A DNA stretch of 64,000 bases, taken from positions 2,294,001 through 2,358,000 of the forward strand of contig NZ_JACCCO010000001.1 in assembly GCF_013409935.1 (NCBI RefSeq). Reading direction: 5' to 3'. The stretch is from Streptosporangium sandarakinum (GTDB taxonomy: Bacteria; Actinomycetota; Actinomycetes; Streptosporangiales; Streptosporangiaceae). Shown piece by piece: positions 1 through 64,000 of the stretch (positions within the stretch are counted from its first letter, which is position 1; each line of letters begins with the position of its first letter). The notes under the pieces are model-generated. The model saw nothing but the letters and a program-made list of their open reading frames with translations, had not been told where the DNA came from and did not search any database. Both the position numbers and the translations under genes were made by a program.

Positions 1-1554
1 GACGGCTGGGCGCAGTCCCGGGCCGAGGAGCCCTGGGCGCCGGCCGGGGTCGAGGAGCCGTGGACGCCGGCCGGGGTCGAGGAGCCGTGGGACCCGCCGC
101 GGGCGCGGGCGCCGTACCACGACCGGACGGCCCAGGACCCCTGGGCGCCGGGCGCCCCCGCCCCCGGGGGCGGTGTCCCGGACCCCCGGGGCGGCCGGAT
201 CGCACGAAGCGCCCCGGCCGGGGGGACGCCGGACCCGCTGGACCCGGCGTGGACGCCGGCGCCCACGGGCGCGCACATCCCGGCGTGGGCGTCGGCCGCC
301 TCCGCCCCGGCCCGGCCGGAGACCGGAGCCGGCGAGCGGCCGTTCTCCTACTGGGACAAGCCCCAGACCGAGTCGTCGCGCTGGGGCCGCTACCCCGAGG
401 CGGACGAGGAGCCGCGGCCCGAGGAGGAGCCGCCCGCCCCTCCGGCCAAGAAGAAGCGCGAGCCGTACCTCGACAACGTCAAGTTCGTCCTGATCGCCCT
501 GGTGGTGACCGGCCACTCGCTGGTCCCGACCCTGGCGGCGCATTCGTCCAAGGCCGCGTACCTCTTCATCTACACGTTCCACATGCCCGCGTTCGTGCTG
601 GTCAGCGGTTATCTCGGGCGCAACTTCTGGAACTCCAACGCCAAGATCAACAAGCTGGTCGACACCATGCTGGTGCCGTACGCGGTCGTGGAGCTGGGGT
701 ACGCGCTGCTGCGCTACGCGGTCGGCCAGAAGTGGTCCCTGACGATCATCGACCCGGCGTGGCTGAACTGGTACCTGCTCGCCCTGGTGCTGTGGCGGAT
801 CTCCACGCCCATCTGGAACCGCATGCGGCAGCCGGTGCTCGTCGCGCTCGTCATCTCCATGGTCGCCGGCTTCTCGGAGATCTCCGGCGACTTCAGCATC
901 GACCGCTTCTTCGGCCTGCTCCCCTTCTACGTGATCGGCCTGGTGCTCAAGCCGGAGCACTTCGACCTGCTCAAGCCGCTGTGGGTGCGGATCACCGGCG
1001 GGGTCGTCCTGGCCGCGGGCGCCGCGGTGGCGATCTTCATCGCCCCGCACGTCAGCCTCAAGCCGGTCTACTACCGCTACAGCTTCAAGTCCATGGACAT
1101 GAGCTGGTGGCTCGGCCTCGGCGTGCGCGGCGCGATGCTGCTGGCCGGGCTGGTGCTCTCGGTGGCACTGCTGGCCGTGGTGCCGCGGCGCCAGACGTGG
1201 TTCTCCGACCTCGGCACCCGCACCCTCTACGCCTACCTGCTGCACGGTGTCGTCGTGCTCGTCGCCAAGGACCAGAAGTGGCTGAGCTTCCCCTGGCTGT
1301 ACGGCCCGCTGGGCGTGATCGCGATCACCTGCAGCGCGCTGGTGCTGGCGATCATCCTCTGCCTGCCGGTGACCCGCACGGCCTTCAAGTGGCTGCTGGA
1401 GCCGCGCCTGGTGTGGCTCTACCGGCGCCCGGCCGGGGAGGCGGCGCGCCCGTCCTCGACGGTGCCCGCCGCGGACATGCCCGCCGCCGCGACGCCCGTG
1501 GACCCGGCCGCCGGGCCCGCCCGCAGGGAGAGTTCAGCCCCGCTTCCCCGGTGA
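1..1554 (+). CDS. Acyltransferase-3 family membrane protein (5' end outside window)
   Basis: The frame is open from base 1, so the start lies upstream; 517 codons are visible. The first ~150 residues are a Pro/Ala/Glu-rich, presumably cytoplasmic tail with a repeated EEPW(A/T/D)P motif. A Lys/Arg-rich stretch and YLDNVKFVLIALVVTGHS follow, the usual entry into the multi-helix core of fucose-4-O-acetylase-like acyltransferases, with the His after TG as the expected catalytic residue. About ten hydrophobic segments run to residue ~465, then a Pro/Ala-rich tail. The family moves acyl groups onto cell-surface sugars or lipids; the substrate cannot be told. A glycosyltransferase follows after 49 bp, which suggests envelope glycan modification. 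Confidence 0.85.
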   Translation, partial: DGWAQSRAEEPWAPAGVEEPWTPAGVEEPWDPPRARAPYHDRTAQDPWAPGAPAPGGGVPDPRGGRIARSAPAGGTPDPLDPAWTPAPTGAHIPAWASAASAPARPETGAGERPFSYWDKPQTESSRWGRYPEADEEPRPEEEPPAPPAKKKREPYLDNVKFVLIALVVTGHSLVPTLAAHSSKAAYLFIYTFHMPAFVLVSGYLGRNFWNSNAKINKLVDTMLVPYAVVELGYALLRYAVGQKWSLTIIDPAWLNWYLLALVLWRISTPIWNRMRQPVLVALVISMVAGFSEISGDFSIDRFFGLLPFYVIGLVLKPEHFDLLKPLWVRITGGVVLAAGAAVAIFIAPHVSLKPVYYRYSFKSMDMSWWLGLGVRGAMLLAGLVLSVALLAVVPRRQTWFSDLGTRTLYAYLLHGVVVLVAKDQKWLSFPWLYGPLGVIAITCSALVLAIILCLPVTRTAFKWLLEPRLVWLYRRPAGEAARPSSTVPAADMPAAATPVDPAAGPARRESSAPLPR

Positions 1555-1603
1555 TTAACCCGGCACACCCGGTGAGGACGGAACCTCCGCCCAACATCGG
1601 CGT

Positions 1604-2716
1604 ATGAGGGTATGTGTCGGGACGATCGTCCACCATCCCGAGGACGCCCGGATCATGCACAGGCAGATCCGGGCCCTCCTCGACGCGGGGCACGAGGTCA
1701 CCTATGTCGCCCCCTTCACCGACTGCAACGTCACCCCGGCCCCCGGTATCCGCGCGATCGACGTCCCGCGCGCGCTCGGCGCCCACCGCGGCCGGGCACT
1801 GCGGGCCGTGCGCGGGGCGCTGCGGCGCGGGACCGAGGACGCCGACCTGCTCCTCGTCTGCGACCTCGCGTCACTGCTCCGGCTGCCCCGCCGCCGCCCC
1901 GTCACCGTCTGGGACGTCCGCGACGACGCCTCCGGGCCGTGGGCGGCCGGTTCGTTCCCCGGGCCCCGCCTCCCGCGGCCCCTGCTCCGCCTCGCCGAGT
2001 CCCGCGCCGAGCACCGCGTCCACCTGATCCTGGCCGACGCCTCCCACCGGGAGCGGTTCCAACTGTCCCATCCCGTGGTCCCCCGCGCCGCCCGGGTGCC
2101 CGAGCGGCCGCCGCGGCCGCCCGCCGGTGGGCGGGTCGTCCACCTGGGCAGGCTCCGCGCGGACGGCGGCGTGGCCGAGCTGGTCGAGCTGGCCCGGCGG
2201 CTGGCGCCGTACGGGATCAGGACGGACCTGATCGGCGAGGCCGACCCGGCGGTCCGCCCGGCGGTCCGCGACGCGCAGCGGGCGGGCCTGCTCGACTGGT
2301 ACGGCCACGTGCCCGACCGGCACGCGACGCGGATGGCCGAGGGCGCCCTGGCCGGGCTCGCGCTCCCGCACGACCTGCCCGGCGCCGGGCGGGCCGTACC
2401 GGCCAAGGTCGTCGAGTACATGGCCAGGGGACTCCCGGTCATCACCACCCCGGCCCCGGCCGCCGCCGCGGTGGTCGAGCGGACCGGCTGCGGCGTGGTG
2501 GTGCCCTTCGGCGACGTGGACGCCGCGCTGCGCGCCGTACTGGCGCTGCGGGACGACCCCGTCCGGGCGGCGGACCTGGGCGCGCGCGGCCACCGGGAGG
2601 CGCTGCGCCACCACAACTGGGCCGACCACGCGGGCGGGTTCGTCGAGCTGCTGGAGGGCTGGGCCGCGACGGGCGCCGCCCCGGCACCCGCCCGTCCCCG
2701 CCCCCTGCCCGCCTGA
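1604..2716 (+). CDS. Glycosyltransferase family 4-like
   Basis: A 370-residue two-lobed glycosyltransferase. The N-terminal half begins MRVCVGTIVHHPEDARI and has the 'H..Q..AL..AGHEVTYV' pattern of GT4 donor/acceptor lobes. The C-terminal half has a GRL loop and KVVEYMARGLPVITT, the conserved E-x7-type nucleotide-sugar motif. No Shine-Dalgarno is visible before the ATG. It lies 49 bp after the acyltransferase, probably in one transcript. Donor and acceptor are not predictable. The last codons and the stop fall within a 45-bp tandem duplication (see repeat). Confidence 0.85.
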   Translation: MRVCVGTIVHHPEDARIMHRQIRALLDAGHEVTYVAPFTDCNVTPAPGIRAIDVPRALGAHRGRALRAVRGALRRGTEDADLLLVCDLASLLRLPRRRPVTVWDVRDDASGPWAAGSFPGPRLPRPLLRLAESRAEHRVHLILADASHRERFQLSHPVVPRAARVPERPPRPPAGGRVVHLGRLRADGGVAELVELARRLAPYGIRTDLIGEADPAVRPAVRDAQRAGLLDWYGHVPDRHATRMAEGALAGLALPHDLPGAGRAVPAKVVEYMARGLPVITTPAPAAAAVVERTGCGVVVPFGDVDAALRAVLALRDDPVRAADLGARGHREALRHHNWADHAGGFVELLEGWAATGAAPAPARPRPLPA

Positions 2717-2775
2717 CGGACCGCCCCGGCACCCGCCCGTCCCCGCCCCCTGCCCGCCTGACGGACCGCCCCGGC
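2676..2775 (+). repeat. 45-bp tandem duplication across the glycosyltransferase stop
   Basis: Two full copies of a 45-bp unit (2676-2720, 2721-2765) plus about 10 bp of a third. The first copy includes the last codons and the TGA of the glycosyltransferase; the second is non-coding. The unit starts ccgccccggc and is C-rich. Confidence 0.85.
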
Positions 2776-2957
2776 CCGCGTGCCGGCCCGGTCCGGGCGG
2801 GCCCCCGGCCGCCGCCTGAGCGTCCTCCCGCCCGCCACCGGAACCCGTGAGGTTCGCGGAGCCCGCCGGGTTCCCCTCCCGGCACGTGAATGCCGGGTTC
2901 TTCGGGGGTATGCCAAACCACAGTGACGGGAGAGCCGAAGATTGGTCTAGAGGAGCC

Positions 2958-3695
2958 ATGGCACGCCATCTGATCCAGGGCCGCGAGGTCGCCACGCCGG
3001 TCCGCATCCGGGACGCCATGGCCTGCACGGCCTCCTATCTGGTCCGTGCCGACGCGGCCCGCGCCGTGATCGCCTACTCGGGGCTCGACGTCGTCGAGGT
3101 TCTTCCCGGCAAGGCGCTGTGCACGCTGGCGTTCCTGGACTACACCGAGGGAGACCTGGGCGCCTACCACGAGTTCGGGGTGACCTTCCTGGTCCGGCCG
3201 CCGGAGGCGGGTCCGGCGCCCCGCCGCGGTCTGCGCCGCGGCCTTTCCGAGCTGCTGCGGGACGGGGCGGGGGTGTTCGTCCACTGGCTCCCCGTCGACC
3301 AGGGGTTCACCCTGGAGGCCGGCCGTACGATCTGGGGTTTCCCCAAGGAGCTGGCCGACATCGACCTGCGCCTGTCGTCCCCCTACAAGCGGTGTGTCGT
3401 CCGCCAGGACGGCCGCCTGGTGCTGGACCTCCTGCTGCGGCCCGGCCTGCCGGTGCCCGCGCCCGGCCTGACCGCCCGCACCGACGCCTACACCCATCTG
3501 GACGGCGTCACCCGCCGCGTTCCCTGGTCGGTGGCGCCGCGCGGCGGGCGGGTGCGTCCGGCGGGCGCCCTGATCCGCCTGGGCAACCACCCCGTCGCCA
3601 GGGAGCTGAGCGAGCTGGGCCTGCCCGGCGGCGCCTTCCTGACCGCCACCGCCTCGCACGTGACCATGCGCTTCGAGGAGGCCAAGACCCTCTAG
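2958..3695 (+). CDS. Acetoacetate decarboxylase family protein
   Basis: 245 residues, the usual ADC length. The ATG at 2958 is preceded by AGAGGAG; in-frame codons upstream lack a ribosome-binding site. The motif WGFPKEL carries the lysine that forms the Schiff base in acetoacetate decarboxylase, and VDQGFTLEAGRTIWGFPKE is the family core. Members decarboxylate or otherwise act on beta-keto acids; many actinomycete homologues have no known substrate. No pathway partner is adjacent: the next gene region is an IS element on the opposite strand. Confidence 0.8.
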   Translation: MARHLIQGREVATPVRIRDAMACTASYLVRADAARAVIAYSGLDVVEVLPGKALCTLAFLDYTEGDLGAYHEFGVTFLVRPPEAGPAPRRGLRRGLSELLRDGAGVFVHWLPVDQGFTLEAGRTIWGFPKELADIDLRLSSPYKRCVVRQDGRLVLDLLLRPGLPVPAPGLTARTDAYTHLDGVTRRVPWSVAPRGGRVRPAGALIRLGNHPVARELSELGLPGGAFLTATASHVTMRFEEAKTL

Positions 3696-3724
3696 GGCCC
3701 GGGGCGGCGGTGGCGCGGGAGAGC

Positions 3725-3808
3725 TCAGCGGCGGCCGGGACGGGTGCGCCACAGGCTCGCCGCGCCCAGGGCGGCGGCGGCGCACGCCACCGGGATCGCG
3801 GGCAGCAT
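3725..3808 (-). pseudogene. 3' remnant of an IS-truncated gene (C-terminal membrane anchor)
   Basis: Reading leftward from the IS edge, 27 codons run in frame to a stop: a hydrophobic helix (LPAIPVACAAAALGAASLW) then RTRPGRR. A helix followed by a basic tail is typical of the C-terminus of membrane-anchored exported proteins, so this may be the end of a gene cut by the insertion. The ATG exactly at the IS edge is probably chance. It could also be meaningless. Confidence 0.3.
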
Positions 3809-3960
3809 TTGACGTGCTCCCCGACATGAATGCCGGAGATTCAGCCCGTGCCACATGGCGCGGCACCTCTGTGGCTTCCTGTTTCGCTGGGTCCTGCCCT
3901 CCGCTAGGCGGCGGGTCTTACGGTCCCTCCGCAGGCGTTTCGCCTCTCCGCCCGTCCGGC
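3809..3960 (-). ncRNA. Probable omega RNA (TnpB guide RNA) with guide from the flank
   Basis: In IS605-type elements the tnpB 3' end plus the right end is processed into a guide RNA that reads into the flanking DNA. Here the tnpB stop (3904) is followed by ~95 nt ending in the terminal hairpin and CACGTCAA at 3809. The predicted guide is the minus-strand sequence from 3808 downward (begins atgctgcccg). The 5' limit is a guess; position and family knowledge are the only evidence. Confidence 0.5.
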
Positions 3961-5058
3961 GGCGAGGACGATCCGGGAGGCGTTGACGTCCTGGTCGTGG
4001 GTGGTCTGGCACGCCCCGCACGTCCATTCCCGGACGCTCAAGGGCTTGGGACCGTCGATCACGAAGCAGACCGAGCAAGTCTGCGACGACGGTAGGAAGC
4101 GGCCCACCTTGGCGAAGGTCCGCCCATACCGGGCCGCCTTGTACTCCAGCATGTCCACGAACGCCGACCATCCGACGTCGTGCACGCTCTTGGCCAGCCG
4201 TGTGCACGCAAGACCGTTCACCGCCAGGTCCTCGACGTACACCGTTTGGTCATCGCGGATGATCGCCGTGGACAGCTTGTGGTGGTGGTCCCGCCGCGCG
4301 TCCGCCACCCCGGCATGCGCCTTGGCGACCTTCACGACGGCTTTCCTGCGGTTGGCCGAGCCCTTCGCTTTTCTGCTGAGCGCCTTTTGCGCCTTCTTCA
4401 ACCGGCGTTCGGCACGGCGCAGAAAACGCGGGTTATCGATCTTCCGGCCGTCCGACAGGACCGCGAAGTGAGTCAGACCCAGGTCCACCCCGATCTGGGA
4501 CGTCGCCTCCGGCAACGGCTCGTCGCCCGTCTCGACCACGAACGAGGCGAAGTATCGGCCTGAGGCGTCCTTGGTCACCGTCACCGACGACGGCTCGGAC
4601 GGCAGATCCCGGGACCAGCGAAGCGTCACCTCCCCGATTTTCGGCAGGCGCAGCTTCCCGCCCGTCGTGATGGCGAATCGGGCGTTGCGGGTGAAGCGAA
4701 CCGTCTGCCGGGTGTCCTTGCGGGACCGGAACCGAGGCGGGGCCATCTTCGGCCCCTTCCGCTTCCCTGAGACCGAGGCGAAGAAGTTGCGGAACGCGGT
4801 GTTCAAGTCGGCGAGCGCCTGTTGAAGAACCACCGCGGACACCTCGCCCAGCCAGGCCCGTTCCGGTGTCTTCTTCGCCTGCGTGATCATCCGCTTGAAC
4901 AGGTCCCCATCGGAGAGGTACGGCAGACCTTGTTCGTGGGCTTGCTGTCTCAGGCGCAGCCCGTCATTGAACACCACTCGCGCGCATCCGAATGCCTTGG
5001 CCAGCGCTAGACGCTGGCCAGCGGTCGGGTAGAGGCGGAAGTTGTACCGGAGCTGCAC
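3904..5058 (-). CDS. tnpB: RNA-guided endonuclease TnpB (IS605 OrfB)
   Basis: 384 residues from a GTG start. The N-terminal OrfB helix-turn-helix-like region (YNFRLYPTAGQ) precedes a split RuvC nuclease. All three acidic residues are visible: D in GVDLGL, E in YVEDLA, D in HDQDVNAS. A four-cysteine zinc ribbon (CSVC...CGAC) sits between the last two. Length and motifs are those of an active TnpB, which cuts DNA under omega-RNA guidance and promotes transposon retention. It is divergent from tnpA with 22 bp between starts. The IS appears stranded but tnpB is not decayed. Confidence 0.93.
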   Translation of the reverse strand: MQLRYNFRLYPTAGQRLALAKAFGCARVVFNDGLRLRQQAHEQGLPYLSDGDLFKRMITQAKKTPERAWLGEVSAVVLQQALADLNTAFRNFFASVSGKRKGPKMAPPRFRSRKDTRQTVRFTRNARFAITTGGKLRLPKIGEVTLRWSRDLPSEPSSVTVTKDASGRYFASFVVETGDEPLPEATSQIGVDLGLTHFAVLSDGRKIDNPRFLRRAERRLKKAQKALSRKAKGSANRRKAVVKVAKAHAGVADARRDHHHKLSTAIIRDDQTVYVEDLAVNGLACTRLAKSVHDVGWSAFVDMLEYKAARYGRTFAKVGRFLPSSQTCSVCFVIDGPKPLSVREWTCGACQTTHDQDVNASRIVLAAGRAERRNACGGTVRPAA

Positions 5059-5080
5059 ACCACGATCCTACCTTTGGTTT

Positions 5081-5497
5081 ATGACCGACGATGGAGACAT
5101 CAGAACTGGAAGGCACTGCGTTTTCGTCCTGCACGCGCATTTGGTCTTCGTGACCAAGTTCCGGCACCCGGTGTTCACCGGTGCCCACCTGGAACGCCTG
5201 GGGCAGATCATGCGGGATGTGTGCGCCGACTTCGAGTGCGAGCTGGCTGAGTTCAACGGCGAGAGCAACCACGTCCACCTGCTGGTGAACTTCCCGCCCA
5301 AGGTCGCCCTGTCCCGGCTGGTCAACTCTCTCAAGGGTGTGTCCTCGCGCCGCATGCGCCAGGAGTTCCCCGAACTGGCTCGCCACTACTACCGGGCGAA
5401 CAAGCTGTGGTCGGGTTCCTACTTCGCCGGAAACGTGGGCGACGCGCCGATCAGCGTCCTGCGCCAGTACATCGAGCAGCAGAACCGGCCAGTCTGA
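5081..5497 (+). CDS. tnpA: IS200/IS605 transposase TnpA (Y1 HUH)
   Basis: 138 residues from ATG 5081. It carries the HUH metal motif in NHVHLLV and the catalytic tyrosine in RQYIEQQ near the C-terminus, so the single-strand transposase appears complete. The sequence VHLVFVTKFRHPVF is typical of actinobacterial members. The gene stops 3 bp before a decayed response regulator begins, so the left-end hairpin substrate is missing although the enzyme is intact. Confidence 0.93.
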   Translation: MTDDGDIRTGRHCVFVLHAHLVFVTKFRHPVFTGAHLERLGQIMRDVCADFECELAEFNGESNHVHLLVNFPPKVALSRLVNSLKGVSSRRMRQEFPELARHYYRANKLWSGSYFAGNVGDAPISVLRQYIEQQNRPV

Positions 5498-5499
5498 CC

Positions 5500-5889
5500 G
5501 GCGCGGACGACTACCTGCCCAAGCCGTTCGCGTTCGAGGAGCTGGTGGCGGCGGTGCTGGTCGAGCGGCTCGTCCAGAACCTGGTGGAGAACGCGATCCG
5601 GCACAACCACGCGGGCGGGCAGCTGTGGGTGTCCACCCGGCGGCGGACCGACCAGGTCGAGCCGGTCGTGTCCAACACCGGGCTGCCCGTGCCGCCGTAC
5701 GAGGTCGAGACGATCTTCGAGCCGTTCCGGCGGCTGCACGGGGACCGGCTACGCTCCGACCGGGGCAGCGGTCTGGGGCTGTCCATCGTCCGGGTGGTCG
5801 CCGAGGCGCACGGCGGCACCGTGAGCGCCGAGCCCCGCGAGGAGGGCGGGCTCACGGTGGCCGTCGAGCTGCCGCAGGTGAACGTCTGA
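5500..5889 (+). pseudogene. Decayed two-component system: receiver fragment fused to kinase ATPase domain
   Basis: The frame starts with GADDYLPKPFAFEELVAAV, the end of an OmpR-type receiver (conserved Lys of the KPF motif), and runs without a break into LVERLVQNLVENAIRHN, the N-box of a sensor kinase, then EPFRRL and GSGLGLSIV (G2 box), ending at 5889. The regulator's phosphoacceptor half and DNA-binding domain and the kinase's sensor and His box are gone. An in-frame deletion between adjacent regulator and kinase genes plus loss of the 5' end at the IS explains it. No start codon remains. Confidence 0.85.
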
Positions 5890-5908
5890 TCCCGGGGCCG
5901 GCGCGGGG

Positions 5909-6301
5909 TCAGGCGGGGCCGAGCAGGTCCCACCGGTTGCCGGCGATGTCGCGGAACACCGCGACGCGCCCGTACGGCTCGGCGCGCGGCGGCGTGACGA
6001 ACTCGACCCCGGCGGCGGTCATCCGCTCGTAGGCGGCGTCGAAGTCGTCCGTCCGCAGGAAGAACCCGACGCGCCCGGCCACCTGGTCGCCGACGGCGGC
6101 GCGCTGCCGTTCCCCGTCGGCCCGGGCGAGCAGGACGCCGGTCCGGGCGCCGGGCGGCCGCACAACGACCCACCGCTTGGGGCGCCCGTCGTTCGTCAGC
6201 GACGGCGAGTCCTCCACCAGGTCGAATCCCAGGACCCCGGTGAAGAACTCGATGGCCGGGTCGTACTCCTCGACGATGATCGTGAAAAGTTCCATGTGCA
6301 C
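5909..6301 (-). CDS. VOC (glyoxalase/bleomycin-resistance) family protein
   Basis: 130 residues from a GTG at 6301, or 128 from the ATG two codons on. One vicinal-oxygen-chelate fold with beta-alpha-beta-beta-beta repeats: MELFTIIVEEYDPAIEFFTGVLGF and VAVFRDIAGNRWDLLGP. The family includes lyases, dioxygenases and drug-binding proteins; the substrate is not predictable. It is divergent from an SDR gene with a palindrome between them. An ordinary small housekeeping or stress protein is likely. Confidence 0.8.
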   Translation of the reverse strand: MHMELFTIIVEEYDPAIEFFTGVLGFDLVEDSPSLTNDGRPKRWVVVRPPGARTGVLLARADGERQRAAVGDQVAGRVGFFLRTDDFDAAYERMTAAGVEFVTPPRAEPYGRVAVFRDIAGNRWDLLGPA

Positions 6302-6350
6302 CCCGCGAGCCTAGGGGGATCATGTGTGCCATGATTAAGTAACGATCAGT

Positions 6351-6361
6351 CCAAAATTTGG
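6351..6361. promoter_or_regulatory. Palindrome CCAAAATTTGG between divergent VOC and SDR genes
   Basis: A perfect 5+1+5 inverted repeat 52 bp before the SDR start and 50 bp before the VOC start, in a locally AT-rich patch. The position suits a shared operator. No regulator gene is adjacent. Confidence 0.4.
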
Positions 6362-6412
6362 GCGCACGGCGTGACCGTCGCGTCCGGGACATCCGGTAGA
6401 GGTGTGGAAGAG

Positions 6413-7165
6413 ATGAGATTCACCGACAGGGTCGTGCTGGTCACCGGCGGAGGCTCCGGCATCGGGCGGGCCGTCGCCCTGGGATTCGCGCGGGAGGGGG
6501 CGACCGTGGCGGTGGCCGGCCGCCGCCGGGAGGCCCTGGAGCGCACCGTCGAGCTCGCCGAGGCCGAGGGCGCCAGGGCCGCCGCGTTCACCGCCGACCT
6601 GACCGACCCGGCGGACGTGGCCGCGCTCGTCGACGGGATCACCGGCCGGTTCGGCGGCCTGGACGTCGCGGTCAACAGCGCCGGGACCTTCACCGCCGCC
6701 CCGGTCGCGGAGACCTCGGAGGAGGAGTGGACCCGGGTCCTCACCGTGAACACGACCGGCGTCTTCCTCGCCATGAAGCACGAGATCAGGGCGATGCGCG
6801 CCCGGGGCGGCGGCGCGATCGTCAACATCGCCTCCAACATCGGCGCGCACCGCAGGCTCCCCGGGCTCGGCGCCTACGCGGCGTCCAAGGCCGCGGTCAG
6901 CGCGCTGACCCGGACCGCGGCCCTGGAGTGCGTCGGCGAGGGCATCCGCGTCAACGCGGTCAGCCCCGGCCCGTTCGACACCCCGATGTCGATGCGGCCC
7001 GGCGAGACCGAGGCCGACCGGGCCGCCCGGATGAAGGAGCAGTCGCCGATCGGCAGGGTCGGCTCCCTGGAGGAGATCACCGGCACCGTGCTCTGGCTCG
7101 CCTCCGACGAGGCCGGCTACGCCGTGGGGCTCGACCTCGTCCTCGACGGCGGCGCCACCGCCTGA
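6413..7165 (+). CDS. SDR family oxidoreductase
   Basis: 250 residues; the ATG at 6413 follows GGAAGAG. A classical short-chain dehydrogenase: TGGGSGIGRA (nucleotide loop), NSAGT, and the catalytic S..Y..K set (NIAS, YAASK). AVAGRRRE after strand 2 suggests NADP preference. The C-terminus GLDLVLDGGATA is canonical. The substrate is unknown. It is divergent from the VOC gene and followed by a hairpin terminator. Confidence 0.88.
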   Translation: MRFTDRVVLVTGGGSGIGRAVALGFAREGATVAVAGRRREALERTVELAEAEGARAAAFTADLTDPADVAALVDGITGRFGGLDVAVNSAGTFTAAPVAETSEEEWTRVLTVNTTGVFLAMKHEIRAMRARGGGAIVNIASNIGAHRRLPGLGAYAASKAAVSALTRTAALECVGEGIRVNAVSPGPFDTPMSMRPGETEADRAARMKEQSPIGRVGSLEEITGTVLWLASDEAGYAVGLDLVLDGGATA

Positions 7166-7174
7166 ACCCCGGAT

Positions 7175-7212
7175 GGAGCCCGCCCGCCCCACCCGTCACA
7201 ACGGGTGGCTCC
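7175..7212 (+). terminator. Hairpin after the SDR gene
   Basis: CCACCCGT / ACGGGTGG with a CACA loop (7189-7208), enclosed by a second short arm GGAGCC/CTCC. There is no U-tract, as is usual in actinomycetes. Confidence 0.5.
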
Positions 7213-7278
7213 GAGAGGCTCGATCACCGCGTTCCGGAGGGCACCGCGCCGACGCACGGTTCGTGACTCTCCGTGACT

Positions 7279-7295
7279 AAAGAACTACGTTCTTT
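7279..7295. promoter_or_regulatory. Perfect inverted repeat AAAGAAC-TAC-GTTCTTT
   Basis: Two 7-bp arms with a 3-bp centre, 33 bp upstream of the secreted-peptide start. It is AT-rich against a GC-rich background, so likely an operator or promoter element of that gene. Confidence 0.5.
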
Positions 7296-7328
7296 CTCGT
7301 CGAACGTCACGCCCGATCGAGGAGGACC

Positions 7329-7655
7329 ATGCATACCCTCATCCGCAGCACCGGAGCGGCCCTGACCGGGGCACTGCTCGCCGGCGGCCTGCTCGCCTCG
7401 CTGCCCACGGCCGCCCACGCGGCCTCGGCCCCGCTCGTGGCACGGGTGGCGCAGGCCGCGCCCGCCGTCGCCTGCACCGCCGACGCCACCGCGAGCGGCT
7501 GGATCTGCTTCCTGCGCTACTGCGACGCCTACTACTGCTACTACGACTGCTACCCGACCCTGCAGGCCCGCACCAGCAACCAGCGGCCCGGCAAGACCAT
7601 CCGGGTGCCCAAGCCCACGACGGGCTCACCGGCCCCCACGATGACCAGCGACTGA
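7329..7655 (+). CDS. Small secreted Cys/Tyr-rich protein
   Basis: 108 residues; GAGGAGGACC precedes the ATG. A Sec signal peptide (basic MHTLIR, hydrophobic core, TAAHA-A cleavage) is followed by ~75 mature residues. Their centre is unusual: six cysteines in all, five of them within ~30 residues alternating with tyrosines (WICFLRYCDAYYCYYDCYP). The rest is Thr/Pro/Ser-rich. Not recognised as a known family. The cysteine spacing suggests a disulfide-bonded or metal-binding extracellular peptide, though nothing shows its role. It is transcribed alone, behind a palindrome, and ends at a convergent hairpin. Confidence 0.75.
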   Translation: MHTLIRSTGAALTGALLAGGLLASLPTAAHAASAPLVARVAQAAPAVACTADATASGWICFLRYCDAYYCYYDCYPTLQARTSNQRPGKTIRVPKPTTGSPAPTMTSD

Positions 7656-7666
7656 TACGCCGGCCC

Positions 7667-7717
7667 GGAACCGGGAACGCGGACGTCGTGCGGCGCACGC
7701 CGCCGGTCCCCGGTTCC
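7667..7717. terminator. Bidirectional hairpin between convergent genes
   Basis: GGAACCGGG (7667-7675) pairs with CCCGGTTCC (7709-7717); a smaller GCGGC/GCCGC hairpin nests inside. It lies between the ends of the secreted protein and the GT2 gene. Confidence 0.5.
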
Positions 7718-7746
7718 GCGTGCGCCGTGCGGCCCCGGGCGAGCGG

Positions 7747-8658
7747 TCAGACGATCGGCGGGCGGCCCAGGCGGAGCATCCGCCAGGCCGTCTTCCAGCC
7801 CATGGGACGGCGCTCCCCGGCCGGTTCGCGCAGGCCCTCGGTGAACCCCCTGAACCACGCGCGCAGCGCCGTGCCGGAACGCTCGCGGACCAGGGTCAGC
7901 ACGATCCAGTTGACGAGGTACGGCACGGCCAGCGCCCAGGGCAGGTTGCGCCGGGCCAGCCAGACGCGGTTGCGCGCGTTGAGGCGGTAGAAGTCGGCGT
8001 GCCGGGTCGGCGGAACCTGCGGGTGGTACATGACGGTCTGCGCGTCGTACTCGATCCGGTAGCCCTCACCCAGCAGCCGCCAGGCCAGGTCGGTCTCCTC
8101 GTGGGCGTAGAAGAACCGCTCGGGGAGACCGCCGACCTGCAGGAAGGCCGACCGCCGGATGGCGCAGGCGCCGCCCAGGAACGTGGTGACCGGGGAGGAC
8201 CGCTCGGGGTCGCCCGCGCGCAGCCGCGGGACGTGCCGGCGCTGACCGGCGCCGCCGTCGGGGTCCTTCACCCGGAACGAGACGACCGCGAGGTCGTGCT
8301 CGGTGGAGAAGCGCTCGCGCAGGTGGGAGACGAGGCTCGTGTCGCCGTACCAGCCGTCGTCGTCGAGGAAGAGCACGACGTCGCCCGAGCACTCCTCGAC
8401 GCCGCGGTTGCGGCCGGCCGGGATGCCGGTGTTGTGGCTGAGCCGTATCGTCTTGATCGACGCCGACGAGCCCGGCGGCACGGTCACCGCCAGCTCGGGG
8501 ACGTCCGCGCCGTTGCCGACGATGACCACCTCGACGTCGCCGTCGACCTGGTTCAGCGCGGACTCGACCGCGCGGCCCAGCTCGGGGACCCGGGTGCCCA
8601 TGGTGAGGATGACGCACGAAATCTTCAACGGGTCATCGTCCTGACGCGTCGAGAGCAC
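7747..8658 (-). CDS. GT2 family glycosyltransferase
   Basis: 303 residues from GTG 8658; a TTG ten codons in, just before KISCVILTMG, is an alternative start. The GT-A fold is clear: CVILTMG, VGNGADVPE, GIPAGRNRGVE, and the metal-binding FLDDDGW. ED-type acceptor motif YAHEETDLAWRLL follows. A C-terminal amphipathic segment may touch the membrane. It resembles rhamnosyl/galactosyl transferases of surface glycans. It is the last gene of the leftward polymer cluster, 208 bp after the CDP-alcohol phosphotransferase. Confidence 0.85.
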   Translation of the reverse strand: MLSTRQDDDPLKISCVILTMGTRVPELGRAVESALNQVDGDVEVVIVGNGADVPELAVTVPPGSSASIKTIRLSHNTGIPAGRNRGVEECSGDVVLFLDDDGWYGDTSLVSHLRERFSTEHDLAVVSFRVKDPDGGAGQRRHVPRLRAGDPERSSPVTTFLGGACAIRRSAFLQVGGLPERFFYAHEETDLAWRLLGEGYRIEYDAQTVMYHPQVPPTRHADFYRLNARNRVWLARRNLPWALAVPYLVNWIVLTLVRERSGTALRAWFRGFTEGLREPAGERRPMGWKTAWRMLRLGRPPIV

Positions 8659-8866
8659 GTGCGGAACATACTTTCATGATCACCAGTCTGCTGGGTCGGG
8701 CGGCTGTGGCATTGCTGGAGCCCTCTGGTACGGAGGACAAGCGTATCGGAACCGTCGGCGAACACCCGCCAAACGACGCGGGATCTCCGCACCTACGACG
8801 CACCGCGACGCCGTCCGGTTCCGCGCCGTTCACTTCCCCGGCATCCGCCCTTCGGTCGCCCGGTGC

Positions 8867-9634
8867 TCACGAGAGCCGCCGGGAGGCCAGGATGCTGACC
8901 AGGTGCAGCGCCATCTGCAGCACGGCCACCACGACGCAGGCCACCGTCAGCACCCTGGTCGCGGCCAGGCCGCCGGCGATCTGGTCCCAGATCGCGGCGA
9001 CCACCACGAGGAGGGACAGCTCGACCGCCTGGACGATCCGGTGGAACCTCAGCGCGGCGGCGGCCCGGCGGGCCATTCCCAGGCCGCGTGAGCGGAAGTG
9101 CTCCGCCGACGCCTCGGTGGCCGCGACCAGGCCGGACCGGGCGCGCGCCACGTCCACCAGGTCGGTCTCCGCCTTGATCAGGATCGCGCCGAGCGCCGCG
9201 GCGAAGCCCAGCACGGTGTACCAGTCGGGACGGACCTCCGACGCCCGGAAGCCCAGCCCGATGAGCATGGCCGCCTCGGCGAAGTAGTGGCCGACCCGGT
9301 CGAGGTAGACGCCGGTGATGGAGGTCCGCCCGGTCCACCGCGCCAGCTCGCCGTCGGAGCAGTCGAGCAGCAGGTAGAGCTGGACCAGCAGGGCGGCCAG
9401 CACGGCGGCCCACAGGGTGGGCACCGCCAGGACCGCGCCCGCCAGCAGCCCGGTGAGGATCATCAGCCAGGTGGTCTGGTTGGGGGTGATCGGCGTCTTG
9501 GCCAGCACCCAGGTGACGTAGATCGACAGCTTGCGCATGTACAGCGCGCCGGCCCAGTGCTCACCGCTGTTGCGGTCCATGGTCGAGTGCGGCTGGGCGA
9601 CCGCGCGGAACTCAGCGACCGATGGTCCGGACAT
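8867..9634 (-). CDS. CDP-alcohol phosphatidyltransferase family protein (variant motif)
   Basis: 255 residues from ATG 9634 (GGTGGAAG upstream), overlapping the dehydrogenase stop by 23 bp. Six hydrophobic segments. The signature D-x2-DG-x2-AR-x8-G-x3-D-x3-D is present as DCSDGELAR...G...DRVGH: the last Asp, the proposed catalytic base, is His here. The family transfers a phospho-alcohol from a CDP-activated donor to an alcohol acceptor. With the adjacent G1P dehydrogenase and cytidylyltransferase, the donor may be a CDP-polyol; this is inference. The Asp-to-His change may signal an unusual acceptor or altered chemistry. Confidence 0.82.
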   Translation of the reverse strand: MSGPSVAEFRAVAQPHSTMDRNSGEHWAGALYMRKLSIYVTWVLAKTPITPNQTTWLMILTGLLAGAVLAVPTLWAAVLAALLVQLYLLLDCSDGELARWTGRTSITGVYLDRVGHYFAEAAMLIGLGFRASEVRPDWYTVLGFAAALGAILIKAETDLVDVARARSGLVAATEASAEHFRSRGLGMARRAAAALRFHRIVQAVELSLLVVVAAIWDQIAGGLAATRVLTVACVVVAVLQMALHLVSILASRRLS

Positions 9635-10670
9635 AATCTTCCACCCGATCGCGGATCTCGGCCTCGGACAGGCGCAGGTGCTCAAGGATCGTGTAGCGGC
9701 CCGGGCGGGTCGCCGGGGCCAGCACGACCGCCTCGGTGAACTGCTCCACGCTCAGCCCGATGTCGGCGGGGCTGACCGGGAGGTCGTGCGCGCGCAGGCA
9801 CTCGGCGACCTGGCCGAGTCTCCGTTCGTCCTCGCGCAGGAAGAAGCAGAAGGCGGCACCGATCCCGGCGAGCTCGCCGTGGTTGGAGGTGCCGGGGAAG
9901 AGCTGGTCCACGGCATGAAGGATCTCATGATCTCCGCCGCTCGAAGGACGGGAGGACCCGGCGATCACCATCGACATCCCCGAGAGGATGAGCGCCTCGG
10001 CCAGCACGGTCAGGAACGCGTCGGACTCGACCGAGTCGGACCGCCCCATCACCGCCTCCGCCGCGGTGCGGGCCATCGCGCAGGCCACGCCGTCGATCGG
10101 CTCGCCGCGCTCGGCGTTGCCGAGCTGCCAGTCCTCGATCGCCGACAGGTTGCTCACCACGTCGCCGACGCCGGAGCGGACCAGCGACGACGGAGCGTCG
10201 TGGACGAAGTCGAGGTCGACCATGATGGCCAGCGGCATCGGCACGCCGAAGGACCCCTTGCCGCCGTCGTGGGTCAGCGACGCCACCGGCGAGCAGATCC
10301 CGTCGTGCGACAGGTTGGTGGCCACCGCCACCATCGGGATGCCCGCGAGCGACGCGGCGTACTTCGTGGCGTCGATGGTCTTGCCGCCGCCGATGCCGAC
10401 GACCGCCTCGTAGGCGCCCTTGCGCAGGTCGGCGCCGAGCGTGACCGCGGCGTCCACCGAGCCGTCGGGCACCCGGAAGACCCGGGCCTCGTCGAGGGAG
10501 GGGGCGATGATCGAGGTGATCTTGTCACCCTGACCGGCGCCCACCGCCACCGCCACCCGCCCGGAGGTCGCCACCCGGCTGTCGGCCAGCAGCGAGCCGA
10601 GCTGGGCGATCGCCCCCCGCCGCACCTCCATGGTCAGGGGGGCGGGGAGCATCCTGGCTAGTATCGGCAC
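9612..10670 (-). CDS. Glycerol-1-phosphate dehydrogenase-like (EgsA/AraM) iron-type alcohol dehydrogenase
   Basis: 352 residues from GTG 10670, overlapping the upstream stop by 13 bp. NAD-binding GIGGGKTIDATKYAA and metal ligands in SHDGICSPVASL (Asp), SSGGDHEILHAVD (His) and NHGELAGIG (His) match the EgsA/AraM group, which reduces dihydroxyacetone phosphate to sn-glycerol-1-phosphate in archaea and Bacillus. The same fold includes dehydroquinate and 2-epi-valiolone synthases, but the NDG/SHDG loop favours G1PDH. It is tightly coupled to a cytidylyltransferase and a CDP-alcohol phosphotransferase, suggesting dehydrogenase, CDP activation and transfer in sequence. Confidence 0.8.
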   Translation of the reverse strand: MPILARMLPAPLTMEVRRGAIAQLGSLLADSRVATSGRVAVAVGAGQGDKITSIIAPSLDEARVFRVPDGSVDAAVTLGADLRKGAYEAVVGIGGGKTIDATKYAASLAGIPMVAVATNLSHDGICSPVASLTHDGGKGSFGVPMPLAIMVDLDFVHDAPSSLVRSGVGDVVSNLSAIEDWQLGNAERGEPIDGVACAMARTAAEAVMGRSDSVESDAFLTVLAEALILSGMSMVIAGSSRPSSGGDHEILHAVDQLFPGTSNHGELAGIGAAFCFFLREDERRLGQVAECLRAHDLPVSPADIGLSVEQFTEAVVLAPATRPGRYTILEHLRLSEAEIRDRVEDYVRTIGR

Positions 10671-11392
10671 GCGATCTCCCGCGCCTTGGCCAGGTCGTCG
10701 TGGTTGTCCACCTCGACCCAGGAGACCTCGCCGATCGGGGCGATCGCGATCTTCTCCCCGCGGTCGACCATCTCCTGGTAGCCGTCCTCGTAGTACAGCT
10801 GCGGGTCGCGCTCGAAGGTGGCCCGCAGGGCGTCGGCCAGCCGCTCGGCGGCGCCGGGACGGATCAGCGTCGCGCCGATGTACTCGCCGGCCGCGGTGGC
10901 CGGGTCCATCAGCTTGGTGATCCGCGCGAGGTGGCCGTCACCGTCGAGGGTGACCTTCATCTCCTCGTCGGCGAGCTTCTTGACGTCGTCGACCGCGAGC
11001 AGGATGTCACTCGTCTCCGGCGCCGACAGCAGGGTGTGCTCCACGGAGACCGGGTGCACGGTGTCGCCGTTGACCAGCAGCACGCCCTGCTCGAAGTAGT
11101 CGCGGGCGCACCACAGGGAGTAGGCGTTGTTCCACTCCTCGGCCTTGTCGTTGTGCACGAGGGTGAGCTTCACGCCGTGCCGCCGCTCCAGCTCGGCCTT
11201 GCGCTCGTGTACGGCCTGCGCCTGGTAGCCGACGACGACCACGACGTCACGGAGATCGGCCGCCGCGAGGTTCCGCAGCGAGATGTCCATGATCGTGGTG
11301 TCGCCGTCGACCGGCACGAGCGCCTTGGGCAGCGTGTCGGTGTACGGCCGCAGGCGTCGTCCGGCCCCGGCGGCCAGCACCATTCCCAGCAA
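10658..11392 (-). CDS. NTP transferase / phosphocholine cytidylyltransferase-like
   Basis: 244 residues from TTG 11392, preceded by GAGGAG. The nucleotide-binding signature MVLAAGAGRRLRPYT...PKALVPV is intact, as is the metal-binding LLVNGDTV and the C-terminal VDNHDDL. Annotated relatives are phosphocholine or polyol-phosphate cytidylyltransferases. The likely role here is to activate the phosphate ester made by the neighbouring dehydrogenase as a CDP derivative. An alternative is a hexose-1-phosphate substrate. Confidence 0.82.
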   Translation of the reverse strand: MLGMVLAAGAGRRLRPYTDTLPKALVPVDGDTTIMDISLRNLAAADLRDVVVVVGYQAQAVHERKAELERRHGVKLTLVHNDKAEEWNNAYSLWCARDYFEQGVLLVNGDTVHPVSVEHTLLSAPETSDILLAVDDVKKLADEEMKVTLDGDGHLARITKLMDPATAAGEYIGATLIRPGAAERLADALRATFERDPQLYYEDGYQEMVDRGEKIAIAPIGEVSWVEVDNHDDLAKAREIACRY

Positions 11393-11480
11393 CGTGCACT
11401 CCTCATCCGAATGAGCCCCTCCTCGGGCGCTCCTGGCCCCAAAGGTTAGTTGCCTTTACGCCCCGATGGTGTATTCGGAG

Positions 11481-11498
11481 GTTCACCGGAGGTTCCTC
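11481..11498 (+). promoter_or_regulatory. PHO-box-like direct repeat
   Basis: GTTCACC (11481) and GTTCCTC (11492) lie exactly 11 bp apart, the geometry and first-7-base consensus of Streptomyces PhoP direct repeat units. The repeat sits ~90 bp upstream of the cytidylyltransferase start. It suggests phosphate control of the polymer genes; only two units are seen and one is imperfect. Confidence 0.35.
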
Positions 11499-12129
11499 AT
11501 CCGGCGTCGGCGGGCTCACCGGGCTCGGCGGCGTCCGCCCCGGGGCCCGGCGCGGCCAGCCAGCAGGTGACGCTCTCCCACCCGAAGAGCCCCCACAGGT
11601 AAAGGGAGAGCAACACGAACAGGAGCGTGACCTGCCCGGCGAGGCCGCCCAGCGCGATCAGCAGCATCCGGCCGTCCCAGCCGAAGCCGACGGTGGCCAG
11701 CCAGGCCGGCGGGTAGACCCGCTGCCGCAGCCGGTAGACGAGGTCGTAGTGGTGGAAGGCCATCGCGCCGAGCAGCAGGAAGATCAGCCAGTACGGCACG
11801 CCGTGCGCGAACCCCACCGCGGCCGCGAAGCCGTACTCGGTGAGGCGCAGGATCGGCGGCACCAGCCAGTCGAGCCGGCCGTCGTGCGGGTGGGAGCTGC
11901 CGGGACCGGCCAGCAGCAGCGCCACCGCCGGGGCGAACACCGCCAGGCCGTCGGCGCCGGCCACCCCGACCAGCAGCAGCACCGCGGCCACGAACGTGCC
12001 GGCGAGCACGGGCGGCAGCGGCGGGAGCTGCCCGGCCACCAGCGCGCCCATCGCCCGCGACAGCACCCCGTCGTCGCGGTAGGCGACGAGGGTGCCGCGC
12101 GGCGCCGTCGTCATCTGCACGGTCGTCAC
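11497..12129 (-). CDS. DUF5941-type membrane protein
   Basis: 210 residues from GTG 12129. Begins near YRDDGVLSRAMGALVAGQLPPLPP, then about five membrane helices and RLRQRVYPPAWLATVGFGWDGRML. I recognise the pattern of DUF5941, a domain of unknown function found beside or fused to CDP-alcohol phosphotransferases in actinomycetes. It lies between two such transferases. Possibly a membrane partner or acceptor-binding subunit; no catalytic residues are evident. Confidence 0.7.
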   Translation of the reverse strand: MTTVQMTTAPRGTLVAYRDDGVLSRAMGALVAGQLPPLPPVLAGTFVAAVLLLVGVAGADGLAVFAPAVALLLAGPGSSHPHDGRLDWLVPPILRLTEYGFAAAVGFAHGVPYWLIFLLLGAMAFHHYDLVYRLRQRVYPPAWLATVGFGWDGRMLLIALGGLAGQVTLLFVLLSLYLWGLFGWESVTCWLAAPGPGADAAEPGEPADAG

Positions 12130-12220
12130 GATCGCATCCGCCTCACCGCCCGCATCGCGGCCCGTCCCCCGCCCGGCGGCCGGGCGGCGCCCCCGCGGGA
12201 CCCGTCGCTCGTGGTCATGG

Positions 12221-14086
<1,866 letters not shown>

Positions 14087-14241
14087 GACCGGGCTCCTTC
14101 GTATCCGACGGGATGACCGTGCGAATCGGGAGTGCGCACTTAGCGTAGCGAGATCTTGACCGGATAGCACGGGAGCGCGGCCTGCGATCGGGTACGCACC
14201 CATTACGCTCGCGGTAACCGCACCGTCGAAGGAAGCTGACC

Positions 14242-15654
14242 TTGGCCGCTCTGGAACCACGCCTCCGCACCGTCGCCGTCGTTCTCGCCGGAGGCGTCGG
14301 CCAGCGGGTCGGGCTGAACACCCCCAAGCAGCTCATCAAGGTCGCCGGCCGGACGATCATGGAGCACACGCTGTCGGTGTTCGACGCGGCGCCGGAGATC
14401 GACGAGATCGTGGTTCTGATGACGCCGGGCTTCACCGTCGACGTGGAGCGGCTCGTCGCCCGCAACGGCTTCCGCAAGGTCAGCAAGGTCCTGGAGGGCG
14501 GCGCGACCCGCCCGGAGACCACGTGGCGGGCGCTGCAGGCGCTGGGCACGCGGGAGTGCGACGTGCTGCTGCACGACGCCGTGCGGCCGCTGCTGGAGCC
14601 GCGGATCATCACCGAGTGCGTCGAGGCGCTGAAGGTGTACTCGGCCGTCGACGTGGCGATTCCCAGCTCCGACACGATCGTGGTGGCCGCCCCCGGCCCG
14701 CGCGGGGAGATCGTCCGCGACGTCCCCGACCGGTCCCGGCTGCGGCGCGGCCAGACGCCGCAGTGCTTCCGGCTCTCGGTGGTCCGCGAGGCGTACGAGC
14801 GGGCCTTCGCCGACCCCGACTTCGACCGGCAGCCGCCCACCGACGACTGCGGCGTGGTGCTGCGCTACCTGCCCGACGTGCCGATCTACATCGTGCCGGG
14901 CAGCGAGCACAACATGAAGGTCACCCACCCGGTGGACGTGTTCATCGCCGACAAGCTCTTCCAGCTCGCCGCCGGCGCCGCCCCGCACCACTCCGCCTTC
15001 GCCCACCGGCAGGCGCTGCAGGGCAGGACCGTGGTGGTCTTCGGCGGCAGCTACGGCATCGGCGCCGAGGTCGTGGAGCTGGCCGGGCGGCACGGCGCCC
15101 AGGTGTTCCCCTTCTCCCGCTCGCTGAACGGGGTGCGGGTGGAGGACCCGCAGGCGGTGAGCGACGCGCTCGACCTCGCGGCCAAGGAGACCGGCCGGAT
15201 CGACTACGTCGTCAACACCGCCGGGGTGCTGCACATGGGCGACCTCGGCGAGGCGAACGACGCCACGGTCGCCGAGACCGTCGGGGTGAACTACATCGGC
15301 CCGGTCAACATCGCCCGGGCCGCCCTGCCCCACCTGCGCGAGACCCGGGGCCACCTGCTGCTGTACACCTCGTCCTCCTACACCCGGGGCCGGGCCGGCT
15401 ACAGCCTCTACTCCTCCACCAAGGCCGCCGTGGTCAACCTGACCCAGGCGCTGGCCGACGAGTGGGCCGAGGACGGCGTGCGGGTCAACTGCGTCAACCC
15501 CGAGCGGACCAGCACCCCGATGCGGGTGCGCGCGTTCGGCGAGGAGCCCGCGCACACCCTGCTGTCGCCGCGCGCCGTCGCCGAGACCTCGCTGGACGTG
15601 CTGATCTCCGACATCACCGGGCACGTGATCGACGTCCGCGTCGACGCGGGCTGA
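14242..15654 (+). CDS. Bifunctional CDP-ribitol synthase-like (IspD/TarI-type cytidylyltransferase + SDR reductase)
   Basis: 470 residues from TTG 14242 with GAAGGAAG upstream. Residues 1-235 form an IspD/TarI cytidylyltransferase (VVLAGGVGQRVGLNTPKQL, HDAVRPL, RGQTPQCF). Residues ~250-470 are an SDR (VVFGGSYGIGAE, NTAGV, YTSSSY, YSLYSSTKAA). The same fusion occurs in Haemophilus Bcs1/Acs1, where ribulose-5-phosphate is reduced to ribitol-5-phosphate and activated with CTP. It is divergent from the CDP-alcohol phosphotransferase operon and followed by a polymerase, which fits polyol-phosphate wall polymer synthesis. Exact polyol is inferred. Confidence 0.82.
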   Translation: MAALEPRLRTVAVVLAGGVGQRVGLNTPKQLIKVAGRTIMEHTLSVFDAAPEIDEIVVLMTPGFTVDVERLVARNGFRKVSKVLEGGATRPETTWRALQALGTRECDVLLHDAVRPLLEPRIITECVEALKVYSAVDVAIPSSDTIVVAAPGPRGEIVRDVPDRSRLRRGQTPQCFRLSVVREAYERAFADPDFDRQPPTDDCGVVLRYLPDVPIYIVPGSEHNMKVTHPVDVFIADKLFQLAAGAAPHHSAFAHRQALQGRTVVVFGGSYGIGAEVVELAGRHGAQVFPFSRSLNGVRVEDPQAVSDALDLAAKETGRIDYVVNTAGVLHMGDLGEANDATVAETVGVNYIGPVNIARAALPHLRETRGHLLLYTSSSYTRGRAGYSLYSSTKAAVVNLTQALADEWAEDGVRVNCVNPERTSTPMRVRAFGEEPAHTLLSPRAVAETSLDVLISDITGHVIDVRVDAG

Positions 15655-15776
15655 CCCGGCGTCCCATCGGCCCTCCCGCGTCCCGGCGTCCTCCCGGGGC
15701 CTCCGCCGTACCCCGGCGGAACGCGGCACAGCGCGCCTACCAGGGCAAACAGCCTGGTCAAAGTTACCTTCTAAGG

Positions 15777-17570
15777 ATGAAGCGTGACCTTCGCGCACTG
15801 GTGGCGGCCGCCGCCGTGCTCGGCTCGTACCCGGCGCTCCTCGTGACCGCGCTGTGGCCCCGGCCACGCCTGTTCCTGGCCCTGTGCGCGGTGTCCTACG
15901 CGGCCGAGGTCGTCGCGCGGTACCGGGCGCGCCCCCTGGTCGACCTGATGGCCAGGGCGCACCTGGGCGTCACGCTCCGGTTCGTGACGCGGGAGACGGC
16001 GGTGATCGTCCTGGTCGCCCGTACGGCGGGCACCGCGTCGCCCTGGTTCGCGGGCCTGGTCCTGGGGATCTTCGCGGTGCACGGCGCGCGGGGCCTGCTG
16101 GCCGGGCTGGCGCTCCTCCACCAGCGCACCCTCAACCGGATGCCGGTGCTGACCCGCAACCTCGACGCGGTGCGGGTCCCGCCCCCGCCGTGGCGCGTCC
16201 TGACCGACCACCGGGGCATGCGGCCGCTGTACCTGGACGTGTTCCCGGTGGGCGGCGCGGCCCTGGGCGCGCTGTCCGGCACCGCCCTGCCGGGCGCCGC
16301 GGGGGCGGCCGGGGCGCTGGCCGTCGCGGGCGCGGGCGCGCTGTGCCTGCTGCCGCACCTGCGCCGGGTCCGGCCGCTCGGCGACGGCGCCGCGGTGCTG
16401 CGGGCCGCCGGGGAGCGCCTGGCGGCCCACCGGCCGGAGGTCGCCCTCTACTTCTCCGGTCCCCCCGACTCGGCCTACCAGGCCCGGATGTGGCTGCGCC
16501 CGCTGGAGCGGATCGACCGCCGGGCCGTGGTGGTGCTGCGGGAGCGGGAGATGCTGCGGCTGCTGGGAGAGACCTCGCTGCCCGTGGTGTGCATCCCCTC
16601 GGCGGCCGACCTGATGGGGTTCGAGGCCCTCGCCGGTGTGCGGGTGTGCCTGTATCCGGCCAACGTCGGCAAGAACATCCACATGCTCCGCATCCGGGGG
16701 ATGCGCAGCGTCTTCGTGGGGCACGGCGACAGCGACAAGGAGGCGTCGTTCAACCCGTTCACCAAGGTCTACGACGAGGTGTGGGTGGCCGGGCAGGCCG
16801 GGCGCGACCGCTACCTCCGTGCCCGGGTGGGCGTGCGCGACGAGGACGTCCACGAGGTGGGCCGCCCCCAGCTCAGCGGGGTCGGCACCGGCGGGCCGGG
16901 CCTGCCGTACCGCACGGTGCTGTACGCGCCGACCTGGGAGGGGTGGACCGACGACCTGTTCCACACCTCGATCATGACGATGGGCCCGGCGATCGTCCGG
17001 GCCCTGCTGGCCCACTCCCCGGCGGTCCGGGTGATCTACAAGCCGCACCCGCTGACGGGCTACCGCAACCCGGCCGCGCACCGCGCCCACCAGCAGGTCC
17101 GCGCGCTGCTGGACCGGGCGGAGCTGCACCGGTCGATGGCCCGCCACCCCTCGGGCGGGGGACGTCGCCCGGGCGCCGGGGCGGTCAGGCACCTGGTCGT
17201 CACCGGTCCCGAGCCGGCCCTCTACGACTGCTTCAACCAGTCGGACCTGCTGGTCACCGACATCTCCAGCGTGGTGGCGGACTTCGTCGCCAGCGGCAAG
17301 CCGTACGCGGTGACCAACGTGGCGGGGCTGCCGGAGCAGGCGTTCCGCGAGCGCTACCCGAGCACCGAGGGCGGCTACCTGCTCTCCGCGGACCTGCGGG
17401 AGCTGCCCGCCGTGCTGCGGGCCATGGAGGAGGACGGGGAGGACGCCCTGGCGGCCACGCGGCGCAAGCTGCGGACCTACCTGCTCGGCCCGGACCACCC
17501 GGACGCCATGACCCGCTTCAACGACGCGGTGAACGGCGCCTGCGAGCGGGCCGTGCGCGCGCACGGATGA
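15777..17570 (+). CDS. CDP-glycerol/ribitol phosphotransferase-like (TagB/TagF family)
   Basis: 597 residues from ATG 15777. The N-terminal ~215 residues carry several membrane helices; the rest is a GT-B-like polyol-phosphate transferase. Family motifs are present: FVGHGDSDKEASFNPF, LYAPTWEGW, VIYKPHPLTG and LLVTDISSVVADF. This family builds glycerol- or ribitol-phosphate chains from CDP-polyols at the membrane. No Shine-Dalgarno is seen; TACCTT ends 6 bp before ATG, so the transcript may be leaderless. It lies 122 bp after the CDP-ribitol synthase. Confidence 0.87.
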   Translation: MKRDLRALVAAAAVLGSYPALLVTALWPRPRLFLALCAVSYAAEVVARYRARPLVDLMARAHLGVTLRFVTRETAVIVLVARTAGTASPWFAGLVLGIFAVHGARGLLAGLALLHQRTLNRMPVLTRNLDAVRVPPPPWRVLTDHRGMRPLYLDVFPVGGAALGALSGTALPGAAGAAGALAVAGAGALCLLPHLRRVRPLGDGAAVLRAAGERLAAHRPEVALYFSGPPDSAYQARMWLRPLERIDRRAVVVLREREMLRLLGETSLPVVCIPSAADLMGFEALAGVRVCLYPANVGKNIHMLRIRGMRSVFVGHGDSDKEASFNPFTKVYDEVWVAGQAGRDRYLRARVGVRDEDVHEVGRPQLSGVGTGGPGLPYRTVLYAPTWEGWTDDLFHTSIMTMGPAIVRALLAHSPAVRVIYKPHPLTGYRNPAAHRAHQQVRALLDRAELHRSMARHPSGGGRRPGAGAVRHLVVTGPEPALYDCFNQSDLLVTDISSVVADFVASGKPYAVTNVAGLPEQAFRERYPSTEGGYLLSADLRELPAVLRAMEEDGEDALAATRRKLRTYLLGPDHPDAMTRFNDAVNGACERAVRAHG

Positions 17571-17676
17571 ACCGCGCGGCGGCCCGGCCCGCGGGCGGAC
17601 AGGACGGACCGGGCGGACCGATCACCGATCAGTCCGGCCGTACACCGGCGCCGGGTCGTTCGGCCCGCCGCGCCGC

Positions 17677-18720
17677 TCAACCGGACGCCGCGCCGGGCCT
17701 GCTCAGCCGCCGGGGGCTCGTCAGGAACCCCCAGCCCCACGACATGTGCATGGTGGCGTAGACGAGGGGCAGCCGCAGGCGCGCGCCCGTCGGCAGGCCG
17801 CTGCCGGTCACGGCCGAGCCGGCCAGGATCGCCAGCGCGTAGCCCCCGGGGATCAGCAGGCCGGGCCAGAAGAACGGGGACACGACGAAACCCGCGATGA
17901 TGGCCGCCACCGCCACCGGGGGTGCGAGGTAGCGCAGGTTGATGGTGCCCTCGTGGGTCCTGGCCACCACCCTGCGCCAGCGGCCGTAGTGGAAGTACTG
18001 CTTGGCGAGGGCCTTGACCGAGGGCCTGGGCCGGTAGGAGACCCGCATCCGGGGCTGGAACCACACCAGGCCGCCCGTCTCGCGGATGCGGTGGTTCATC
18101 TCCCAGTCCTGGGCGCGCTGGAAGTGCTCGTCGTAGCCGCCGACCCGCTCCAGGGCCTCGCGGCGGAAGACCCCGAGGTATACCGTGTCGGCCGGGCCCG
18201 CCGTACCGCCGGTGTGGAACCGGGCGCCGCCGACGCCGATCTTGGACGTCATGGCGCGGGCCACGGCCTGCTCGAACGGCGTGACGCCCTCGGCGGCCAT
18301 GACGCCGCCGACGTTGTCGGCGCCGGTCTCCTCCAGGGTCTCCACGGCCACCCTGAGGTAGTCGTCGGGGAGCATGGCGTGCCCGTCCACCCGCGCCACG
18401 ATGCCGTGGCGGGAGGCGGCGATGGCGGCGTTGAGGGCGTTGGGAGTGCGGCCGGTCGGGTTCGGCACCACGACGACCCGGGGGTCCTCGGCGGCGATCG
18501 CGTCGGCGACCTCCTGCGTGCGGTCCCTGGACGGGCCGATGGCGAGCACGACCTCGATCGGGCCTGCGTACCGCTGCGACAGGACCTGCCGCACGGCCTC
18601 CCGAAGGTGGCGCTCCTCGTTCAGCACCGGGATGACGACGGAGATGGGGGGCCAGACACGTGTCTCGGGGGACGACGCCGGCGCGGGCGAGTCGGGAAAC
18701 TGCTTCATGGCGTGGCTCAC
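17677..18720 (-). CDS. GT2 family glycosyltransferase with membrane tail (ExoA-like)
   Basis: 347 residues from GTG 18720; ATG 18708 is equally possible. GT-A domain: SVVIPVLNEERHL, NPTGRTPNALN, ARVDGHAML (metal-binding DGH in place of DxD, as in ExoA), and acceptor motif RAQDWEMNHRI (QDWE, like ED). Two to three C-terminal helices anchor it in the membrane. It resembles succinoglycan-type ExoA enzymes. Convergent with the TagB/F gene and divergent from the LCP gene. Confidence 0.87.
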   Translation of the reverse strand: MSHAMKQFPDSPAPASSPETRVWPPISVVIPVLNEERHLREAVRQVLSQRYAGPIEVVLAIGPSRDRTQEVADAIAAEDPRVVVVPNPTGRTPNALNAAIAASRHGIVARVDGHAMLPDDYLRVAVETLEETGADNVGGVMAAEGVTPFEQAVARAMTSKIGVGGARFHTGGTAGPADTVYLGVFRREALERVGGYDEHFQRAQDWEMNHRIRETGGLVWFQPRMRVSYRPRPSVKALAKQYFHYGRWRRVVARTHEGTINLRYLAPPVAVAAIIAGFVVSPFFWPGLLIPGGYALAILAGSAVTGSGLPTGARLRLPLVYATMHMSWGWGFLTSPRRLSRPGAASG

Positions 18721-18779
18721 GCTACTGTACGAACCGGTACCTCATCGACCCAGCCGAGCCGGAGCCTAGGGGGCCATGG

Positions 18780-20324
18780 ATGCGCGACCCGGAAGACGAC
18801 GACTCGGGTGTGCAGATCGGCGGCGACGCCTACGGCAAGGTACGGCTGGCCCCCCGGCATGAGCGCAGGCCGGCCGGGAGGGCGCGGTCCCGGCGGCGCG
18901 GACTGCTCGTCGCGGGCGCGCTGTCGTCCCTGGTGCTGGGCGGCTCGGGGGTGATGTGGGCGCTGCCGAACTACGCGGCCGGCAAGATCCAGGCGGTCGA
19001 CGCGGGGGTGGCGGGGTCGCGGCCCACCGGCGCGATGAACATCCTCGTCGTCGGCGTGGACCGGCGCGACGACCTCTCCAGGCAGCAGCAGAACGCGCTG
19101 AAGCTGGGCCGCGAGTCCGGGCAGCGCACCGACACCATGATGGTGGTCCACCTGTCGGAGGACCACGGCAGGGCGACCGTGGTCAGCCTTCCCCGCGACA
19201 CCTGGACGACGATCCCCGGCAAGGGCGACCACAAGATCAACGCGGCGTACCAGCTCGGCGGCCCGAAGCTCGCCGTACGCGCGGTGCAGGCCGTGACCGG
19301 GCTGACGATCAACCATTACGTCGAGGTCAACGTGCTCGGCTTCATCGACGTGGTGGACGCGCTCGGCGGCGTCTCGGTCTGCACGCCGGTTCCGATCAAC
19401 GATCCCAAGACCGGGCTGAACCTCCAGCCGGGGACGTACCCGCTGAACGGCGTCAAGGCCCTCTCCTACGCCCGCACCCGGGCCACGGCCCGCTCCGACC
19501 TCGACCGGATCGACCGTCAGCAGCAGGTGATCTCGGCCCTGCTGCACCAGGCGCTCAGCGGCGGCACGCTGACCAACCCGGCCAGGCTCGTCTCGTTCGT
19601 CGACAGCACCCTCGGCACGCTCCGGGTGGACGACGCGCTCCGCAAGGATCTGCTCGGCCTGGCCCGGCAGATCAAGGACGTCTCCACCGACGACGTCGCC
19701 TTCGCCACCGTCCCGCTCGCCGACGTCGACTACAAGACCCCGACGGGCGAGTCGGCCGTGCTGTGGGACAAGGACGCGGCCAGGGAGCTGTTCCGCCGGA
19801 TCGCCGCCGACGAGCCGCTCGTCAAACCCTCGAAACCCGCCTCCCCCGCCGCGTCCGCCCCGGCGACGGCCTCCCCTTCGCCCGCCCCCTCGTCCACGGC
19901 CGGCGCGCTGACCGTGCCGCCCTCGCGGATCTCCGTCAAGGTGCTCAACGGCACCACGACCCCCGGTCTCGGCGCGCGGGTCAGGGGCGAGTTGCAGGGG
20001 GCCGGCTTCATGGTCCCCGAGGCCGCCGGCAACACCCCTGAGAAGGACCACGACGGGACGGTGGTCCGATACGGTCCCGGCCGCGAGGACTCGGCCCGGA
20101 CCGTGGCCGCCGCCCTGCACGGGGCCGAGACGCGCCAGGTGGACGACCTCGGCGACCGGATCGAGGTCGTCGTCGGCCGGCGGTACCCGGGGGTCCGGAA
20201 GGTCACCGTCGACGAGGCCGCGGCGCCGTCGGCCACCTCGTCCGCCGCGCCGTCCGCGGGACCGTCCGCGCCCAGCGCCACCCCGGCGGCCAGGACGGCG
20301 ACGGAGAACATCTGTAAAAAGTAA
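18780..20324 (+). CDS. LytR-CpsA-Psr (LCP) family ligase with LytR_C domain
   Basis: 514 residues; ATG 18780 with AGGGGG upstream. A short cytoplasmic tail, one membrane helix (~residues 41-61), then the extracellular LCP domain with its conserved arginines and aspartates: RTDTMM, VSLPRDTW, YARTRAT...DLDRIDRQQQ. After a Pro/Ser/Ala linker, a LytR_C domain (ISVKVLNGTTTPGLGARV) and an Ala/Ser tail ending ICKK. LCP enzymes transfer lipid-linked wall polymers to peptidoglycan, so this is the likely last step for the adjacent locus. Confidence 0.93.
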   Translation: MRDPEDDDSGVQIGGDAYGKVRLAPRHERRPAGRARSRRRGLLVAGALSSLVLGGSGVMWALPNYAAGKIQAVDAGVAGSRPTGAMNILVVGVDRRDDLSRQQQNALKLGRESGQRTDTMMVVHLSEDHGRATVVSLPRDTWTTIPGKGDHKINAAYQLGGPKLAVRAVQAVTGLTINHYVEVNVLGFIDVVDALGGVSVCTPVPINDPKTGLNLQPGTYPLNGVKALSYARTRATARSDLDRIDRQQQVISALLHQALSGGTLTNPARLVSFVDSTLGTLRVDDALRKDLLGLARQIKDVSTDDVAFATVPLADVDYKTPTGESAVLWDKDAARELFRRIAADEPLVKPSKPASPAASAPATASPSPAPSSTAGALTVPPSRISVKVLNGTTTPGLGARVRGELQGAGFMVPEAAGNTPEKDHDGTVVRYGPGREDSARTVAAALHGAETRQVDDLGDRIEVVVGRRYPGVRKVTVDEAAAPSATSSAAPSAGPSAPSATPAARTATENICKK

Positions 20325-20356
20325 TTTTTCCACATGAAAACCACCGCCCCGGGCAG

Positions 20357-20390
20357 AAACCACGCACGGAGGTGATGACCGTGGTTTTTT
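20357..20390 (+). promoter_or_regulatory. Hairpin plus T-tract enclosing the STAS gene ribosome-binding site
   Basis: AAACCACG (20357-20364) pairs with CGTGGTTT (20380-20387), followed by T's to 20390. The 15-nt loop holds GGAGGTGATG, and the right arm covers the likely GTG start. It could terminate the LCP transcript, hide the start of the next gene, or both. Confidence 0.5.
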
Positions 20391-20740
20391 CAAATCCGAC
20401 GTTCGAGGTGGAGAGCTGGCGCCAGGGCCCGTGCGCGGTGGTACGGGCGGCGGGCGAACTGGACATGGCGGTCGCACCCCGGCTGCGAGCCGAGGTGGAC
20501 CGCGTCCTGGACGCCCCTGGCCGTCCCTGCCTGGTGATGGATCTGACGCAGGTGCCGTTCTGTGACTCCGTGGGCCTGGGCGTCCTGGTGAGCGCGCTCG
20601 CCCGGGTCAGGGACGCCCAGGGTCGTCTGATCCTGGTGGTGGGCCCAGGGATGATCACACATCTTCTGACGATCACCAATCTGGATCGTTACTTCGAGAC
20701 CCGTTCCTCCCTGCGGGAGGCCTACGAGGCCGCCGCCTGA
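20381..20740 (+). CDS. STAS-domain anti-sigma factor antagonist
   Basis: 119 residues from GTG 20381, which has GGAGG eight bases upstream; ATG 20375 is in frame but too close to that site. SpoIIAA-like fold: VVRAAGELDMAVAP, LVMDLTQVPFCDSVGLGVLV with the phosphorylatable serine in CDSVG. Such proteins bind anti-sigma kinases and free a sigma factor. No kinase or sigma gene is adjacent, so the partner lies elsewhere. The start is buried in a hairpin. Confidence 0.88.
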   Translation: MVFSNPTFEVESWRQGPCAVVRAAGELDMAVAPRLRAEVDRVLDAPGRPCLVMDLTQVPFCDSVGLGVLVSALARVRDAQGRLILVVGPGMITHLLTITNLDRYFETRSSLREAYEAAA

Positions 20741-20819
20741 CCGTTCCGGCCGGACCGGTCGCCCGGGTGGCGGGTCGCCGGCCCGGCCGGTCAGGCGGCG
20801 CTCGTGGGGGCTTGGCGGT

Positions 20820-21803
20820 TCAGCGGCCGGAGCCGTGGCGGGCCGGACCGCCGCGCAGCAGGGCCTCCCCGAGCGGGGTCAGCGTGTGCAGCACGGCGCT
20901 GCCCGTCCGGATCGTGGAGACGAGCCCGGCGTTGCGCAGGACCGCGGCGTGCTGGCTGGCGGAGGCGGGTGAGACGCCGGTCCGCTCGGCCAGCGCCGTG
21001 GTGGTGGCGGGCCTGCGCAGGGCGGCGAGCACGGCGGCCCGGGTACGGCCGAGCAGCGGCCCCAGGACGGCCGAGGCGCCGTCCGGCCGCTCCTCCGGGG
21101 CCATGGGGTACACCAGGGCGACGGTCCCGCCGGGCCGGTAGCCCACCACGGGAGCGGACGCGAAGTACGACGGGACCAGCGTCAGCCCGCGCCCGCACAG
21201 CGGGATGTCGTGGGTGCCGGCCGTACCGACGTGCAGGGTCGGCGGCTCCCACCGGCAGGCGACGCCGAGGGTGGCGAGGAGGGCGTCGACGCCGCCCCGC
21301 ATCAGCGTCTCGGCGCGGAGCGCGCGGTCGGCCGTGGCGGCCGACCGGATCCGCGGCCACAGCGGCTCCATCGACGCGGTGAAGTAGTCGTCCAGCTCGC
21401 TGACGAGGGTCCGCTGCGCCGCCGCGCCGCCGTCGGCGAGCTCCCGGTACCACCCGGAGACCTCCCGGGAGGGGGTCAGATGGCTCAGATCGACGGCGAG
21501 CTCGGCGCCGGGCGTCCGCCTGACCCGCTCGATGCCCGCGGCGAAGTCACCGGCGTCCGGCTGGCACAGGAAGGCCGGCATCGCCGCGTCGCAGGAGACG
21601 AGGTCGAGGAGTCTGCCGACGCGGGCCCCCCGACCGGTGGCCATCTCCCTGTTCCATTCGAGGACGGCGGGCCGTGACCAGCCCGTGCCGCCCGGAGCGC
21701 CGCGGAGCCGGCGCAGGCTCAGGCCGATCTCCAGCAGCGCGTCCGGGGCCGGGGCGAGCGTGACCCTTCGCAGGTCCGTCTCGGTGAAGTGCAGGCGGAT
21801 CAT
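20820..21803 (-). CDS. ArsR-type winged-helix regulator with N-terminal extension
   Basis: 327 residues; ATG 21803 has GGGAGG nine bases upstream. The last ~80 residues are an ArsR winged helix (RAAVLAALRRPATTTALAERTGVSPASASQHAAVLRNAGLV). The first ~230 residues, beginning MIRLHFTETDLRRVTLAP, form a domain seen in many actinomycete 'ArsR/helix-turn-helix' proteins and have no metal-site cysteines. Ligand unknown. It is divergent from an AraC-type gene 159 bp away; both may act on the nearby GH71 gene or elsewhere. Confidence 0.85.
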   Translation of the reverse strand: MIRLHFTETDLRRVTLAPAPDALLEIGLSLRRLRGAPGGTGWSRPAVLEWNREMATGRGARVGRLLDLVSCDAAMPAFLCQPDAGDFAAGIERVRRTPGAELAVDLSHLTPSREVSGWYRELADGGAAAQRTLVSELDDYFTASMEPLWPRIRSAATADRALRAETLMRGGVDALLATLGVACRWEPPTLHVGTAGTHDIPLCGRGLTLVPSYFASAPVVGYRPGGTVALVYPMAPEERPDGASAVLGPLLGRTRAAVLAALRRPATTTALAERTGVSPASASQHAAVLRNAGLVSTIRTGSAVLHTLTPLGEALLRGGPARHGSGR

Positions 21804-21962
21804 GCCGGTTACCTCCCGTCCGGAACCCCTTTTCAACCAGAGCTGAAAGGCGTTGCCTCCCGTGGCCGTCCGAATGATGCTCTGGAGGCGTGCCCGGAGC
21901 ACGTGCCAGGCCGGGGCCCGGGGCACACACCGGAACACCGCGGCGACCGGCGGGAGAAGATC

Positions 21963-22667
21963 ATGCGCCTCGACGATACCGCCTGTTCCGCCGATTTCGG
22001 CGGCTCCGGCGGCTTCACGGCCCCGCCGCGGGCGTGCCCCGTCCCCGAACCGGCCGATGGCCTGGTCCCGCGGTTCCCCCACGGGGCGCCGCCGCTTCCC
22101 CGCGCGGAGGTCGAGCGCCTCCTGGCGCGGAGGCCGCCCGGTCACGAGGACGTCGGCGCGCTCCTCGCCGGCCTCCTGCGGGACCTCTCCGCGCAGCGCG
22201 CCTCCCATGTCCCCGGCGTGGACGCACGGGCCGCCACCGCCGTCCTCGACCTGCTCGCGGCTCTCCTGACCCGGGAGCCGGGCGCGGGCCCGTCTCCCGT
22301 GGAGACCTCCCGCGCGAGCACGGTCGCGCGCGCCCAGGCGTTCATCGAGCGCAGGCTGGCCGACCCCGATCTCTCCCCCGCGCTCGTCGCCGCCGAGCAC
22401 CACGTCTCCGTCCGCCACCTGCAGAAGCTCTTCGAGGAGCAGGGGCTCAGCGTGGCCGGCTGGATCCGGCGGCGGCGGCTCGAACGCTGCCGCCGCGACC
22501 TCTCCGACCCCGCGCGGAACGACCTGCCGGTCCGCGCCGTCGCCTTCCGGTGGGGCTTCACCAGCGAGTCGCACTTCAACCGGGCGTTCCGCGCGGCGTA
22601 CGGCGCACCGCCCGCGACCTACCGCCGCCGCCTGCGGGAGTCGAGAGACCCTCGAACCACCTCCTGA
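21963..22667 (+). CDS. AraC-type regulator with shortened N-terminus
   Basis: 234 residues; ATG 21963 with GGGAGAAG upstream. Residues ~130-230 contain both helix-turn-helix motifs (LVAAEHHVSVRHLQKLFEEQG and VAFRWGFTSESHFNRAFRAAYG). The preceding ~90 residues match the linker end of AraC_binding_2 regulators (~320 residues), so most of the ligand-binding half is missing. The first ~35 residues are Gly/Pro-rich and unlike the family. Either a naturally short regulator or a truncated gene with a reused start. The GH71 gene lies 150 bp downstream. Confidence 0.8.
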   Translation: MRLDDTACSADFGGSGGFTAPPRACPVPEPADGLVPRFPHGAPPLPRAEVERLLARRPPGHEDVGALLAGLLRDLSAQRASHVPGVDARAATAVLDLLAALLTREPGAGPSPVETSRASTVARAQAFIERRLADPDLSPALVAAEHHVSVRHLQKLFEEQGLSVAGWIRRRRLERCRRDLSDPARNDLPVRAVAFRWGFTSESHFNRAFRAAYGAPPATYRRRLRESRDPRTTS

Positions 22668-22728
22668 CGAAACGATCGCCGGGCGGCGAAATAGCACCGT
22701 TCCAAATCGGGATTTATCCGTAAAACGG

Positions 22729-22763
22729 TGATCAAGGAGGCGGCTCGGCTCCACTCTTGATCA
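22729..22763. promoter_or_regulatory. Inverted repeat TGATCAAG...CTTGATCA upstream of GH71
   Basis: Perfect 8-bp arms 19 bp apart, ending 54 bp before the GH71 ATG. Each arm contains the palindrome TGATCA. Candidate operator, perhaps for the neighbouring AraC-type or ArsR-type protein. Confidence 0.5.
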
Positions 22764-22817
22764 TGAGTGGGCGTCCCGGACCCGGTGGGCGCCCACGTCT
22801 CGAACCAAGGAAGCCTC

Positions 22818-24815
22818 ATGATCAACCGTTATCGGACGGCGCTGGCGGCGCTGGTGACGCTCGCCGTCCTGGGCGCCGCGCCGACCGCCCCGGCGTCCGC
22901 GCTCACCCCGGCGCCCGCGCCCGCCTCGGCTCCCGTTCCGGCATCCGCGGCCACGCCCGTCAGCGCGACCTTCGCCGCCACGGACGACGTGTTCGTCAGC
23001 CAGGCCGAACCCGCCAAGAACTTCGCCACCGCGACCTGGCTGTCGATCTGCGGCGGCACCTGCAGCAGCAGCTCGGCCACCGGTCAGCGCATCGCCCTCA
23101 CCAGGTTCAAGGTCACCGGCATCCCCGACGACGCCGAGAACGTCAAGGCCACCCTGGAGGTCGCCTCGACGCGGACGACCGACACCACCGTGACGGCCCG
23201 GGCGGTGACGGGCGGCTGGACGGAGGCGGCCACCTGGAACACCCGCCCGGCCCTCGGCGACGCGGCCGGCTCGCACACCGGATTCACCTCCGGCCAGACG
23301 GCCAAGCTGGACGTCTCCTCGGCCGTCACCGGCGACGGGACCTACTCCTTCGCCCTCACCCAGACCGATGACACCCCGACCGTGCTGTCCTCCTCGCGCG
23401 AGAGCGGCGACCGCGGCCCCAGGCTGACCGTCAGCTACACCGAGGGCTCCGGGGACGAGGCGAACGCCGGTCCGCTGCCGTTCGCCATGCCCGGCACGGC
23501 GCAGCTGCGGACCTCCGCCCGGAAGGTGTTCGCCCACTACTTCCCGCCCTACCCGGTCTCGCTGGACGACCAGGACCCGGCGAGCGACTACTACGCGCGG
23601 AACTACCTCAAGCCGGACGGCGAGAGCGGCAAGCACTCCGCGTACGGCGGGCTGCTGCGCGACCGGCCGCTGGGCCGCGCCCCGCTCAGCGGCGACTGGG
23701 CGTCGGCCGACTACAAGACCGAGGTGCGGCAGGCCGTCGCCGCGGGCCTGGACGGCTTCACCGTCGACATCCTGTCGGTGACGAGCAGCCAGTGGACGAG
23801 GGTGCGGAAGCTCGTCGCGGCCGCCGAGGCCGTCGACCCGGGTTTCAAGATCGTCCTCATGCCGGACATGAACGGCCTGGCCTCGGTCGACGCCGCCACC
23901 CTCGCCACCGCGCTGGCGGATCTCGCCGCCTCGAAGTCGGTCTACCGGCTCGGTGACGGGCGGCTCGTCGTCGCCCCGTTCAAGGCCGAGGGCCGCACCG
24001 CCGCCTGGTGGTCCGACTGGATGAAGACCATGGAGACCGAGCACGGGATCAAGGTGGCCCTCGTGCCCTGCCTCCTCGACTTCAACAAGTACCGCGACGC
24101 CTTCGGCCCGATCAGCTACGGCTTCGCGAACTGGGGCAACCGCAACCCCGCGGCCAACTCCTCCCTGACCACGAACATCGACACCGCGCACGGCATGGGC
24201 AGGATCTGGATGCAGCCGGTCTCCGTCCAGGACGAGCGCCCCAACCAGGGGATCTACGACGAGGCGGCCAACACCGAGAACCTCCGGGCCACCTGGAAGG
24301 GCGCGATCGACGGCAAGGCCGAGTGGGTGCAGCTCACGACCTGGAACGACTACTCGGAGAACACCCAGTTCGCCCCGTCGCGGAACGCGGGCTGGACCTA
24401 CCTCGACATCAGCGCGTACTACCTGACCTGTTACAAGCTCGGCTGCCCGAAGATCACCAAGGACGTGGCGTACCTGACCCACCGGGTGCAGCCGTACGCC
24501 GCCCAGCCGTCCTACCCGGAGACCAAGCTCATGAAGCCGCGCGCGGGCGGCACGCCGTCCCGCGACACGGTCGAGGTGCTCACCATGCTGACGGCGGCGG
24601 GCAAGGTGTCGGTCACGGTCGGCGGCACCACGCAGACCTATGACGCGCCCGCCGGGGTCTCCGCCCGGACGTTCGCGCTGAAGGCGGGGACCGTCTCGGC
24701 GTCGGTCGCCCGGAACGGCGCCGCCGTGACCGCGGTGACCTCGCCGTACAAGGTCACGGCGACTCCGTACGTGCAGGACCTGCACTATCGCGCGGTGTCC
24801 AGCGGCCGGTCCTGA
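22818..24815 (+). CDS. Secreted GH71 alpha-1,3-glucanase-like hydrolase with DNRLRE domain
   Basis: 665 residues; ATG 22818 with AAGGAAG. A Sec signal peptide (ALAALVTLAVLGAAPTAPASA) and a Pro/Ala linker precede a DNRLRE-type beta domain (~50-225: ATDDVFVSQAEPAKNF, TGGWTEAATWN). From ~245 a GH71 catalytic domain: KVFAHYFPPYPVSLD, GFTVDIL, VLMPDMN, LTTWNDYSEN. GH71 enzymes cut alpha-1,3-glucan of fungal walls or mutan, so a role in fungal lysis is plausible. Possible regulators sit just upstream. Confidence 0.88.
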   Translation: MINRYRTALAALVTLAVLGAAPTAPASALTPAPAPASAPVPASAATPVSATFAATDDVFVSQAEPAKNFATATWLSICGGTCSSSSATGQRIALTRFKVTGIPDDAENVKATLEVASTRTTDTTVTARAVTGGWTEAATWNTRPALGDAAGSHTGFTSGQTAKLDVSSAVTGDGTYSFALTQTDDTPTVLSSSRESGDRGPRLTVSYTEGSGDEANAGPLPFAMPGTAQLRTSARKVFAHYFPPYPVSLDDQDPASDYYARNYLKPDGESGKHSAYGGLLRDRPLGRAPLSGDWASADYKTEVRQAVAAGLDGFTVDILSVTSSQWTRVRKLVAAAEAVDPGFKIVLMPDMNGLASVDAATLATALADLAASKSVYRLGDGRLVVAPFKAEGRTAAWWSDWMKTMETEHGIKVALVPCLLDFNKYRDAFGPISYGFANWGNRNPAANSSLTTNIDTAHGMGRIWMQPVSVQDERPNQGIYDEAANTENLRATWKGAIDGKAEWVQLTTWNDYSENTQFAPSRNAGWTYLDISAYYLTCYKLGCPKITKDVAYLTHRVQPYAAQPSYPETKLMKPRAGGTPSRDTVEVLTMLTAAGKVSVTVGGTTQTYDAPAGVSARTFALKAGTVSASVARNGAAVTAVTSPYKVTATPYVQDLHYRAVSSGRS

Positions 24816-24970
24816 CGGACCGGCGGGCACCGCGCCGCGCCCGTCCCCCCGCCCGCGAGGCTCGCGAGGCCCATGAGATCAATGAGGCCCTGAGACTCAC
24901 AGGATCGCTCCGGGAGGGCGGGCGCTGCCCTTTTCCGCGTTCGCCGCGCGGGCCCCACACCCCCCCATTC

Positions 24971-25004
24971 GGATGTTCATATAATCTGGATTCAGTGAGC
25001 ATCC
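24971..25004. promoter_or_regulatory. Promoter -10 flanked by probable TetR operator
   Basis: A perfect TATAAT at 24980-24985 lies between GGATGTTCA (24971) and TGAGCATCC (24996), arms that pair at 8 of 9 positions around a 16-bp centre. No good -35. The site is ~30 bp before the TetR start, a standard autorepressor arrangement. Confidence 0.65.
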
Positions 25005-25034
25005 TGATGACGTGATGACGGGTGGGGATTGGTG

Positions 25035-26243
25035 ATGGCGCGATTGACCCGGGCGCAGCAGCAGGAGCGCACCCGCGCGGCCGTGCTGGCCGCGGCGAGG
25101 CGGGAGTTCGCCGAGCACGGATACGCCGTGACGAAGATCGACCGGATCGCCGAGCGGGCCGAGATGACCCGCGGCGCGGTGTACTCGAACTTCCCGACCA
25201 AGCGCGCGCTGTACCTGGCGGTGCTGGCCGACCTGGTCGAACGCTCCGCCGGCGAGGCCGGCCAGGCCGACGGGTCCGACGGGATCACCGGAGCCGCCGG
25301 GCAGGCACCGCGGCCGTCACCCGACTCGGTGGCCGGGTCGCTGGGCGCCTTCGCCCGGGTCTGGCTCGAACGGCTGCCGCTGACCGGCGACTCACCGGCC
25401 GACGGTCACCTGCGGTTGCGCTCGCTGTCCGGCGTGCTCGACGACGAACCGGCCCGGACCGCGCTGGCCCAGACCGCCCGGCTGGAGGCGTTGCTGCTCG
25501 CCCTCGCGCTTGAGTCGTACCCGCCGCCGGGCGTCCGGCGGGTACGGCTGGCCGAGCTGGCGCTGACACTGCTGAACGGCTCGGCGGGCCTGGCCGAGAC
25601 CGCTCCCGGGTTCGGCGACCCGTTCGACGTGGTGCGCGCCTGCGACCATCTGGCCGGGATCGACCTGGCGGACGCCTGGGACCCGCCGCACCTGCCCTAC
25701 GTCTCCCCGGCGCGCCCCTGCGACGACCCCTGGACGCCGCCGGCCGAGGTGTCCGACCGGATCACCGGCCGTCCGACCGGCCTCGGCGACGACGGCGTGA
25801 TCGCGGTCCTGGGGGCCGGGCGGCTGGCCGCGGCGGAGGAGGCCGTCCGCGGCGCCCTCCCGGGCGACCGGGTGACCGTGGTCGTCGTGACGGGCGACCC
25901 GGCCGAGATCGGCCGTCTGGTACGGCTCAGGATCGACGACCTCACCGCGTGCCTGCGGCGCGTGTTCGCCCCCGGCGGGTGGCCGTCCCTCCGCCTGGTG
26001 CTCGACGATCGCGCCCTGGCCGCCGCGGCCCTCGGCCTGCCGGGCGTCGGCGACGCGACCGAGGCCGCCGTCCGGGTCAGGGACGGCAGGATCGTCGCCC
26101 GGGCCGAGGGCCGGGGCGCGGCCCACGCCGCGGCGGCCGCCGGTGCTCCGGGCGCCGGTGCTCCGGGCGCCGGTGCTCCGGGCGCCGGTGCTCCGGGCGC
26201 CGGTGCTCCGGGCGCCACGCGACACGGCGGGGGCGAAGCATGA
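25035..26243 (+). CDS. TetR family regulator with extra C-terminal domain
   Basis: 402 residues (GTG 25032 or ATG 25035), about twice a usual TetR. Residues 1-60 are the DNA-binding domain (ARREFAEHGYAVTKIDRIAERAEMTRGAVYSNF); to ~210 a normal ligand-binding half. From ~235 an added domain reads VIAVLGAGRLAAAEEAV...VVVVTGDPAEIGRLV...RVRDGRIVARAEG, which resembles a thioredoxin/AhpC-like fold without its cysteine pair; this is inference. The tail is five GAPGA repeats. It overlaps the next gene by ATGA and heads a three-gene operon with a short PPDK. Confidence 0.83.
   Translation: MARLTRAQQQERTRAAVLAAARREFAEHGYAVTKIDRIAERAEMTRGAVYSNFPTKRALYLAVLADLVERSAGEAGQADGSDGITGAAGQAPRPSPDSVAGSLGAFARVWLERLPLTGDSPADGHLRLRSLSGVLDDEPARTALAQTARLEALLLALALESYPPPGVRRVRLAELALTLLNGSAGLAETAPGFGDPFDVVRACDHLAGIDLADAWDPPHLPYVSPARPCDDPWTPPAEVSDRITGRPTGLGDDGVIAVLGAGRLAAAEEAVRGALPGDRVTVVVVTGDPAEIGRLVRLRIDDLTACLRRVFAPGGWPSLRLVLDDRALAAAALGLPGVGDATEAAVRVRDGRIVARAEGRGAAHAAAAAGAPGAGAPGAGAPGAGAPGAGAPGATRHGGGEA
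26142..26216 (+). repeat. Five tandem copies of a 15-bp coding repeat
   Basis: Unit ggtgctccgggcgcc, five exact copies, in frame and encoding GAPGA at the TetR C-terminus. Exact identity implies recent expansion, and copy number may vary between strains. Confidence 0.95.
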
Positions 26244-26857
26244 CGGCCTCCACGGCCGGCGACGACCTGCTGGTGCTCCACGCCCTCCGCTGCGCCGGGT
26301 TCACCGACCTGGCCAGGGTGGCCGCGGTGACGGGACTCGGCGAGTCCGACGTCGAGTCCGAACTCATCGACCTCGCCACCGCGGGCCACGTCACGTACAC
26401 GGCGGGCTTCTTCGGCGGATGGGGCCTCACCGAGGCCGGCCGGGCCGCCGACGCCCGGTGGATCACCGAGGAGCTGGAGGCGGCCGGCGCCCGGACCGCC
26501 GTGGCCGGCGCGTACGACCGCTTCCTCGTCCTCAACCCGGAGCTCCTCGACATCTGCGGGGCCTGGCAGCTGCGCCCCGTCGGCGGGACGACGACGATGA
26601 ACGACCACACCGACCCCGCCTACGACGCCCGGGTCCTCGGCCGGCTCACCGACCTCGACCGGCGGGCCCAGGCGGTCTGCGCGGACCTGTCCGCGGCGCT
26701 GCCGCGATTCGGGCGCTACCGCGTCCGCCTCGCCGACGCGCTCGCGCGGGCGACCGCGGGCGCGCTCGACTACGTGACAGACGACATGGCGTCGTACCAC
26801 ACGGTGTGGTTCCAGCTCCACGAGGACCTGCTCGCCACCCTGGGCATCCCCCGATGA
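26240..26857 (+). CDS. Winged-helix protein of the short-PPDK operon
   Basis: 205 residues, starting in an ATGA overlap with the TetR gene and ending in an ATGA overlap with the PPDK gene, so translation is coupled. The N-terminal ~75 residues look like a winged helix (LHALRCAGFTDLARVAAVTGLGESDVESELIDLATAGHV). The rest is helical and conserved-looking (NPELLDICGAWQLRP, YHTVWFQLHEDLLATLGIPR). Not a family I can name. The C-terminal part may bind the PPDK-like enzyme or its substrate. Confidence 0.78.
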   Translation: MTASTAGDDLLVLHALRCAGFTDLARVAAVTGLGESDVESELIDLATAGHVTYTAGFFGGWGLTEAGRAADARWITEELEAAGARTAVAGAYDRFLVLNPELLDICGAWQLRPVGGTTTMNDHTDPAYDARVLGRLTDLDRRAQAVCADLSAALPRFGRYRVRLADALARATAGALDYVTDDMASYHTVWFQLHEDLLATLGIPR

Positions 26858-28557
26858 GGTGGATCCACCCGCTCTCGCCGGACACCGGGGAGACGGCCGG
26901 CGCCATCGGCGGCAAGGCGTACGGCCTCGTCCTGCTGCGGCGGCTCGGGCTGCCCGTGCCGCCGGGGTTCGTCATCGGCACCGACGCGTGCCGCGCCTTC
27001 CTCCGTGACGGGCGGCTGCCCGACGGTCTCGACGGCGAACTCGCGGTCGCCGTCGCCGCCCTTGAGGACACGACGCGCCGCAGGCTCGGCGGGTCCGGGA
27101 GGCCGCTGGCGGTGTCCGTCCGCTCCGGCGGGCGCGAGTCGATGCCCGGCATGATGACCACGGTCCTCAACCTCGGCCTCACCGCCGCGGCCACGGCGGC
27201 GCTGGCGGCGGAGACGGGCGACACCCGGTTCGCGCTCGACGCGCGGCTGAGGTTCCTGTACGGCTTCGCCACCGCGACCACGGACCTGACCGCGGAGACC
27301 CTCGACGCCGTCGTGAGCGAGGCGACCGGGCGCGGACCCGATGCCACCGCCGTGGACGAGGCGACCGGCCACGGACCCGGCGGCGCCGCCGCGGGCGAGG
27401 CGGCCCGGCACGGGTCCGGCGACGCCGGGCGCCTGTCCCGCGCGATCCACGAGGTCGAGGCCGTCATCGGGCGGCGCGCCGGCCGGCCCGTCCCGGACGA
27501 CGCGGCCGAGCAGCTCAGGCTGGCCGTCGCGGCGGTCTTCTCCTCGTGGGACACGCCGCGCGCGACGACCTACCGCGAGCTGCACGCCATCCCGCACGAC
27601 CTCGGCACGGCCGTGATCGTGCAGGCGATGGTGTTCGGGAACCGCGACGACCGCAGCGGCACCGGTGTCGCGTTCAGCCGCGACCCCAACACCGGCGAAC
27701 GCGTCCCGTTCGGCGAGGTCCTCTTCGGCCGCCAGGGCGAGGACGTCGTCTCGGGCAGATCGTCGACCCTTCCCCTGCGCGACCTGGCCGACCGGGAGCC
27801 GGGGGTGTGGGCCGCCCTTCTGGACGCCCTGGACCGCGTGGAGGCGCACCACCGCGACACGTGCTACCTGGAGTTCACCTTCGAGGCCGGTGAGCTGTGG
27901 CTCCTGCAGGCCCGGCCGGGCCGGTTCACCGGTGCCGCCGCCGTCCGTCTCGCGACGGATCTCGCCGACGAGGGCGTGATCGGACGCCACGAGGCGCTGC
28001 TCAGGGTCTCCCCCCACGATCTCCGGCACGCCCGCGCCCGCCGCCTGGCCGTGGCCGGCGGGGCCGGCGTCCTCGCCCGCGGGCTGGGCGCCTGTCCGGG
28101 CGTCGTGGCCGGCCGCGTGGCGACCACCGCGGACGGCGCGGTCCGGATGGCCGCGGAGGGCCCCGTCATCCTGGTGCGGCCGGAGACCTCACCGCTCGAC
28201 ATGCGCGGCATCGCCGTCGCCGCCGGAATCGTCACCGCCCGCGGCGGCCCGGCCAGCCACGCCGCGATCGTCGCGCGGACGATGGGCAAACCGGCCGTCG
28301 TGGGCGTCCCGGACCTCACCGTCACCGGCGCCTCCGTGCGGGCCGGCGGGCAGGTGCTCCCCGAGGGGACGCTCATCTCCATCGACGGGACCGGCGGCGA
28401 GGTCGTCCTCGGCAGCCCGTCCGTCACCACGGCCGCGACCGGCCCCCATCTGCTCCGCCTGCTCGAATGGGCCGACGAGGTGTCGGGCGACGCCTCCGGC
28501 CGCCCCGCCGACCAGCGCCTCCACGCGGCCCACGCCGCCCTCCGGCGGCGCCCCTGA
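26854..28557 (+). CDS. Short pyruvate phosphate dikinase-like protein (ATP-grasp + phosphohistidine only)
   Basis: 567 residues. The N-terminal ATP-grasp part has IGGKAYGLVLLRRLGLPVPPGFVI, SVRSGGRESMPGMM and GVAFSRDPNTGE, all PPDK hallmarks. The swivelling domain carries the catalytic histidine in TARGGPASHAAIVARTMGKPAV. The C-terminal PEP/pyruvate-binding barrel of normal PPDK (~880 residues) is absent. There is also no rifampin-binding domain between the two, so it is not a rifampin phosphotransferase. Mycobacterial PpdK is similarly short. It can probably phosphorylate its own histidine; the acceptor is unknown. The stop lies in a terminator hairpin. Confidence 0.85.
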   Translation: MRWIHPLSPDTGETAGAIGGKAYGLVLLRRLGLPVPPGFVIGTDACRAFLRDGRLPDGLDGELAVAVAALEDTTRRRLGGSGRPLAVSVRSGGRESMPGMMTTVLNLGLTAAATAALAAETGDTRFALDARLRFLYGFATATTDLTAETLDAVVSEATGRGPDATAVDEATGHGPGGAAAGEAARHGSGDAGRLSRAIHEVEAVIGRRAGRPVPDDAAEQLRLAVAAVFSSWDTPRATTYRELHAIPHDLGTAVIVQAMVFGNRDDRSGTGVAFSRDPNTGERVPFGEVLFGRQGEDVVSGRSSTLPLRDLADREPGVWAALLDALDRVEAHHRDTCYLEFTFEAGELWLLQARPGRFTGAAAVRLATDLADEGVIGRHEALLRVSPHDLRHARARRLAVAGGAGVLARGLGACPGVVAGRVATTADGAVRMAAEGPVILVRPETSPLDMRGIAVAAGIVTARGGPASHAAIVARTMGKPAVVGVPDLTVTGASVRAGGQVLPEGTLISIDGTGGEVVLGSPSVTTAATGPHLLRLLEWADEVSGDASGRPADQRLHAAHAALRRRP

Positions 28558-28576
28558 CGCCGCCGTCAGGGGCGCC
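28547..28576 (+). terminator. Terminator of the short-PPDK operon
   Basis: A 13-bp perfect stem (GGCGCCCCTGACG / CGTCAGGGGCGCC) with a 4-nt loop; the PPDK stop codon is in the left arm. Confidence 0.8.
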
Positions 28577-28648
28577 GGCCGGCGCCGTCACGCGGACGTG
28601 CCGGGTGGACGGCGCGTGCCGCTCCGGCGCGGGCGACCGGTCGAGACG

Positions 28649-28689
28649 TGAGAACCCCGCCGCCCGGACCGCGGCGGCGGGGCTCTCAC
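28649..28689 (-). terminator. Terminator after acyl-CoA dehydrogenase
   Basis: GTGAGA-A-CCCCGCCGC pairs with GCGGCGGGG-C-TCTCAC: 15 pairs with one mismatch and a 9-nt loop, 11 bp beyond the dehydrogenase stop. Confidence 0.7.
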
Positions 28690-28699
28690 ATGCCGGCGG

Positions 28700-29863
28700 C
28701 TACTTCAGCAGCTGCCGGGCCATCACCATGCGCTGGATCTGGTTGGTGCCCTCGTAGATCTGGGTGATCTTGGCGTCGCGCATCATGCGCTCCACCGGGT
28801 AGTCGCTGGTGTAGCCGTACCCGCCGAGGAGCTGCACGGCGTCGGTGGTGATCTCCATGGCCGCGTCGGAGGCGGCGCACTTGGCGGCGCTGGAGAAGAA
28901 CGTCAGATCGGCCTGCGGCTCGCCGTGCATGGCCAGCTCGGACTTGGCGGCGGCGGCGTAGGTGAGCTGCCGGGCGGCCTCCAGCTTCATCGCCATGTCG
29001 GCGAGCATGAACTGCACGCCCTGGAAGTCGGCGATGGCCTTGCCGAACTGCTTGCGCTCCTTGACGTAGCCGACCGCGTAGTCGAGGGCGCCCTGGGCGA
29101 TGCCCAGCGCCTGGGCGGCGATCGTGACGCGGGTGTGGTCGAGCGTGGCCAGGGCGGTCTTGAAACCGGTGCCCGGAGCGCCGATCATGCGGGACGCCGG
29201 GATGCGGACGTCCTCCAGGATGACCTGGCGGGTCGGGGAGCCCTTGATGCCGAGCTTCTTCTCCTTGGGCCCGAAGCCGACGCCCTCGTCGCTCTTCTCC
29301 ACCACGAACGCGGAGATGCCGCGAGCCCCCGCGCCCGGCTCGGTCACGGCCATCACCGTGTAGTACTCCGACACCCCGGCGTTGGTGATCCACATCTTGG
29401 CGCCGTTGAGCACGTAGTGGTCGCCGTCGGCCACCGCACGGGTCTTCATCGAGGCGGCGTCGCTGCCCGCCTCGGCCTCCGACAGGGCGTAGGAGAACAT
29501 CGCCTCACCACGCGCGACCGGCGCGAGGTAGCGCTGCTTGAGCTCCTCCGACGCCGACAGCAGCAGCGGTACGGTGCCCAGCTTGTTGACCGCGGGGATC
29601 AGCGAGGACGACGCGCAGGCCCGCGCCACCTCCTCGATGACGATCACGGCCGCCAGGGCGTCGCCCCCCGCTCCGCCGTACTCCTCGGGAACGTGGATGG
29701 CCTGCAGGTCCGCGGCGACCAGCGCCTTGTAGACGTCCCAGGGGAACTCCCCCGTCTCGTCGGCCTCGGCCGCACGGGGGGCGATCTTCTCGTCGGCGAG
29801 GGCGCGGACGGTCTCCCTGAGCATCTGGTGCTCTTCGGGCAGGGCGTAGAGAGGGAAGCTCAT
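28700..29863 (-). CDS. Acyl-CoA dehydrogenase
   Basis: 387 residues, normal for short/medium-chain acyl-CoA dehydrogenases. N-terminal helices (EEHQMLRETVRALADEKIAPRA), the FAD/substrate signature YALSEAEAGSDAASM, and the catalytic-base region QIYEGTNQIQRMVMARQLLK with Glu in YEGT. It oxidises an acyl-CoA to enoyl-CoA with FAD. The ATG has no Shine-Dalgarno; TACTAT ends 6 bp before it, suggesting leaderless expression, and a GGACGTCC palindrome overlaps the promoter. In other actinomycetes the gene also neighbours UDP-glucose dehydrogenase and purE/purK. Confidence 0.93.
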   Translation of the reverse strand: MSFPLYALPEEHQMLRETVRALADEKIAPRAAEADETGEFPWDVYKALVAADLQAIHVPEEYGGAGGDALAAVIVIEEVARACASSSLIPAVNKLGTVPLLLSASEELKQRYLAPVARGEAMFSYALSEAEAGSDAASMKTRAVADGDHYVLNGAKMWITNAGVSEYYTVMAVTEPGAGARGISAFVVEKSDEGVGFGPKEKKLGIKGSPTRQVILEDVRIPASRMIGAPGTGFKTALATLDHTRVTIAAQALGIAQGALDYAVGYVKERKQFGKAIADFQGVQFMLADMAMKLEAARQLTYAAAAKSELAMHGEPQADLTFFSSAAKCAASDAAMEITTDAVQLLGGYGYTSDYPVERMMRDAKITQIYEGTNQIQRMVMARQLLK

Positions 29864-29870
29864 GGGCAAA

Positions 29871-29888
29871 TAGTAGGACGTCCAACAA
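29871..29888. promoter_or_regulatory. Operator-like palindrome at the acyl-CoA dehydrogenase promoter
   Basis: The core GGACGTCC (29876-29883) lies in a longer dyad of pattern TnGTnGGACGTCCnACnA, matching at 14 of 18 positions. It abuts the putative -10 TACTAT, so a bound repressor would block transcription. A TetR-type fatty-acid regulator is a guess. Confidence 0.5.
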
Positions 29889-30010
29889 TGCGTGGACCGA
29901 TCCATCCCGTGTGAGATGTATCGCTGCCTGTTTATGCAGGTGGCAAAGTTGTCTCCTAGGATGCCGATACTCTGACGGCACAGAATCGGGCAGAACCGAA
30001 AGGAACGCCA

Positions 30011-31330
30011 GTGGCCTACCGCCTCACGATGGTGGGAACCGGATACCTGGGTGCGACGACGTCCGCGTGCATGGCGGAACTGGGCTTCGAAGTCCTCGGC
30101 GTCGACGTCGACGCCGAGAAGATCGCTCGGCTGCAGGCCGGGGATCTGCCCATCCACGAGCCCGGCCTGGAGGAGATCCTGCGGCGCAACCTCGCCGCGG
30201 GCAGGCTGCGCTTCACCACCTCCTTCGAGGAGGCCGCCGCCTTCGGTGACGTGCACTTCCTGTGCGTCGGCACCCCCCAGAAAGCCGGCGAGTACGGAGC
30301 CGACGTCTCCTACCTCGACGCCGCGATCGAGGCCCTGGCCCCGCACCTGCAACGCGAGTGCCTGGTCGTCGGCAAGTCCACCGTCCCGGTGGGCACCGCC
30401 CAGCGCCTGGCCGACAAGCTGGTCCGGCTGGCGCCCATCGGCGCCGGGGCCGAGCTGGCGTGGAACCCGGAGTTCCTGCGCGAGGGCTACGCCGTCCAGG
30501 ACACCCTGCAGCCCGACCGGATCGTGCTGGGCGTGGCCTCCGACAAGGCCGAGAAGGTCATGCGGGAGGTGTACGCCTCGATGCTGGAGGCCGGCACCCC
30601 GATGGTGATCACCGACTACCCGACCGCCGAGCTGGTCAAGGTGGCCGCCAACGCCTTCCTCGCCACCAAGATCTCCTTCATCAACGCGATGGCGGAGGTC
30701 TGCGAGGCCGCGCACGCCGACGTCAAGCAGCTCTCGCAGGCCCTGTCCTACGACGACCGCATCGGCGGCAAGTTCCTCAACGCCGGCCTGGGCTTCGGCG
30801 GCGGCTGCCTGCCCAAGGACATCCGCGCCTTCATGGCCCGCGCGGGCGAGCTCGGCGCCGACCAGGCGCTGACCTTCCTGCGCGAGGTGGACGCGATCAA
30901 CATGCGCCGCCGGGCCCGCATGGTCGACCTCGCCCGCGAGCTGGCCGGCGGCTCCTTCCGGGGCTGCTCGCTGACCGTGCTGGGCGCCGCGTTCAAGCCC
31001 AACTCCGACGACATCCGCGACTCGCCCGCGCTCGACGTCGCCGTCAAGATCAGTGAGCAGGGCGGCCGGGTCACCGTCTACGACCCCGTCGCGCAGGAGA
31101 ACGCCCGCCGGGCCCACCCGCACCTGTCGTACGGCGAGTCGGCGCTGGAGGCCGCCCGCGGCGCCCACGTCGTGCTGCTGCTCACCGAGTGGCGGGAGTT
31201 CATCGAGCTCGACCCCGAGGCGCTGGGCGCCGTCGTGGCCGCCCGCAAGATGGTGGACGGCCGCAACGCCCTCGACGCCGAGGTCTGGCGCAACGCGGGC
31301 TGGCACTACCGCGCACTCGGCCGCCCGTAG
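30011..31330 (+). CDS. ugd: UDP-glucose 6-dehydrogenase
   Basis: 439 residues from GTG 30011 with AAAGGA upstream. N-terminal NAD-binding GTGYLGATTSACMAELGFEV, NPEFLREG, central dimer helix, and the catalytic cysteine in GFGGGCLPKD; the C-terminal UDP-binding domain has LGAAFKPNSDDIRDSPA. It oxidises UDP-glucose to UDP-glucuronate for surface glycans. It is divergent from acyl-CoA dehydrogenase across 147 bp and ends at a strong hairpin. Confidence 0.95.
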   Translation: MAYRLTMVGTGYLGATTSACMAELGFEVLGVDVDAEKIARLQAGDLPIHEPGLEEILRRNLAAGRLRFTTSFEEAAAFGDVHFLCVGTPQKAGEYGADVSYLDAAIEALAPHLQRECLVVGKSTVPVGTAQRLADKLVRLAPIGAGAELAWNPEFLREGYAVQDTLQPDRIVLGVASDKAEKVMREVYASMLEAGTPMVITDYPTAELVKVAANAFLATKISFINAMAEVCEAAHADVKQLSQALSYDDRIGGKFLNAGLGFGGGCLPKDIRAFMARAGELGADQALTFLREVDAINMRRRARMVDLARELAGGSFRGCSLTVLGAAFKPNSDDIRDSPALDVAVKISEQGGRVTVYDPVAQENARRAHPHLSYGESALEAARGAHVVLLLTEWREFIELDPEALGAVVAARKMVDGRNALDAEVWRNAGWHYRALGRP

Positions 31331-31415
31331 CGGCGCCCCGCCGGGCGGGACGCCGTGGCCCCCATCAGCGCGATCACGGCCGCCGTCACGGCGTATCAGC
31401 ACGGCTGCACGTCCT

Positions 31416-31463
31416 GACCGCCCGGGGTGAGGTTCCGCGGACGGGACCTCACCCCGGGCGGTC
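31416..31463. terminator. Bidirectional terminator, 18-bp perfect stem
   Basis: Arms 31416-31433 and 31446-31463 (GACCGCCCGG... / ...CCGGGCGGTC) with a 12-nt loop, between the convergent ugd and MT0933-like genes. Confidence 0.85.
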
Positions 31464-31471
31464 CGGCGGCG

Positions 31472-31780
31472 TCAGCCTCCCTGGACGCGCCCCTCGGGGC
31501 CCGCGTCGTTCCGGCCGCCCTGGGGACTGGCCTCGGGACCGGCGTCCCCACGGGGATCCACGGGTTCCGTGCCGCCCCGGGGATCGGCCTCGGGGCCCGC
31601 GTCACCGCCGCCGTAGCGTCGCTGGACGGCGTCGACGCCCTTGCCGATCTGCTCGTCGTACTTGTGTCCGGTCCGCTCGCCGGCGAACCGCTCCCCCTGG
31701 TCGAGCACCTGGTCGGCCTGATCCGGATGCTCCCTGGCGAGGTCCTCGGCCTTCTTCGCCCAGTCTCCGATACCGCTCAT
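31472..31780 (-). CDS. MT0933-like antitoxin family protein
   Basis: 102 residues; ATG 31780 with GGGAGGGG upstream. The first ~60 residues (MSGIGDWAKKAEDLAREHPDQADQVLDQ, AGERTGHKYDEQIGKGVDAVQ) match the MT0933 family, classed as antitoxins from mycobacterial work. The last ~40 residues are a Gly/Pro-rich repeat of DAGPE(A/G) motifs. No toxin gene is adjacent: both neighbours are a dehydrogenase and a membrane protein. Many actinomycete copies stand alone and may be general stress proteins. Confidence 0.75.
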   Translation of the reverse strand: MSGIGDWAKKAEDLAREHPDQADQVLDQGERFAGERTGHKYDEQIGKGVDAVQRRYGGGDAGPEADPRGGTEPVDPRGDAGPEASPQGGRNDAGPEGRVQGG

Positions 31781-31948
31781 GACGACCCCTCCCTCTCGTC
31801 CTGTACGGCCGTGCTCAAGCCGGGCCCTACCCGCCTCCGGCGACGAAACACCCCGCCCCCGGCACGGCCCGCCTCGCGTACCGGGGTGTCCCGCGAGTCT
31901 CGCGTACGACACCGGCCGGCTCCGCGCATCCGCCGGAGCCGCAGGAGG

Positions 31949-32638
31949 TCACGGCGACTCCACGCCCACCGTCGCGGGCCGGTGCCGCCGCGCGCCGAGG
32001 AAGCGGACGACGACGAAGCCGGCGGCAGCGGCAGCCGCCGTCCACACGATCGCCTGTCCCATGACCTCGATCCGCTCGTTCCTGCCAGGTGGGAGCACGA
32101 CCATCTGTACGGCCGCGCCGACCGGAACGGTCAGCCTCGCCAGCAGGCCGACCGTTCCCGGCCTCCTGGCGCAGGCGCCCACAACCCCCAGGGGCGCCCC
32201 GAAGAGGACGCTGGTGATCCACCACACGAGGGGTTCGGACTCGTACCAGGAGGACAGCGGCCCGCCGCCTCGGACGGTGTCCACGAAGCTGTAGGCCGCC
32301 GTGGCCGCGAGAAGGGCCAGGGCGCCGGCGGCGGCCGGGACCGTCATCCCGGAACGACCGTCGTCGGCGCGCGCGACCAGCCAGCCCACGAGGACCGCGA
32401 ACCCCGCCCACGCCCAGCCGGAGTCCACCAACACGCTCACGATCTCCAGCGCCGACATCCCACCGGTGGTGGCGGCCCGGCTTTCGAGATCCGCGTAGTG
32501 ATCGGAGACGGCGTTGGTCAGGGAGGTCGCCGCGCCGAAGCCCGCTCCGGCCGTCAGGGCGCCCGCCAGGATCTTCGCGAGGCGTGCCGTACCCGGTCGG
32601 TTCCGCCGTCGAGGGCTGTTTCGGTGGTCTTCAGTCAC
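31949..32638 (-). CDS. Six-helix integral membrane protein, function unknown
   Basis: 229 residues from GTG 32638, which has AGAAAGG upstream. A basic N-terminus (RRRNRPGTARLAK) and six hydrophobic segments are visible, with a periplasmic loop rich in Ser/Tyr (GGGPLSSWYESEPLVWW). No known catalytic or transport motif. I do not recognise the family. A 13-bp hairpin (32685-32713) lies in its upstream region. Confidence 0.72.
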   Translation of the reverse strand: MTEDHRNSPRRRNRPGTARLAKILAGALTAGAGFGAATSLTNAVSDHYADLESRAATTGGMSALEIVSVLVDSGWAWAGFAVLVGWLVARADDGRSGMTVPAAAGALALLAATAAYSFVDTVRGGGPLSSWYESEPLVWWITSVLFGAPLGVVGACARRPGTVGLLARLTVPVGAAVQMVVLPPGRNERIEVMGQAIVWTAAAAAAGFVVVRFLGARRHRPATVGVESP

Positions 32639-32684
32639 GGGTGCCTTTCTACCGCACCCGTCACAGGCCAGGAGAGGGCCGGAC

Positions 32685-32713
32685 CGACGACCCCGCGAGT
32701 CGCGGGGTCGTCG
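32685..32713. repeat. Perfect 13-bp hairpin with 3-nt loop between divergent genes
   Basis: CGACGACCCCGCG / CGCGGGGTCGTCG around AGT. It sits 47 bp upstream of the membrane-protein GTG and 219 bp before the hydrolase. It is terminator-like but not at a gene end, so it may be a leader structure or the remains of a lost gene. Confidence 0.6.
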
Positions 32714-32800
32714 ACTCTCCGTCAGTCGTCGAGCCGACTGAAGGGCGGCGGGGGAATTGCCGATGGGCGACTGATTCGGCGGGATACCGGTCTTCCGTAA

Positions 32801-32907
32801 TGTTCCGAGCCACGGGGACGAGCACCGCACCTCCGGGAGTGTTCCGGACGGCGGCGACGAGCGCGCCCCCGGAGTGTTCCGACGGCGGGACGAGCGCGTC
32901 CCCCGAG
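32801..32907 (+). repeat. Three degenerate tandem repeats upstream of the hydrolase
   Basis: Units start tgttccg at 32801, 32840 and 32875 (39, 35, 33 bp), each followed by a variant of gacgagc(a/g)c and a C-rich end. They end 24 bp before the hydrolase ATG and could bear on its expression. Confidence 0.7.
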
Positions 32908-32931
32908 ACCCCGGCCAGTGAGGAGACCGAC

Positions 32932-33750
32932 ATGCCGTACTTCGAGACCGCCGACGGCACCCGCCTGTCGTACGAGGACTACGGCGCCGGCGCGCCGATC
33001 GTGTTCGTCTCCAGTTGGGCGCTGAGCAGCGACATGTGGGAGTACCAGGTGCCGTTCTTCGCCGAGCGGGGGTACCGCTGCGTGCTTTTCGACCGGCGGG
33101 GCCACGGCCGCTCCGACCGCCCCTCGACCGGGTACGACACCGACACCCGGGCCGACGACCTCGCCGCCCTGATCGAGCACCTCGACCTGCGGGAGGTCAC
33201 TCTGGTGGGGCACTCGGCCGGCGGCGGTGAGGTCGCCCGCTACCTGGCCCGGCACGGCGAGGACCGCGTCGCGCGCGTGGCGTTCGTCGCGGCGGTCCTG
33301 CCGTTCCTGAAGCTGACCGACGACAACCCCGGCGGCGTCCCCGAGGCGCTGAGCGAGGCCACGGTGGCCCGGTTCCAGAAGGACCGGCCCAAGTGGTTCG
33401 CCGACCGGGCGCAGGGCTTCTTCGCCACCCACCTGGGCAACGACGTCTCCCCCGCCCTGATCGACCTCACGATGCGGCAGTGCCTGGAGGCGTCCCCCTG
33501 GGCCACGACCGCCGTCTGGCGGGAGATGTTCTCCGCCGACCACCGGGACGCGCTGCGCGCGATGACCGTCCCGACGCTGATCGTCCACGGCGCCGCCGAC
33601 CAGTCGGCCCGCGTCGAGCTGACCGGCCGGCGTACGGCGGAGCTCATGCCGAACGCCGTCTACAAGGAGTACCCGACCGCGGGTCACGGCCTGTACGTGA
33701 CGCACAGGGATCAGCTCAACGCCGACATCCTGGAGCTGATCAAGGGCTGA
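32932..33750 (+). CDS. Alpha/beta hydrolase (haloperoxidase/esterase-like)
   Basis: 272 residues; ATG 32932 with GAGGAG upstream. Catalytic triad visible: Ser in VGHSAGGGE, Asp in VHGAADQSA, His in TAGHGLY; oxyanion region SSWALSSDMW. The sequence pattern (FETADGTRLSYEDYG, FDRRGHGRSDRP) is that of cofactor-free haloperoxidase-type esterases. Substrate unknown. Stands alone and ends at a strong terminator. Confidence 0.9.
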   Translation: MPYFETADGTRLSYEDYGAGAPIVFVSSWALSSDMWEYQVPFFAERGYRCVLFDRRGHGRSDRPSTGYDTDTRADDLAALIEHLDLREVTLVGHSAGGGEVARYLARHGEDRVARVAFVAAVLPFLKLTDDNPGGVPEALSEATVARFQKDRPKWFADRAQGFFATHLGNDVSPALIDLTMRQCLEASPWATTAVWREMFSADHRDALRAMTVPTLIVHGAADQSARVELTGRRTAELMPNAVYKEYPTAGHGLYVTHRDQLNADILELIKG

Positions 33751-33795
33751 CCGGGCCGCGTGCCGTACGAAAGGTCACCCGTACTCGCGAAGAGC

Positions 33796-33825
33796 AGGAG
33801 GGTCCCACCTCGGTGGGGCCCTCCT
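33796..33825. terminator. Terminator between hydrolase and DUF397 gene
   Basis: AGGAGGGTCCCAC / GTGGGGCCCTCCT, 13 pairs (one G-T) with a CTCG loop, then TTC on the plus strand. It serves both convergent genes. Confidence 0.85.
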
Positions 33826-33842
33826 TCGGTGTTCCGGACGGG

Positions 33843-34076
33843 TCAGTCGTCGAACTCGCCGAGCTTCACGCCGCCCACGAAGGCGTCCCACTCCGCCCGG
33901 GTGAAGAACAGCTTCGGCCCGTCAGGGTCCCTGGAGTCGCGCAGCACGTAAAGGGGGCCGAGATCGGCCTTGTGGCCGGTTGCCGGGGCGTCCACCACAG
34001 CCACCTCGACGCATTCGCCGCCGTCGTCCCCGGAGGCCGCCCTCCGCCAGACGGCGCCGCTCAGATCCGCCTCCAT
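33843..34076 (-). CDS. DUF397 domain protein (orphan)
   Basis: 77 residues from ATG 34076. MEADLSGAVWRRAASGDDGGECVEVA and VLRDSRDPDGPKLFFTRAEWDAFVGGVK are diagnostic of DUF397. These small proteins nearly always follow an XRE/DUF5753 regulator and some act as its antagonist or toxin partner. No such regulator precedes it here: the 600 bp upstream show no convincing gene. It may work with a regulator elsewhere or be left over. Confidence 0.88.
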   Translation of the reverse strand: MEADLSGAVWRRAASGDDGGECVEVAVVDAPATGHKADLGPLYVLRDSRDPDGPKLFFTRAEWDAFVGGVKLGEFDD

Positions 34077-34681
34077 CTCACACCGCCTTCGCCGTGGGCC
34101 CGGCGCCCGCCCGGGACGCTCCTCGGTATCCCGGTCAGTATCCGGGCCGTCTCCCTCGCCCGCAACGGCCTGCCGTGAATCTTCCGTACGCCGGGGACGG
34201 GGTGGAACGACCAGCCCCGGGATGGCCCGTCGGGACCACGCCCGAACGCTTTGCGGCCAATCTCTCACGCAAAGTAATCAACTCGTGCCACGCTGTGAAG
34301 CGCAGTTCGACGAGCGACCGGAAGGACGGCGAGCATGCCCGAAATGGCTGACCGAGCCTTCCGATCATGAACCGCCCGCGCCGCCGGGTTCCGGGTGATG
34401 GCGGCGGCGCGGGTCACGGCCCGGGAGGGCACGGCGCGGACGACCGTCGGCCATCCCTTCCGGAAAAGCGGGTGGCTCCGCTCCCTCACCGGAGGAGGGA
34501 GGGAGCGGGGTCACCACCACGCGTCCTGCCGGGTGCCCTCCACCACCGCCCGGCCGGACCGTCCCCGATGGAGTCCCCCACCCAGCGGAGACCCACCCGG
34601 CGACGTGCCCCGTCCACGCGCCCCCGAGACGGGCGGCGGCACGCGAACCCGACGCCCATCCCTTTCCGCACGGAGAAGATC
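34077..34681. other. 605 bp without a convincing gene
   Basis: Open frames here have no good start, no ribosome-binding site and no recognisable protein. A short AT-richer patch (34255-34300) could hold a promoter for the DUF397 gene. The expected XRE partner is absent, and I see no clear remnant of one. Confidence 0.6.
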
Positions 34682-35218
34682 ATGACCATCATCACCGACG
34701 ACGCCCCGGCCGCGACGGCCGCGGCGCCCCGTCCCGGAGCCGCGGTCCATCGGGGGGACGCTCCGGATTCGCACGTCCATGACGCTCCGGAGACCACGCC
34801 GGCCTCCGGCCTCCCCGCAACGGCGCTCGCGCCCGGCGGCCCGGAGGCGACGCCCGCCCCGGGCGACCTGGGAACGGCGGGCGCCCCGAGGACCGGGCCC
34901 GACCTCGACCCCACGGGCGACCTGGAGGCGCTGGCCGAGTCCCTGGAGCGGCGGGGCCTGCTCGGACGGGTCCGTGTGGCCTACCGCCGTCCTCCCCAGC
35001 CGGTGAGGACCGATCCCGAACTGCGCGCCCTCACCGAAGAGGTCCGCGCCGCATCCCGTGAAGAAAGCTGGTGGCAGCAATGGTCCTGGACAGAACCGAT
35101 CGCGCCGGCGGGCGAGGCGAGCACCGCCGCCGAGCCGACCTCCGCCGAGGCGATCCGCCCCCTCCTGCCCGCGCAGCGGCGGGACGAGGACAGCTCCTCG
35201 ACGCCGCGGTCGCGGTAG
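34682..35218 (+). CDS. Hypothetical Ala/Pro-rich protein
   Basis: 178 residues; ATG 34682 with GGAGAAGATC upstream, a good start. Residues 1-80 are low-complexity Ala/Pro/Gly. Residues ~85-145 look structured and helical (DLEALAESLERRGLLGRVRVAYRRPPQPV, ELRALTEEVRAASREESWWQQWSW). No family recognised, no signal peptide. A second small hypothetical follows 68 bp on, so they may be cotranscribed. Confidence 0.6.
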   Translation: MTIITDDAPAATAAAPRPGAAVHRGDAPDSHVHDAPETTPASGLPATALAPGGPEATPAPGDLGTAGAPRTGPDLDPTGDLEALAESLERRGLLGRVRVAYRRPPQPVRTDPELRALTEEVRAASREESWWQQWSWTEPIAPAGEASTAAEPTSAEAIRPLLPAQRRDEDSSSTPRSR

Positions 35219-35286
35219 GCGGCCCCCGCCCGGACCGGGCGGCCAGCCCCGGCCCGCCCGGCGCTCCCGGGACTCCGGTGGTCCCC

Positions 35287-35523
35287 ATGACCTCAGAGGC
35301 TCCGAGGAGCACCGACCCGGACGATCTGGCCCGCGCCCTGCAGGCCAGCCGCCCCGGATGGGTGGTCCTCTGGCGTCCCTGGGCCCGCTCCTTCTGGGCG
35401 TTCCCCTGCTGGATCACCGATGACCCCCGGCCCGTCGAAGCGAGGCGGGCCGGTGACCTGCTTTCCTTGATGGCGGAGACCGAGGCGGCCGACGCCGCTC
35501 ACCGGCGGGAACCCGTCGGCTAG
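35287..35523 (+). CDS. Small Trp-rich hypothetical protein
   Basis: 78 residues from ATG 35287 (weak GGTGG upstream; the frame stays open to 35071, so a longer form is possible). Centre: GWVVLWRPWARSFWAFPCWITDD, five tryptophans in ~23 residues, then LLSLMAETEAADAAHR. It resembles small actinomycete proteins of unknown function found near regulators. No function assigned. Confidence 0.6.
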   Translation: MTSEAPRSTDPDDLARALQASRPGWVVLWRPWARSFWAFPCWITDDPRPVEARRAGDLLSLMAETEAADAAHRREPVG

Positions 35524-35707
35524 GAACATGTGAGGGACGGCCGGCCAAGGGAAGCGGCCGGAACCGTCCGTCTCGGGTGCCCCGCCGCCTGGACCCCGCA
35601 CCGGCGTCGCGGGACGGCCGTCGCCGTCCCCTCCGGACGTCCTCCCGTGCTTTCCGGACGATCCTCCGGCTCCGCGGACGGCCGGGCGCCTTCCCGAAAC
35701 GGGCGGG

Positions 35708-35833
35708 TCAGCGGGTGGACACGGACCGCTTCTCCGCACCGTTGTTCTGGGAGTGGTCCCCCGCTCCCAGGCTTCCGAAGACCGCCGTCACCGCCACGGT
35801 GAGCCCGAGGACGGCGCGTACCGCGTTCCGCAT
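35708..35833 (-). CDS. 41-residue secreted peptide gene (small ORF)
   Basis: ATG 35833 has GGAGGTGAGAATC directly upstream, an ideal ribosome-binding site. The peptide is MRNAVRAVLGLTVAVTAVFG followed by SLGAGDHSQNNGAEKRSVSTR: a basic start, a hydrophobic core, a small-residue cleavage region and a hydrophilic ~20-residue tail. It looks like an exported signalling or antimicrobial peptide precursor. The ribosome-binding site is paired in a perfect hairpin (next entry). No transporter or processing gene is adjacent. Confidence 0.6.
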   Translation of the reverse strand: MRNAVRAVLGLTVAVTAVFGSLGAGDHSQNNGAEKRSVSTR

Positions 35834-36127
35834 GATTCTCACCTCCATAGCATGGAGGTCTGTTTCTTCCCTGGATGCGATCGGCTATCCCCGGTGCCAC
35901 CGAGATATCACTGCATCTGCACCATATTGCGCCTTTTTGCGGTCTTCCGATCTTGACGCCGGCCGATTCTCCCGCCTCGAAGCCCGTCGGCTCGGCGCAC
36001 CCCGGGAACTCATGAGCCGCCCGGCTCGGCACGCCCCGGCACCCCTGAGCCACCCGTCCCGCGCGCGCTCAGGCCCCGCTCGCCGGGGCCGCCGGACCAC
36101 CCGGGGTGAACCGCCCGCCCGGCGCGC
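35834..36127. other. Intergenic region between peptide gene and purE
   Basis: 294 bp: the hairpin above, an AT-richer stretch (35895-35960) that may carry the peptide-gene promoter, and a copy of the purE tail at 36063-36078. No other gene seen. Confidence 0.6.
35841..35859 (-). promoter_or_regulatory. Hairpin hiding the ribosome-binding site of the 41-aa peptide
   Basis: On the minus strand ACCTCCAT-GCT-ATGGAGGT forms an 8-bp perfect stem with a 3-nt loop. The right arm is the Shine-Dalgarno itself, seven bases before ATG. A four-codon reading frame (M-L-W-R-stop) starts inside the left arm and ends in the ribosome-binding site, a possible translational switch. Confidence 0.55.
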
Positions 36128-36137
36128 TCAGGCCCCG
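36063..36137. repeat. 16-bp direct repeat of the purE stop region
   Basis: gcgcgctcaggccccg occurs at 36063-36078 and 36122-36137; the second copy contains the purE stop codon (read on the minus strand). The offset is 59 bp. Confidence 0.8.
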
Positions 36138-36631
36138 AGGTCGGCGGCCTCCGCGCGGAGCCTGGCGCCCTTGGCGTGGGCCTGCTCCTTCAGCGTCACC
36201 TGGAACGCCTCCATCCTGGCCCGCAGCTCCTCGTCGGCGGCGGCGAGGATCCGTACGGCCAGCAGCCCCGCGTTGCGGGCGCCACCGATGGCGACGGTCG
36301 CCACCGGCACCCCGGCGGGCATCTGGACGATCGACAGCAGGGAGTCCATGCCGTCGAGGTACTTCAGCGGGACGGGCACGCCGATCACCGGCAGGGGGGT
36401 GACCGAGGCGAGCATCCCGGGCAGGTGGGCGGCTCCCCCGGCGCCCGCGATGATCACCTTCAGGCCGCGCCCGGCGGCCTCCGCCCCGTAGGCGATCATC
36501 TCGTCGGGCATGCGGTGCGCGGAGACCACGTCGGCCTCGAACGCCACCCCGAACTCGGCCAGCGCCTCGGCGGCGGCCTTCATCACCGGCCAGTCGGAGT
36601 CGCTGCCCATGACGATGCCGACGTCGGTCAT
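36128..36631 (-). CDS. purE: N5-carboxyaminoimidazole ribonucleotide mutase
   Basis: 167 residues; ATG 36631 with GAGGAGAAGG. Class I Pur[23 protein letters not shown] (catalytic His), [18 protein letters not shown]. It converts N5-CAIR to CAIR in purine synthesis, acting after PurK, whose gene lies 105 bp upstream. The spacer contains short gtctcgtg repeats. Confidence 0.96.
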
Positions 36632-36736
36632 GCCTTCTCCTCGCGATCTCATGCTCTCGTGGTCTCGTGGTCTCGTGACCTCAACGGTCTCGCCGTCTCG
36701 CGGACCGCGCCGTGGGGCTCTCGGTGCCGTGGACGC

Positions 36737-37894
36737 TCAGGTGTAGACGCCCTCGGAGAGGTAGACGGCGGCGTGCCTGGCCCGGGCCCGGACCTCGTCG
36801 AGGTCGGTGCCGAGGGCCGTGACGTGGCCGATCTTGCGGCCGGGCCGTACCTCTTTACCGTAGAAGTGGACCTTGATCCCCGGGTCGTGGGCCATCACGT
36901 GCTCGTAGCGGGAGAAGACGTCCGGGTCGTCGCCGCCCAGGAGGTTGGCCATCACCACGACGGGGGCCGACATCGAGGGCGAGCCGAGGGGAAGGTCGAG
37001 CACGGCGCGCAGGTGCTGCTCGAACTGGGAGGTGCGGGCGCCGTCGATGGTCCAGTGGCCGCTGTTGTGCGGGCGCATGGCCAGCTCGTTCACCACGAGC
37101 CCGGAGGGGGTGGCGAACATCTCGACGGCCAGCAACCCGGTCACGCCCAGCTCGTGGGCGATGTTCAGGGCGATCCGCTGGGCCACCGCGGCCTGCTCGG
37201 GGTCGAGGCCGGGAGCGGGGGCGAGCACCTCCACGCAGATGCCGTCGCGCTGGACGGTCTCCACCACCGGGTAGCTGACGCCCTGGCCGTGCGGGGACCG
37301 GGCGACGAGGACGGCCAGCTCGCGCTCGAACGGCACGAACGCCTCCGCCATCAGCGGCACCCCGGAGGCCAGCACCTCGGCGGCCTCCTCGGCGGACCGG
37401 CAGACCCAGACGCCGCGGCCGTCGTAGCCGCCGCGGACCGCCTTCAGCACGACCGGCCAGCCGTGCTCGGCGCCGAACGCCTCGACGTCGGCGGCGGTCT
37501 CGATCCGCCGCCAGGGTGGGCAGGGGGCGCCGATCGCGGTCAGCCGCTCGCGCATCACGGCCTTGTCCTGGGCGTGAACCAGCGCGTCGGCGCCGGGGTG
37601 CACGGCGAGGCCGTCGGCGGCCAGCGCGCGGACGTGCTCGGTGGGGACGTGCTCGTGGTCGAAGGTGACGGCGTCGCACCCCTTGGCGAAGTCGCGCAGG
37701 TCGGCCAGCTCGCGGTAGTCGCCCAGGCGTACGTCGGAGATCACCCGGGCGGCGCTCTCGCCGGGGGCGCCGGCCAGCACCCGCAGCTCCACTCCGAGGG
37801 CGATCGCCGCCTGCTGGGTCATCCGGGCCAGCTGACCGGCTCCGATCATGCCGACGACCGGGCCGATGGAAGGTGCGGAGGAAGGGCTGCTCAC
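36737..37894 (-). CDS. purK: N5-carboxyaminoimidazole ribonucleotide synthase
   Basis: 385 residues from GTG 37894. ATP-grasp enzyme: GMIGAGQLARM, DHEHVP, VLKAVRGGYDGRGVWV, NELAMRPHNSGHWT. It carboxylates AIR using ATP and bicarbonate. There is no Shine-Dalgarno; TAAACT lies 8 bp before GTG, consistent with a leaderless transcript. The in-frame extension upstream to 38008 lacks family similarity. Confidence 0.95.
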   Translation of the reverse strand: MSSPSSAPSIGPVVGMIGAGQLARMTQQAAIALGVELRVLAGAPGESAARVISDVRLGDYRELADLRDFAKGCDAVTFDHEHVPTEHVRALAADGLAVHPGADALVHAQDKAVMRERLTAIGAPCPPWRRIETAADVEAFGAEHGWPVVLKAVRGGYDGRGVWVCRSAEEAAEVLASGVPLMAEAFVPFERELAVLVARSPHGQGVSYPVVETVQRDGICVEVLAPAPGLDPEQAAVAQRIALNIAHELGVTGLLAVEMFATPSGLVVNELAMRPHNSGHWTIDGARTSQFEQHLRAVLDLPLGSPSMSAPVVVMANLLGGDDPDVFSRYEHVMAHDPGIKVHFYGKEVRPGRKIGHVTALGTDLDEVRARARHAAVYLSEGVYT

Positions 37895-38044
37895 GTCGGT
37901 CGAGTTTACCGGCCCGGTACGGCCGGTCGCCGCGAGCCCCGGAGCGGCCTGCCACGTGACGTCCCCGGACCGGTTCCGTCCGTGTCGGCCGTGGAAAACG
38001 GTGATCATGCATGTCCGGCGGCCTTCGGTCGGAGTAACGCGATG

Positions 38045-38074
38045 TTGACCGATTTATCCGACTCATCCTGATAT
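38045..38074 (+). promoter_or_regulatory. Sigma-70-like promoter for gtrA-like gene
   Basis: TTGACC (38045-38050), 18-bp spacer, TGATAT (38069-38074) in an AT-rich island. It implies a ~140-nt leader before GTG 38221. The rest of the 326-bp gap (37895-38220) shows nothing else. Confidence 0.55.
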
Positions 38075-38220
38075 TTCGTGGAATGTGTTACCCGACCGCT
38101 GACATCCCCACCGATCCACCGGGACGCGGAACGGGCAGGTATCCCGGTACCCTGACAGCGCAAGTGTCCGGGGTCCCCGAGCGGCGGGTCCTCAGCCGAC
38201 CGAAAGGACCAGGCAAAGAC

Positions 38221-38700
38221 GTGGAGTTTCTGCGACGCGCCTACCTGCGGTTCGCCGACCTGGCGAAGGAACTGGCGAAGTTCGGGACCATCGGGGGGAT
38301 CGCCTTCCTCATCGACACCGGCGGCTTCAACCTCGTCCAGTACGGCCTGCACCAGGGCCCGCTGACCTCCAAGGTGGCCTCCACGGTCGTGGCGACCACC
38401 TTCGCCTACTTCGGCAACCGCTACTGGACCTACCGCCACCACGAGCAGAGCGGCCTGGCCCGGGAGTACTTCCTGTTCTTCCTGCTCAACGCCGTCGCCC
38501 TGCTGATCGGCCTGCTCTGCCTCGGCTTCACCCACTACACGCTGAAGCTGACCGACCCGCTGAGCATGAACCTCGCCAACCTCGTCGGCATCGGCCTGGG
38601 CACGCTGTTCCGCTTCTGGTCCTACAAGAAGTGGGTCTTCCTGGCTGCCACGGAAGAGGTGCCGAAGGAACTGCCCGACGACATCACGCGGGCCCGCTGA
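38221..38700 (+). CDS. GtrA family membrane protein
   Basis: 159 residues from GTG 38221. Four helices in the GtrA pattern: KFGTIGGIAFLIDTGGFNLV, STVVATTFAYFGNRYWTY, FLLNAVALLIGLLCLGF and NLVGIGLGTLFRFWSYKKWVF. GtrA proteins are thought to move or present lipid-linked sugars across the membrane. The 3' end overlaps the convergent kinase gene by 17 bp. Confidence 0.88.
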   Translation: MEFLRRAYLRFADLAKELAKFGTIGGIAFLIDTGGFNLVQYGLHQGPLTSKVASTVVATTFAYFGNRYWTYRHHEQSGLAREYFLFFLLNAVALLIGLLCLGFTHYTLKLTDPLSMNLANLVGIGLGTLFRFWSYKKWVFLAATEEVPKELPDDITRAR

Positions 38701-39958
38701 CCACCCGGTTCCTCGGCGTCTCGGCCTTGCGCAGGAACAGCGCGAACACCGCGGGGCGGGGCCGTACGAGCTCCAGGCGGCCGCCGTCGGCGGCGGCCAG
38801 CGCGCGGGCCAGGGTCAGCCCCAGGCCGGTGCCGCCCTTGCCGCTGACGTTCCGCTCGAACACCCGGCCGGCGAGGTCGTCGGCGATGCCCTCCCCCTCG
38901 TCGGCCACCTCGACCACGACGGAGGTGTCCTTCTCGCTGGTGGTCACCGTCACCGTGCCGTCGCCGTGCCGCAGCGAGTTCTCCAGCAGCGTGGAGATCA
39001 CCTGACTGATGCCGCCGCTGGTGGCCAGCGGGCGCAGGCCGCGCGTGCCCTCCAGCCGGATGTCCCGCCCCATCCGGCGGAACGCCGGACCCCACTCGGT
39101 GAGCTGCTGCTCCAGTATCCGGTCGAGCTTGACGGCCTCGGCCTGGGCGTGCCGCTGCCGCCGGGCCGCGGCGAGCAGCTCGTCGATCACGGCGGTGAGC
39201 CGCTCGGCCTGCACGATCGCGGCCTCGCCCTCCTCCTTGACGACCGACGGGTCGTGCGCGGCGGCGACGATCTCCTCCAGCCGCATGGTCAGGCCGGTGA
39301 GCGGGGTGCGGAGCTGGTGGGAGGCGTCGGTGGCGAACTCGCGTTCCCTGGCCAGCAGGTCGGAGATGCGGGTGGCGCTGCGGTCGAGCACCTCGGCCAC
39401 CCGGTCGAGCTCCTGGATCCCGTAGCGGTGCTTGCTCGGCCGGGCGTCCCCCGAGCCGAGCCGCTCAGCGATCATCGCCAGGTCGCTGAGCGGAAGCGTC
39501 AGGCGGCGCGACTGCACGATGGCGAGCCCGACCGCCACCGCGAGCGCGGCCGTGGCCAGCCCGAGGATGAGCAGCAGCCACGCCCGGACCTCCCGCGCCA
39601 CCGCGGTGCGGTCCCGGGTGACCGCGACGTACACCCCGTTCTCCGACTGGGCGTCCTCGGTCATCTTGCGATTGTCCGAGGGCTCGGTTCCCACCGTCGT
39701 CACCTGCGGCGGCGTGCCCTTGACGTAGATCTGGATGTACCGGTCGGGATACTTGCGCGCCAGCTGCACGGGATCGATGGGCTGGTCCTGCAGCCGGGCG
39801 TACTCGACCTCGTTCAGCAGGCTCTTGGCCTGCGAGACGAGACCCTGGGTCGCCTCTTCCTCGATCAGCCGGTTCACGGCCACGCCGAGCGGGATGCCGA
39901 GCAGCAGCACCGCGATGACCGCGACGAGCAGGGTGGAGGAGAGGAGCCGGCGGCGCAT
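38684..39958 (-). CDS. Sensor histidine kinase
   Basis: 424 residues from ATG. Two membrane helices (~5-28 and ~125-147) frame a ~95-residue extracellular sensor. HAMP linker, then His box FATDASHQLRTPLTGL, N box TLLENSLRHGDG, G boxes DEGEGI and GKGGTGLGL. It pairs with the response regulator immediately upstream (3 bp gap). Signal unknown. Confidence 0.94.
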   Translation of the reverse strand: MRRRLLSSTLLVAVIAVLLLGIPLGVAVNRLIEEEATQGLVSQAKSLLNEVEYARLQDQPIDPVQLARKYPDRYIQIYVKGTPPQVTTVGTEPSDNRKMTEDAQSENGVYVAVTRDRTAVAREVRAWLLLILGLATAALAVAVGLAIVQSRRLTLPLSDLAMIAERLGSGDARPSKHRYGIQELDRVAEVLDRSATRISDLLAREREFATDASHQLRTPLTGLTMRLEEIVAAAHDPSVVKEEGEAAIVQAERLTAVIDELLAAARRQRHAQAEAVKLDRILEQQLTEWGPAFRRMGRDIRLEGTRGLRPLATSGGISQVISTLLENSLRHGDGTVTVTTSEKDTSVVVEVADEGEGIADDLAGRVFERNVSGKGGTGLGLTLARALAAADGGRLELVRPRPAVFALFLRKAETPRNRVVSGPA

Positions 39959-39961
39959 CCC

Positions 39962-40630
39962 CTACTCTCGCTCGAAGCGGAAGCCGACCCCCCGGACGGT
40001 CGTGATGTACCGCGGCTTGGCGGCGTCGTCGCCGAGCTTGCGGCGCAGCCACGATATGTGCATGTCCAGGGTCTTGGTGGAGCCCCACCAGTTGGTGTCC
40101 CACACCTCGCGCATGATCTGCTCGCGGGTGACCACCTTTCCGGCGTCCCGGACGAGGACCCGGAGCAGGTCGAACTCCTTGGTCGTGAGGTGGAGCTCCT
40201 TGTCGCCCATCCACGCGCGACGGGAGTCGGCGTCGATGCGGACGCCCTGCACGACGGGCGTCTCGGACGTGCCACGCCGCAGCAGGGCGCGCACCCGGGC
40301 GAGGAGCTCGGCGAGGCGGAAGGGTTTGGTGACGTAGTCGTCGGCTCCGGCGTCGAGGCCGACGACGGTGTCGACCTCGTCGACGCGGGCCGTGAGGATG
40401 AGCACGGGTGTGCCGTGCCCCTCCGCGCGAATGCGCCTGGCGACTTCGAGGCCGTCCATCTCGGGCAGGCCGAGGTCAAGAACTATCAAGTCGATGCCAC
40501 CCGACAGCGCCCGCTCCAGGGCCTGCGGGCCGTCGGGGCTCACCTCGACTTGGTAACCCTCGCGGCGCAGCGCACGCGCGAGCGGTTCGGAGATCGAGGT
40601 GTCATCCTCGGCGAGAAGTACACAGGTCAT
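39962..40630 (-). CDS. OmpR-family response regulator
   Basis: 222 residues from ATG 40630. Receiver: LLAEDD acidic pocket, phospho-Asp in VLDLGLPEMDG, Lys in YVTKPF. C-terminal winged helix: LTTKEFDLLRVLVRDAGKVVTREQIM, TLDMHISWLRRKLGD, TVRGVGFRFE. Cotranscribed with the kinase. Direct repeats just upstream suggest autoregulation. Confidence 0.95.
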   Translation of the reverse strand: MTCVLLAEDDTSISEPLARALRREGYQVEVSPDGPQALERALSGGIDLIVLDLGLPEMDGLEVARRIRAEGHGTPVLILTARVDEVDTVVGLDAGADDYVTKPFRLAELLARVRALLRRGTSETPVVQGVRIDADSRRAWMGDKELHLTTKEFDLLRVLVRDAGKVVTREQIMREVWDTNWWGSTKTLDMHISWLRRKLGDDAAKPRYITTVRGVGFRFERE

Positions 40631-40680
40631 AACGCGATCGTAGGACCTTAGAGGATCGTTTCCCCGGTACAGCGCGCGGT

Positions 40681-40709
40681 TTGACTCGTCATTGACCTAT
40701 CCATTGACC
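40681..40709 (-). promoter_or_regulatory. Three GTCAA direct repeats upstream of the response regulator
   Basis: On the minus strand GGTCAA, GGTCAA and AGTCAA lie 12 and 11 bp apart, ~50-80 bp upstream of the regulator ATG. Direct repeats of ~11 bp are the usual binding pattern for OmpR-family regulators. Confidence 0.5.
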
Positions 40710-40828
40710 TGGGCAAACACTGATAAATCCCGGATAGTCACGCCGCAACGCCCCGCGGTCGCGTGGTACGGCTCCCGCATCGGAAGAACCTCGAAAGGGC
40801 AGTCTTCCCAATGACCCGGATAACAGAA

Positions 40829-40860
40829 CCCGTAAATCCCCCTGTAAGGGATTTGACGGG
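40829..40860. other. Strong hairpin in a gene-free region
   Basis: CCCGT-AAATCCC (40829-40840) pairs with GGGATTT-g-ACGGG (40848-40860): 12 pairs, one bulge, 7-nt loop. It lies between the response-regulator promoter and the terminator of the MBL gene. No gene is seen in 40631-40931; a small RNA is possible. Confidence 0.5.
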
Positions 40861-40881
40861 CGCGTCCCGGCGATCATCCCG

Positions 40882-40914
40882 AAAAGGCCCGCGGCGTCCG
40901 ACGCGCCGCGGGCC
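40882..40914 (-). terminator. Rho-independent terminator after the MBL hydrolase
   Basis: GGCCCGCGGCG / CGCCGCGGGCC, an 11-bp stem with a 7-nt loop. On the minus strand it is followed by TTTTC, 18 bp past the MBL stop. Confidence 0.8.
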
Positions 40915-40931
40915 GGCCGGGCCGGGTGGGC

Positions 40932-41570
40932 TCAGTGCCCCCGGGCCAGCCACTCCTCCAGGTGCGGGGCCTCCTCGCCGATCGTGGTGGAGTCGCCGTG
41001 CCCGGTGCGCACGACCGTCTCCGGCGGCAGCGTCAGCAGCCGCCCGCGGATCGACTCGACGATCGTCTCGAACGACGAGAACGACCGGCCCGTCGCGCCC
41101 GGCCCGCCCCGGAACAGCGTGTCGCCGGTGAAGACCGTCCCGAGCGCGGGGGCGTACAGGCAGACCGCGCCGGGCGCGTGACCCGGCGTGTGCATGACGG
41201 TCAGCTCGACCCCGCCCGCCGAGATCACCTGCCCGTCCGCCAGCGGCGTGTACGGCGTGCCGGGGTGGACCATGTCCCACAGGACCTGGTCGGCCGGGTG
41301 GAGCATGACCGGGGCGCCGGTCCGCGCGGCGAGGGCCGGGGCGGCGCCGACGTGGTCGTCGTGCCCGTGGGTGCAGACGATCGCCCGGACCGTGCGGTCG
41401 CCGACCGCCGCGGCGATGGCCTCGGCGTCGTGCGCCGCGTCGATCACGACGACCTCGTCGCCCGAGCCGACCAGCCAGACGTTGTTGTCGACCTCCCAGG
41501 TGCCGCCGTCCAGCGAGAACGTCCCCGAGGTGACGACCCTGCCGATCGCCGCGCCCTCTCCGGCGGTCAC
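40932..41570 (-). CDS. MBL-fold metallohydrolase, partner of MscR
   Basis: 212 residues from GTG 41570, sharing GTGA with the mscR stop. Metal-binding [10 protein letters not shown] (HxHxDH), [15 protein letters not shown] and GHGDST are glyoxalase II-like. Next to mscR in many actinomycetes, it is thought to hydrolyse S-formylmycothiol or a related thioester in formaldehyde detoxification; that role is by association. Confidence 0.88.
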
Positions 41571-42652
41571 AGGACCACCACCGAGCGCAGGACCTCGCCG
41601 CGGTGCATCTTGGCGAACGCCTCCTCGACGTCGCCGAGGCCGATCGTCTCGGAGACGAACCGGTCGAGGTCGAGCCGGCCCTGGAGGTAGAGGTCGATGA
41701 GCATCGGGAAGTCGCGGCTGGGCAGGCAGTCGCCGTACCACGACGACTTCAGCGCGCCGCCGCGCCCGAAGACGTCCAGCAGCGGCAGCTCGACCGTCAT
41801 CTCCGGGGTGGGCACGCCGACCAGCACGACGGTCCCGGCCAGGTCGCGGGCGTAGAACGCCTGCCGGTAGGTCTCCGGGCGGCCGACCGCCTCGATCACC
41901 ACGTCGGCGCCGTTGCCGCCGGTGAGCTCGCGGATGGCCTCCACCGGGTCGGCGTCGCGGGAGTTGATCGTGTGGGTGGCGCCGAACTCCTTCGCCCAGC
42001 CGAGCTTGCGGTCGTCGACGTCCACCGCGATGATCTTCGTCGCGCCCGCCAGCCGGGCGCCGTGGACGGCGGCGTCGCCCACGCCGCCGCAGCCGATGAC
42101 GGCCACGCTGTCGCCGCGGGTCACCGCGCCGGTGTTGATCGCGGCGCCGATGCCCGCCATCACGCCGCAGCCCAGCAGGCCGGCCGCGGTCGCGGGCGCC
42201 TGCCGGTCCACCTTGGTGCACTGGCCCGCCGCGACCAGGGTCTTCTCGATGAACGCGCCGATGCCGAGGGCCGGGGTGAGGGGCGTGCCGTCCTCCAGCG
42301 TCATCCTCTGGGTGGCGTTGTGGGTGTTGAAGCAGTACCACGGGCGGCCCCTCCGGCAGGCGCGGCACTCACCGCAGACCGCCCGCCAGTTGAGGATCAC
42401 GTAGTCGCCGGGGGCCACCTCGGTGACGCCCTCGCCGACCGCCTCGACCACCCCGGCGGCCTCGTGGCCGAGCAGGAACGGGAACTCGTCGTTGATCCCG
42501 CCCTCGCGGTAGTGGAGGTCGGTGTGGCAGACGCCGCACGCCTGGATGTTCACCACCGCCTCGCCGGGGCCGGGGTCGGGGACGTGGATCGTCTCCAGCG
42601 AGACGGGCTCACCCTTCGCCCGCGCGACCACGCCTTGAACGGTGTACGGCAT
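41567..42652 (-). CDS. mscR: S-(hydroxymethyl)mycothiol dehydrogenase
   Basis: 361 residues; ATG 42652 with GAGGTGC. Class III-type zinc alcohol dehydrogenase: catalytic zinc site [15 protein letters not shown]; structural zinc [18 protein letters not shown] fold [33 protein letters not shown] is typical of the mycothiol-dependent branch. It oxidises the formaldehyde-mycothiol adduct and also acts as a nitrosothiol reductase. Its presence marks a mycothiol-using actinomycete. Confidence 0.9.
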
Positions 42653-42808
42653 GTCATGCACCTCAGATCTTCGAGCTCGTACCGGTCGGTCGGCGCCCAC
42701 GAAGCGGTCCCCCGGGACGCCCACGCCTCAATCCTTATCAGTCCCCGCGAAACGTGCACGACTCCGCACGGACCGTGGCCCCGTCCGGGCGGCTCGGCTC
42801 CCCCGCTG

Positions 42809-42887
42809 CACGTACGGCCGGTCTCCCCTGGCACGTACGGTCCTTCCCCGCGACACGTACGGGCTAGCTCCCCCGCAGCACGTACGG
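42809..42887. repeat. Four CACGTACGG repeats at the cyclase 3' end
   Basis: CACGTACGG at 42809, 42832, 42854 and 42879, 22-25 bp apart, with CCCC(C)GC between. The rightmost copy encodes the last residues of the adenylate cyclase (PYVLRGS); the others are non-coding copies of that tail. Confidence 0.8.
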
Positions 42888-43841
42888 CTGGACCATGCCG
42901 AGACCGCGGACCGGCCGGCGGCGCATGCGGACCACCTCCACGCCCGGCGCGCCCTCGACGGCGGCGGCCACCCCCTCGTCCGCGAGGATCGTGCCGGGAC
43001 GGGCGATGGCGGTCAGCCGGGCCGCCAGGTTGACGGTGGTCCCGAAGACGTCGCCCATGACCGGCAGCACCGGGCCGTGGGCCAGGCCGATCCGCACGCC
43101 GGGGCCGTCCCGGTCCGTCGTCTCGGCGAGCTCCAGCGCGATCGCGGCGGCCCGGCGCGGGTCGGCGGCGGTGAACAGCACCTCGTCGCCGAGCGTCTTG
43201 ACCAGGCGACCGCCGTTCGCGGCGACGATGTCGGAGGCGCGGGACTCGAACCCCTCGACCAGCCCGGCCAGGGCCCGCTCGTCCATCGAGCGGGACAGGC
43301 GGGTGAAGGAGACCAGGTCGGCGAAGCCCACCGCGAGGGTCCGCCGGGCCGGCGAGATCTCCTCGGCCATGTCGGCGACGGCCAGCAGGCGGGTCCCGGC
43401 GGCGGCGAGCTGGGCGCGCCACGCGTGCACCAGCATCCGCTCCAGGTCCGGCAGCAGGCGGCGCGAGGTGTCGAGGACCGCGGCGAGGTCGTCGTCGGTG
43501 GGTGTCCGCCCCGGGTCGAGCATGGTGCCGATCAGGATGTCGGCCTGCCACTGGGCGAGCCTGGCCGTCGTCTGGCCGAGCGCCCTGGCCATCCGGACGG
43601 TGGTCTCGTCGTCCATGGACCCGTCGTCCATCATCGACCTGACCCGGCGGAGGGATTCCACGTCGGCGTCGGTGAAGGCCACCGCGTCGTCGGGCAGCGT
43701 GGCGAACCCCAGGGCCCGCCAGATGCGCTCGGTGAGGCTCTGCGGCACCCCGGCCAGCTCGGCCACCTGGATACGGGTGTAGCGGGGCCGGTCTCCGGCG
43801 AAGACGCTCTCGATCTGCTCGGCCGTCGGACGTCCGGTCAC
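42864..43841 (-). CDS. Class III adenylate cyclase with Rv1264-like regulatory domain
   Basis: 325 residues from GTG 43841 with GAGGGG upstream. Residues ~1-155 are a helical N-terminal domain like the pH-responsive inhibitory domain of Rv1264. Residues ~165-325 are the cyclase: metal Asp in VGFADLVSF and GDEVLFTA, purine-site Lys in LVKTLGDE, Asp in GDVFGTTVNLAARL, with the transition-state Asn and Arg there too. It is predicted to make cAMP as a soluble homodimer. Confidence 0.9.
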   Translation of the reverse strand: MTGRPTAEQIESVFAGDRPRYTRIQVAELAGVPQSLTERIWRALGFATLPDDAVAFTDADVESLRRVRSMMDDGSMDDETTVRMARALGQTTARLAQWQADILIGTMLDPGRTPTDDDLAAVLDTSRRLLPDLERMLVHAWRAQLAAAGTRLLAVADMAEEISPARRTLAVGFADLVSFTRLSRSMDERALAGLVEGFESRASDIVAANGGRLVKTLGDEVLFTAADPRRAAAIALELAETTDRDGPGVRIGLAHGPVLPVMGDVFGTTVNLAARLTAIARPGTILADEGVAAAVEGAPGVEVVRMRRRPVRGLGMVQPYVLRGS

Positions 43842-43889
43842 TTCCCCTCACCCCCTTCTCGCCTCCCCGCCCAGGAGGTTACGCCACGT

Positions 43890-43934
43890 GGCCGTGCCCG
43901 CCGCGCGGCCCCCGGCCGTACGGCGGGCACGGCC
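43890..43934 (-). terminator. Terminator after the PH-domain gene
   Basis: GGCCGTGCCCGCCG (43890) pairs with CGGCGGGCACGGCC (43921), 14 bp with a 17-nt loop, 54 bp past the stop. Confidence 0.75.
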
Positions 43935-43987
43935 CCCACAGCGACCCCCGCACGGCATTCGGCCCGTACGGCGGCCCCGGGAGGCCC

Positions 43988-44569
43988 CTACCGTCTCCGG
44001 CGGCCCGTCCCGTCCAGGTCGCCCTTCGGCTCCGGGCCGCCCGCCCCGCCCGCGCCGTCGTCCTCGCCGTCCTCGCCGGGATCGTCGGCCTCGTCGATCG
44101 CCCGGAACAGCTCGGCCCGCACCGCCTGGAGGTGGGGGATGTCGCGCAGCTCGATCCGGCCCTGCTCGCCGGCCGACTCGACGTGGAGCGTGCCGGAGCC
44201 GAGGATCCGCTCCACCAGCGTCTGCTCCGCGCTGACCGTGTTGACCTTGGCCATCGGGATGTCGTCGTGCGACTTGCTCAGCACGCCGGTGCCGATGGAC
44301 AGGCGATGCGAGGTGATCAGGTAGGAGGTGTTCTTCCACTTCAGGTACGGCACGAACGACCAGACGGTCAGCAGGCCGACGGAGATCACCGCGACCGCGA
44401 TCCGGGCGTAGCCCGCGTACTCGAAGACGGGGATGTAGAACATCGCGGCGCCGGAGGCGACGACGATGACGACCAGCGCCAGGAACGGCACGACGAGCTG
44501 CCGCCAGTGGGGGCGGAACGAGCGGATGCGCTGCTCGCCCTCCGTGAGGTGGTGATCCGGGAGACCCAT
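43988..44569 (-). CDS. Bacterial PH-domain membrane protein
   Basis: 193 residues from ATG 44569. EGEQRIRSFRPHWRQL, two helices (~25-47, ~55-77), then YLITSHRLSIGTGVLSKSHDDIPMAKVNTVSAEQTLVERILGSGTLHVES, the bPH_2/YdbS-type domain. The tail is acidic/Gly-rich. No Shine-Dalgarno is seen; the start context TTTGCCCATG is the same as at acyl-CoA dehydrogenase. Role unknown, likely membrane stress or lipid-related. Follows birA by 32 bp. Confidence 0.88.
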   Translation of the reverse strand: MGLPDHHLTEGEQRIRSFRPHWRQLVVPFLALVVIVVASGAAMFYIPVFEYAGYARIAVAVISVGLLTVWSFVPYLKWKNTSYLITSHRLSIGTGVLSKSHDDIPMAKVNTVSAEQTLVERILGSGTLHVESAGEQGRIELRDIPHLQAVRAELFRAIDEADDPGEDGEDDGAGGAGGPEPKGDLDGTGRRRR

Positions 44570-44601
44570 GGGCAAATCGTGGCACGTCCGGCCTCCGGCC
44601 G

Positions 44602-45426
44602 TCAGGAGGCGCGAGGACGGACGTGGACCACGTCGCCGGCGCTCAGCACGTGCTCCTCGCCCCCCGACTCCACCAGCAGGTGCCCGGAGGCGTCGACGCC
44701 GGTGGCCCGCCCGGCGAGCACCCGCTCCCCCGGCAGCTCCACCCGGACCTCGCGGCCGACGGTCGCGCCGGCCGCGAGGTAGGCGGCCCGCAGCCCGCAG
44801 GCGTCGGCGTCGCCCCGGGCCTCGGACCAGTCGCGGTAGTGGGCCTCGATCTCCCGCAGCACCGCGCGGACGAGCGGGTCGCGGTCGACGCACGCGGCGC
44901 CCTCGATGGCGAGGGAGGTCGCGGTCTCCACGGGCAGCTCCTCGGGGCGGGCGCTCACGTTGAGCCCGATCCCCACCACCACGGCGCCGTCGATGCGCTC
45001 GGCGAGCACCCCGGCGAGCTTGCGCTCGCCGATCAGCAGGTCGTTGGGCCACTTCAGGCGGACGTCCACCTCGGCGATCCGGCGCACCGCCGACGCCGCG
45101 GCCAGGCCGACGAGCAGCGGCAGCCAGCCGTGCCGGGCGGGGGGCGGGTCGGGGCGCAGCAGCACCGAGAGCGCCAGGCCGGAGCGCGGCGGCGCCGTCC
45201 AGGCCCGGCCCAGCCTGCCGCGGCCGGCGGACTGGACCTCGGCGATCAGCACGGTCCCCTGCCGGGCGCCGTCGCGGGCGGCCTGCGCGAGGTCGGCGTT
45301 GGTGGAGCCGGTCCGCTCGACGACGGTGACGCCGGACCACAGGCCGCCGGGCCGTACCAGGGCGCGGTTGAGCGCCGCCTCGGAGAGCGGCGGCCGGTCG
45401 AGGTCGGTGAAGGGCGAGTCGGGCAC
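44602..45426 (-). CDS. birA: Biotin--[acetyl-CoA-carboxylase] ligase
   Basis: 274 residues from GTG 45426. Catalytic domain only: STNADLAQAARDGA, biotinyl-AMP loop GRGRLGRAWTAP, KWPNDLLIGERKLAGVL, and a C-terminal SH3-like cap. It lacks the N-terminal DNA-binding domain of E. coli BirA, so it is a monofunctional ligase. It would biotinylate the carboxylase alpha subunit whose beta and epsilon partners are at 51972-53758. Confidence 0.93.
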   Translation of the reverse strand: MPDSPFTDLDRPPLSEAALNRALVRPGGLWSGVTVVERTGSTNADLAQAARDGARQGTVLIAEVQSAGRGRLGRAWTAPPRSGLALSVLLRPDPPPARHGWLPLLVGLAAASAVRRIAEVDVRLKWPNDLLIGERKLAGVLAERIDGAVVVGIGLNVSARPEELPVETATSLAIEGAACVDRDPLVRAVLREIEAHYRDWSEARGDADACGLRAAYLAAGATVGREVRVELPGERVLAGRATGVDASGHLLVESGGEEHVLSAGDVVHVRPRAS

Positions 45427-45585
45427 CCGTCCATCATCCCCCTCCCCCCGGCCGACCGTGACCGGACCGTGGCGACGACCGGGAACGACGCGGGGGAATA
45501 CCGGGGAATACCGTGGGCGCGGCGGGGAAGTCAGAGGCTCCACCGGTTGCAGGCATCGTTCCGCGGGGCGAGGAAGATGAGAGAC

Positions 45586-46524
45586 ATGAGCACAAGTCGC
45601 GCCGATCTCCCTCGGCCGGGGCCGAGCACCCGGGCCCGCGTCCTCGCGGTGTCCGGCGACATCGTCAGGGAGCGGCGGGACGACCTGGCCACCGAGGAGC
45701 CGCTGGAGATCCGGCTGAGCGCCTCCCGCCACGTCGGCTCGGCCACCCCGCGGCCCCGGACGGCCGACGGGTCCACGTCCACGTCCGCGGGCGTCCCCGG
45801 GGACGCCCACCGCACCGTCGCGATCACCATGCGCACCCCCGGCCACGACTTCGAGCTGGCCGCCGGGTTCCTGTACGGGGAGGGGGTCATCACCCCCGGC
45901 GACCTGTCCTCGATCGCCTACTGCACCGACGAGGACCTGCCGCGGGAGGCCCGCTACAACACCGTCACCGTACGGCTGCGCCAGGGCAGGCTGCCCGAGC
46001 TGCCCGCCCTCGACCGGCACTTCATGACGTCGAGTGCCTGCGGCGTCTGCGGCTCCGCCGGCCTGGAGGTCCTGCGCGACCGGTGCGCGCCGCTGCCCGC
46101 GGGCACCGGCGTACAGATCGCCCCGAAGGTCCTGTACGGCCTGCCGGACCGGCTGCGCGCGGCCCAGAGCGTGTTCGGCAAGACGGGGGGCCTGCACGCG
46201 GCCGGCCTGTTCACCGCCGCCGGCGACCTGGTGGCGGTCCGCGAGGACGTGGGGCGGCACAACGCCGTGGACAAGCTGGTCGGCTGGGCTCTGATGACCG
46301 AGCGGCTGCCGCTGCGCGACAGCGTTCTGCTGGTCAGCGGGCGCAGCAGCTACGAGATCGCGCAGAAGGCCCTCAGCGCCGGGATCCCGGTCGTCTGCTC
46401 GGTCTCGGCGCCCTCCTCCCTGGCCGTCGAGCTGGCCAGGGAGTTCGGGATGACGCTGGTGGGCTTCCTGCGCGACGAGCGGTTCAACGTCTACTCGGCC
46501 CCGGAGCGGATCGCCACACCGTGA
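45586..46524 (+). CDS. fdhD: Formate dehydrogenase accessory sulfurtransferase
   Basis: 312 residues from ATG 45586; ATG 45577 is in frame but touches the ribosome-binding site GAGGAAG. FdhD features: EEPLEIRL, FELAAGFLYGEGV, the CxxC sulfur-relay loop SSACGVCGSAG, VREDVGRHNAVDKL, VSGRSSYEIAQKA. It passes sulfur from a cysteine desulfurase to the molybdenum cofactor of formate dehydrogenase, which is not encoded here. Confidence 0.95.
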   Translation: MSTSRADLPRPGPSTRARVLAVSGDIVRERRDDLATEEPLEIRLSASRHVGSATPRPRTADGSTSTSAGVPGDAHRTVAITMRTPGHDFELAAGFLYGEGVITPGDLSSIAYCTDEDLPREARYNTVTVRLRQGRLPELPALDRHFMTSSACGVCGSAGLEVLRDRCAPLPAGTGVQIAPKVLYGLPDRLRAAQSVFGKTGGLHAAGLFTAAGDLVAVREDVGRHNAVDKLVGWALMTERLPLRDSVLLVSGRSSYEIAQKALSAGIPVVCSVSAPSSLAVELAREFGMTLVGFLRDERFNVYSAPERIATP

Positions 46525-46540
46525 GGATCCGCTCCGGGGC
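46498..46540. terminator. Terminator spanning the fdhD stop
   Basis: A 15-bp perfect stem (GCCCCGGAGCGGATC / GATCCGCTCCGGGGC) with a 13-nt loop containing the fdhD stop codon. It separates fdhD from the convergent ppc. Confidence 0.85.
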
Positions 46541-46548
46541 GGGGCGGG

Positions 46549-49218
<2,670 letters not shown>

Positions 49219-49392
49219 GCTCGCCAGCGTATCCAGTCCGTTATCTCCCGTGAGGAGCGGTCTCACCTATTGGACTAGACCACTGGCGGAATCCGGCGCG
49301 GGCCGCCCGCCCGGTGTGAGACGCGGGCGGGCGGGTGCGGGGCCGGAACAGGCGCGCGCCGAGGTGGGCGCGGGACCGGACGCGCCGGGCGG

Positions 49393-51084
49393 TCAGTTCG
49401 CCCGGGAGGTGGCGGCCAGGATCTCCGGGTAGCGGCCGAAGGCCAGCCCGCCGGCGAGCCGCCGCCCGCCCCAGGAGACCAGCAGGCCGTACGGCACCGC
49501 CAGGACGCAGAACCAGGGGGACGCCAGCAGCACCGGCAGCACGATCGGCAGGGACAGCACGCCGCCGGCGATCAGCCCGCCGAAGGAGGCGGCGAAGGCG
49601 ACGCCGCCCTGCCCCGGCGCGGCGCCGGTGAAGGCGTTCAGCCGCTCCGGCACGGTGTACGGGATCAGCACGCTGGTCAGGGCCCCCACGCCGAGCCCGG
49701 CGCCGAGGACGCCCCAGGCGGTGAGCGCGGCGGGGACGGCCCACGGGAGCTCGCCCGCGAGGAGTGCCGCGACGACCGCCAGCACGGTCAGCAGCGGGAC
49801 CGCGATCGTCGCGACGGCCAGGTGCCGCCCGGCGATGTCGGTCCGCCAGTCACGGGCCGAGCCGTAGGCGACGGAGTTCATCCACAGCGAGCGGCCGTCG
49901 ATGCCGAAGAGGTTGATCGACTGCAGGGCGATCATCAGCGCGCCGATGCAGCCGGGGGCGATCGCGAGGACGGCGAGGCTCGGCACGGCGCGGCCGTCGC
50001 CGTTCATGGTGAACGCCATGATGCCGGTGACCACGATGGCGGCGAACCAGCCGACCCGGCCGCGCGGGTCGCGGCGGGCGTACTTGAGCTCCTTGGTCGC
50101 GACCGCGGCGAGCGGGCCGTCCGGCAGGACGCGGGCCAGCAGGCCCCGCGAGCTGCGGACGGTGGACGCCTCGGTGGAGGCGTCCGCCGTGACCAGCGCC
50201 CGGCGGAGCGCGGCGATCCACAGCCGGCCGATCACGAGGACCAGGACGGCGAGTACGGCCAGCTCGGCGAGGGCGGCCGGGCCGCCGTCGGCGACGGCGT
50301 GCGCGGCCATCCCGGACGGGGTCCAGCGCAGCGCCGACGCCAGAGCGCCCAGCATGGCGAGCGGGTCGGCGGCCAGCCCGCCGTTGACCAGCAGGTTGGG
50401 CAGCTGGGCCACCAGGACGACGAAGATCGCGGAGACGGCGAGCACGTCGCGGCCCCGGCGGGTGCGCAGCACGCCGGACAGGGCCGTGGTGACCAGCCGT
50501 GAGAGCACGATGCACAGGGCGAACTGCAGCAGCACCGCGACGGCGCCCACCACGGCGCCGCCGGCCCCCGTGGCCAGGCCGGCGACCGCGCCGAACGCGG
50601 CCACCAGCGTGGCCAGCGGCCAGACGCCGGTGATCGAGGCGGCGAACATGCCGGTCGCGAGCTGCCCGGTGCGCAGCGGGAACAGCGCCAGCCGGGACGG
50701 GTCGAGGGTGTCGTCCAGGCCGAACGCCAGCAGCGGCACGACCGCCCAGCCGATCAGCTGCATGGTGAACAGCACGGTCGTGACGTCCCGCGCGGTGTCG
50801 GCGGGCGCCGCGCGGAGCGCGGCCAGGAGGAAGAACCCGAAGCCGGCCACGACCACCGCGGCGATCACCGAGAAGACGAACCCGGCCAGGCGGGCGCCAC
50901 TGCCGCGCAGGCCCCCGGCGACCAGCCGGAGCTTGAGCCGGACGAAGACGCCGGGTCCCACCCGCACCGCGTCGGTGGTCCGCACCGGCCGGTCGTCCCC
51001 GCCGACGGTCCCGGTGCCCGTGCCGCTCATGCCGCTCATGCCGCCGTCCGCGCCGCCGTTCACGCCGAGGTCGCGCCCAGCCAT
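49393..51084 (-). CDS. ABC-2-type exporter permease
   Basis: 563 residues; ATG 51084, overlapping the ATPase gene by 25 bp. A Gly/Thr-rich cytoplasmic start, then ~12 helices with a conserved ATKELKYARRDPRGRVGWF loop between the two halves, as in large bacterial ABC-2 permeases. Works with the upstream ATPase. Substrate unknown; no drug-resistance or lipoprotein context. Confidence 0.87.
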   Translation of the reverse strand: MAGRDLGVNGGADGGMSGMSGTGTGTVGGDDRPVRTTDAVRVGPGVFVRLKLRLVAGGLRGSGARLAGFVFSVIAAVVVAGFGFFLLAALRAAPADTARDVTTVLFTMQLIGWAVVPLLAFGLDDTLDPSRLALFPLRTGQLATGMFAASITGVWPLATLVAAFGAVAGLATGAGGAVVGAVAVLLQFALCIVLSRLVTTALSGVLRTRRGRDVLAVSAIFVVLVAQLPNLLVNGGLAADPLAMLGALASALRWTPSGMAAHAVADGGPAALAELAVLAVLVLVIGRLWIAALRRALVTADASTEASTVRSSRGLLARVLPDGPLAAVATKELKYARRDPRGRVGWFAAIVVTGIMAFTMNGDGRAVPSLAVLAIAPGCIGALMIALQSINLFGIDGRSLWMNSVAYGSARDWRTDIAGRHLAVATIAVPLLTVLAVVAALLAGELPWAVPAALTAWGVLGAGLGVGALTSVLIPYTVPERLNAFTGAAPGQGGVAFAASFGGLIAGGVLSLPIVLPVLLASPWFCVLAVPYGLLVSWGGRRLAGGLAFGRYPEILAATSRAN

Positions 51085-51839
51085 GACAGGCCCTCCTCCC
51101 CGCCACCGTGGCCGTGGGCGCCGACCAGGCCGAGGAACGCCTCGTTGAGGCTCCGCCCGGCCCGGACCTCGTCCAGCGGGCCCTGCGCGACGATCTGCCC
51201 GCGGCTCATCACCGAGACCCAGTCGCACAGGCGCTCGACCAGCTCCATGACGTGGCTGGAGAAGACGACGGTCGAGCCGGAGGCGGTGTAGCGCCGGAGC
51301 ACCTCGACCAGCGTGTTGGCGCTGACCGGGTCCACCCCCTCGAACGGCTCGTCGAGGAAGAGCACCGCGGGGTTGTGCAGGAGCGCCGCGGCGAGCCCGA
51401 TCTTCTTGCGCATGCCGGTGGAGTAGTCGACGACGAGCTTGTCGGCCGAGTCGACGAGGTCCATGACCCGCAGCAGTTCCGCCGACCGCCGCTCGACCTC
51501 CTCCTTGGGGATGCCGCGGAGCTGGCCGTTGTAGGCCAGCAGCTCCCGGCCGGACAGCCGTTCGAACAGCCGCAGTCCCTCGGGCAGGACGCCGATGCGG
51601 CCCTTCACCGCGATCGGCTCGCGCCAGACGTCGAGGCCGTCGATGTGCGCGGTTCCGCCGTCCGGGCGCAGCAGGCCGGTGACCATGCTCAGGGTGGTGG
51701 TCTTGCCCGCGCCGTTCGGCCCGACCAGGCCGGCGAAGCCGCCCCTGGGCACGATGAGATCGACACCGCCCACGGCCACCTGCTGGCCGAATCTCTTGAC
51801 GAGCTGCCGGGTGCGTACCGCTTCGACGATGTCCGTCAT
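51060..51839 (-). CDS. ABC transporter ATP-binding protein
   Basis: 259 residues from ATG 51839. Walker A GPNGAGKTTT, Q-loop region VLPEGLRLFERLSG, signature YSTGMRKKIG (variant of LSGGQ), Walker B VLFLDEPFEGVDP, H-loop SSHVMELVE. It pairs with the overlapping permease downstream. Signature and context are of ABC-2 exporters (drug/lipid/antibiotic). Confidence 0.95.
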   Translation of the reverse strand: MTDIVEAVRTRQLVKRFGQQVAVGGVDLIVPRGGFAGLVGPNGAGKTTTLSMVTGLLRPDGGTAHIDGLDVWREPIAVKGRIGVLPEGLRLFERLSGRELLAYNGQLRGIPKEEVERRSAELLRVMDLVDSADKLVVDYSTGMRKKIGLAAALLHNPAVLFLDEPFEGVDPVSANTLVEVLRRYTASGSTVVFSSHVMELVERLCDWVSVMSRGQIVAQGPLDEVRAGRSLNEAFLGLVGAHGHGGGEEGLSWLGATSA

Positions 51840-51971
51840 GACCCCTACTCTGCCGTTTGTCGCTTTCGGAGGAAGTATTCCAGTCCGCTGAACGAATGAG
51901 CGCCCCCGATAGTTCGAGAGGGCCCGGGACGGTTACCCTCGCAGGGAGTTGACGACAAGGGTGAGGGACCG

Positions 51972-53560
<1,589 letters not shown>

Positions 53561-53564
<4 letters not shown>

Positions 53565-53758
53565 CCGAGCTGAAGATCGTCCATGGTGAACCCGGGCCCG
53601 AGGAGGTCGCGGCGCTGGTGATCGCGATCACCTCGCGGACCGCACCGGAGGGTAAAACCGTACGAAAGCCCGGAAACTGGCGCGATCCCGCTTACCGACT
53701 GCGAAAGCCGCTCCCCACCGGACAAGGCGCCTGGCGATCGAGCGGATTACCGCGATAG
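53561..53758 (+). CDS. accE: Acyl-CoA carboxylase epsilon subunit
   Basis: 65 residues from GTG 53561 overlapping the beta stop. [24 protein letters not shown] is the family core; the tail [25 protein letters not shown] is also typical. This actinomycete-specific subunit links alpha and beta subunits and boosts activity. Translational coupling fixes stoichiometry. Confidence 0.93.
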
Positions 53759-53858
53759 ATCTCGGGAACAGGGTGTCAAGCCGCACGAGAGTTGGGACTA
53801 TCTAAGAAATGGGCGCATATAGCCAGCCGATCAGCTAGTCCGAGGCCTGGAGGACGAC

Positions 53859-54800
53859 ATGACCATCCTGGACCTCACCTCGCACCCCGTCATCGCGAAG
53901 TACGCCGTCCTGGTCGACGTGGGATACCTGTACGCCGCGGCGGGGGAGGTGTTGCTTGGCGCCAAGGAGCGCAAGGAATACCGCGTCGCGGCCGACGAGC
54001 TGATCCAGGCGCTGCAGAAGCACGCCGAGACGCGCATCCACGGCGAGCTGCTGCGGATCTACTGGTACGACGCCGCCCGTGACCGGGTGCCGACCGTCGA
54101 CCAGCGCGTCATCGCCCAGCTCCCGTGGGTCAAGGTGCGCCTGGGCAACCTCAACGCGCGCGGGCAGCAGAAGGGCGTGGACGCGCAGATCCGCAGCGAC
54201 CTGGAGGCGCTGGCCCGCCACCACGCGGTGAGCGACACAATCCTGCTCGCCGGGGACGAGGACATGGTCCCCGCCGTCGAGGCCGCCCAGGCGTACGGCG
54301 TGCGGATCCACCTGTGGGGGGTGGAGCCGCCGTACGGCACCAACCAGGCCGAGCGCCTGGTCTGGGAGGCCGACACGGTCGAGATCATCAGCGCCGACTT
54401 CCTGCGCTCCTTCTTCAGCCGCGCCCCCGCCCCGGTCCCGGTCGTCCCGGCCACCCCCTCCCCCGCCCAGGTCTTCGCCGGGCGGACGCCCGCCTCGATC
54501 AAGCCGAAGGTCTCCCCCGGCCAGGCCGCCAAGCTCGGGCCCAGCCGCCCGCGGGTCGAGGAGGTCGGCGAGCACGTGGCCCAGAAGTGGATCCTCACCC
54601 GCGGCCGCGACAACATCCGCGACCTGCTGCCGGGCCCGCTGCTGCCCACGGTGATCGACACCGAGCTGCTGATCGAGGCGGAGAAGGAGCTCGGCCACTC
54701 GCTGCGCCCCTACCCCGAGGCCCGGGTGTGGCTCCGCGACGGCTTCTGGGCCCGCGTCTACCGCGAGTTCGAGATCGGAGTGGGCATCTCCTCCCGCTGA
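53859..54800 (+). CDS. NYN-domain (PIN-like) RNase
   Basis: 313 residues; ATG 53859 after CTGGAGGACGAC. NYN nuclease: acidic residues in VLVDVGYLY, KGVDAQIRSDLEAL and LLAGDEDMVPAVEAA form the metal site. A Pro-rich linker and a C-terminal ~90-residue helical domain (GEHVAQKWILTRGRDNIRDLL) follow, possibly RNA-binding. Probably an RNA-processing enzyme; target unknown. Confidence 0.88.
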   Translation: MTILDLTSHPVIAKYAVLVDVGYLYAAAGEVLLGAKERKEYRVAADELIQALQKHAETRIHGELLRIYWYDAARDRVPTVDQRVIAQLPWVKVRLGNLNARGQQKGVDAQIRSDLEALARHHAVSDTILLAGDEDMVPAVEAAQAYGVRIHLWGVEPPYGTNQAERLVWEADTVEIISADFLRSFFSRAPAPVPVVPATPSPAQVFAGRTPASIKPKVSPGQAAKLGPSRPRVEEVGEHVAQKWILTRGRDNIRDLLPGPLLPTVIDTELLIEAEKELGHSLRPYPEARVWLRDGFWARVYREFEIGVGISSR

Positions 54801-54803
54801 ACC

Positions 54804-54916
54804 CGATCCCGGTTCCCCCGGCACGGCTCCGGTCCGGTCCCGCGTCCCGGGCCCGGTCCCGCCGATCCCAGCTCCGCCGGCTCCGGTCCGGTCCCGCCGA
54901 TCCCGGTTCCCCCGGC
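54804..54916. repeat. Imperfect C-rich direct repeats between NYN and alkA-like genes
   Basis: cgatcccggttcccccggc occurs at 54804-54822 and 54898-54916, with ggctccggtccggtcccg repeated between them. The array fills most of the 212-bp gap. Confidence 0.75.
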
Positions 54917-55012
54917 CCCGGCCCCGGTCCGGTCCCGCCTCCCGGACCCGATCCACGGTCGCGTCCGATTCCCGCCAGCCGTCCCGCCTGTGCTGGGACT
55001 AGCGTTTCAGGT

Positions 55013-56515
55013 GTGTCCACGACAGAGCTCGACTTCGACTCCTGTTACCGAGCGGTGGCCGCCCGGGACGCCCGCTTCGACGGGCGCTTCTACACGGCGG
55101 TCACCACGACCCGCATCTACTGCCGCCCGGTCTGCCCGGCGCGCACCCCGACCTCGCGCAACGTCCGCTTCTACCGCCACGCGGCGTCCGCCGAGGCCGC
55201 CGGGTTCCGACCCTGCAAGCGCTGCCGGCCGGAGCTCAGCCCCGGCGACCCCGGCTGGGACCACCGCGGCGACCTGGTGGGCCGGGCGCTCCGCCTGATC
55301 GACGAGGGGGCGGCCGACGACGGCGGGATCACCCGGCTGGCCGGGCGGCTGCACATCACCGAGCGGCACCTGCACCGGCTGTTCGCCGCCGAACTCGGCG
55401 TGGGGCCGCTGGCCGTGGTCAGGACCAAGCGCCTGCTGCTGGCCAAGCAGCTCCTGACCGAGACCGGGCTGCCGATCAGCGACGTGGCGTTCGCCGCGGG
55501 CTTCGGCAGCGTCCGGCAGTTCAACGCGACCATGAAGGAGACCTACGGCTTCACCCCCGGCGAGCTGCGGGCCACCGCGGGCCGCGCCGCCTCCGGCAAC
55601 GCGCTGACGCTCCGGCTGCACCGGCGCGAGCCGTACGAGGCCGGGGCGCTGATGCGGTTCCTGGCGGCGCGGGCGATCCCCGGGCTGGAGCGGGCCGACG
55701 AGATCTCCTACAGCCGCGCGGTGCCCCAGGGGACGATCACCCTCACCCCGCTCCCCGACCACGTCCGGCTGGACGTCACCCTCGACGACACCCGCCACCT
55801 GGCCCGCGTCGTCGCCCGTGCCCGCCGCCTCCTCGACCTCGACGCCGATCCCGCGGCCATCTCCGACGCCCTCGGCGCGACCGCTCTCGCGCCGCTGGTC
55901 GCAGCCCGGCCCGGGCTGCGCGTCCCCGGCGCCTGGGACGGCTTCGAGGCCGCCGTCCGCGCCGTGATCGGCCAGCAGATCTCCGTCGCGGGCGCCCGCA
56001 CCATCCTGGGCCGCCTCACCGCGCGTGCCGGCCGTACGGCCGGCGGCGAGATCAGCGGCGCGATCGGTGCGATCGGTGCGGCCGGCGGCGCGGGCGAGGT
56101 GAACGGCACCGGTGCGAACGGCACCCGCGCGGGCGGCACCGGCGCGGGCGGTCCGAACCTCCTGTTCCCCACCGCCGCCGACCTCGCCGAGGCCGACCTC
56201 GCCGGGCTCGGGCTGACCGGGCGACGGGTGACCACGCTGCGTGCGCTCGCCGCGAAGGTCGCCGGCGGCGAGATCGACCTGGACGGCGCGCAGGAACCGG
56301 CCGAGGCGGTCGCCCGGCTGCTGGAGGTGCCGGGGATCGGCCCGTGGACGGCCGGTTACATCGCGCTGCGCGCCCTGCGCGACCCGGACGCCTGGCCCCG
56401 GGGAGACCTCGGGCTGCGGCGCGCCATGGTGAGCCTGGGCATTCCCGAAGATCACATCGAGCGGTGGCGGCCCTGGCGGGCCTACGCCGCGCTGCACCTT
56501 TGGAGTTCAGAATGA
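55013..56515 (+). CDS. Ada methyl-acceptor / AraC / AlkA fusion (3-methyladenine DNA glycosylase)
   Basis: 500 residues from GTG 55013. Residues ~10-80: Ada zinc domain with YCRPVCPARTP and FRPCKRCRPE (methyl-acceptor and zinc cysteines). ~85-190: AraC helix-turn-helix. ~195-310: AlkA N-terminal domain. ~320-500: HhH-GPD glycosylase, VPGIGPWTAGYIALRA...GDLGLRRA with the catalytic Asp; a Gly-rich insert interrupts it. It senses methylation and removes alkylated bases. TAGCGT 7 bp before GTG suggests a leaderless start. Ogt overlaps by ATGA. The same layout is known in mycobacteria. Confidence 0.93.
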   Translation: MSTTELDFDSCYRAVAARDARFDGRFYTAVTTTRIYCRPVCPARTPTSRNVRFYRHAASAEAAGFRPCKRCRPELSPGDPGWDHRGDLVGRALRLIDEGAADDGGITRLAGRLHITERHLHRLFAAELGVGPLAVVRTKRLLLAKQLLTETGLPISDVAFAAGFGSVRQFNATMKETYGFTPGELRATAGRAASGNALTLRLHRREPYEAGALMRFLAARAIPGLERADEISYSRAVPQGTITLTPLPDHVRLDVTLDDTRHLARVVARARRLLDLDADPAAISDALGATALAPLVAARPGLRVPGAWDGFEAAVRAVIGQQISVAGARTILGRLTARAGRTAGGEISGAIGAIGAAGGAGEVNGTGANGTRAGGTGAGGPNLLFPTAADLAEADLAGLGLTGRRVTTLRALAAKVAGGEIDLDGAQEPAEAVARLLEVPGIGPWTAGYIALRALRDPDAWPRGDLGLRRAMVSLGIPEDHIERWRPWRAYAALHLWSSE

Positions 56516-57024
56516 CGACTACGACGATCGAGGCGCAGGTCCTGCCCACCCCGACCGGACCGCTGTCGCTGCTCTCGCACGAGGGGATCCTCGTCGCGGC
56601 CGGCTTCACCGCCGACCCGGAGGAGATGTTCGCCAGGCTCTCACCTGCGATGCGGGCTCACGGCCTGACCAGGGTGGACGACCTGGGCCACGCGGCGCGG
56701 GCCGTACGCGACTATCTGGACGGCGACCTGACGGCACTCGACACCGTCGAGGTGTCCCAGCCGGGGTCGCCCGGGCGGCAACGGCTGCTGACCGCGCTGC
56801 GGGAGGTCCCGGCCGGGACCACGGTCACCTACGCCGAGCTAGCCGAACGGGCGGGCATGCCGAGGACGGCCGCCCGGGCGGCCGGCGGGGCGTGCGCGCA
56901 GAACCTGATCGCGCCGTTCGTCCCGTGCCACCGCGTCCTGCCGTCCATCGGGGGCTTCGGCGGCTACTACTACGGCACCCCGGTCAAGCAGTGGCTGCTC
57001 ACCCACGAGAAGGCCCTCGGCTGA
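56512..57024 (+). CDS. ogt: Methylated-DNA--[protein]-cysteine S-methyltransferase
   Basis: 170 residues, ATGA-coupled to the Ada-AlkA gene. The active-site PCHRV motif is in FVPCHRVLPS; YAELAERAGMPRTAARAAGGACAQN is the DNA-binding helix with the arginine finger. It repairs O6-alkylguanine by suicidal methyl transfer. With its neighbour it forms an alkylation-response operon. Confidence 0.95.
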   Translation: MTTTTIEAQVLPTPTGPLSLLSHEGILVAAGFTADPEEMFARLSPAMRAHGLTRVDDLGHAARAVRDYLDGDLTALDTVEVSQPGSPGRQRLLTALREVPAGTTVTYAELAERAGMPRTAARAAGGACAQNLIAPFVPCHRVLPSIGGFGGYYYGTPVKQWLLTHEKALG

Positions 57025-57134
57025 CCACCCGCACCGCCCGGACCGGCCGGGGACGGGACTCGCCGGGACGCGGTACGGCCCGCCGCCCGTGCCCGTTCCG
57101 CGATCCCGGCCGGCCCGGCGACGTGCTCCGTACC

Positions 57135-58064
57135 TCAGTCGGTCCCGGTGACGGTGCTCTGCACCTCGCCCACCTCGACGTCGCGGGTCGCGCCGACCTG
57201 GATGGGGTCGTAGGCGAAGGGCACGACGCCGCCCTGCCCCTGGGCCGTCACCTCCCACACCGAGGTCACCGTCAGCTCGTAGACGCGACGCGGCTGGTCG
57301 ACCGAGGCGTGGAGGTACTGGACGCCGCAGGTGAACTCCCCGCCCTTGGCGTACGGCTTGCCGGTCGGCCCGCAGTCCGTCATGACCTTGGCCCGGTCGT
57401 CGGTCGTCCCGGACTTGATCGTCATGTCGTTCAGGTTCGCGGTCACCGTGGCGCTCATGTAGCCCGGGATCGTGGCCGTCACCGACCTGGTGGTCTGGCC
57501 GGCGTCGTCGAGCCAGACCCAGGTCGGCAGGTTGACGTAGCTCTTGACGTCGGGGTTCAGCTTGATCTTCGGCTCGGGCACGGTCAGCGCGGCGCGGGCG
57601 ATGTCGAGGAGCTCCTGCATGGTGATCCCGTTCGGCGGGGTCGTGTTCGGCGGCACCCAGATCTCGGGCTCCATGCCGCCGAAGCAGGCGACCCCGGCGT
57701 CGGTGCCGTCGTGCGCGACGTGCCACCAGCGGCCCTCCTGGCCCACCTTGTCCTTGTACTTGTCCAGGTAGGCGTCGTCGGGGGTCTCGCCCCAGGTCTT
57801 CTCCGCGCGCTGCTGACGGCCGTTGCGGAAGTTCATCTCGTCCTCGGCGTTGTTGCCCGGCTCGTACCAGCAGTGGCGCTTGACCTGGTATCCGTCGCTC
57901 TTGGCGCCCAGACCGGACCCGGACAGGCGGATCTGGGAGTTGTACAGCTCGATCCTGCTCGTGTTGCCGCTCTGGCTGGTCCGGACCCCGCCGCCACCGC
58001 CGCCGTCCGGCTGCGGGCCGGGGGCGAGCAGGAGCAGGCCCGCGACGGCCACATTCACGATCAT
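57135..58064 (-). CDS. Secreted protein at the end of the Tad pilus operon
   Basis: 309 residues; ATG 58064 with GAAGGGGTG, ATGA-coupled to the lipoprotein. A short hydrophobic signal (IVNVAVAGLLLLAPG), a Gly tract, then a ~270-residue extracellular domain with four cysteines (HCWYEPG, ACFGG, DCGPTG, TCGVQY) and beta-rich repeats (TATIPGYMSATVTANLNDMTIKSG). Not a named family; homologues sit beside Tad genes in actinomycetes. Perhaps a pilus-associated surface protein. Confidence 0.75.
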   Translation of the reverse strand: MIVNVAVAGLLLLAPGPQPDGGGGGGVRTSQSGNTSRIELYNSQIRLSGSGLGAKSDGYQVKRHCWYEPGNNAEDEMNFRNGRQQRAEKTWGETPDDAYLDKYKDKVGQEGRWWHVAHDGTDAGVACFGGMEPEIWVPPNTTPPNGITMQELLDIARAALTVPEPKIKLNPDVKSYVNLPTWVWLDDAGQTTRSVTATIPGYMSATVTANLNDMTIKSGTTDDRAKVMTDCGPTGKPYAKGGEFTCGVQYLHASVDQPRRVYELTVTSVWEVTAQGQGGVVPFAYDPIQVGATRDVEVGEVQSTVTGTD

Positions 58065-58738
58065 CGAAGACACCCCTTCGCCGGTTCGCCGGGCAGTTCC
58101 TCGTACTGGAGCAGCACGATCCGCCAGACGCCGTCGTCGCCGCGGCGCATCCCGGCGGTCTGCAGGAACGGCCTCCTGGTCCAGGACGGCTGCCGGCGGA
58201 CCGCCTTCCCCGTGCCGGCGTCCAGGAGCCGCATGCCGGTCTCGTCGATGCACGCCTTGAAGGTCGCCCCGCGGCCGTCGGCCGCGGCGACGTTCATCGC
58301 GTAGATCCGGGAGACGCCCCGCAGCGACGTGTGGTGCTCCAGGAACCGTCCCACCCACTCGCGGCCCTGCCAGGCCCCTTCGTCCCGCATCGCGTTCAGG
58401 TAGGCGGTGTCGGCGCCCCGGGTGACTACCGCGCTGTACGACCCGGCGCGGTAGTCGCGGAGCGCTTTGACCATCCCCGCGGTGTCGGGGTCGGACACCG
58501 CGGGCCACTCGACCACCACCCGCACGTCGGGGGAGATCACGATGGTCTCCTCCTTCGGCCCGGAGACGGCGCCGTCCGTGCGCCGAGGACCGCCCGTGCC
58601 CTCCGGGGCGGGGCTCCCCGCCGCGTCCCGCGACGCGCCCGGCGGGTCGGCCGGGAGGTCGACGGGGGTGAACGGCCGGGCGGGCGGCGAGGAGCAGCCC
58701 ACCGGCGCGGCCAGGGCCAGCGCGGCCAACGCTCGCAT
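58061..58738 (-). CDS. Lipoprotein
   Basis: 225 residues from ATG 58738. Signal MRALAALALAAPVGCSS with a lipobox ending at Cys17 (APVGC is non-ideal but usable). A Pro-rich linker and a ~140-residue domain (VKALRDYRAGSYSAVVTRGADTAYLNAM, WRIVLLQYEELPG) resembling small NTF2-like folds. Function unknown; coupled to the following secreted protein gene. Confidence 0.75.
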   Translation of the reverse strand: MRALAALALAAPVGCSSPPARPFTPVDLPADPPGASRDAAGSPAPEGTGGPRRTDGAVSGPKEETIVISPDVRVVVEWPAVSDPDTAGMVKALRDYRAGSYSAVVTRGADTAYLNAMRDEGAWQGREWVGRFLEHHTSLRGVSRIYAMNVAAADGRGATFKACIDETGMRLLDAGTGKAVRRQPSWTRRPFLQTAGMRRGDDGVWRIVLLQYEELPGEPAKGCLR

Positions 58739-58911
58739 GACGGTCACGTTAGGAGCGCCCGCCGCACGGAACCACCGGTATGCACGAATCAGCATGGTTC
58801 CGCTCCTCCCTCCGTCCCCGGTCATCCCTGTCCCTCGTCCTTCCACGTCTCCGGCTCTTCCCGGCCGCCACCGCGCTCCCCGCCCGGCGGCGCCGTACCG
58901 CTTCCGACCGG

Positions 58912-61900
58912 TCATGCCGACGGCGCCGAACGCACCCGCCACGAGGGCAGCAGTTCGTCGATGAGCGCCTCGGTCTCCGGCGCCATCCCGCCCCCGCCGG
59001 GCCGGTCGGAGCGCCGGTGCAGGCCGTCCGCCACGGCCCGCAGCCTGGCGGCGTCGCCGGTGAGGTGGGTGGCCCTCAGCAGGTCCCGCCAGAGCCCCTC
59101 GTCGTCGGGGGCGAGCAGCAGCCCGGCCCGCGCCGCGCCGACGGCCCGGTCGGCCTCGCCGCGGGCCAGCCGTACCTCGCAGAGCCGGTGGGCGGCGTCG
59201 GCGACGGCGGCGGTCACGTCGTACTCCAGGTCGTCGGCGGCCAGCCAGGCGTACCGGCCGCGCGGGCGGTCGGCGAGCAACGGGCCGCGCACCAGGCCCA
59301 GGGCCTTCTCCAGCAGTACGGCGCGCATGGTCGGGTCGGCCTGCGCCCGGCGCGCGAACGCGCGGAACAGCGACCAATCGGTCCGCACCTCCGGGCCCAG
59401 CCGGAGCCGGCCCGCGTCGTCGGTGTGGAGGTTGGGCCGGCCGGAACGGTCGGTGCCCAGCCAGTCCACGACCCGGGCGATGGTGGCGTCCCGGACCGCG
59501 GACTGCACGCCGCGCGGCCACAGGATGCCGCCCAGCACGACCGGGTGGACGCCGCCCGGGTGGGTCGCGAGGTAGACGACGAGCTCCACGGCCAGGGCGG
59601 CGCGGCCCTCCTCCATCGGCGGCGGGCCGAGCACCTCGGCCGGGCCGAGGATCCGCACCTCGACCGAGGGCGCCCCCGCGGCCGGCTGCTGCTCCGGCTC
59701 GTCGGGCAGCGGCTCGCCGTCGAGCCGTTCGGCCGTGCGGAACAGCTCCACCAGGGAGCGGTAGTGGCGGCGGGGCAGGAGCTGGGCGGTGACGTCGAAG
59801 CCGAGCGCGTCGACGAGCGCCCGGCCGTCCTCGGTGATCTCCCAGTTCCAGGTGGCGTGCGGCGCCTCGCCCGCCACGACATACCCGGCGGCCGTCCGGA
59901 CGCCCTTCCTGGCCAGCAGCGCCAGGCGGCGGCCCTCCTCGGCGGTGGGGGCGACCGCGGACAGCACGTAGTGCGGCGGCCAGATCGGGTCGGCGGCGCG
60001 GCCGTGGATCCGGCCGGTGAGCACGTCGTCGCCGTGGCCGCGCTCGTTCGCGGTGGCCTCCAGCTCGGGCAGGACGTCCGCGAGAGTGCCCGCGCACCGG
60101 ATCCGGTCGGGGGCGATCACGGCCAGTTCCTCCCCGAAGCCGACCAGCGTGACGCGCATCCGGTCGGACCAGCGGTTGGTGGCCAGCTCCACGGCGAGCG
60201 CGGCGAGCGCCGAAGTGGTCCGTTCCCCCTTCAGGCTGATCAGGCCGTGGGCCGCCTCCAGGTCCACGAGCACCCGGCCCTCGCCGTTGGAGCCGAGCGA
60301 GACCAGCCCCGGGTACGGCGCGGGCGCGTCGGCGAGGGACCGTTCGTCGATCATCCGGCCCTCCTGGGCGGGCAGCCGCCAGACCTGGCCCCCGTCGCAG
60401 GAGACCCAGGGGGCGGGGGCGTCCTCCTGCGGCGGGTGGATCCACAGGTCGAGGGTCTGCGCGGACAGGTACGCGGCGTAGACGGTCGGCGGGACGCGCC
60501 GCTGCTCGGCGAGCGACCTGCCGAGGAGCCGCAGCCCGAGGTCGAGCATCCGGCTGCCCGGCGCGTCGGCCCCGATCCGGAGCGCGACCTCGGCCTCGGC
60601 GGCGTCGTCGCGCGGCCGGACGACCCGGCGGCCGAGCGCCCGCTCCCAGAGCTGCCGCCTGCGCCTGCCGCCGAGTGCGGCCAGCACCCCGGCCGCCAGC
60701 AGGGAGGCCCCGGCGAGGTAGTCGAGCAGCGGCGCCCCGGTCTCGGGCTCGGCGGCCCAGTCAGGGGGGACCGGCCGCTCCGTGGCGCTCCCGCGGCCGG
60801 GGTCGCCCGGCGCGTGCTCCCGCCCGGTGGCGTGCTCACCGGTCCGAGCGGGGTCGGTGCGCTCGCCGGTCCGGGACGGCTCCGCGGTGCCGCGTTCACC
60901 GGTCCGGGACGGCTCCGCGGTGCCGCGGCCGGTCTCGGCGGGGGCGGGCCGTTCCGCACGGCCGGAGTCGCCGGGCCGCGTGGTGACGGTCCCCTCGCCG
61001 GTCCGGCGGTCGCCGGAGCCGTCGCCGGGCAGGACCGAGGTGTCCTGGGGAGGGGAGACCTCCGCGTGCCTCCCGGTCCGCGTCTCCTCCCCCGCCGGGA
61101 GGTCCCGGGTGCCGGGCGTGACGTGCTGGGTGCGCCCGTCGAGCTCGGCGGGCTTGTACGGATGATCCTTGAGGGTCTCGTCGCGCGGCTGGTCCACCGG
61201 GACGACGTGCACGTTCCTGGCGTCGTCCGGCATGTCGAGCACCCAGCCGGGCCTGATCAGGTCGGCCATGTGCAGGCGGCTGCCGTCGGGCTGCTCCTTG
61301 TGCTGGTTGAGCCGGTAGACCTCCGGGTAACGGCGGCCGTCGCCCAGGCACTTCTCCGCGATCTCCCACAGGCTCTCGTGGTGGCGGCCGTGCGGCGGCT
61401 GCACCACGTACACCTTCTTGACCTTCGCGACCGGCGCCAGCGGCGCCCGCTGCTCCCCGGAGACCGGGGCCGGCAGGGCCGACAGCGCGTCCGCGGCGGC
61501 CGCGGCGACCGGGGGACGGGGCGGCGGGCCGCTGGGCCGGGCGATCGGCACCACCACCGCCGACACGGTGAACAGCAGCAGCGCCGCCGAGACCAGCCGG
61601 TTGGCCAGCGCCTGGGTGCCGCCGGAGAACGGGACCTGGGCCGGCATGCCGACCCGGCGTATCCCGGCGTAGACCTCGACGATCACGCAGGCGGTCAGCT
61701 GCAGCCAGGCGAGCCAGACCAGCAGCACCAGGATCGCGATGATCGTGCTGGTGCCGACCTGGCTGGTCAGCACGTCCAGGTCGAGCAGTTCGGGAGGGAC
61801 GGGCGGCCCGGCCAGCCGCAGCAGGGCGTAGGGGACCCCGCCGACGAGCGCGACCAGCAGGACCAGCGCGCCGAGTCCGGCGAGCACGTCGCCCGGCGTG

Positions 61901-61938
61901 CGTCTGGGCCTGATGCGCACGGGCTGTCGCGGTGGCAT
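58912..61938 (-). CDS. Membrane LysM-BTAD regulator-like protein of the pilus locus
   Basis: 1008 residues; GGGAGAGGC before ATG 61938. Three helices (~16-38, 64-85, 110-134), a LysM domain (~172-238: SLWEIAEKCLGDGRRYPEVYRLN), a Thr/Gly/Arg-rich linker with repeated GTAEPSRTGER, another helix (~378-400), a large middle region, then an OmpR-like winged domain and a C-terminal BTAD domain (ARGEADRAVGAARAGLLLAPDDEGLWRDL). Such proteins accompany Tad genes in streptomycetes. It might couple wall sensing to a BTAD output; this is inference. Confidence 0.85.
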   Translation of the reverse strand: MPPRQPVRIRPRRTPGDVLAGLGALVLLVALVGGVPYALLRLAGPPVPPELLDLDVLTSQVGTSTIIAILVLLVWLAWLQLTACVIVEVYAGIRRVGMPAQVPFSGGTQALANRLVSAALLLFTVSAVVVPIARPSGPPPRPPVAAAAADALSALPAPVSGEQRAPLAPVAKVKKVYVVQPPHGRHHESLWEIAEKCLGDGRRYPEVYRLNQHKEQPDGSRLHMADLIRPGWVLDMPDDARNVHVVPVDQPRDETLKDHPYKPAELDGRTQHVTPGTRDLPAGEETRTGRHAEVSPPQDTSVLPGDGSGDRRTGEGTVTTRPGDSGRAERPAPAETGRGTAEPSRTGERGTAEPSRTGERTDPARTGEHATGREHAPGDPGRGSATERPVPPDWAAEPETGAPLLDYLAGASLLAAGVLAALGGRRRRQLWERALGRRVVRPRDDAAEAEVALRIGADAPGSRMLDLGLRLLGRSLAEQRRVPPTVYAAYLSAQTLDLWIHPPQEDAPAPWVSCDGGQVWRLPAQEGRMIDERSLADAPAPYPGLVSLGSNGEGRVLVDLEAAHGLISLKGERTTSALAALAVELATNRWSDRMRVTLVGFGEELAVIAPDRIRCAGTLADVLPELEATANERGHGDDVLTGRIHGRAADPIWPPHYVLSAVAPTAEEGRRLALLARKGVRTAAGYVVAGEAPHATWNWEITEDGRALVDALGFDVTAQLLPRRHYRSLVELFRTAERLDGEPLPDEPEQQPAAGAPSVEVRILGPAEVLGPPPMEEGRAALAVELVVYLATHPGGVHPVVLGGILWPRGVQSAVRDATIARVVDWLGTDRSGRPNLHTDDAGRLRLGPEVRTDWSLFRAFARRAQADPTMRAVLLEKALGLVRGPLLADRPRGRYAWLAADDLEYDVTAAVADAAHRLCEVRLARGEADRAVGAARAGLLLAPDDEGLWRDLLRATHLTGDAARLRAVADGLHRRSDRPGGGGMAPETEALIDELLPSWRVRSAPSA

Positions 61939-62072
61939 GCCTCTCCCTCTCAGTTCCCCTCCTCGTCCAGGTTCGCCCCGTCCAGGGGGCCGGGCGGGCG
62001 GTACGCCCCGATCGGTATGGCTCGCCGGTCGCGGCGGGCCGGGGCGGTGCCCGGGTGGGGCGGGGCGGGCCA

Positions 62073-62594
62073 TCAGGCGTCGTCCCCGGTGTCCGGGCCC
62101 GCGGTGGCCTCTGCCTTCATGTCGGAGCCCGGAAAACCGAGCGCGGCGAGGAAGACCGCCTTCCAGGCGACGGTGACCCCCACGGTGACCTCCGCCTGCC
62201 CGGCGCCGACGGAGCACCCGGCGATCCGGACGTCGCCGGTGGCGTGGGCGGAGACGATCTCCTCGGCCTCGGCGCAGACCTCGCCCTCGTCCATGAGCCG
62301 GACCTGGCCGGTGGCGCGCAGCGTCTCCTCGTCGATCCGGTCGGCCGCGGCCCGGGCCGCCTGCTCGGCGATGTCGGCGGCCCGCAGCCGGGCGTTGATG
62401 GCGGCCCCGCCGTCCACCAGGAGTCCGGCGAGCAGGAAGACCGCCACGGAGAAGACCACCGTGAAGACCGACATCGACCCCCGCTCGCCCGCCCGCCGGA
62501 CCGGTCCGGGACGCGCTGGACGCCCGGGAGACCACGGATGACCGGGAGGCTCGGCGTGCCCGGGGCACGGCGCCCGCCACCGCATGGCGTTCAC
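62073..62594 (-). CDS. TadG-like pseudopilin
   Basis: 173 residues from GTG 62594 (GTGA overlap) or ATG 62585. The N-terminal GERGSMSVFTVVFSVAVFLLAGLLVDGG helix follows the pattern of TadE/TadG but lacks the +5 Glu. Then ADIAEQAARAAADRID, as in the family, and a ~80-residue domain with two cysteines. Third pseudopilin in the operon. Confidence 0.8.
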   Translation of the reverse strand: MNAMRWRAPCPGHAEPPGHPWSPGRPARPGPVRRAGERGSMSVFTVVFSVAVFLLAGLLVDGGAAINARLRAADIAEQAARAAADRIDEETLRATGQVRLMDEGEVCAEAEEIVSAHATGDVRIAGCSVGAGQAEVTVGVTVAWKAVFLAALGFPGSDMKAEATAGPDTGDDA

Positions 62595-63100
62595 CCGCCG
62601 TCCTCCTCCACCCTCCGGAACTCCTCCAGCGGGACCACCGAGTCGCCCTTGATCTCCTTGGCCGCGCCGAAGCCGAGGAAGCTCAGGTCGAGGGAGCAGG
62701 TGACCGCGGCCCGGACCCGGCCGCCCATCTCCCATCGGCTGCCCTCCAGGCTGACCTGCGGCTCGCACTGCCCCGACAGGGAGTCCTGCGCCGCCTGTTC
62801 CGCGGCGGACTCGGCGTCGGCGAACGAGCGCTCGACCGAGGCGGCCCTCGCCGCGTCCCTGGCCGCCCCGTTGACCTCACCCTGGGCCTCGACCAGCCGT
62901 CCGGCGCCGACGAGCAGCAGCAGGAACAGCAGGAAGACCGGGGCCAGCAGGACCGTCTCGGCGGTCAGCGAGCCGCGCTCGCCGCACCGGCCGCATCGGC
63001 CGTACCGGGCTACGGGTGTCCTGCCGCGCCGGCCGTGACGCGGGCCGCCGGCCCGGGGCGGCGGCCGTCCGCCGAGACTCGCGAAGGCGCTCACGGGCAT
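62591..63100 (-). CDS. TadE-like pseudopilin
   Basis: 169 residues; ATG 63100 with GAGCGAGGG, overlapping the previous gene by 10 bp. Basic N-terminus, prepilin-type ERGSLTAETVLLAPVFLLFLLLLVGAGR with Glu in the expected place, then GAARDAARAASVERS. A minor pilin of the Flp assembly machine. Confidence 0.85.
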   Translation of the reverse strand: MPVSAFASLGGRPPPRAGGPRHGRRGRTPVARYGRCGRCGERGSLTAETVLLAPVFLLFLLLLVGAGRLVEAQGEVNGAARDAARAASVERSFADAESAAEQAAQDSLSGQCEPQVSLEGSRWEMGGRVRAAVTCSLDLSFLGFGAAKEIKGDSVVPLEEFRRVEEDGG

Positions 63101-63507
63101 CCCTCGCTCCCGTCGTCGGGCCGGAAGCACTCGACGGGGCCTCCGAACCGCGCGGTGATGGTGAGCGTCCTTTCCGGAAGCAGCGGGACCACCTGGACCG
63201 CGGTGGCGGTGATCTCGACGCCGCGCCGGCCGTTCTCGTCCCACGCCGTCACGGCGGCGCCCTCCAGGAGTTTCGGGCCGACCGCCCGGAGCACCTGTTC
63301 GGCCCGGGAGGTGGCGTCCGACTCCCAGGAGTCGGTGTCGATCCGGGCGAGGCGGGCCCCCTCCCTGGCGGCGGCGTCGGCGACCTGCCGCCCGTGGAAC
63401 CACAGGGCGAACTGCACGACGAGCAGGATGATCGCCAGCACCACCGGCATGATCATCGCCAGCTCGACGGCGGCGGCCCCTCGCTCTCGGCGACGCTCAG
63501 CCGTCAC
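63091..63507 (-). CDS. TadE family protein
   Basis: 138 residues from GTG 63507, overlapping the flp stop by 11 bp; the ORF continues upstream but would lie in the flp gene. ERGAAAVELAMIMPVVLAIILLVVQFALWFHGRQVADAAAREGARLAR is the classic TadE signature. Processed by prepilin peptidase and used in Flp pilus assembly. Confidence 0.9.
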   Translation of the reverse strand: MTAERRRERGAAAVELAMIMPVVLAIILLVVQFALWFHGRQVADAAAREGARLARIDTDSWESDATSRAEQVLRAVGPKLLEGAAVTAWDENGRRGVEITATAVQVVPLLPERTLTITARFGGPVECFRPDDGSEGCP

Positions 63508-63769
63508 CGAAGCCACCGCCGGCCCCTTCCCCGCCGCCCCCACCGCCGCCGCCTCCACCCCCGCCGAACTGGTTGGAGATCTCGGCCTGCTTGCCCTCGA
63601 CGAGGGTCTTGATGAGGGTGGCCAGGCCGAGCGCGACCCCGGCGATGATCGCCGTGATGATGACCCACTCGACGGCCGAGGCGCCCCGGGTGGGGGCGTT
63701 GCGGGCCCGCTCGATCCTCGTGCTCAGGAACGCGGCCGTATAGACGATCCACGGATGGTTGCTCAGCAT
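63497..63769 (-). CDS. Flp-type prepilin-like protein
   Basis: 90 residues. A 29-residue leader ending TRG, then ASAVEWVIITAIIAGVALGLATLIKTLVEG: class III signal with Gly at -1 and Glu at +5. The C-terminus is Gly-rich (12 consecutive Gly), unusual for Flp pilins and perhaps surface-exposed. Major pilin candidate of the operon. Confidence 0.82.
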   Translation of the reverse strand: MLSNHPWIVYTAAFLSTRIERARNAPTRGASAVEWVIITAIIAGVALGLATLIKTLVEGKQAEISNQFGGGGGGGGGGGGEGAGGGFGDG

Positions 63770-63771
63770 GG

Positions 63772-64000
63772 TCAGGACCCCAACATCTTCATAGCGGCCG
63801 GGTAACTCAGGAAGATCACGAAGCCCGCGCAGAGCAGGAGCTGGGCGACGAGCATCGACTGCGAGCGCTCGCCGGCCTGCCCCTCCACCTCGGCGAGCTC
63901 GCGGCGCCGCAGGGTCGCGGCGCGGGCGGTCAGGGACGTGCGGACCTTGGCGCCGTCGTCGGCGACCAGCCCGAGCGCGGCGGACAGGTCGCGCAGCTCG
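63772..64000 (-). CDS. tadC: Type II secretion F-domain protein TadC (C-terminal part)
   Basis: The last 75 codons lie in the window; the start is beyond base 64000. LRDLSAALGLVADDGAKVRTSLTARAATLRRRELAEVEGQAGERSQSMLVAQLLLCAGFVIFL is the T2SSF ending with its final helix. TadC is an inner-membrane platform protein of the Flp pilus. Ends 2 bp before flp starts. Confidence 0.85.
   Translation of the reverse strand, partial: ELRDLSAALGLVADDGAKVRTSLTARAATLRRRELAEVEGQAGERSQSMLVAQLLLCAGFVIFLSYPAAMKMLGS

What the first reader, a model, noticed from the sequence alone, without database searches (positions are those of the whole stretch)
7747..18720. Polyol-phosphate locus combining a G1P dehydrogenase, two CDP-alcohol phosphotransferases, DUF5941 and CDP-ribitol/TagF-type genes
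Seen: an EgsA/AraM-type dehydrogenase, a cytidylyltransferase, DUF5941 and two CDP-alcohol phosphotransferases in a leftward cluster (the genes from 11392 to 8867 overlap), divergent from an IspD-SDR fusion (Bcs1-like) and a TagB/F polymerase, with an LCP ligase nearby. Known: EgsA makes sn-glycerol-1-phosphate, Bcs1 makes CDP-ribitol, LCP attaches polymers to wall. Inference: the cell makes a CDP-activated G1P-type donor and moves it to a polyol or lipid acceptor, giving a wall polymer or phospholipid of unusual stereochemistry. I know of no described pathway with this exact set.
Basis: partly seen in the sequence, partly recalled or inferred. Interest (0 to 1): 0.75.

Follow-up and report, generated by a model that had tools for sequence, protein, structure and literature searches.

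The report
Actinobacterial glycerol-1-phosphate envelope gene module
A conserved set of neighbouring genes in filamentous soil bacteria looks built to make and activate an unusual mirror-image glycerol phosphate and put it into a cell-envelope molecule; the genes are there, but what they make has not been shown.

Summary
The leftward genes (CPTa, DUF5941, cytidylyltransferase NTP, EgsA-like dehydrogenase, CPTb, GT2; window 14086-7747) form a module kept in order in Streptosporangiales, Streptomyces (CPTa and DUF5941 fused; beside ABC-exporter and hopanoid genes) and other actinobacteria: all six in 63 of 100 EgsA loci, NTP-EgsA-CPTb-GT2 in 89. In 50 related genomes CPTb is in 41 of 41 with EgsA and 0 of 9 without. 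IspD/GT2b/LCP genes are steady neighbours only in the Streptosporangiales loci; TagF is optional. Two findings were not predicted. CPTb lacks the catalytic fourth aspartate of the CDP-alcohol phosphotransferase signature in 90 of 90 loci (His 69, Ala 21). DUF5941 has a predicted CDP-alcohol-phosphotransferase fold but no active-site motif. Best reading: DHAP to sn-glycerol-1-phosphate (EgsA), to its CDP form (NTP), then transfer in the membrane (CPTb, CPTa-DUF5941), sugar addition and export as an envelope glycerophospho-lipid or polymer. Substrates, chirality and product are inferred. The Streptomyces neighbourhood was listed in a 2026 synteny paper, without mechanism in the passages I read. 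Verdict: new variant of a known kind; a candidate for the unexplained LtaS-independent lipoteichoic acid synthesis of actinobacteria.

The parts
7747..8658 (-). GT2 glycosyltransferase (GT2a), end of the block
   Evidence: PF00535 5.1e-19; tblastn hit in 90 of 100 EgsA loci
8867..9634 (-). CPTb: CDP-alcohol phosphotransferase-like protein with His in place of the fourth (catalytic) Asp
   Evidence: PF01066 3.8e-5; motif DCSDGELARWTGRTSITGVYLDRVGH; H 69 / A 21 of 90; with EgsA in 41/41, without EgsA 0/9
9612..10670 (-). EgsA/AraM-type dehydrogenase (putative sn-glycerol-1-phosphate dehydrogenase)
   Evidence: PF13685 1.6e-30; PDB 4rgq/4rfl 5e-42; conserved D170, H248, H264
10658..11383 (-). NTP: LicC-like cytidylyltransferase
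   Evidence: PF00483 1.2e-14; PDB 1jyk CTP:phosphocholine cytidylyltransferase 4.4e-12; overlaps the EgsA start by 13 bp
11497..12129 (-). DUF5941: multi-helix membrane-type protein with a predicted CDP-alcohol-phosphotransferase fold and no DxxDGxxA motif
   Evidence: PF19365 3e-25; AF2 pLDDT 86.4; Foldseek top five all CDP-alcohol phosphotransferases
12221..14086 (-). CPTa: degenerate nucleotidyltransferase-like N-terminus + CDP-alcohol phosphotransferase with full signature (ORF open to 14260; start uncertain)
   Evidence: PF01066 1.1e-9; motif DCVDGQLARYTRMFSPVGAWLDATFD; fused to DUF5941 in Streptomyces
14242..15654 (+). IspD-SDR fusion (Bcs1-like, putative CDP-ribitol synthesis); neighbour, not core
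   Evidence: PF01128 4.8e-43, PF00106 6.5e-33; best PDB 4jis ribitol-5-phosphate cytidylyltransferase 3.8e-28; hit in 72 of 100 loci
15777..17570 (+). TagF-like polyol-phosphate transferase with N-terminal hydrophobic part; optional neighbour
   Evidence: PF04464 6.6e-7; hit in 28 of 100 loci and 15 of 50 related genomes
17677..18720 (-). GT2 glycosyltransferase (GT2b); neighbour
   Evidence: PF00535 4e-24; hit in 72 of 100 loci
18780..20324 (+). LCP ligase with LytR_C domain; neighbour
   Evidence: PF03816 7e-47, PF13399 1.8e-19; LCP hit in 69 of 100 loci

Best explanation
The six leftward genes are a conserved actinobacterial module that makes a CDP-activated polyol phosphate, most likely CDP-(sn-glycerol-1-phosphate), and spends it in the membrane. 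EgsA reduces DHAP to sn-glycerol-1-phosphate (inferred from family). NTP couples it to CMP (inferred). CPTb, a CDP-alcohol phosphotransferase that has replaced its catalytic aspartate by His or Ala (shown in sequence), and CPTa, which keeps the full signature and works with DUF5941 as a catalytically dead partner domain (inferred from structure prediction and from the gene fusion), transfer the phosphoglycerol unit onto one or two membrane acceptors (inferred). GT2 adds sugar and an ABC-2 exporter moves the product outwards (inferred). The product is an envelope glycerophospho-glycolipid or teichoic/lipoteichoic-type polymer. The IspD-SDR/TagF/LCP genes next door most likely belong to a separate ribitol-type wall polymer pathway.
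For: All six genes in order in 63 of 100 loci, NTP-EgsA-CPTb-GT2 in 89, NTP directly beside EgsA in 97 (loci). Named Streptomyces example. EgsA in 141 of 150 family genomes at E<=1e-60. CPTb (E<=1e-25) in 41 of 41 EgsA-positive and 0 of 9 EgsA-negative genomes. CPTa-DUF5941 matched in 101 of 101 genomes of the Streptomyces genus g3, 8 of them partially. EgsA metal and substrate positions conserved. NTP keeps its nucleotidyltransferase motifs and its best solved relative is LicC. CPTb keeps 7 of 8 signature residues in 90 of 90 and resembles AF2299 and IPCT-DIPPS; the latter couples a cytidylyltransferase to a CDP-alcohol phosphotransferase. A glycerophosphodiester phosphodiesterase gene lies in 36 of 100 loci, in at least two unrelated groups. 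TagG+TagH-type exporter genes lie in 28 of 100 loci.
Against: No substrate is shown. EgsA misses the NCBIfam G1PDH equivalog cut-off (236 of 413 bits), so another ketose phosphate is possible. CPTb lacks the residue whose D-to-N change nearly abolishes activity in PIP synthase, so it may be inactive or do other chemistry. The window genome's own TagGH is elsewhere, and TagG is also in 9 of 9 EgsA-negative relatives, so a dedicated exporter is not shown. No CPTa hit (45 bits) was found in 33 of 100 loci. In the distant loci L133-L136 and L139, NTP-EgsA occurs without an adjacent CPTb. IspD, GT2b and LCP genes are stable neighbours in the named set (72, 71 and 68 of 80 loci), so a shared pathway there is not excluded.
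Confidence: 0.5

Rival explanations
1. EgsA acts on a different carbonyl substrate (another phosphorylated ketose or aldehyde), and NTP activates that alcohol phosphate; the module makes a different CDP-alcohol for an envelope lipid or polymer.
For: Score below the G1PDH equivalog cut-off; NTP's best solved relative is a phosphocholine cytidylyltransferase and it also matches inositol-1-phosphate cytidylyltransferase.
Against: Best solved relatives are G1P dehydrogenases; metal ligands and the DG..SP, GD..SN and H...H positions are conserved; GDPD genes as neighbours.
Confidence: 0.25
2. The whole region is one ribitol or glycerol wall teichoic acid locus (IspD-SDR, TagF, LCP), with the leftward genes only supplying side groups.
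For: Physical linkage is kept: IspD-type hits in 72, GT2b in 71 and LCP in 68 of the 80 named loci; Bcs1-like, TagF-like and LCP domains; TagF was found only in EgsA-positive genomes (15 of 41 versus 0 of 9). The recount of the linkage made me raise this from 0.12 to 0.15.
Against: TagF in only 15 of 41 EgsA-positive genomes; IspD-type hits in 0 of the 20 unnamed-genome loci, including the five streptomycete loci with the block, which lie beside hopanoid genes.
Confidence: 0.15
3. The module makes a small phosphodiester solute (like di-myo-inositol phosphate or diglycerol phosphate of archaea), not an envelope polymer.
For: CPTb's best sequence relatives in the PDB are AF2299 and IPCT-DIPPS; AF2299 is also the top fold match of the CPTa-DUF5941 model.
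Against: A GT2 in 90 of 100 loci and exporter genes in 28 of 100; the hosts named here are mostly mesophilic soil genera (general knowledge).
Confidence: 0.08
4. CPTb is a pseudoenzyme that only scaffolds or regulates CPTa, which does all the chemistry.
For: D4 absent in 90 of 90 loci, Ala in 21.
Against: Seven other signature residues invariant in 90 of 90; CPTb is present in L131 and L132, where no CPTa or DUF5941 hit was found in the stretch fetched.
Confidence: 0.25

Closest known systems
EgsA / AraM sn-glycerol-1-phosphate dehydrogenases (archaea, Bacillus subtilis)
   Same: Fe-ADH fold family, conserved metal ligands, best PDB matches
   Different: Below the NCBIfam equivalog cut-off; sits beside a cytidylyltransferase; an AraM-type gene on a Priestia plasmid sits among arabinose genes instead
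IPCT-DIPPS / AF2299 (cytidylyltransferase coupled to CDP-alcohol phosphotransferase)
   Same: Same two activities paired; CPTa has a nucleotidyltransferase-like N-terminus plus phosphotransferase
   Different: Separate NTP gene with intact motifs, EgsA supply, altered active site in CPTb, extra DUF5941 domain
Streptomyces syntenic region of PMC13118837 (CDP-alcohol PT, GT2, sugar-phosphate NT, tagG, tagH, araM, crtB)
   Same: Apparently the same module in Streptomyces
   Different: In the passages I read the paper lists it under teichoic acid biosynthesis and secondary metabolism; no mechanism, DUF5941 or active-site analysis in those passages
LtaS-dependent lipoteichoic acid and TagD/TagF wall teichoic acid synthesis
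   Same: Poly- or oligo-glycerol phosphate envelope product is plausible
   Different: LTA takes sn-glycerol-1-phosphate from phosphatidylglycerol outside the cell and WTA uses sn-glycerol-3-phosphate from CDP-glycerol (PMC5974469); here a cytosolic CDP-G1P is proposed
Bcs1-type CDP-ribitol synthesis with TagF/TarL polymerases
   Same: IspD-SDR and TagF-like neighbours on the + strand
   Different: Not part of the conserved core outside the Streptosporangiales loci

Membership tests
sn-glycerol-1-phosphate dehydrogenase (EgsA/AraM) | Metal ligands Asp/His/His and the DG..SP motif (ligand roles recalled; positions read from the alignment to 4rgq) | tested here: met
   D123 101/101, D170 100/101, H248 101/101, H264 101/101
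sn-glycerol-1-phosphate dehydrogenase (EgsA/AraM) | NCBIfam NF002022 equivalog cut-off (413 bits) | tested here: not met
   235.8 bits; still by far the best family (next 59 bits)
sn-glycerol-1-phosphate dehydrogenase (EgsA/AraM) | DHAP reduction giving G1P | not testable with these tools
   needs enzyme assay
CDP-alcohol phosphotransferase (CPTb) | Eight-residue signature D1xxD2G1xxAR...G2xxxD3xxxD4 (PMC4634129) | tested here: not met
   7 of 8 residues in 90 of 90; D4 is H in 69, A in 21; the 8 other PF01066 loci of the same genome, CPTa included, all have D4
CDP-alcohol phosphotransferase (CPTa) | Eight-residue signature | tested here: met
   complete in 59 of 64 loci; 5 with no motif match in the frame taken; 3 further loci dropped because the hit was another CDP-alcohol phosphotransferase; 33 of 100 loci had no CPTa hit
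CDP-alcohol phosphotransferase (DUF5941) | Membrane fold of the family | tested here: met
   AF2 pLDDT 86.4; Foldseek ranks 1-5 all CDP-alcohol phosphotransferases, prob 1.00, TMq 0.57-0.61, but E only 0.045-0.13
CDP-alcohol phosphotransferase (DUF5941) | Active-site signature or significant sequence similarity | tested here: not met
   no DxxDGxxA in 78 of 78 separate ORFs; hhalign probability 1.0% to CPTa and 0.2% to CPTb; no PDB profile hit
LicC-like cytidylyltransferase (NTP) | LAAGxGxR...PK loop and NNxYS motif | tested here: met
   well conserved in the 98-sequence alignment; distant loci have GNFHS or NNWWS variants
Dedicated TagGH exporter of the module | Presence tracks EgsA | tested here: not met
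   TagG in 50 of 50 genomes including 9 of 9 without EgsA, although TagG+TagH hits are near EgsA in 28 of 100 loci
Wall teichoic acid locus (TagF-dependent) | TagF polymerase tracks the module | tested here: not met
   15 of 41 EgsA-positive genomes, 0 of 9 negative; 28 of 100 loci
Bcs1 CDP-ribitol synthase | Cytidylyltransferase fused to SDR reductase in that order (order in Bcs1 recalled) | tested here: met
   IspD 11-238, SDR 263-430

The most novel reading that the evidence does not exclude
CPTb needs no catalytic base because its acceptor is a phosphate group: it moves sn-glycerol-1-phosphate from CDP-glycerol onto a polyprenyl phosphate, giving a polyprenyl-diphospho-glycerol primer. After glycosylation and export, this is the missing LtaS-independent route to sn-glycerol-1-phosphate lipoteichoic acid in actinobacteria, with DUF5941 as a dead half of a pseudo-dimeric phosphotransferase.
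Probability: 0.1. Interest if true: 0.88.

Novelty: new variant of a known kind. Interest (0 to 1): 0.62.

Why it matters
The module's CPTa-DUF5941 gene was found in all 101 genomes searched of the Streptomyces genus, and EgsA in 141 of 150 of the window's family, yet I found no assigned function. If the module makes CDP-sn-glycerol-1-phosphate, it is a cytosolic source of the mirror-image glycerol phosphate usually ascribed to archaea, and a concrete candidate for how actinobacteria that carry lipoteichoic acid but lack clear LtaS orthologues (PMC3196553, passages) make it. It also gives a structural hypothesis for DUF5941 and flags a clade of CDP-alcohol phosphotransferases whose 'absolutely conserved' catalytic aspartate is gone.

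Tried and rejected
Dedicated TagGH exporter: rejected as a claim, because TagG is also in EgsA-negative genomes. One pathway with TagF/IspD-SDR/LCP: not adopted, because TagF is in 15 of 41 EgsA-positive genomes and the block occurs without these genes in Streptomyces; kept as a rival because the linkage is strong in the named loci. Sequence-only homology of DUF5941 to CDP-alcohol phosphotransferases: not significant; only the fold supports it. DUF5941 as a frameshifted tail of CPTa in this window: rejected, because separate ORFs recur in 78 loci and a true fusion exists in Streptomyces. Literature on the Streptomyces genes by SCO number (SCO6752-SCO6757, numbers recalled): one paper by listing, not about them. 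DUF5941 with Streptomyces: no paper. Stereochemistry of actinomycete teichoic acids and unusual CDP-alcohol phosphotransferase active sites (20 of 133 papers listed): search listings only. Passages of PMC13011467, PMC9640686 and PMC3123327 and PMC9385802 gave nothing used; PMC11481543 and PMC7831098 only identified PdtA (SCO2578) as an LCP ligase. Rfam found nothing in the window. EgsA relatives on Nitratidesulfovibrio and Cytobacillus plasmids have unrelated neighbours.
Full report
What is there. On the minus strand, in transcription order: CPTa (about 14086-12221), DUF5941 (12129-11497), NTP (11383-10658), EgsA-like (10670-9612), CPTb (9634-8867) and a GT2 (8658-7747). NTP overlaps EgsA by 13 bp and EgsA overlaps CPTb by 23 bp. 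On the plus strand an IspD-SDR fusion (14242-15654) is divergent from CPTa, followed by a TagF-like gene (15777-17570); a GT2 (18720-17677, minus) and an LCP ligase (18780-20324, plus) come next. The best EgsA matches in a named collection are Streptosporangium and Planomonospora (90-91%), so the host is Streptosporangiaceae-like; its genome is 7.65 Mb.

The module is conserved. A recount (tblastn hits of 45 bits or more) gives: all six genes in order on one strand in 63 of 100; NTP-EgsA-CPTb-GT2 in 89; NTP directly beside EgsA on the same strand in 97 (missing in L129, L132, L140); CPTb adjacent in 90; DUF5941 in 84; CPTa in 67, three of these being other phosphotransferases. CPTa is missing by this test mainly in Nocardiopsis-type loci, although a phosphotransferase-like ORF precedes DUF5941 in L090 (by eye).

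Streptomyces. The unnamed genus g3 is Streptomyces: its 19.9-kb locus L138 matches Streptomyces fungicidicus NZ_CP023408.1 over 95% at 86%, where the annotated order is DUF5941 protein, phosphocholine cytidylyltransferase family, iron-containing alcohol dehydrogenase, CDP-alcohol phosphatidyltransferase, glycosyltransferase, ABC permease, ABC ATPase, hpnC, hpnD, hpnE, polyprenyl synthetase, shc. In all five g3 loci fetched with the block, HpnC/D/E hits follow; a sixth g3 locus (L129) is a lone extra EgsA copy. In L138 CPTa and DUF5941 are one protein, which found a match in 101 of 101 genomes of the genus at E<=1e-40, 8 of them only partial.

Which genes belong together. EgsA is in 141 of 150 genomes of the window's family at E<=1e-60. 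I then searched 50 of those genomes: all 9 without such a match and 41 of the 141 with one. CPTb (E<=1e-25) was in 41 of 41 EgsA-positive and 0 of 9 EgsA-negative genomes. TagF (E<=1e-40) was in 15 of 41 and 0 of 9. TagG (E<=1e-20) was in 50 of 50, including all 9 EgsA-negative ones, which speaks against a dedicated exporter; in six EgsA-positive genomes only weak TagG matches (26-29%) were found, all within about 4 kb of EgsA. In the 100 loci, IspD-type hits lie in 72 (72 of 80 named, 0 of 20 unnamed), GT2b in 72 (71 of 80), LCP in 69 (68 of 80) and TagF in 28. So these neighbours are stable inside the named, mainly Streptosporangiales set but not outside it. At least in L090 the hit is IspD without SDR. 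TagG and TagH hits of 70 bits or more both lie in 28 of 100 loci. A GDPD gene (glycerophosphodiester phosphodiesterase) lies in 36 of 100 loci, confirmed by Pfam in the three tested. Many of these loci are related and not independent, but L135/L136 are far from the Nocardiopsis/Actinomadura group.

EgsA and NTP. EgsA's best solved relatives are M. jannaschii G1P dehydrogenase (E 5e-42) and Clostridium 3ce9 (species names recalled). The positions of the metal ligands and the DG..SP motif are conserved in 100-101 of 101 sequences. It scores 236 bits against the G1PDH equivalog model, below its 413 cut-off: G1PDH activity is likely, not shown. A published study included a Streptomyces sequence among its G1PDHs and found bacterial G1PDHs as a subgroup (PMC5059525, passages). 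NTP's best solved relative is LicC-type phosphocholine cytidylyltransferase, and its nucleotidyltransferase loop and NNxYS motif are kept. PMC5974469 (passages) states that sn-glycerol-1-phosphate in LTA comes from phosphatidylglycerol outside the cell and that sn-glycerol-3-phosphate of WTA usually comes from CDP-glycerol in the cytosol; a cytosolic CDP-G1P would be unusual.

CPTb lacks the catalytic aspartate. PMC4634129 (passages) describes eight absolutely conserved signature residues, with D4 the likely base and D4-to-N nearly inactive. Of 92 loci with a CPTb hit I dropped L134 and L139 (33-38% hits more than 7 kb from EgsA). In the remaining 90 of 90, seven residues are intact and D4 is His (69) or Ala (21). 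The Ala cases are 16 named Nonomuraea loci and the 5 streptomycete loci, while at least one other Nonomuraea locus (L074) has His, so His was probably lost twice. CPTa keeps D4 in 59 of 64 loci, with no motif match in 5 and 3 loci dropped as wrong hits. The 8 other PF01066 loci of the window's genome, CPTa included, all have D4. Either the acceptor does not need a base (for example a phosphate), His takes over in most lineages, or CPTb has another role. I rate the base-free phosphate-acceptor idea at 0.1.

DUF5941 is probably a dead CDP-alcohol phosphotransferase domain. The AF2 model of the window protein is confident (pLDDT 86.4). The five best PDB matches of 350,542 chains are AF2299 (four chains) and IPCT-DIPPS, probability 1.00, TM-score 0.57-0.61 by query length, though with E-values of only 0.045-0.13 (none at or below 0.001); PIP synthase and PGP synthase appear further down among unrelated helical proteins. 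Sequence tests fail: hhalign gives 1.0% probability to CPTa and 0.2% to CPTb, although the CPTa alignment pairs DUF5941's DWLVPPxxRxxEY stretch with CPTa's AWLDATFDRxKEY stretch, and there is no PDB profile hit. No DxxDGxxA motif is in 78 of 78 separate DUF5941 ORFs. The fused Streptomyces protein also models well (pLDDT 89.8, pTM 0.85), and AF2299 is its top match. I infer a pseudo-dimer of one active and one inactive half; the outputs do not show this directly, because I had no coordinates.

Most likely function. DHAP to G1P to CDP-G1P to a membrane acceptor, then glycosylation and export of an envelope glycerophospho-lipid or polymer. The first two steps follow from the families and their fixed coupling; acceptor, chirality and product are inference. 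The LTA link is attractive because S. hygroscopicus has polyglycerolphosphate LTA while actinobacterial genomes lack clear LtaS orthologues, so that paper suggests an alternative pathway (PMC3196553, passages). The authors favour a route shared with wall teichoic acid, and the words 'stereochem' and 'sn-glycerol' do not occur in its text. PMC10269677 (passages) reports two TagGH pairs in S. roseosporus, one regulated by TagR and one constitutive; I could not tell which, if either, corresponds to the module's pair.

Known or new. PMC13118837 (passages) already lists the Streptomyces gene neighbourhood (CDP-alcohol phosphatidyltransferase, GT2, sugar phosphate nucleotidyltransferase, tagG, tagH, araM, crtB) under teichoic acid biosynthesis and secondary metabolism. 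My searches (open-licence PMC only, long lists seen only in part) showed no functional study of this module, no paper with both 'Streptomyces' and 'DUF5941', and no title or abstract start about a CDP-alcohol phosphotransferase lacking D4 (20 of 133 listed). Subscription journals were not searchable.

Noticed in passing
L129:9379-10449 (unnamed g3 genome G334): A second EgsA copy sits alone, next to obgE-like and ribosomal-protein-like genes and a large RNase E-like ORF (names by eye), without NTP, CPTb or CPTa hits.
   Followed up: no
L121:8378-10858 (genome G204): NTP-EgsA is followed by a different CDP-alcohol phosphotransferase that keeps the fourth Asp (DCADGQLARVTGQGSAAGARVDVLCD), with no CPTb, CPTa or DUF5941 hit.
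   Followed up: partly
L133, L134, L139 around EgsA: Distant NTP-EgsA pairs lie in polysaccharide-type neighbourhoods; in L134 they sit beside a PF01663 phosphodiesterase and a Bac_transf sugar transferase, suggesting a separate use of the same two enzymes.
   Followed up: partly
window 3904-5058 (-): ORF that looks like an OrfB/TnpB-type transposase protein by eye (no family search run), left of the region.
   Followed up: no
G000:C2:1775963-1777742 (L142:9964-11743): The window genome's TagG/TagH pair stands apart from the module and from any hopanoid gene I recognised by eye, unlike in Streptomyces.
   Followed up: partly
Nonomuraea loci such as L058 and L069, and L123, L124, L130, L137, L138: The His at the catalytic position of CPTb has apparently been replaced by Ala twice independently.
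   Followed up: partly
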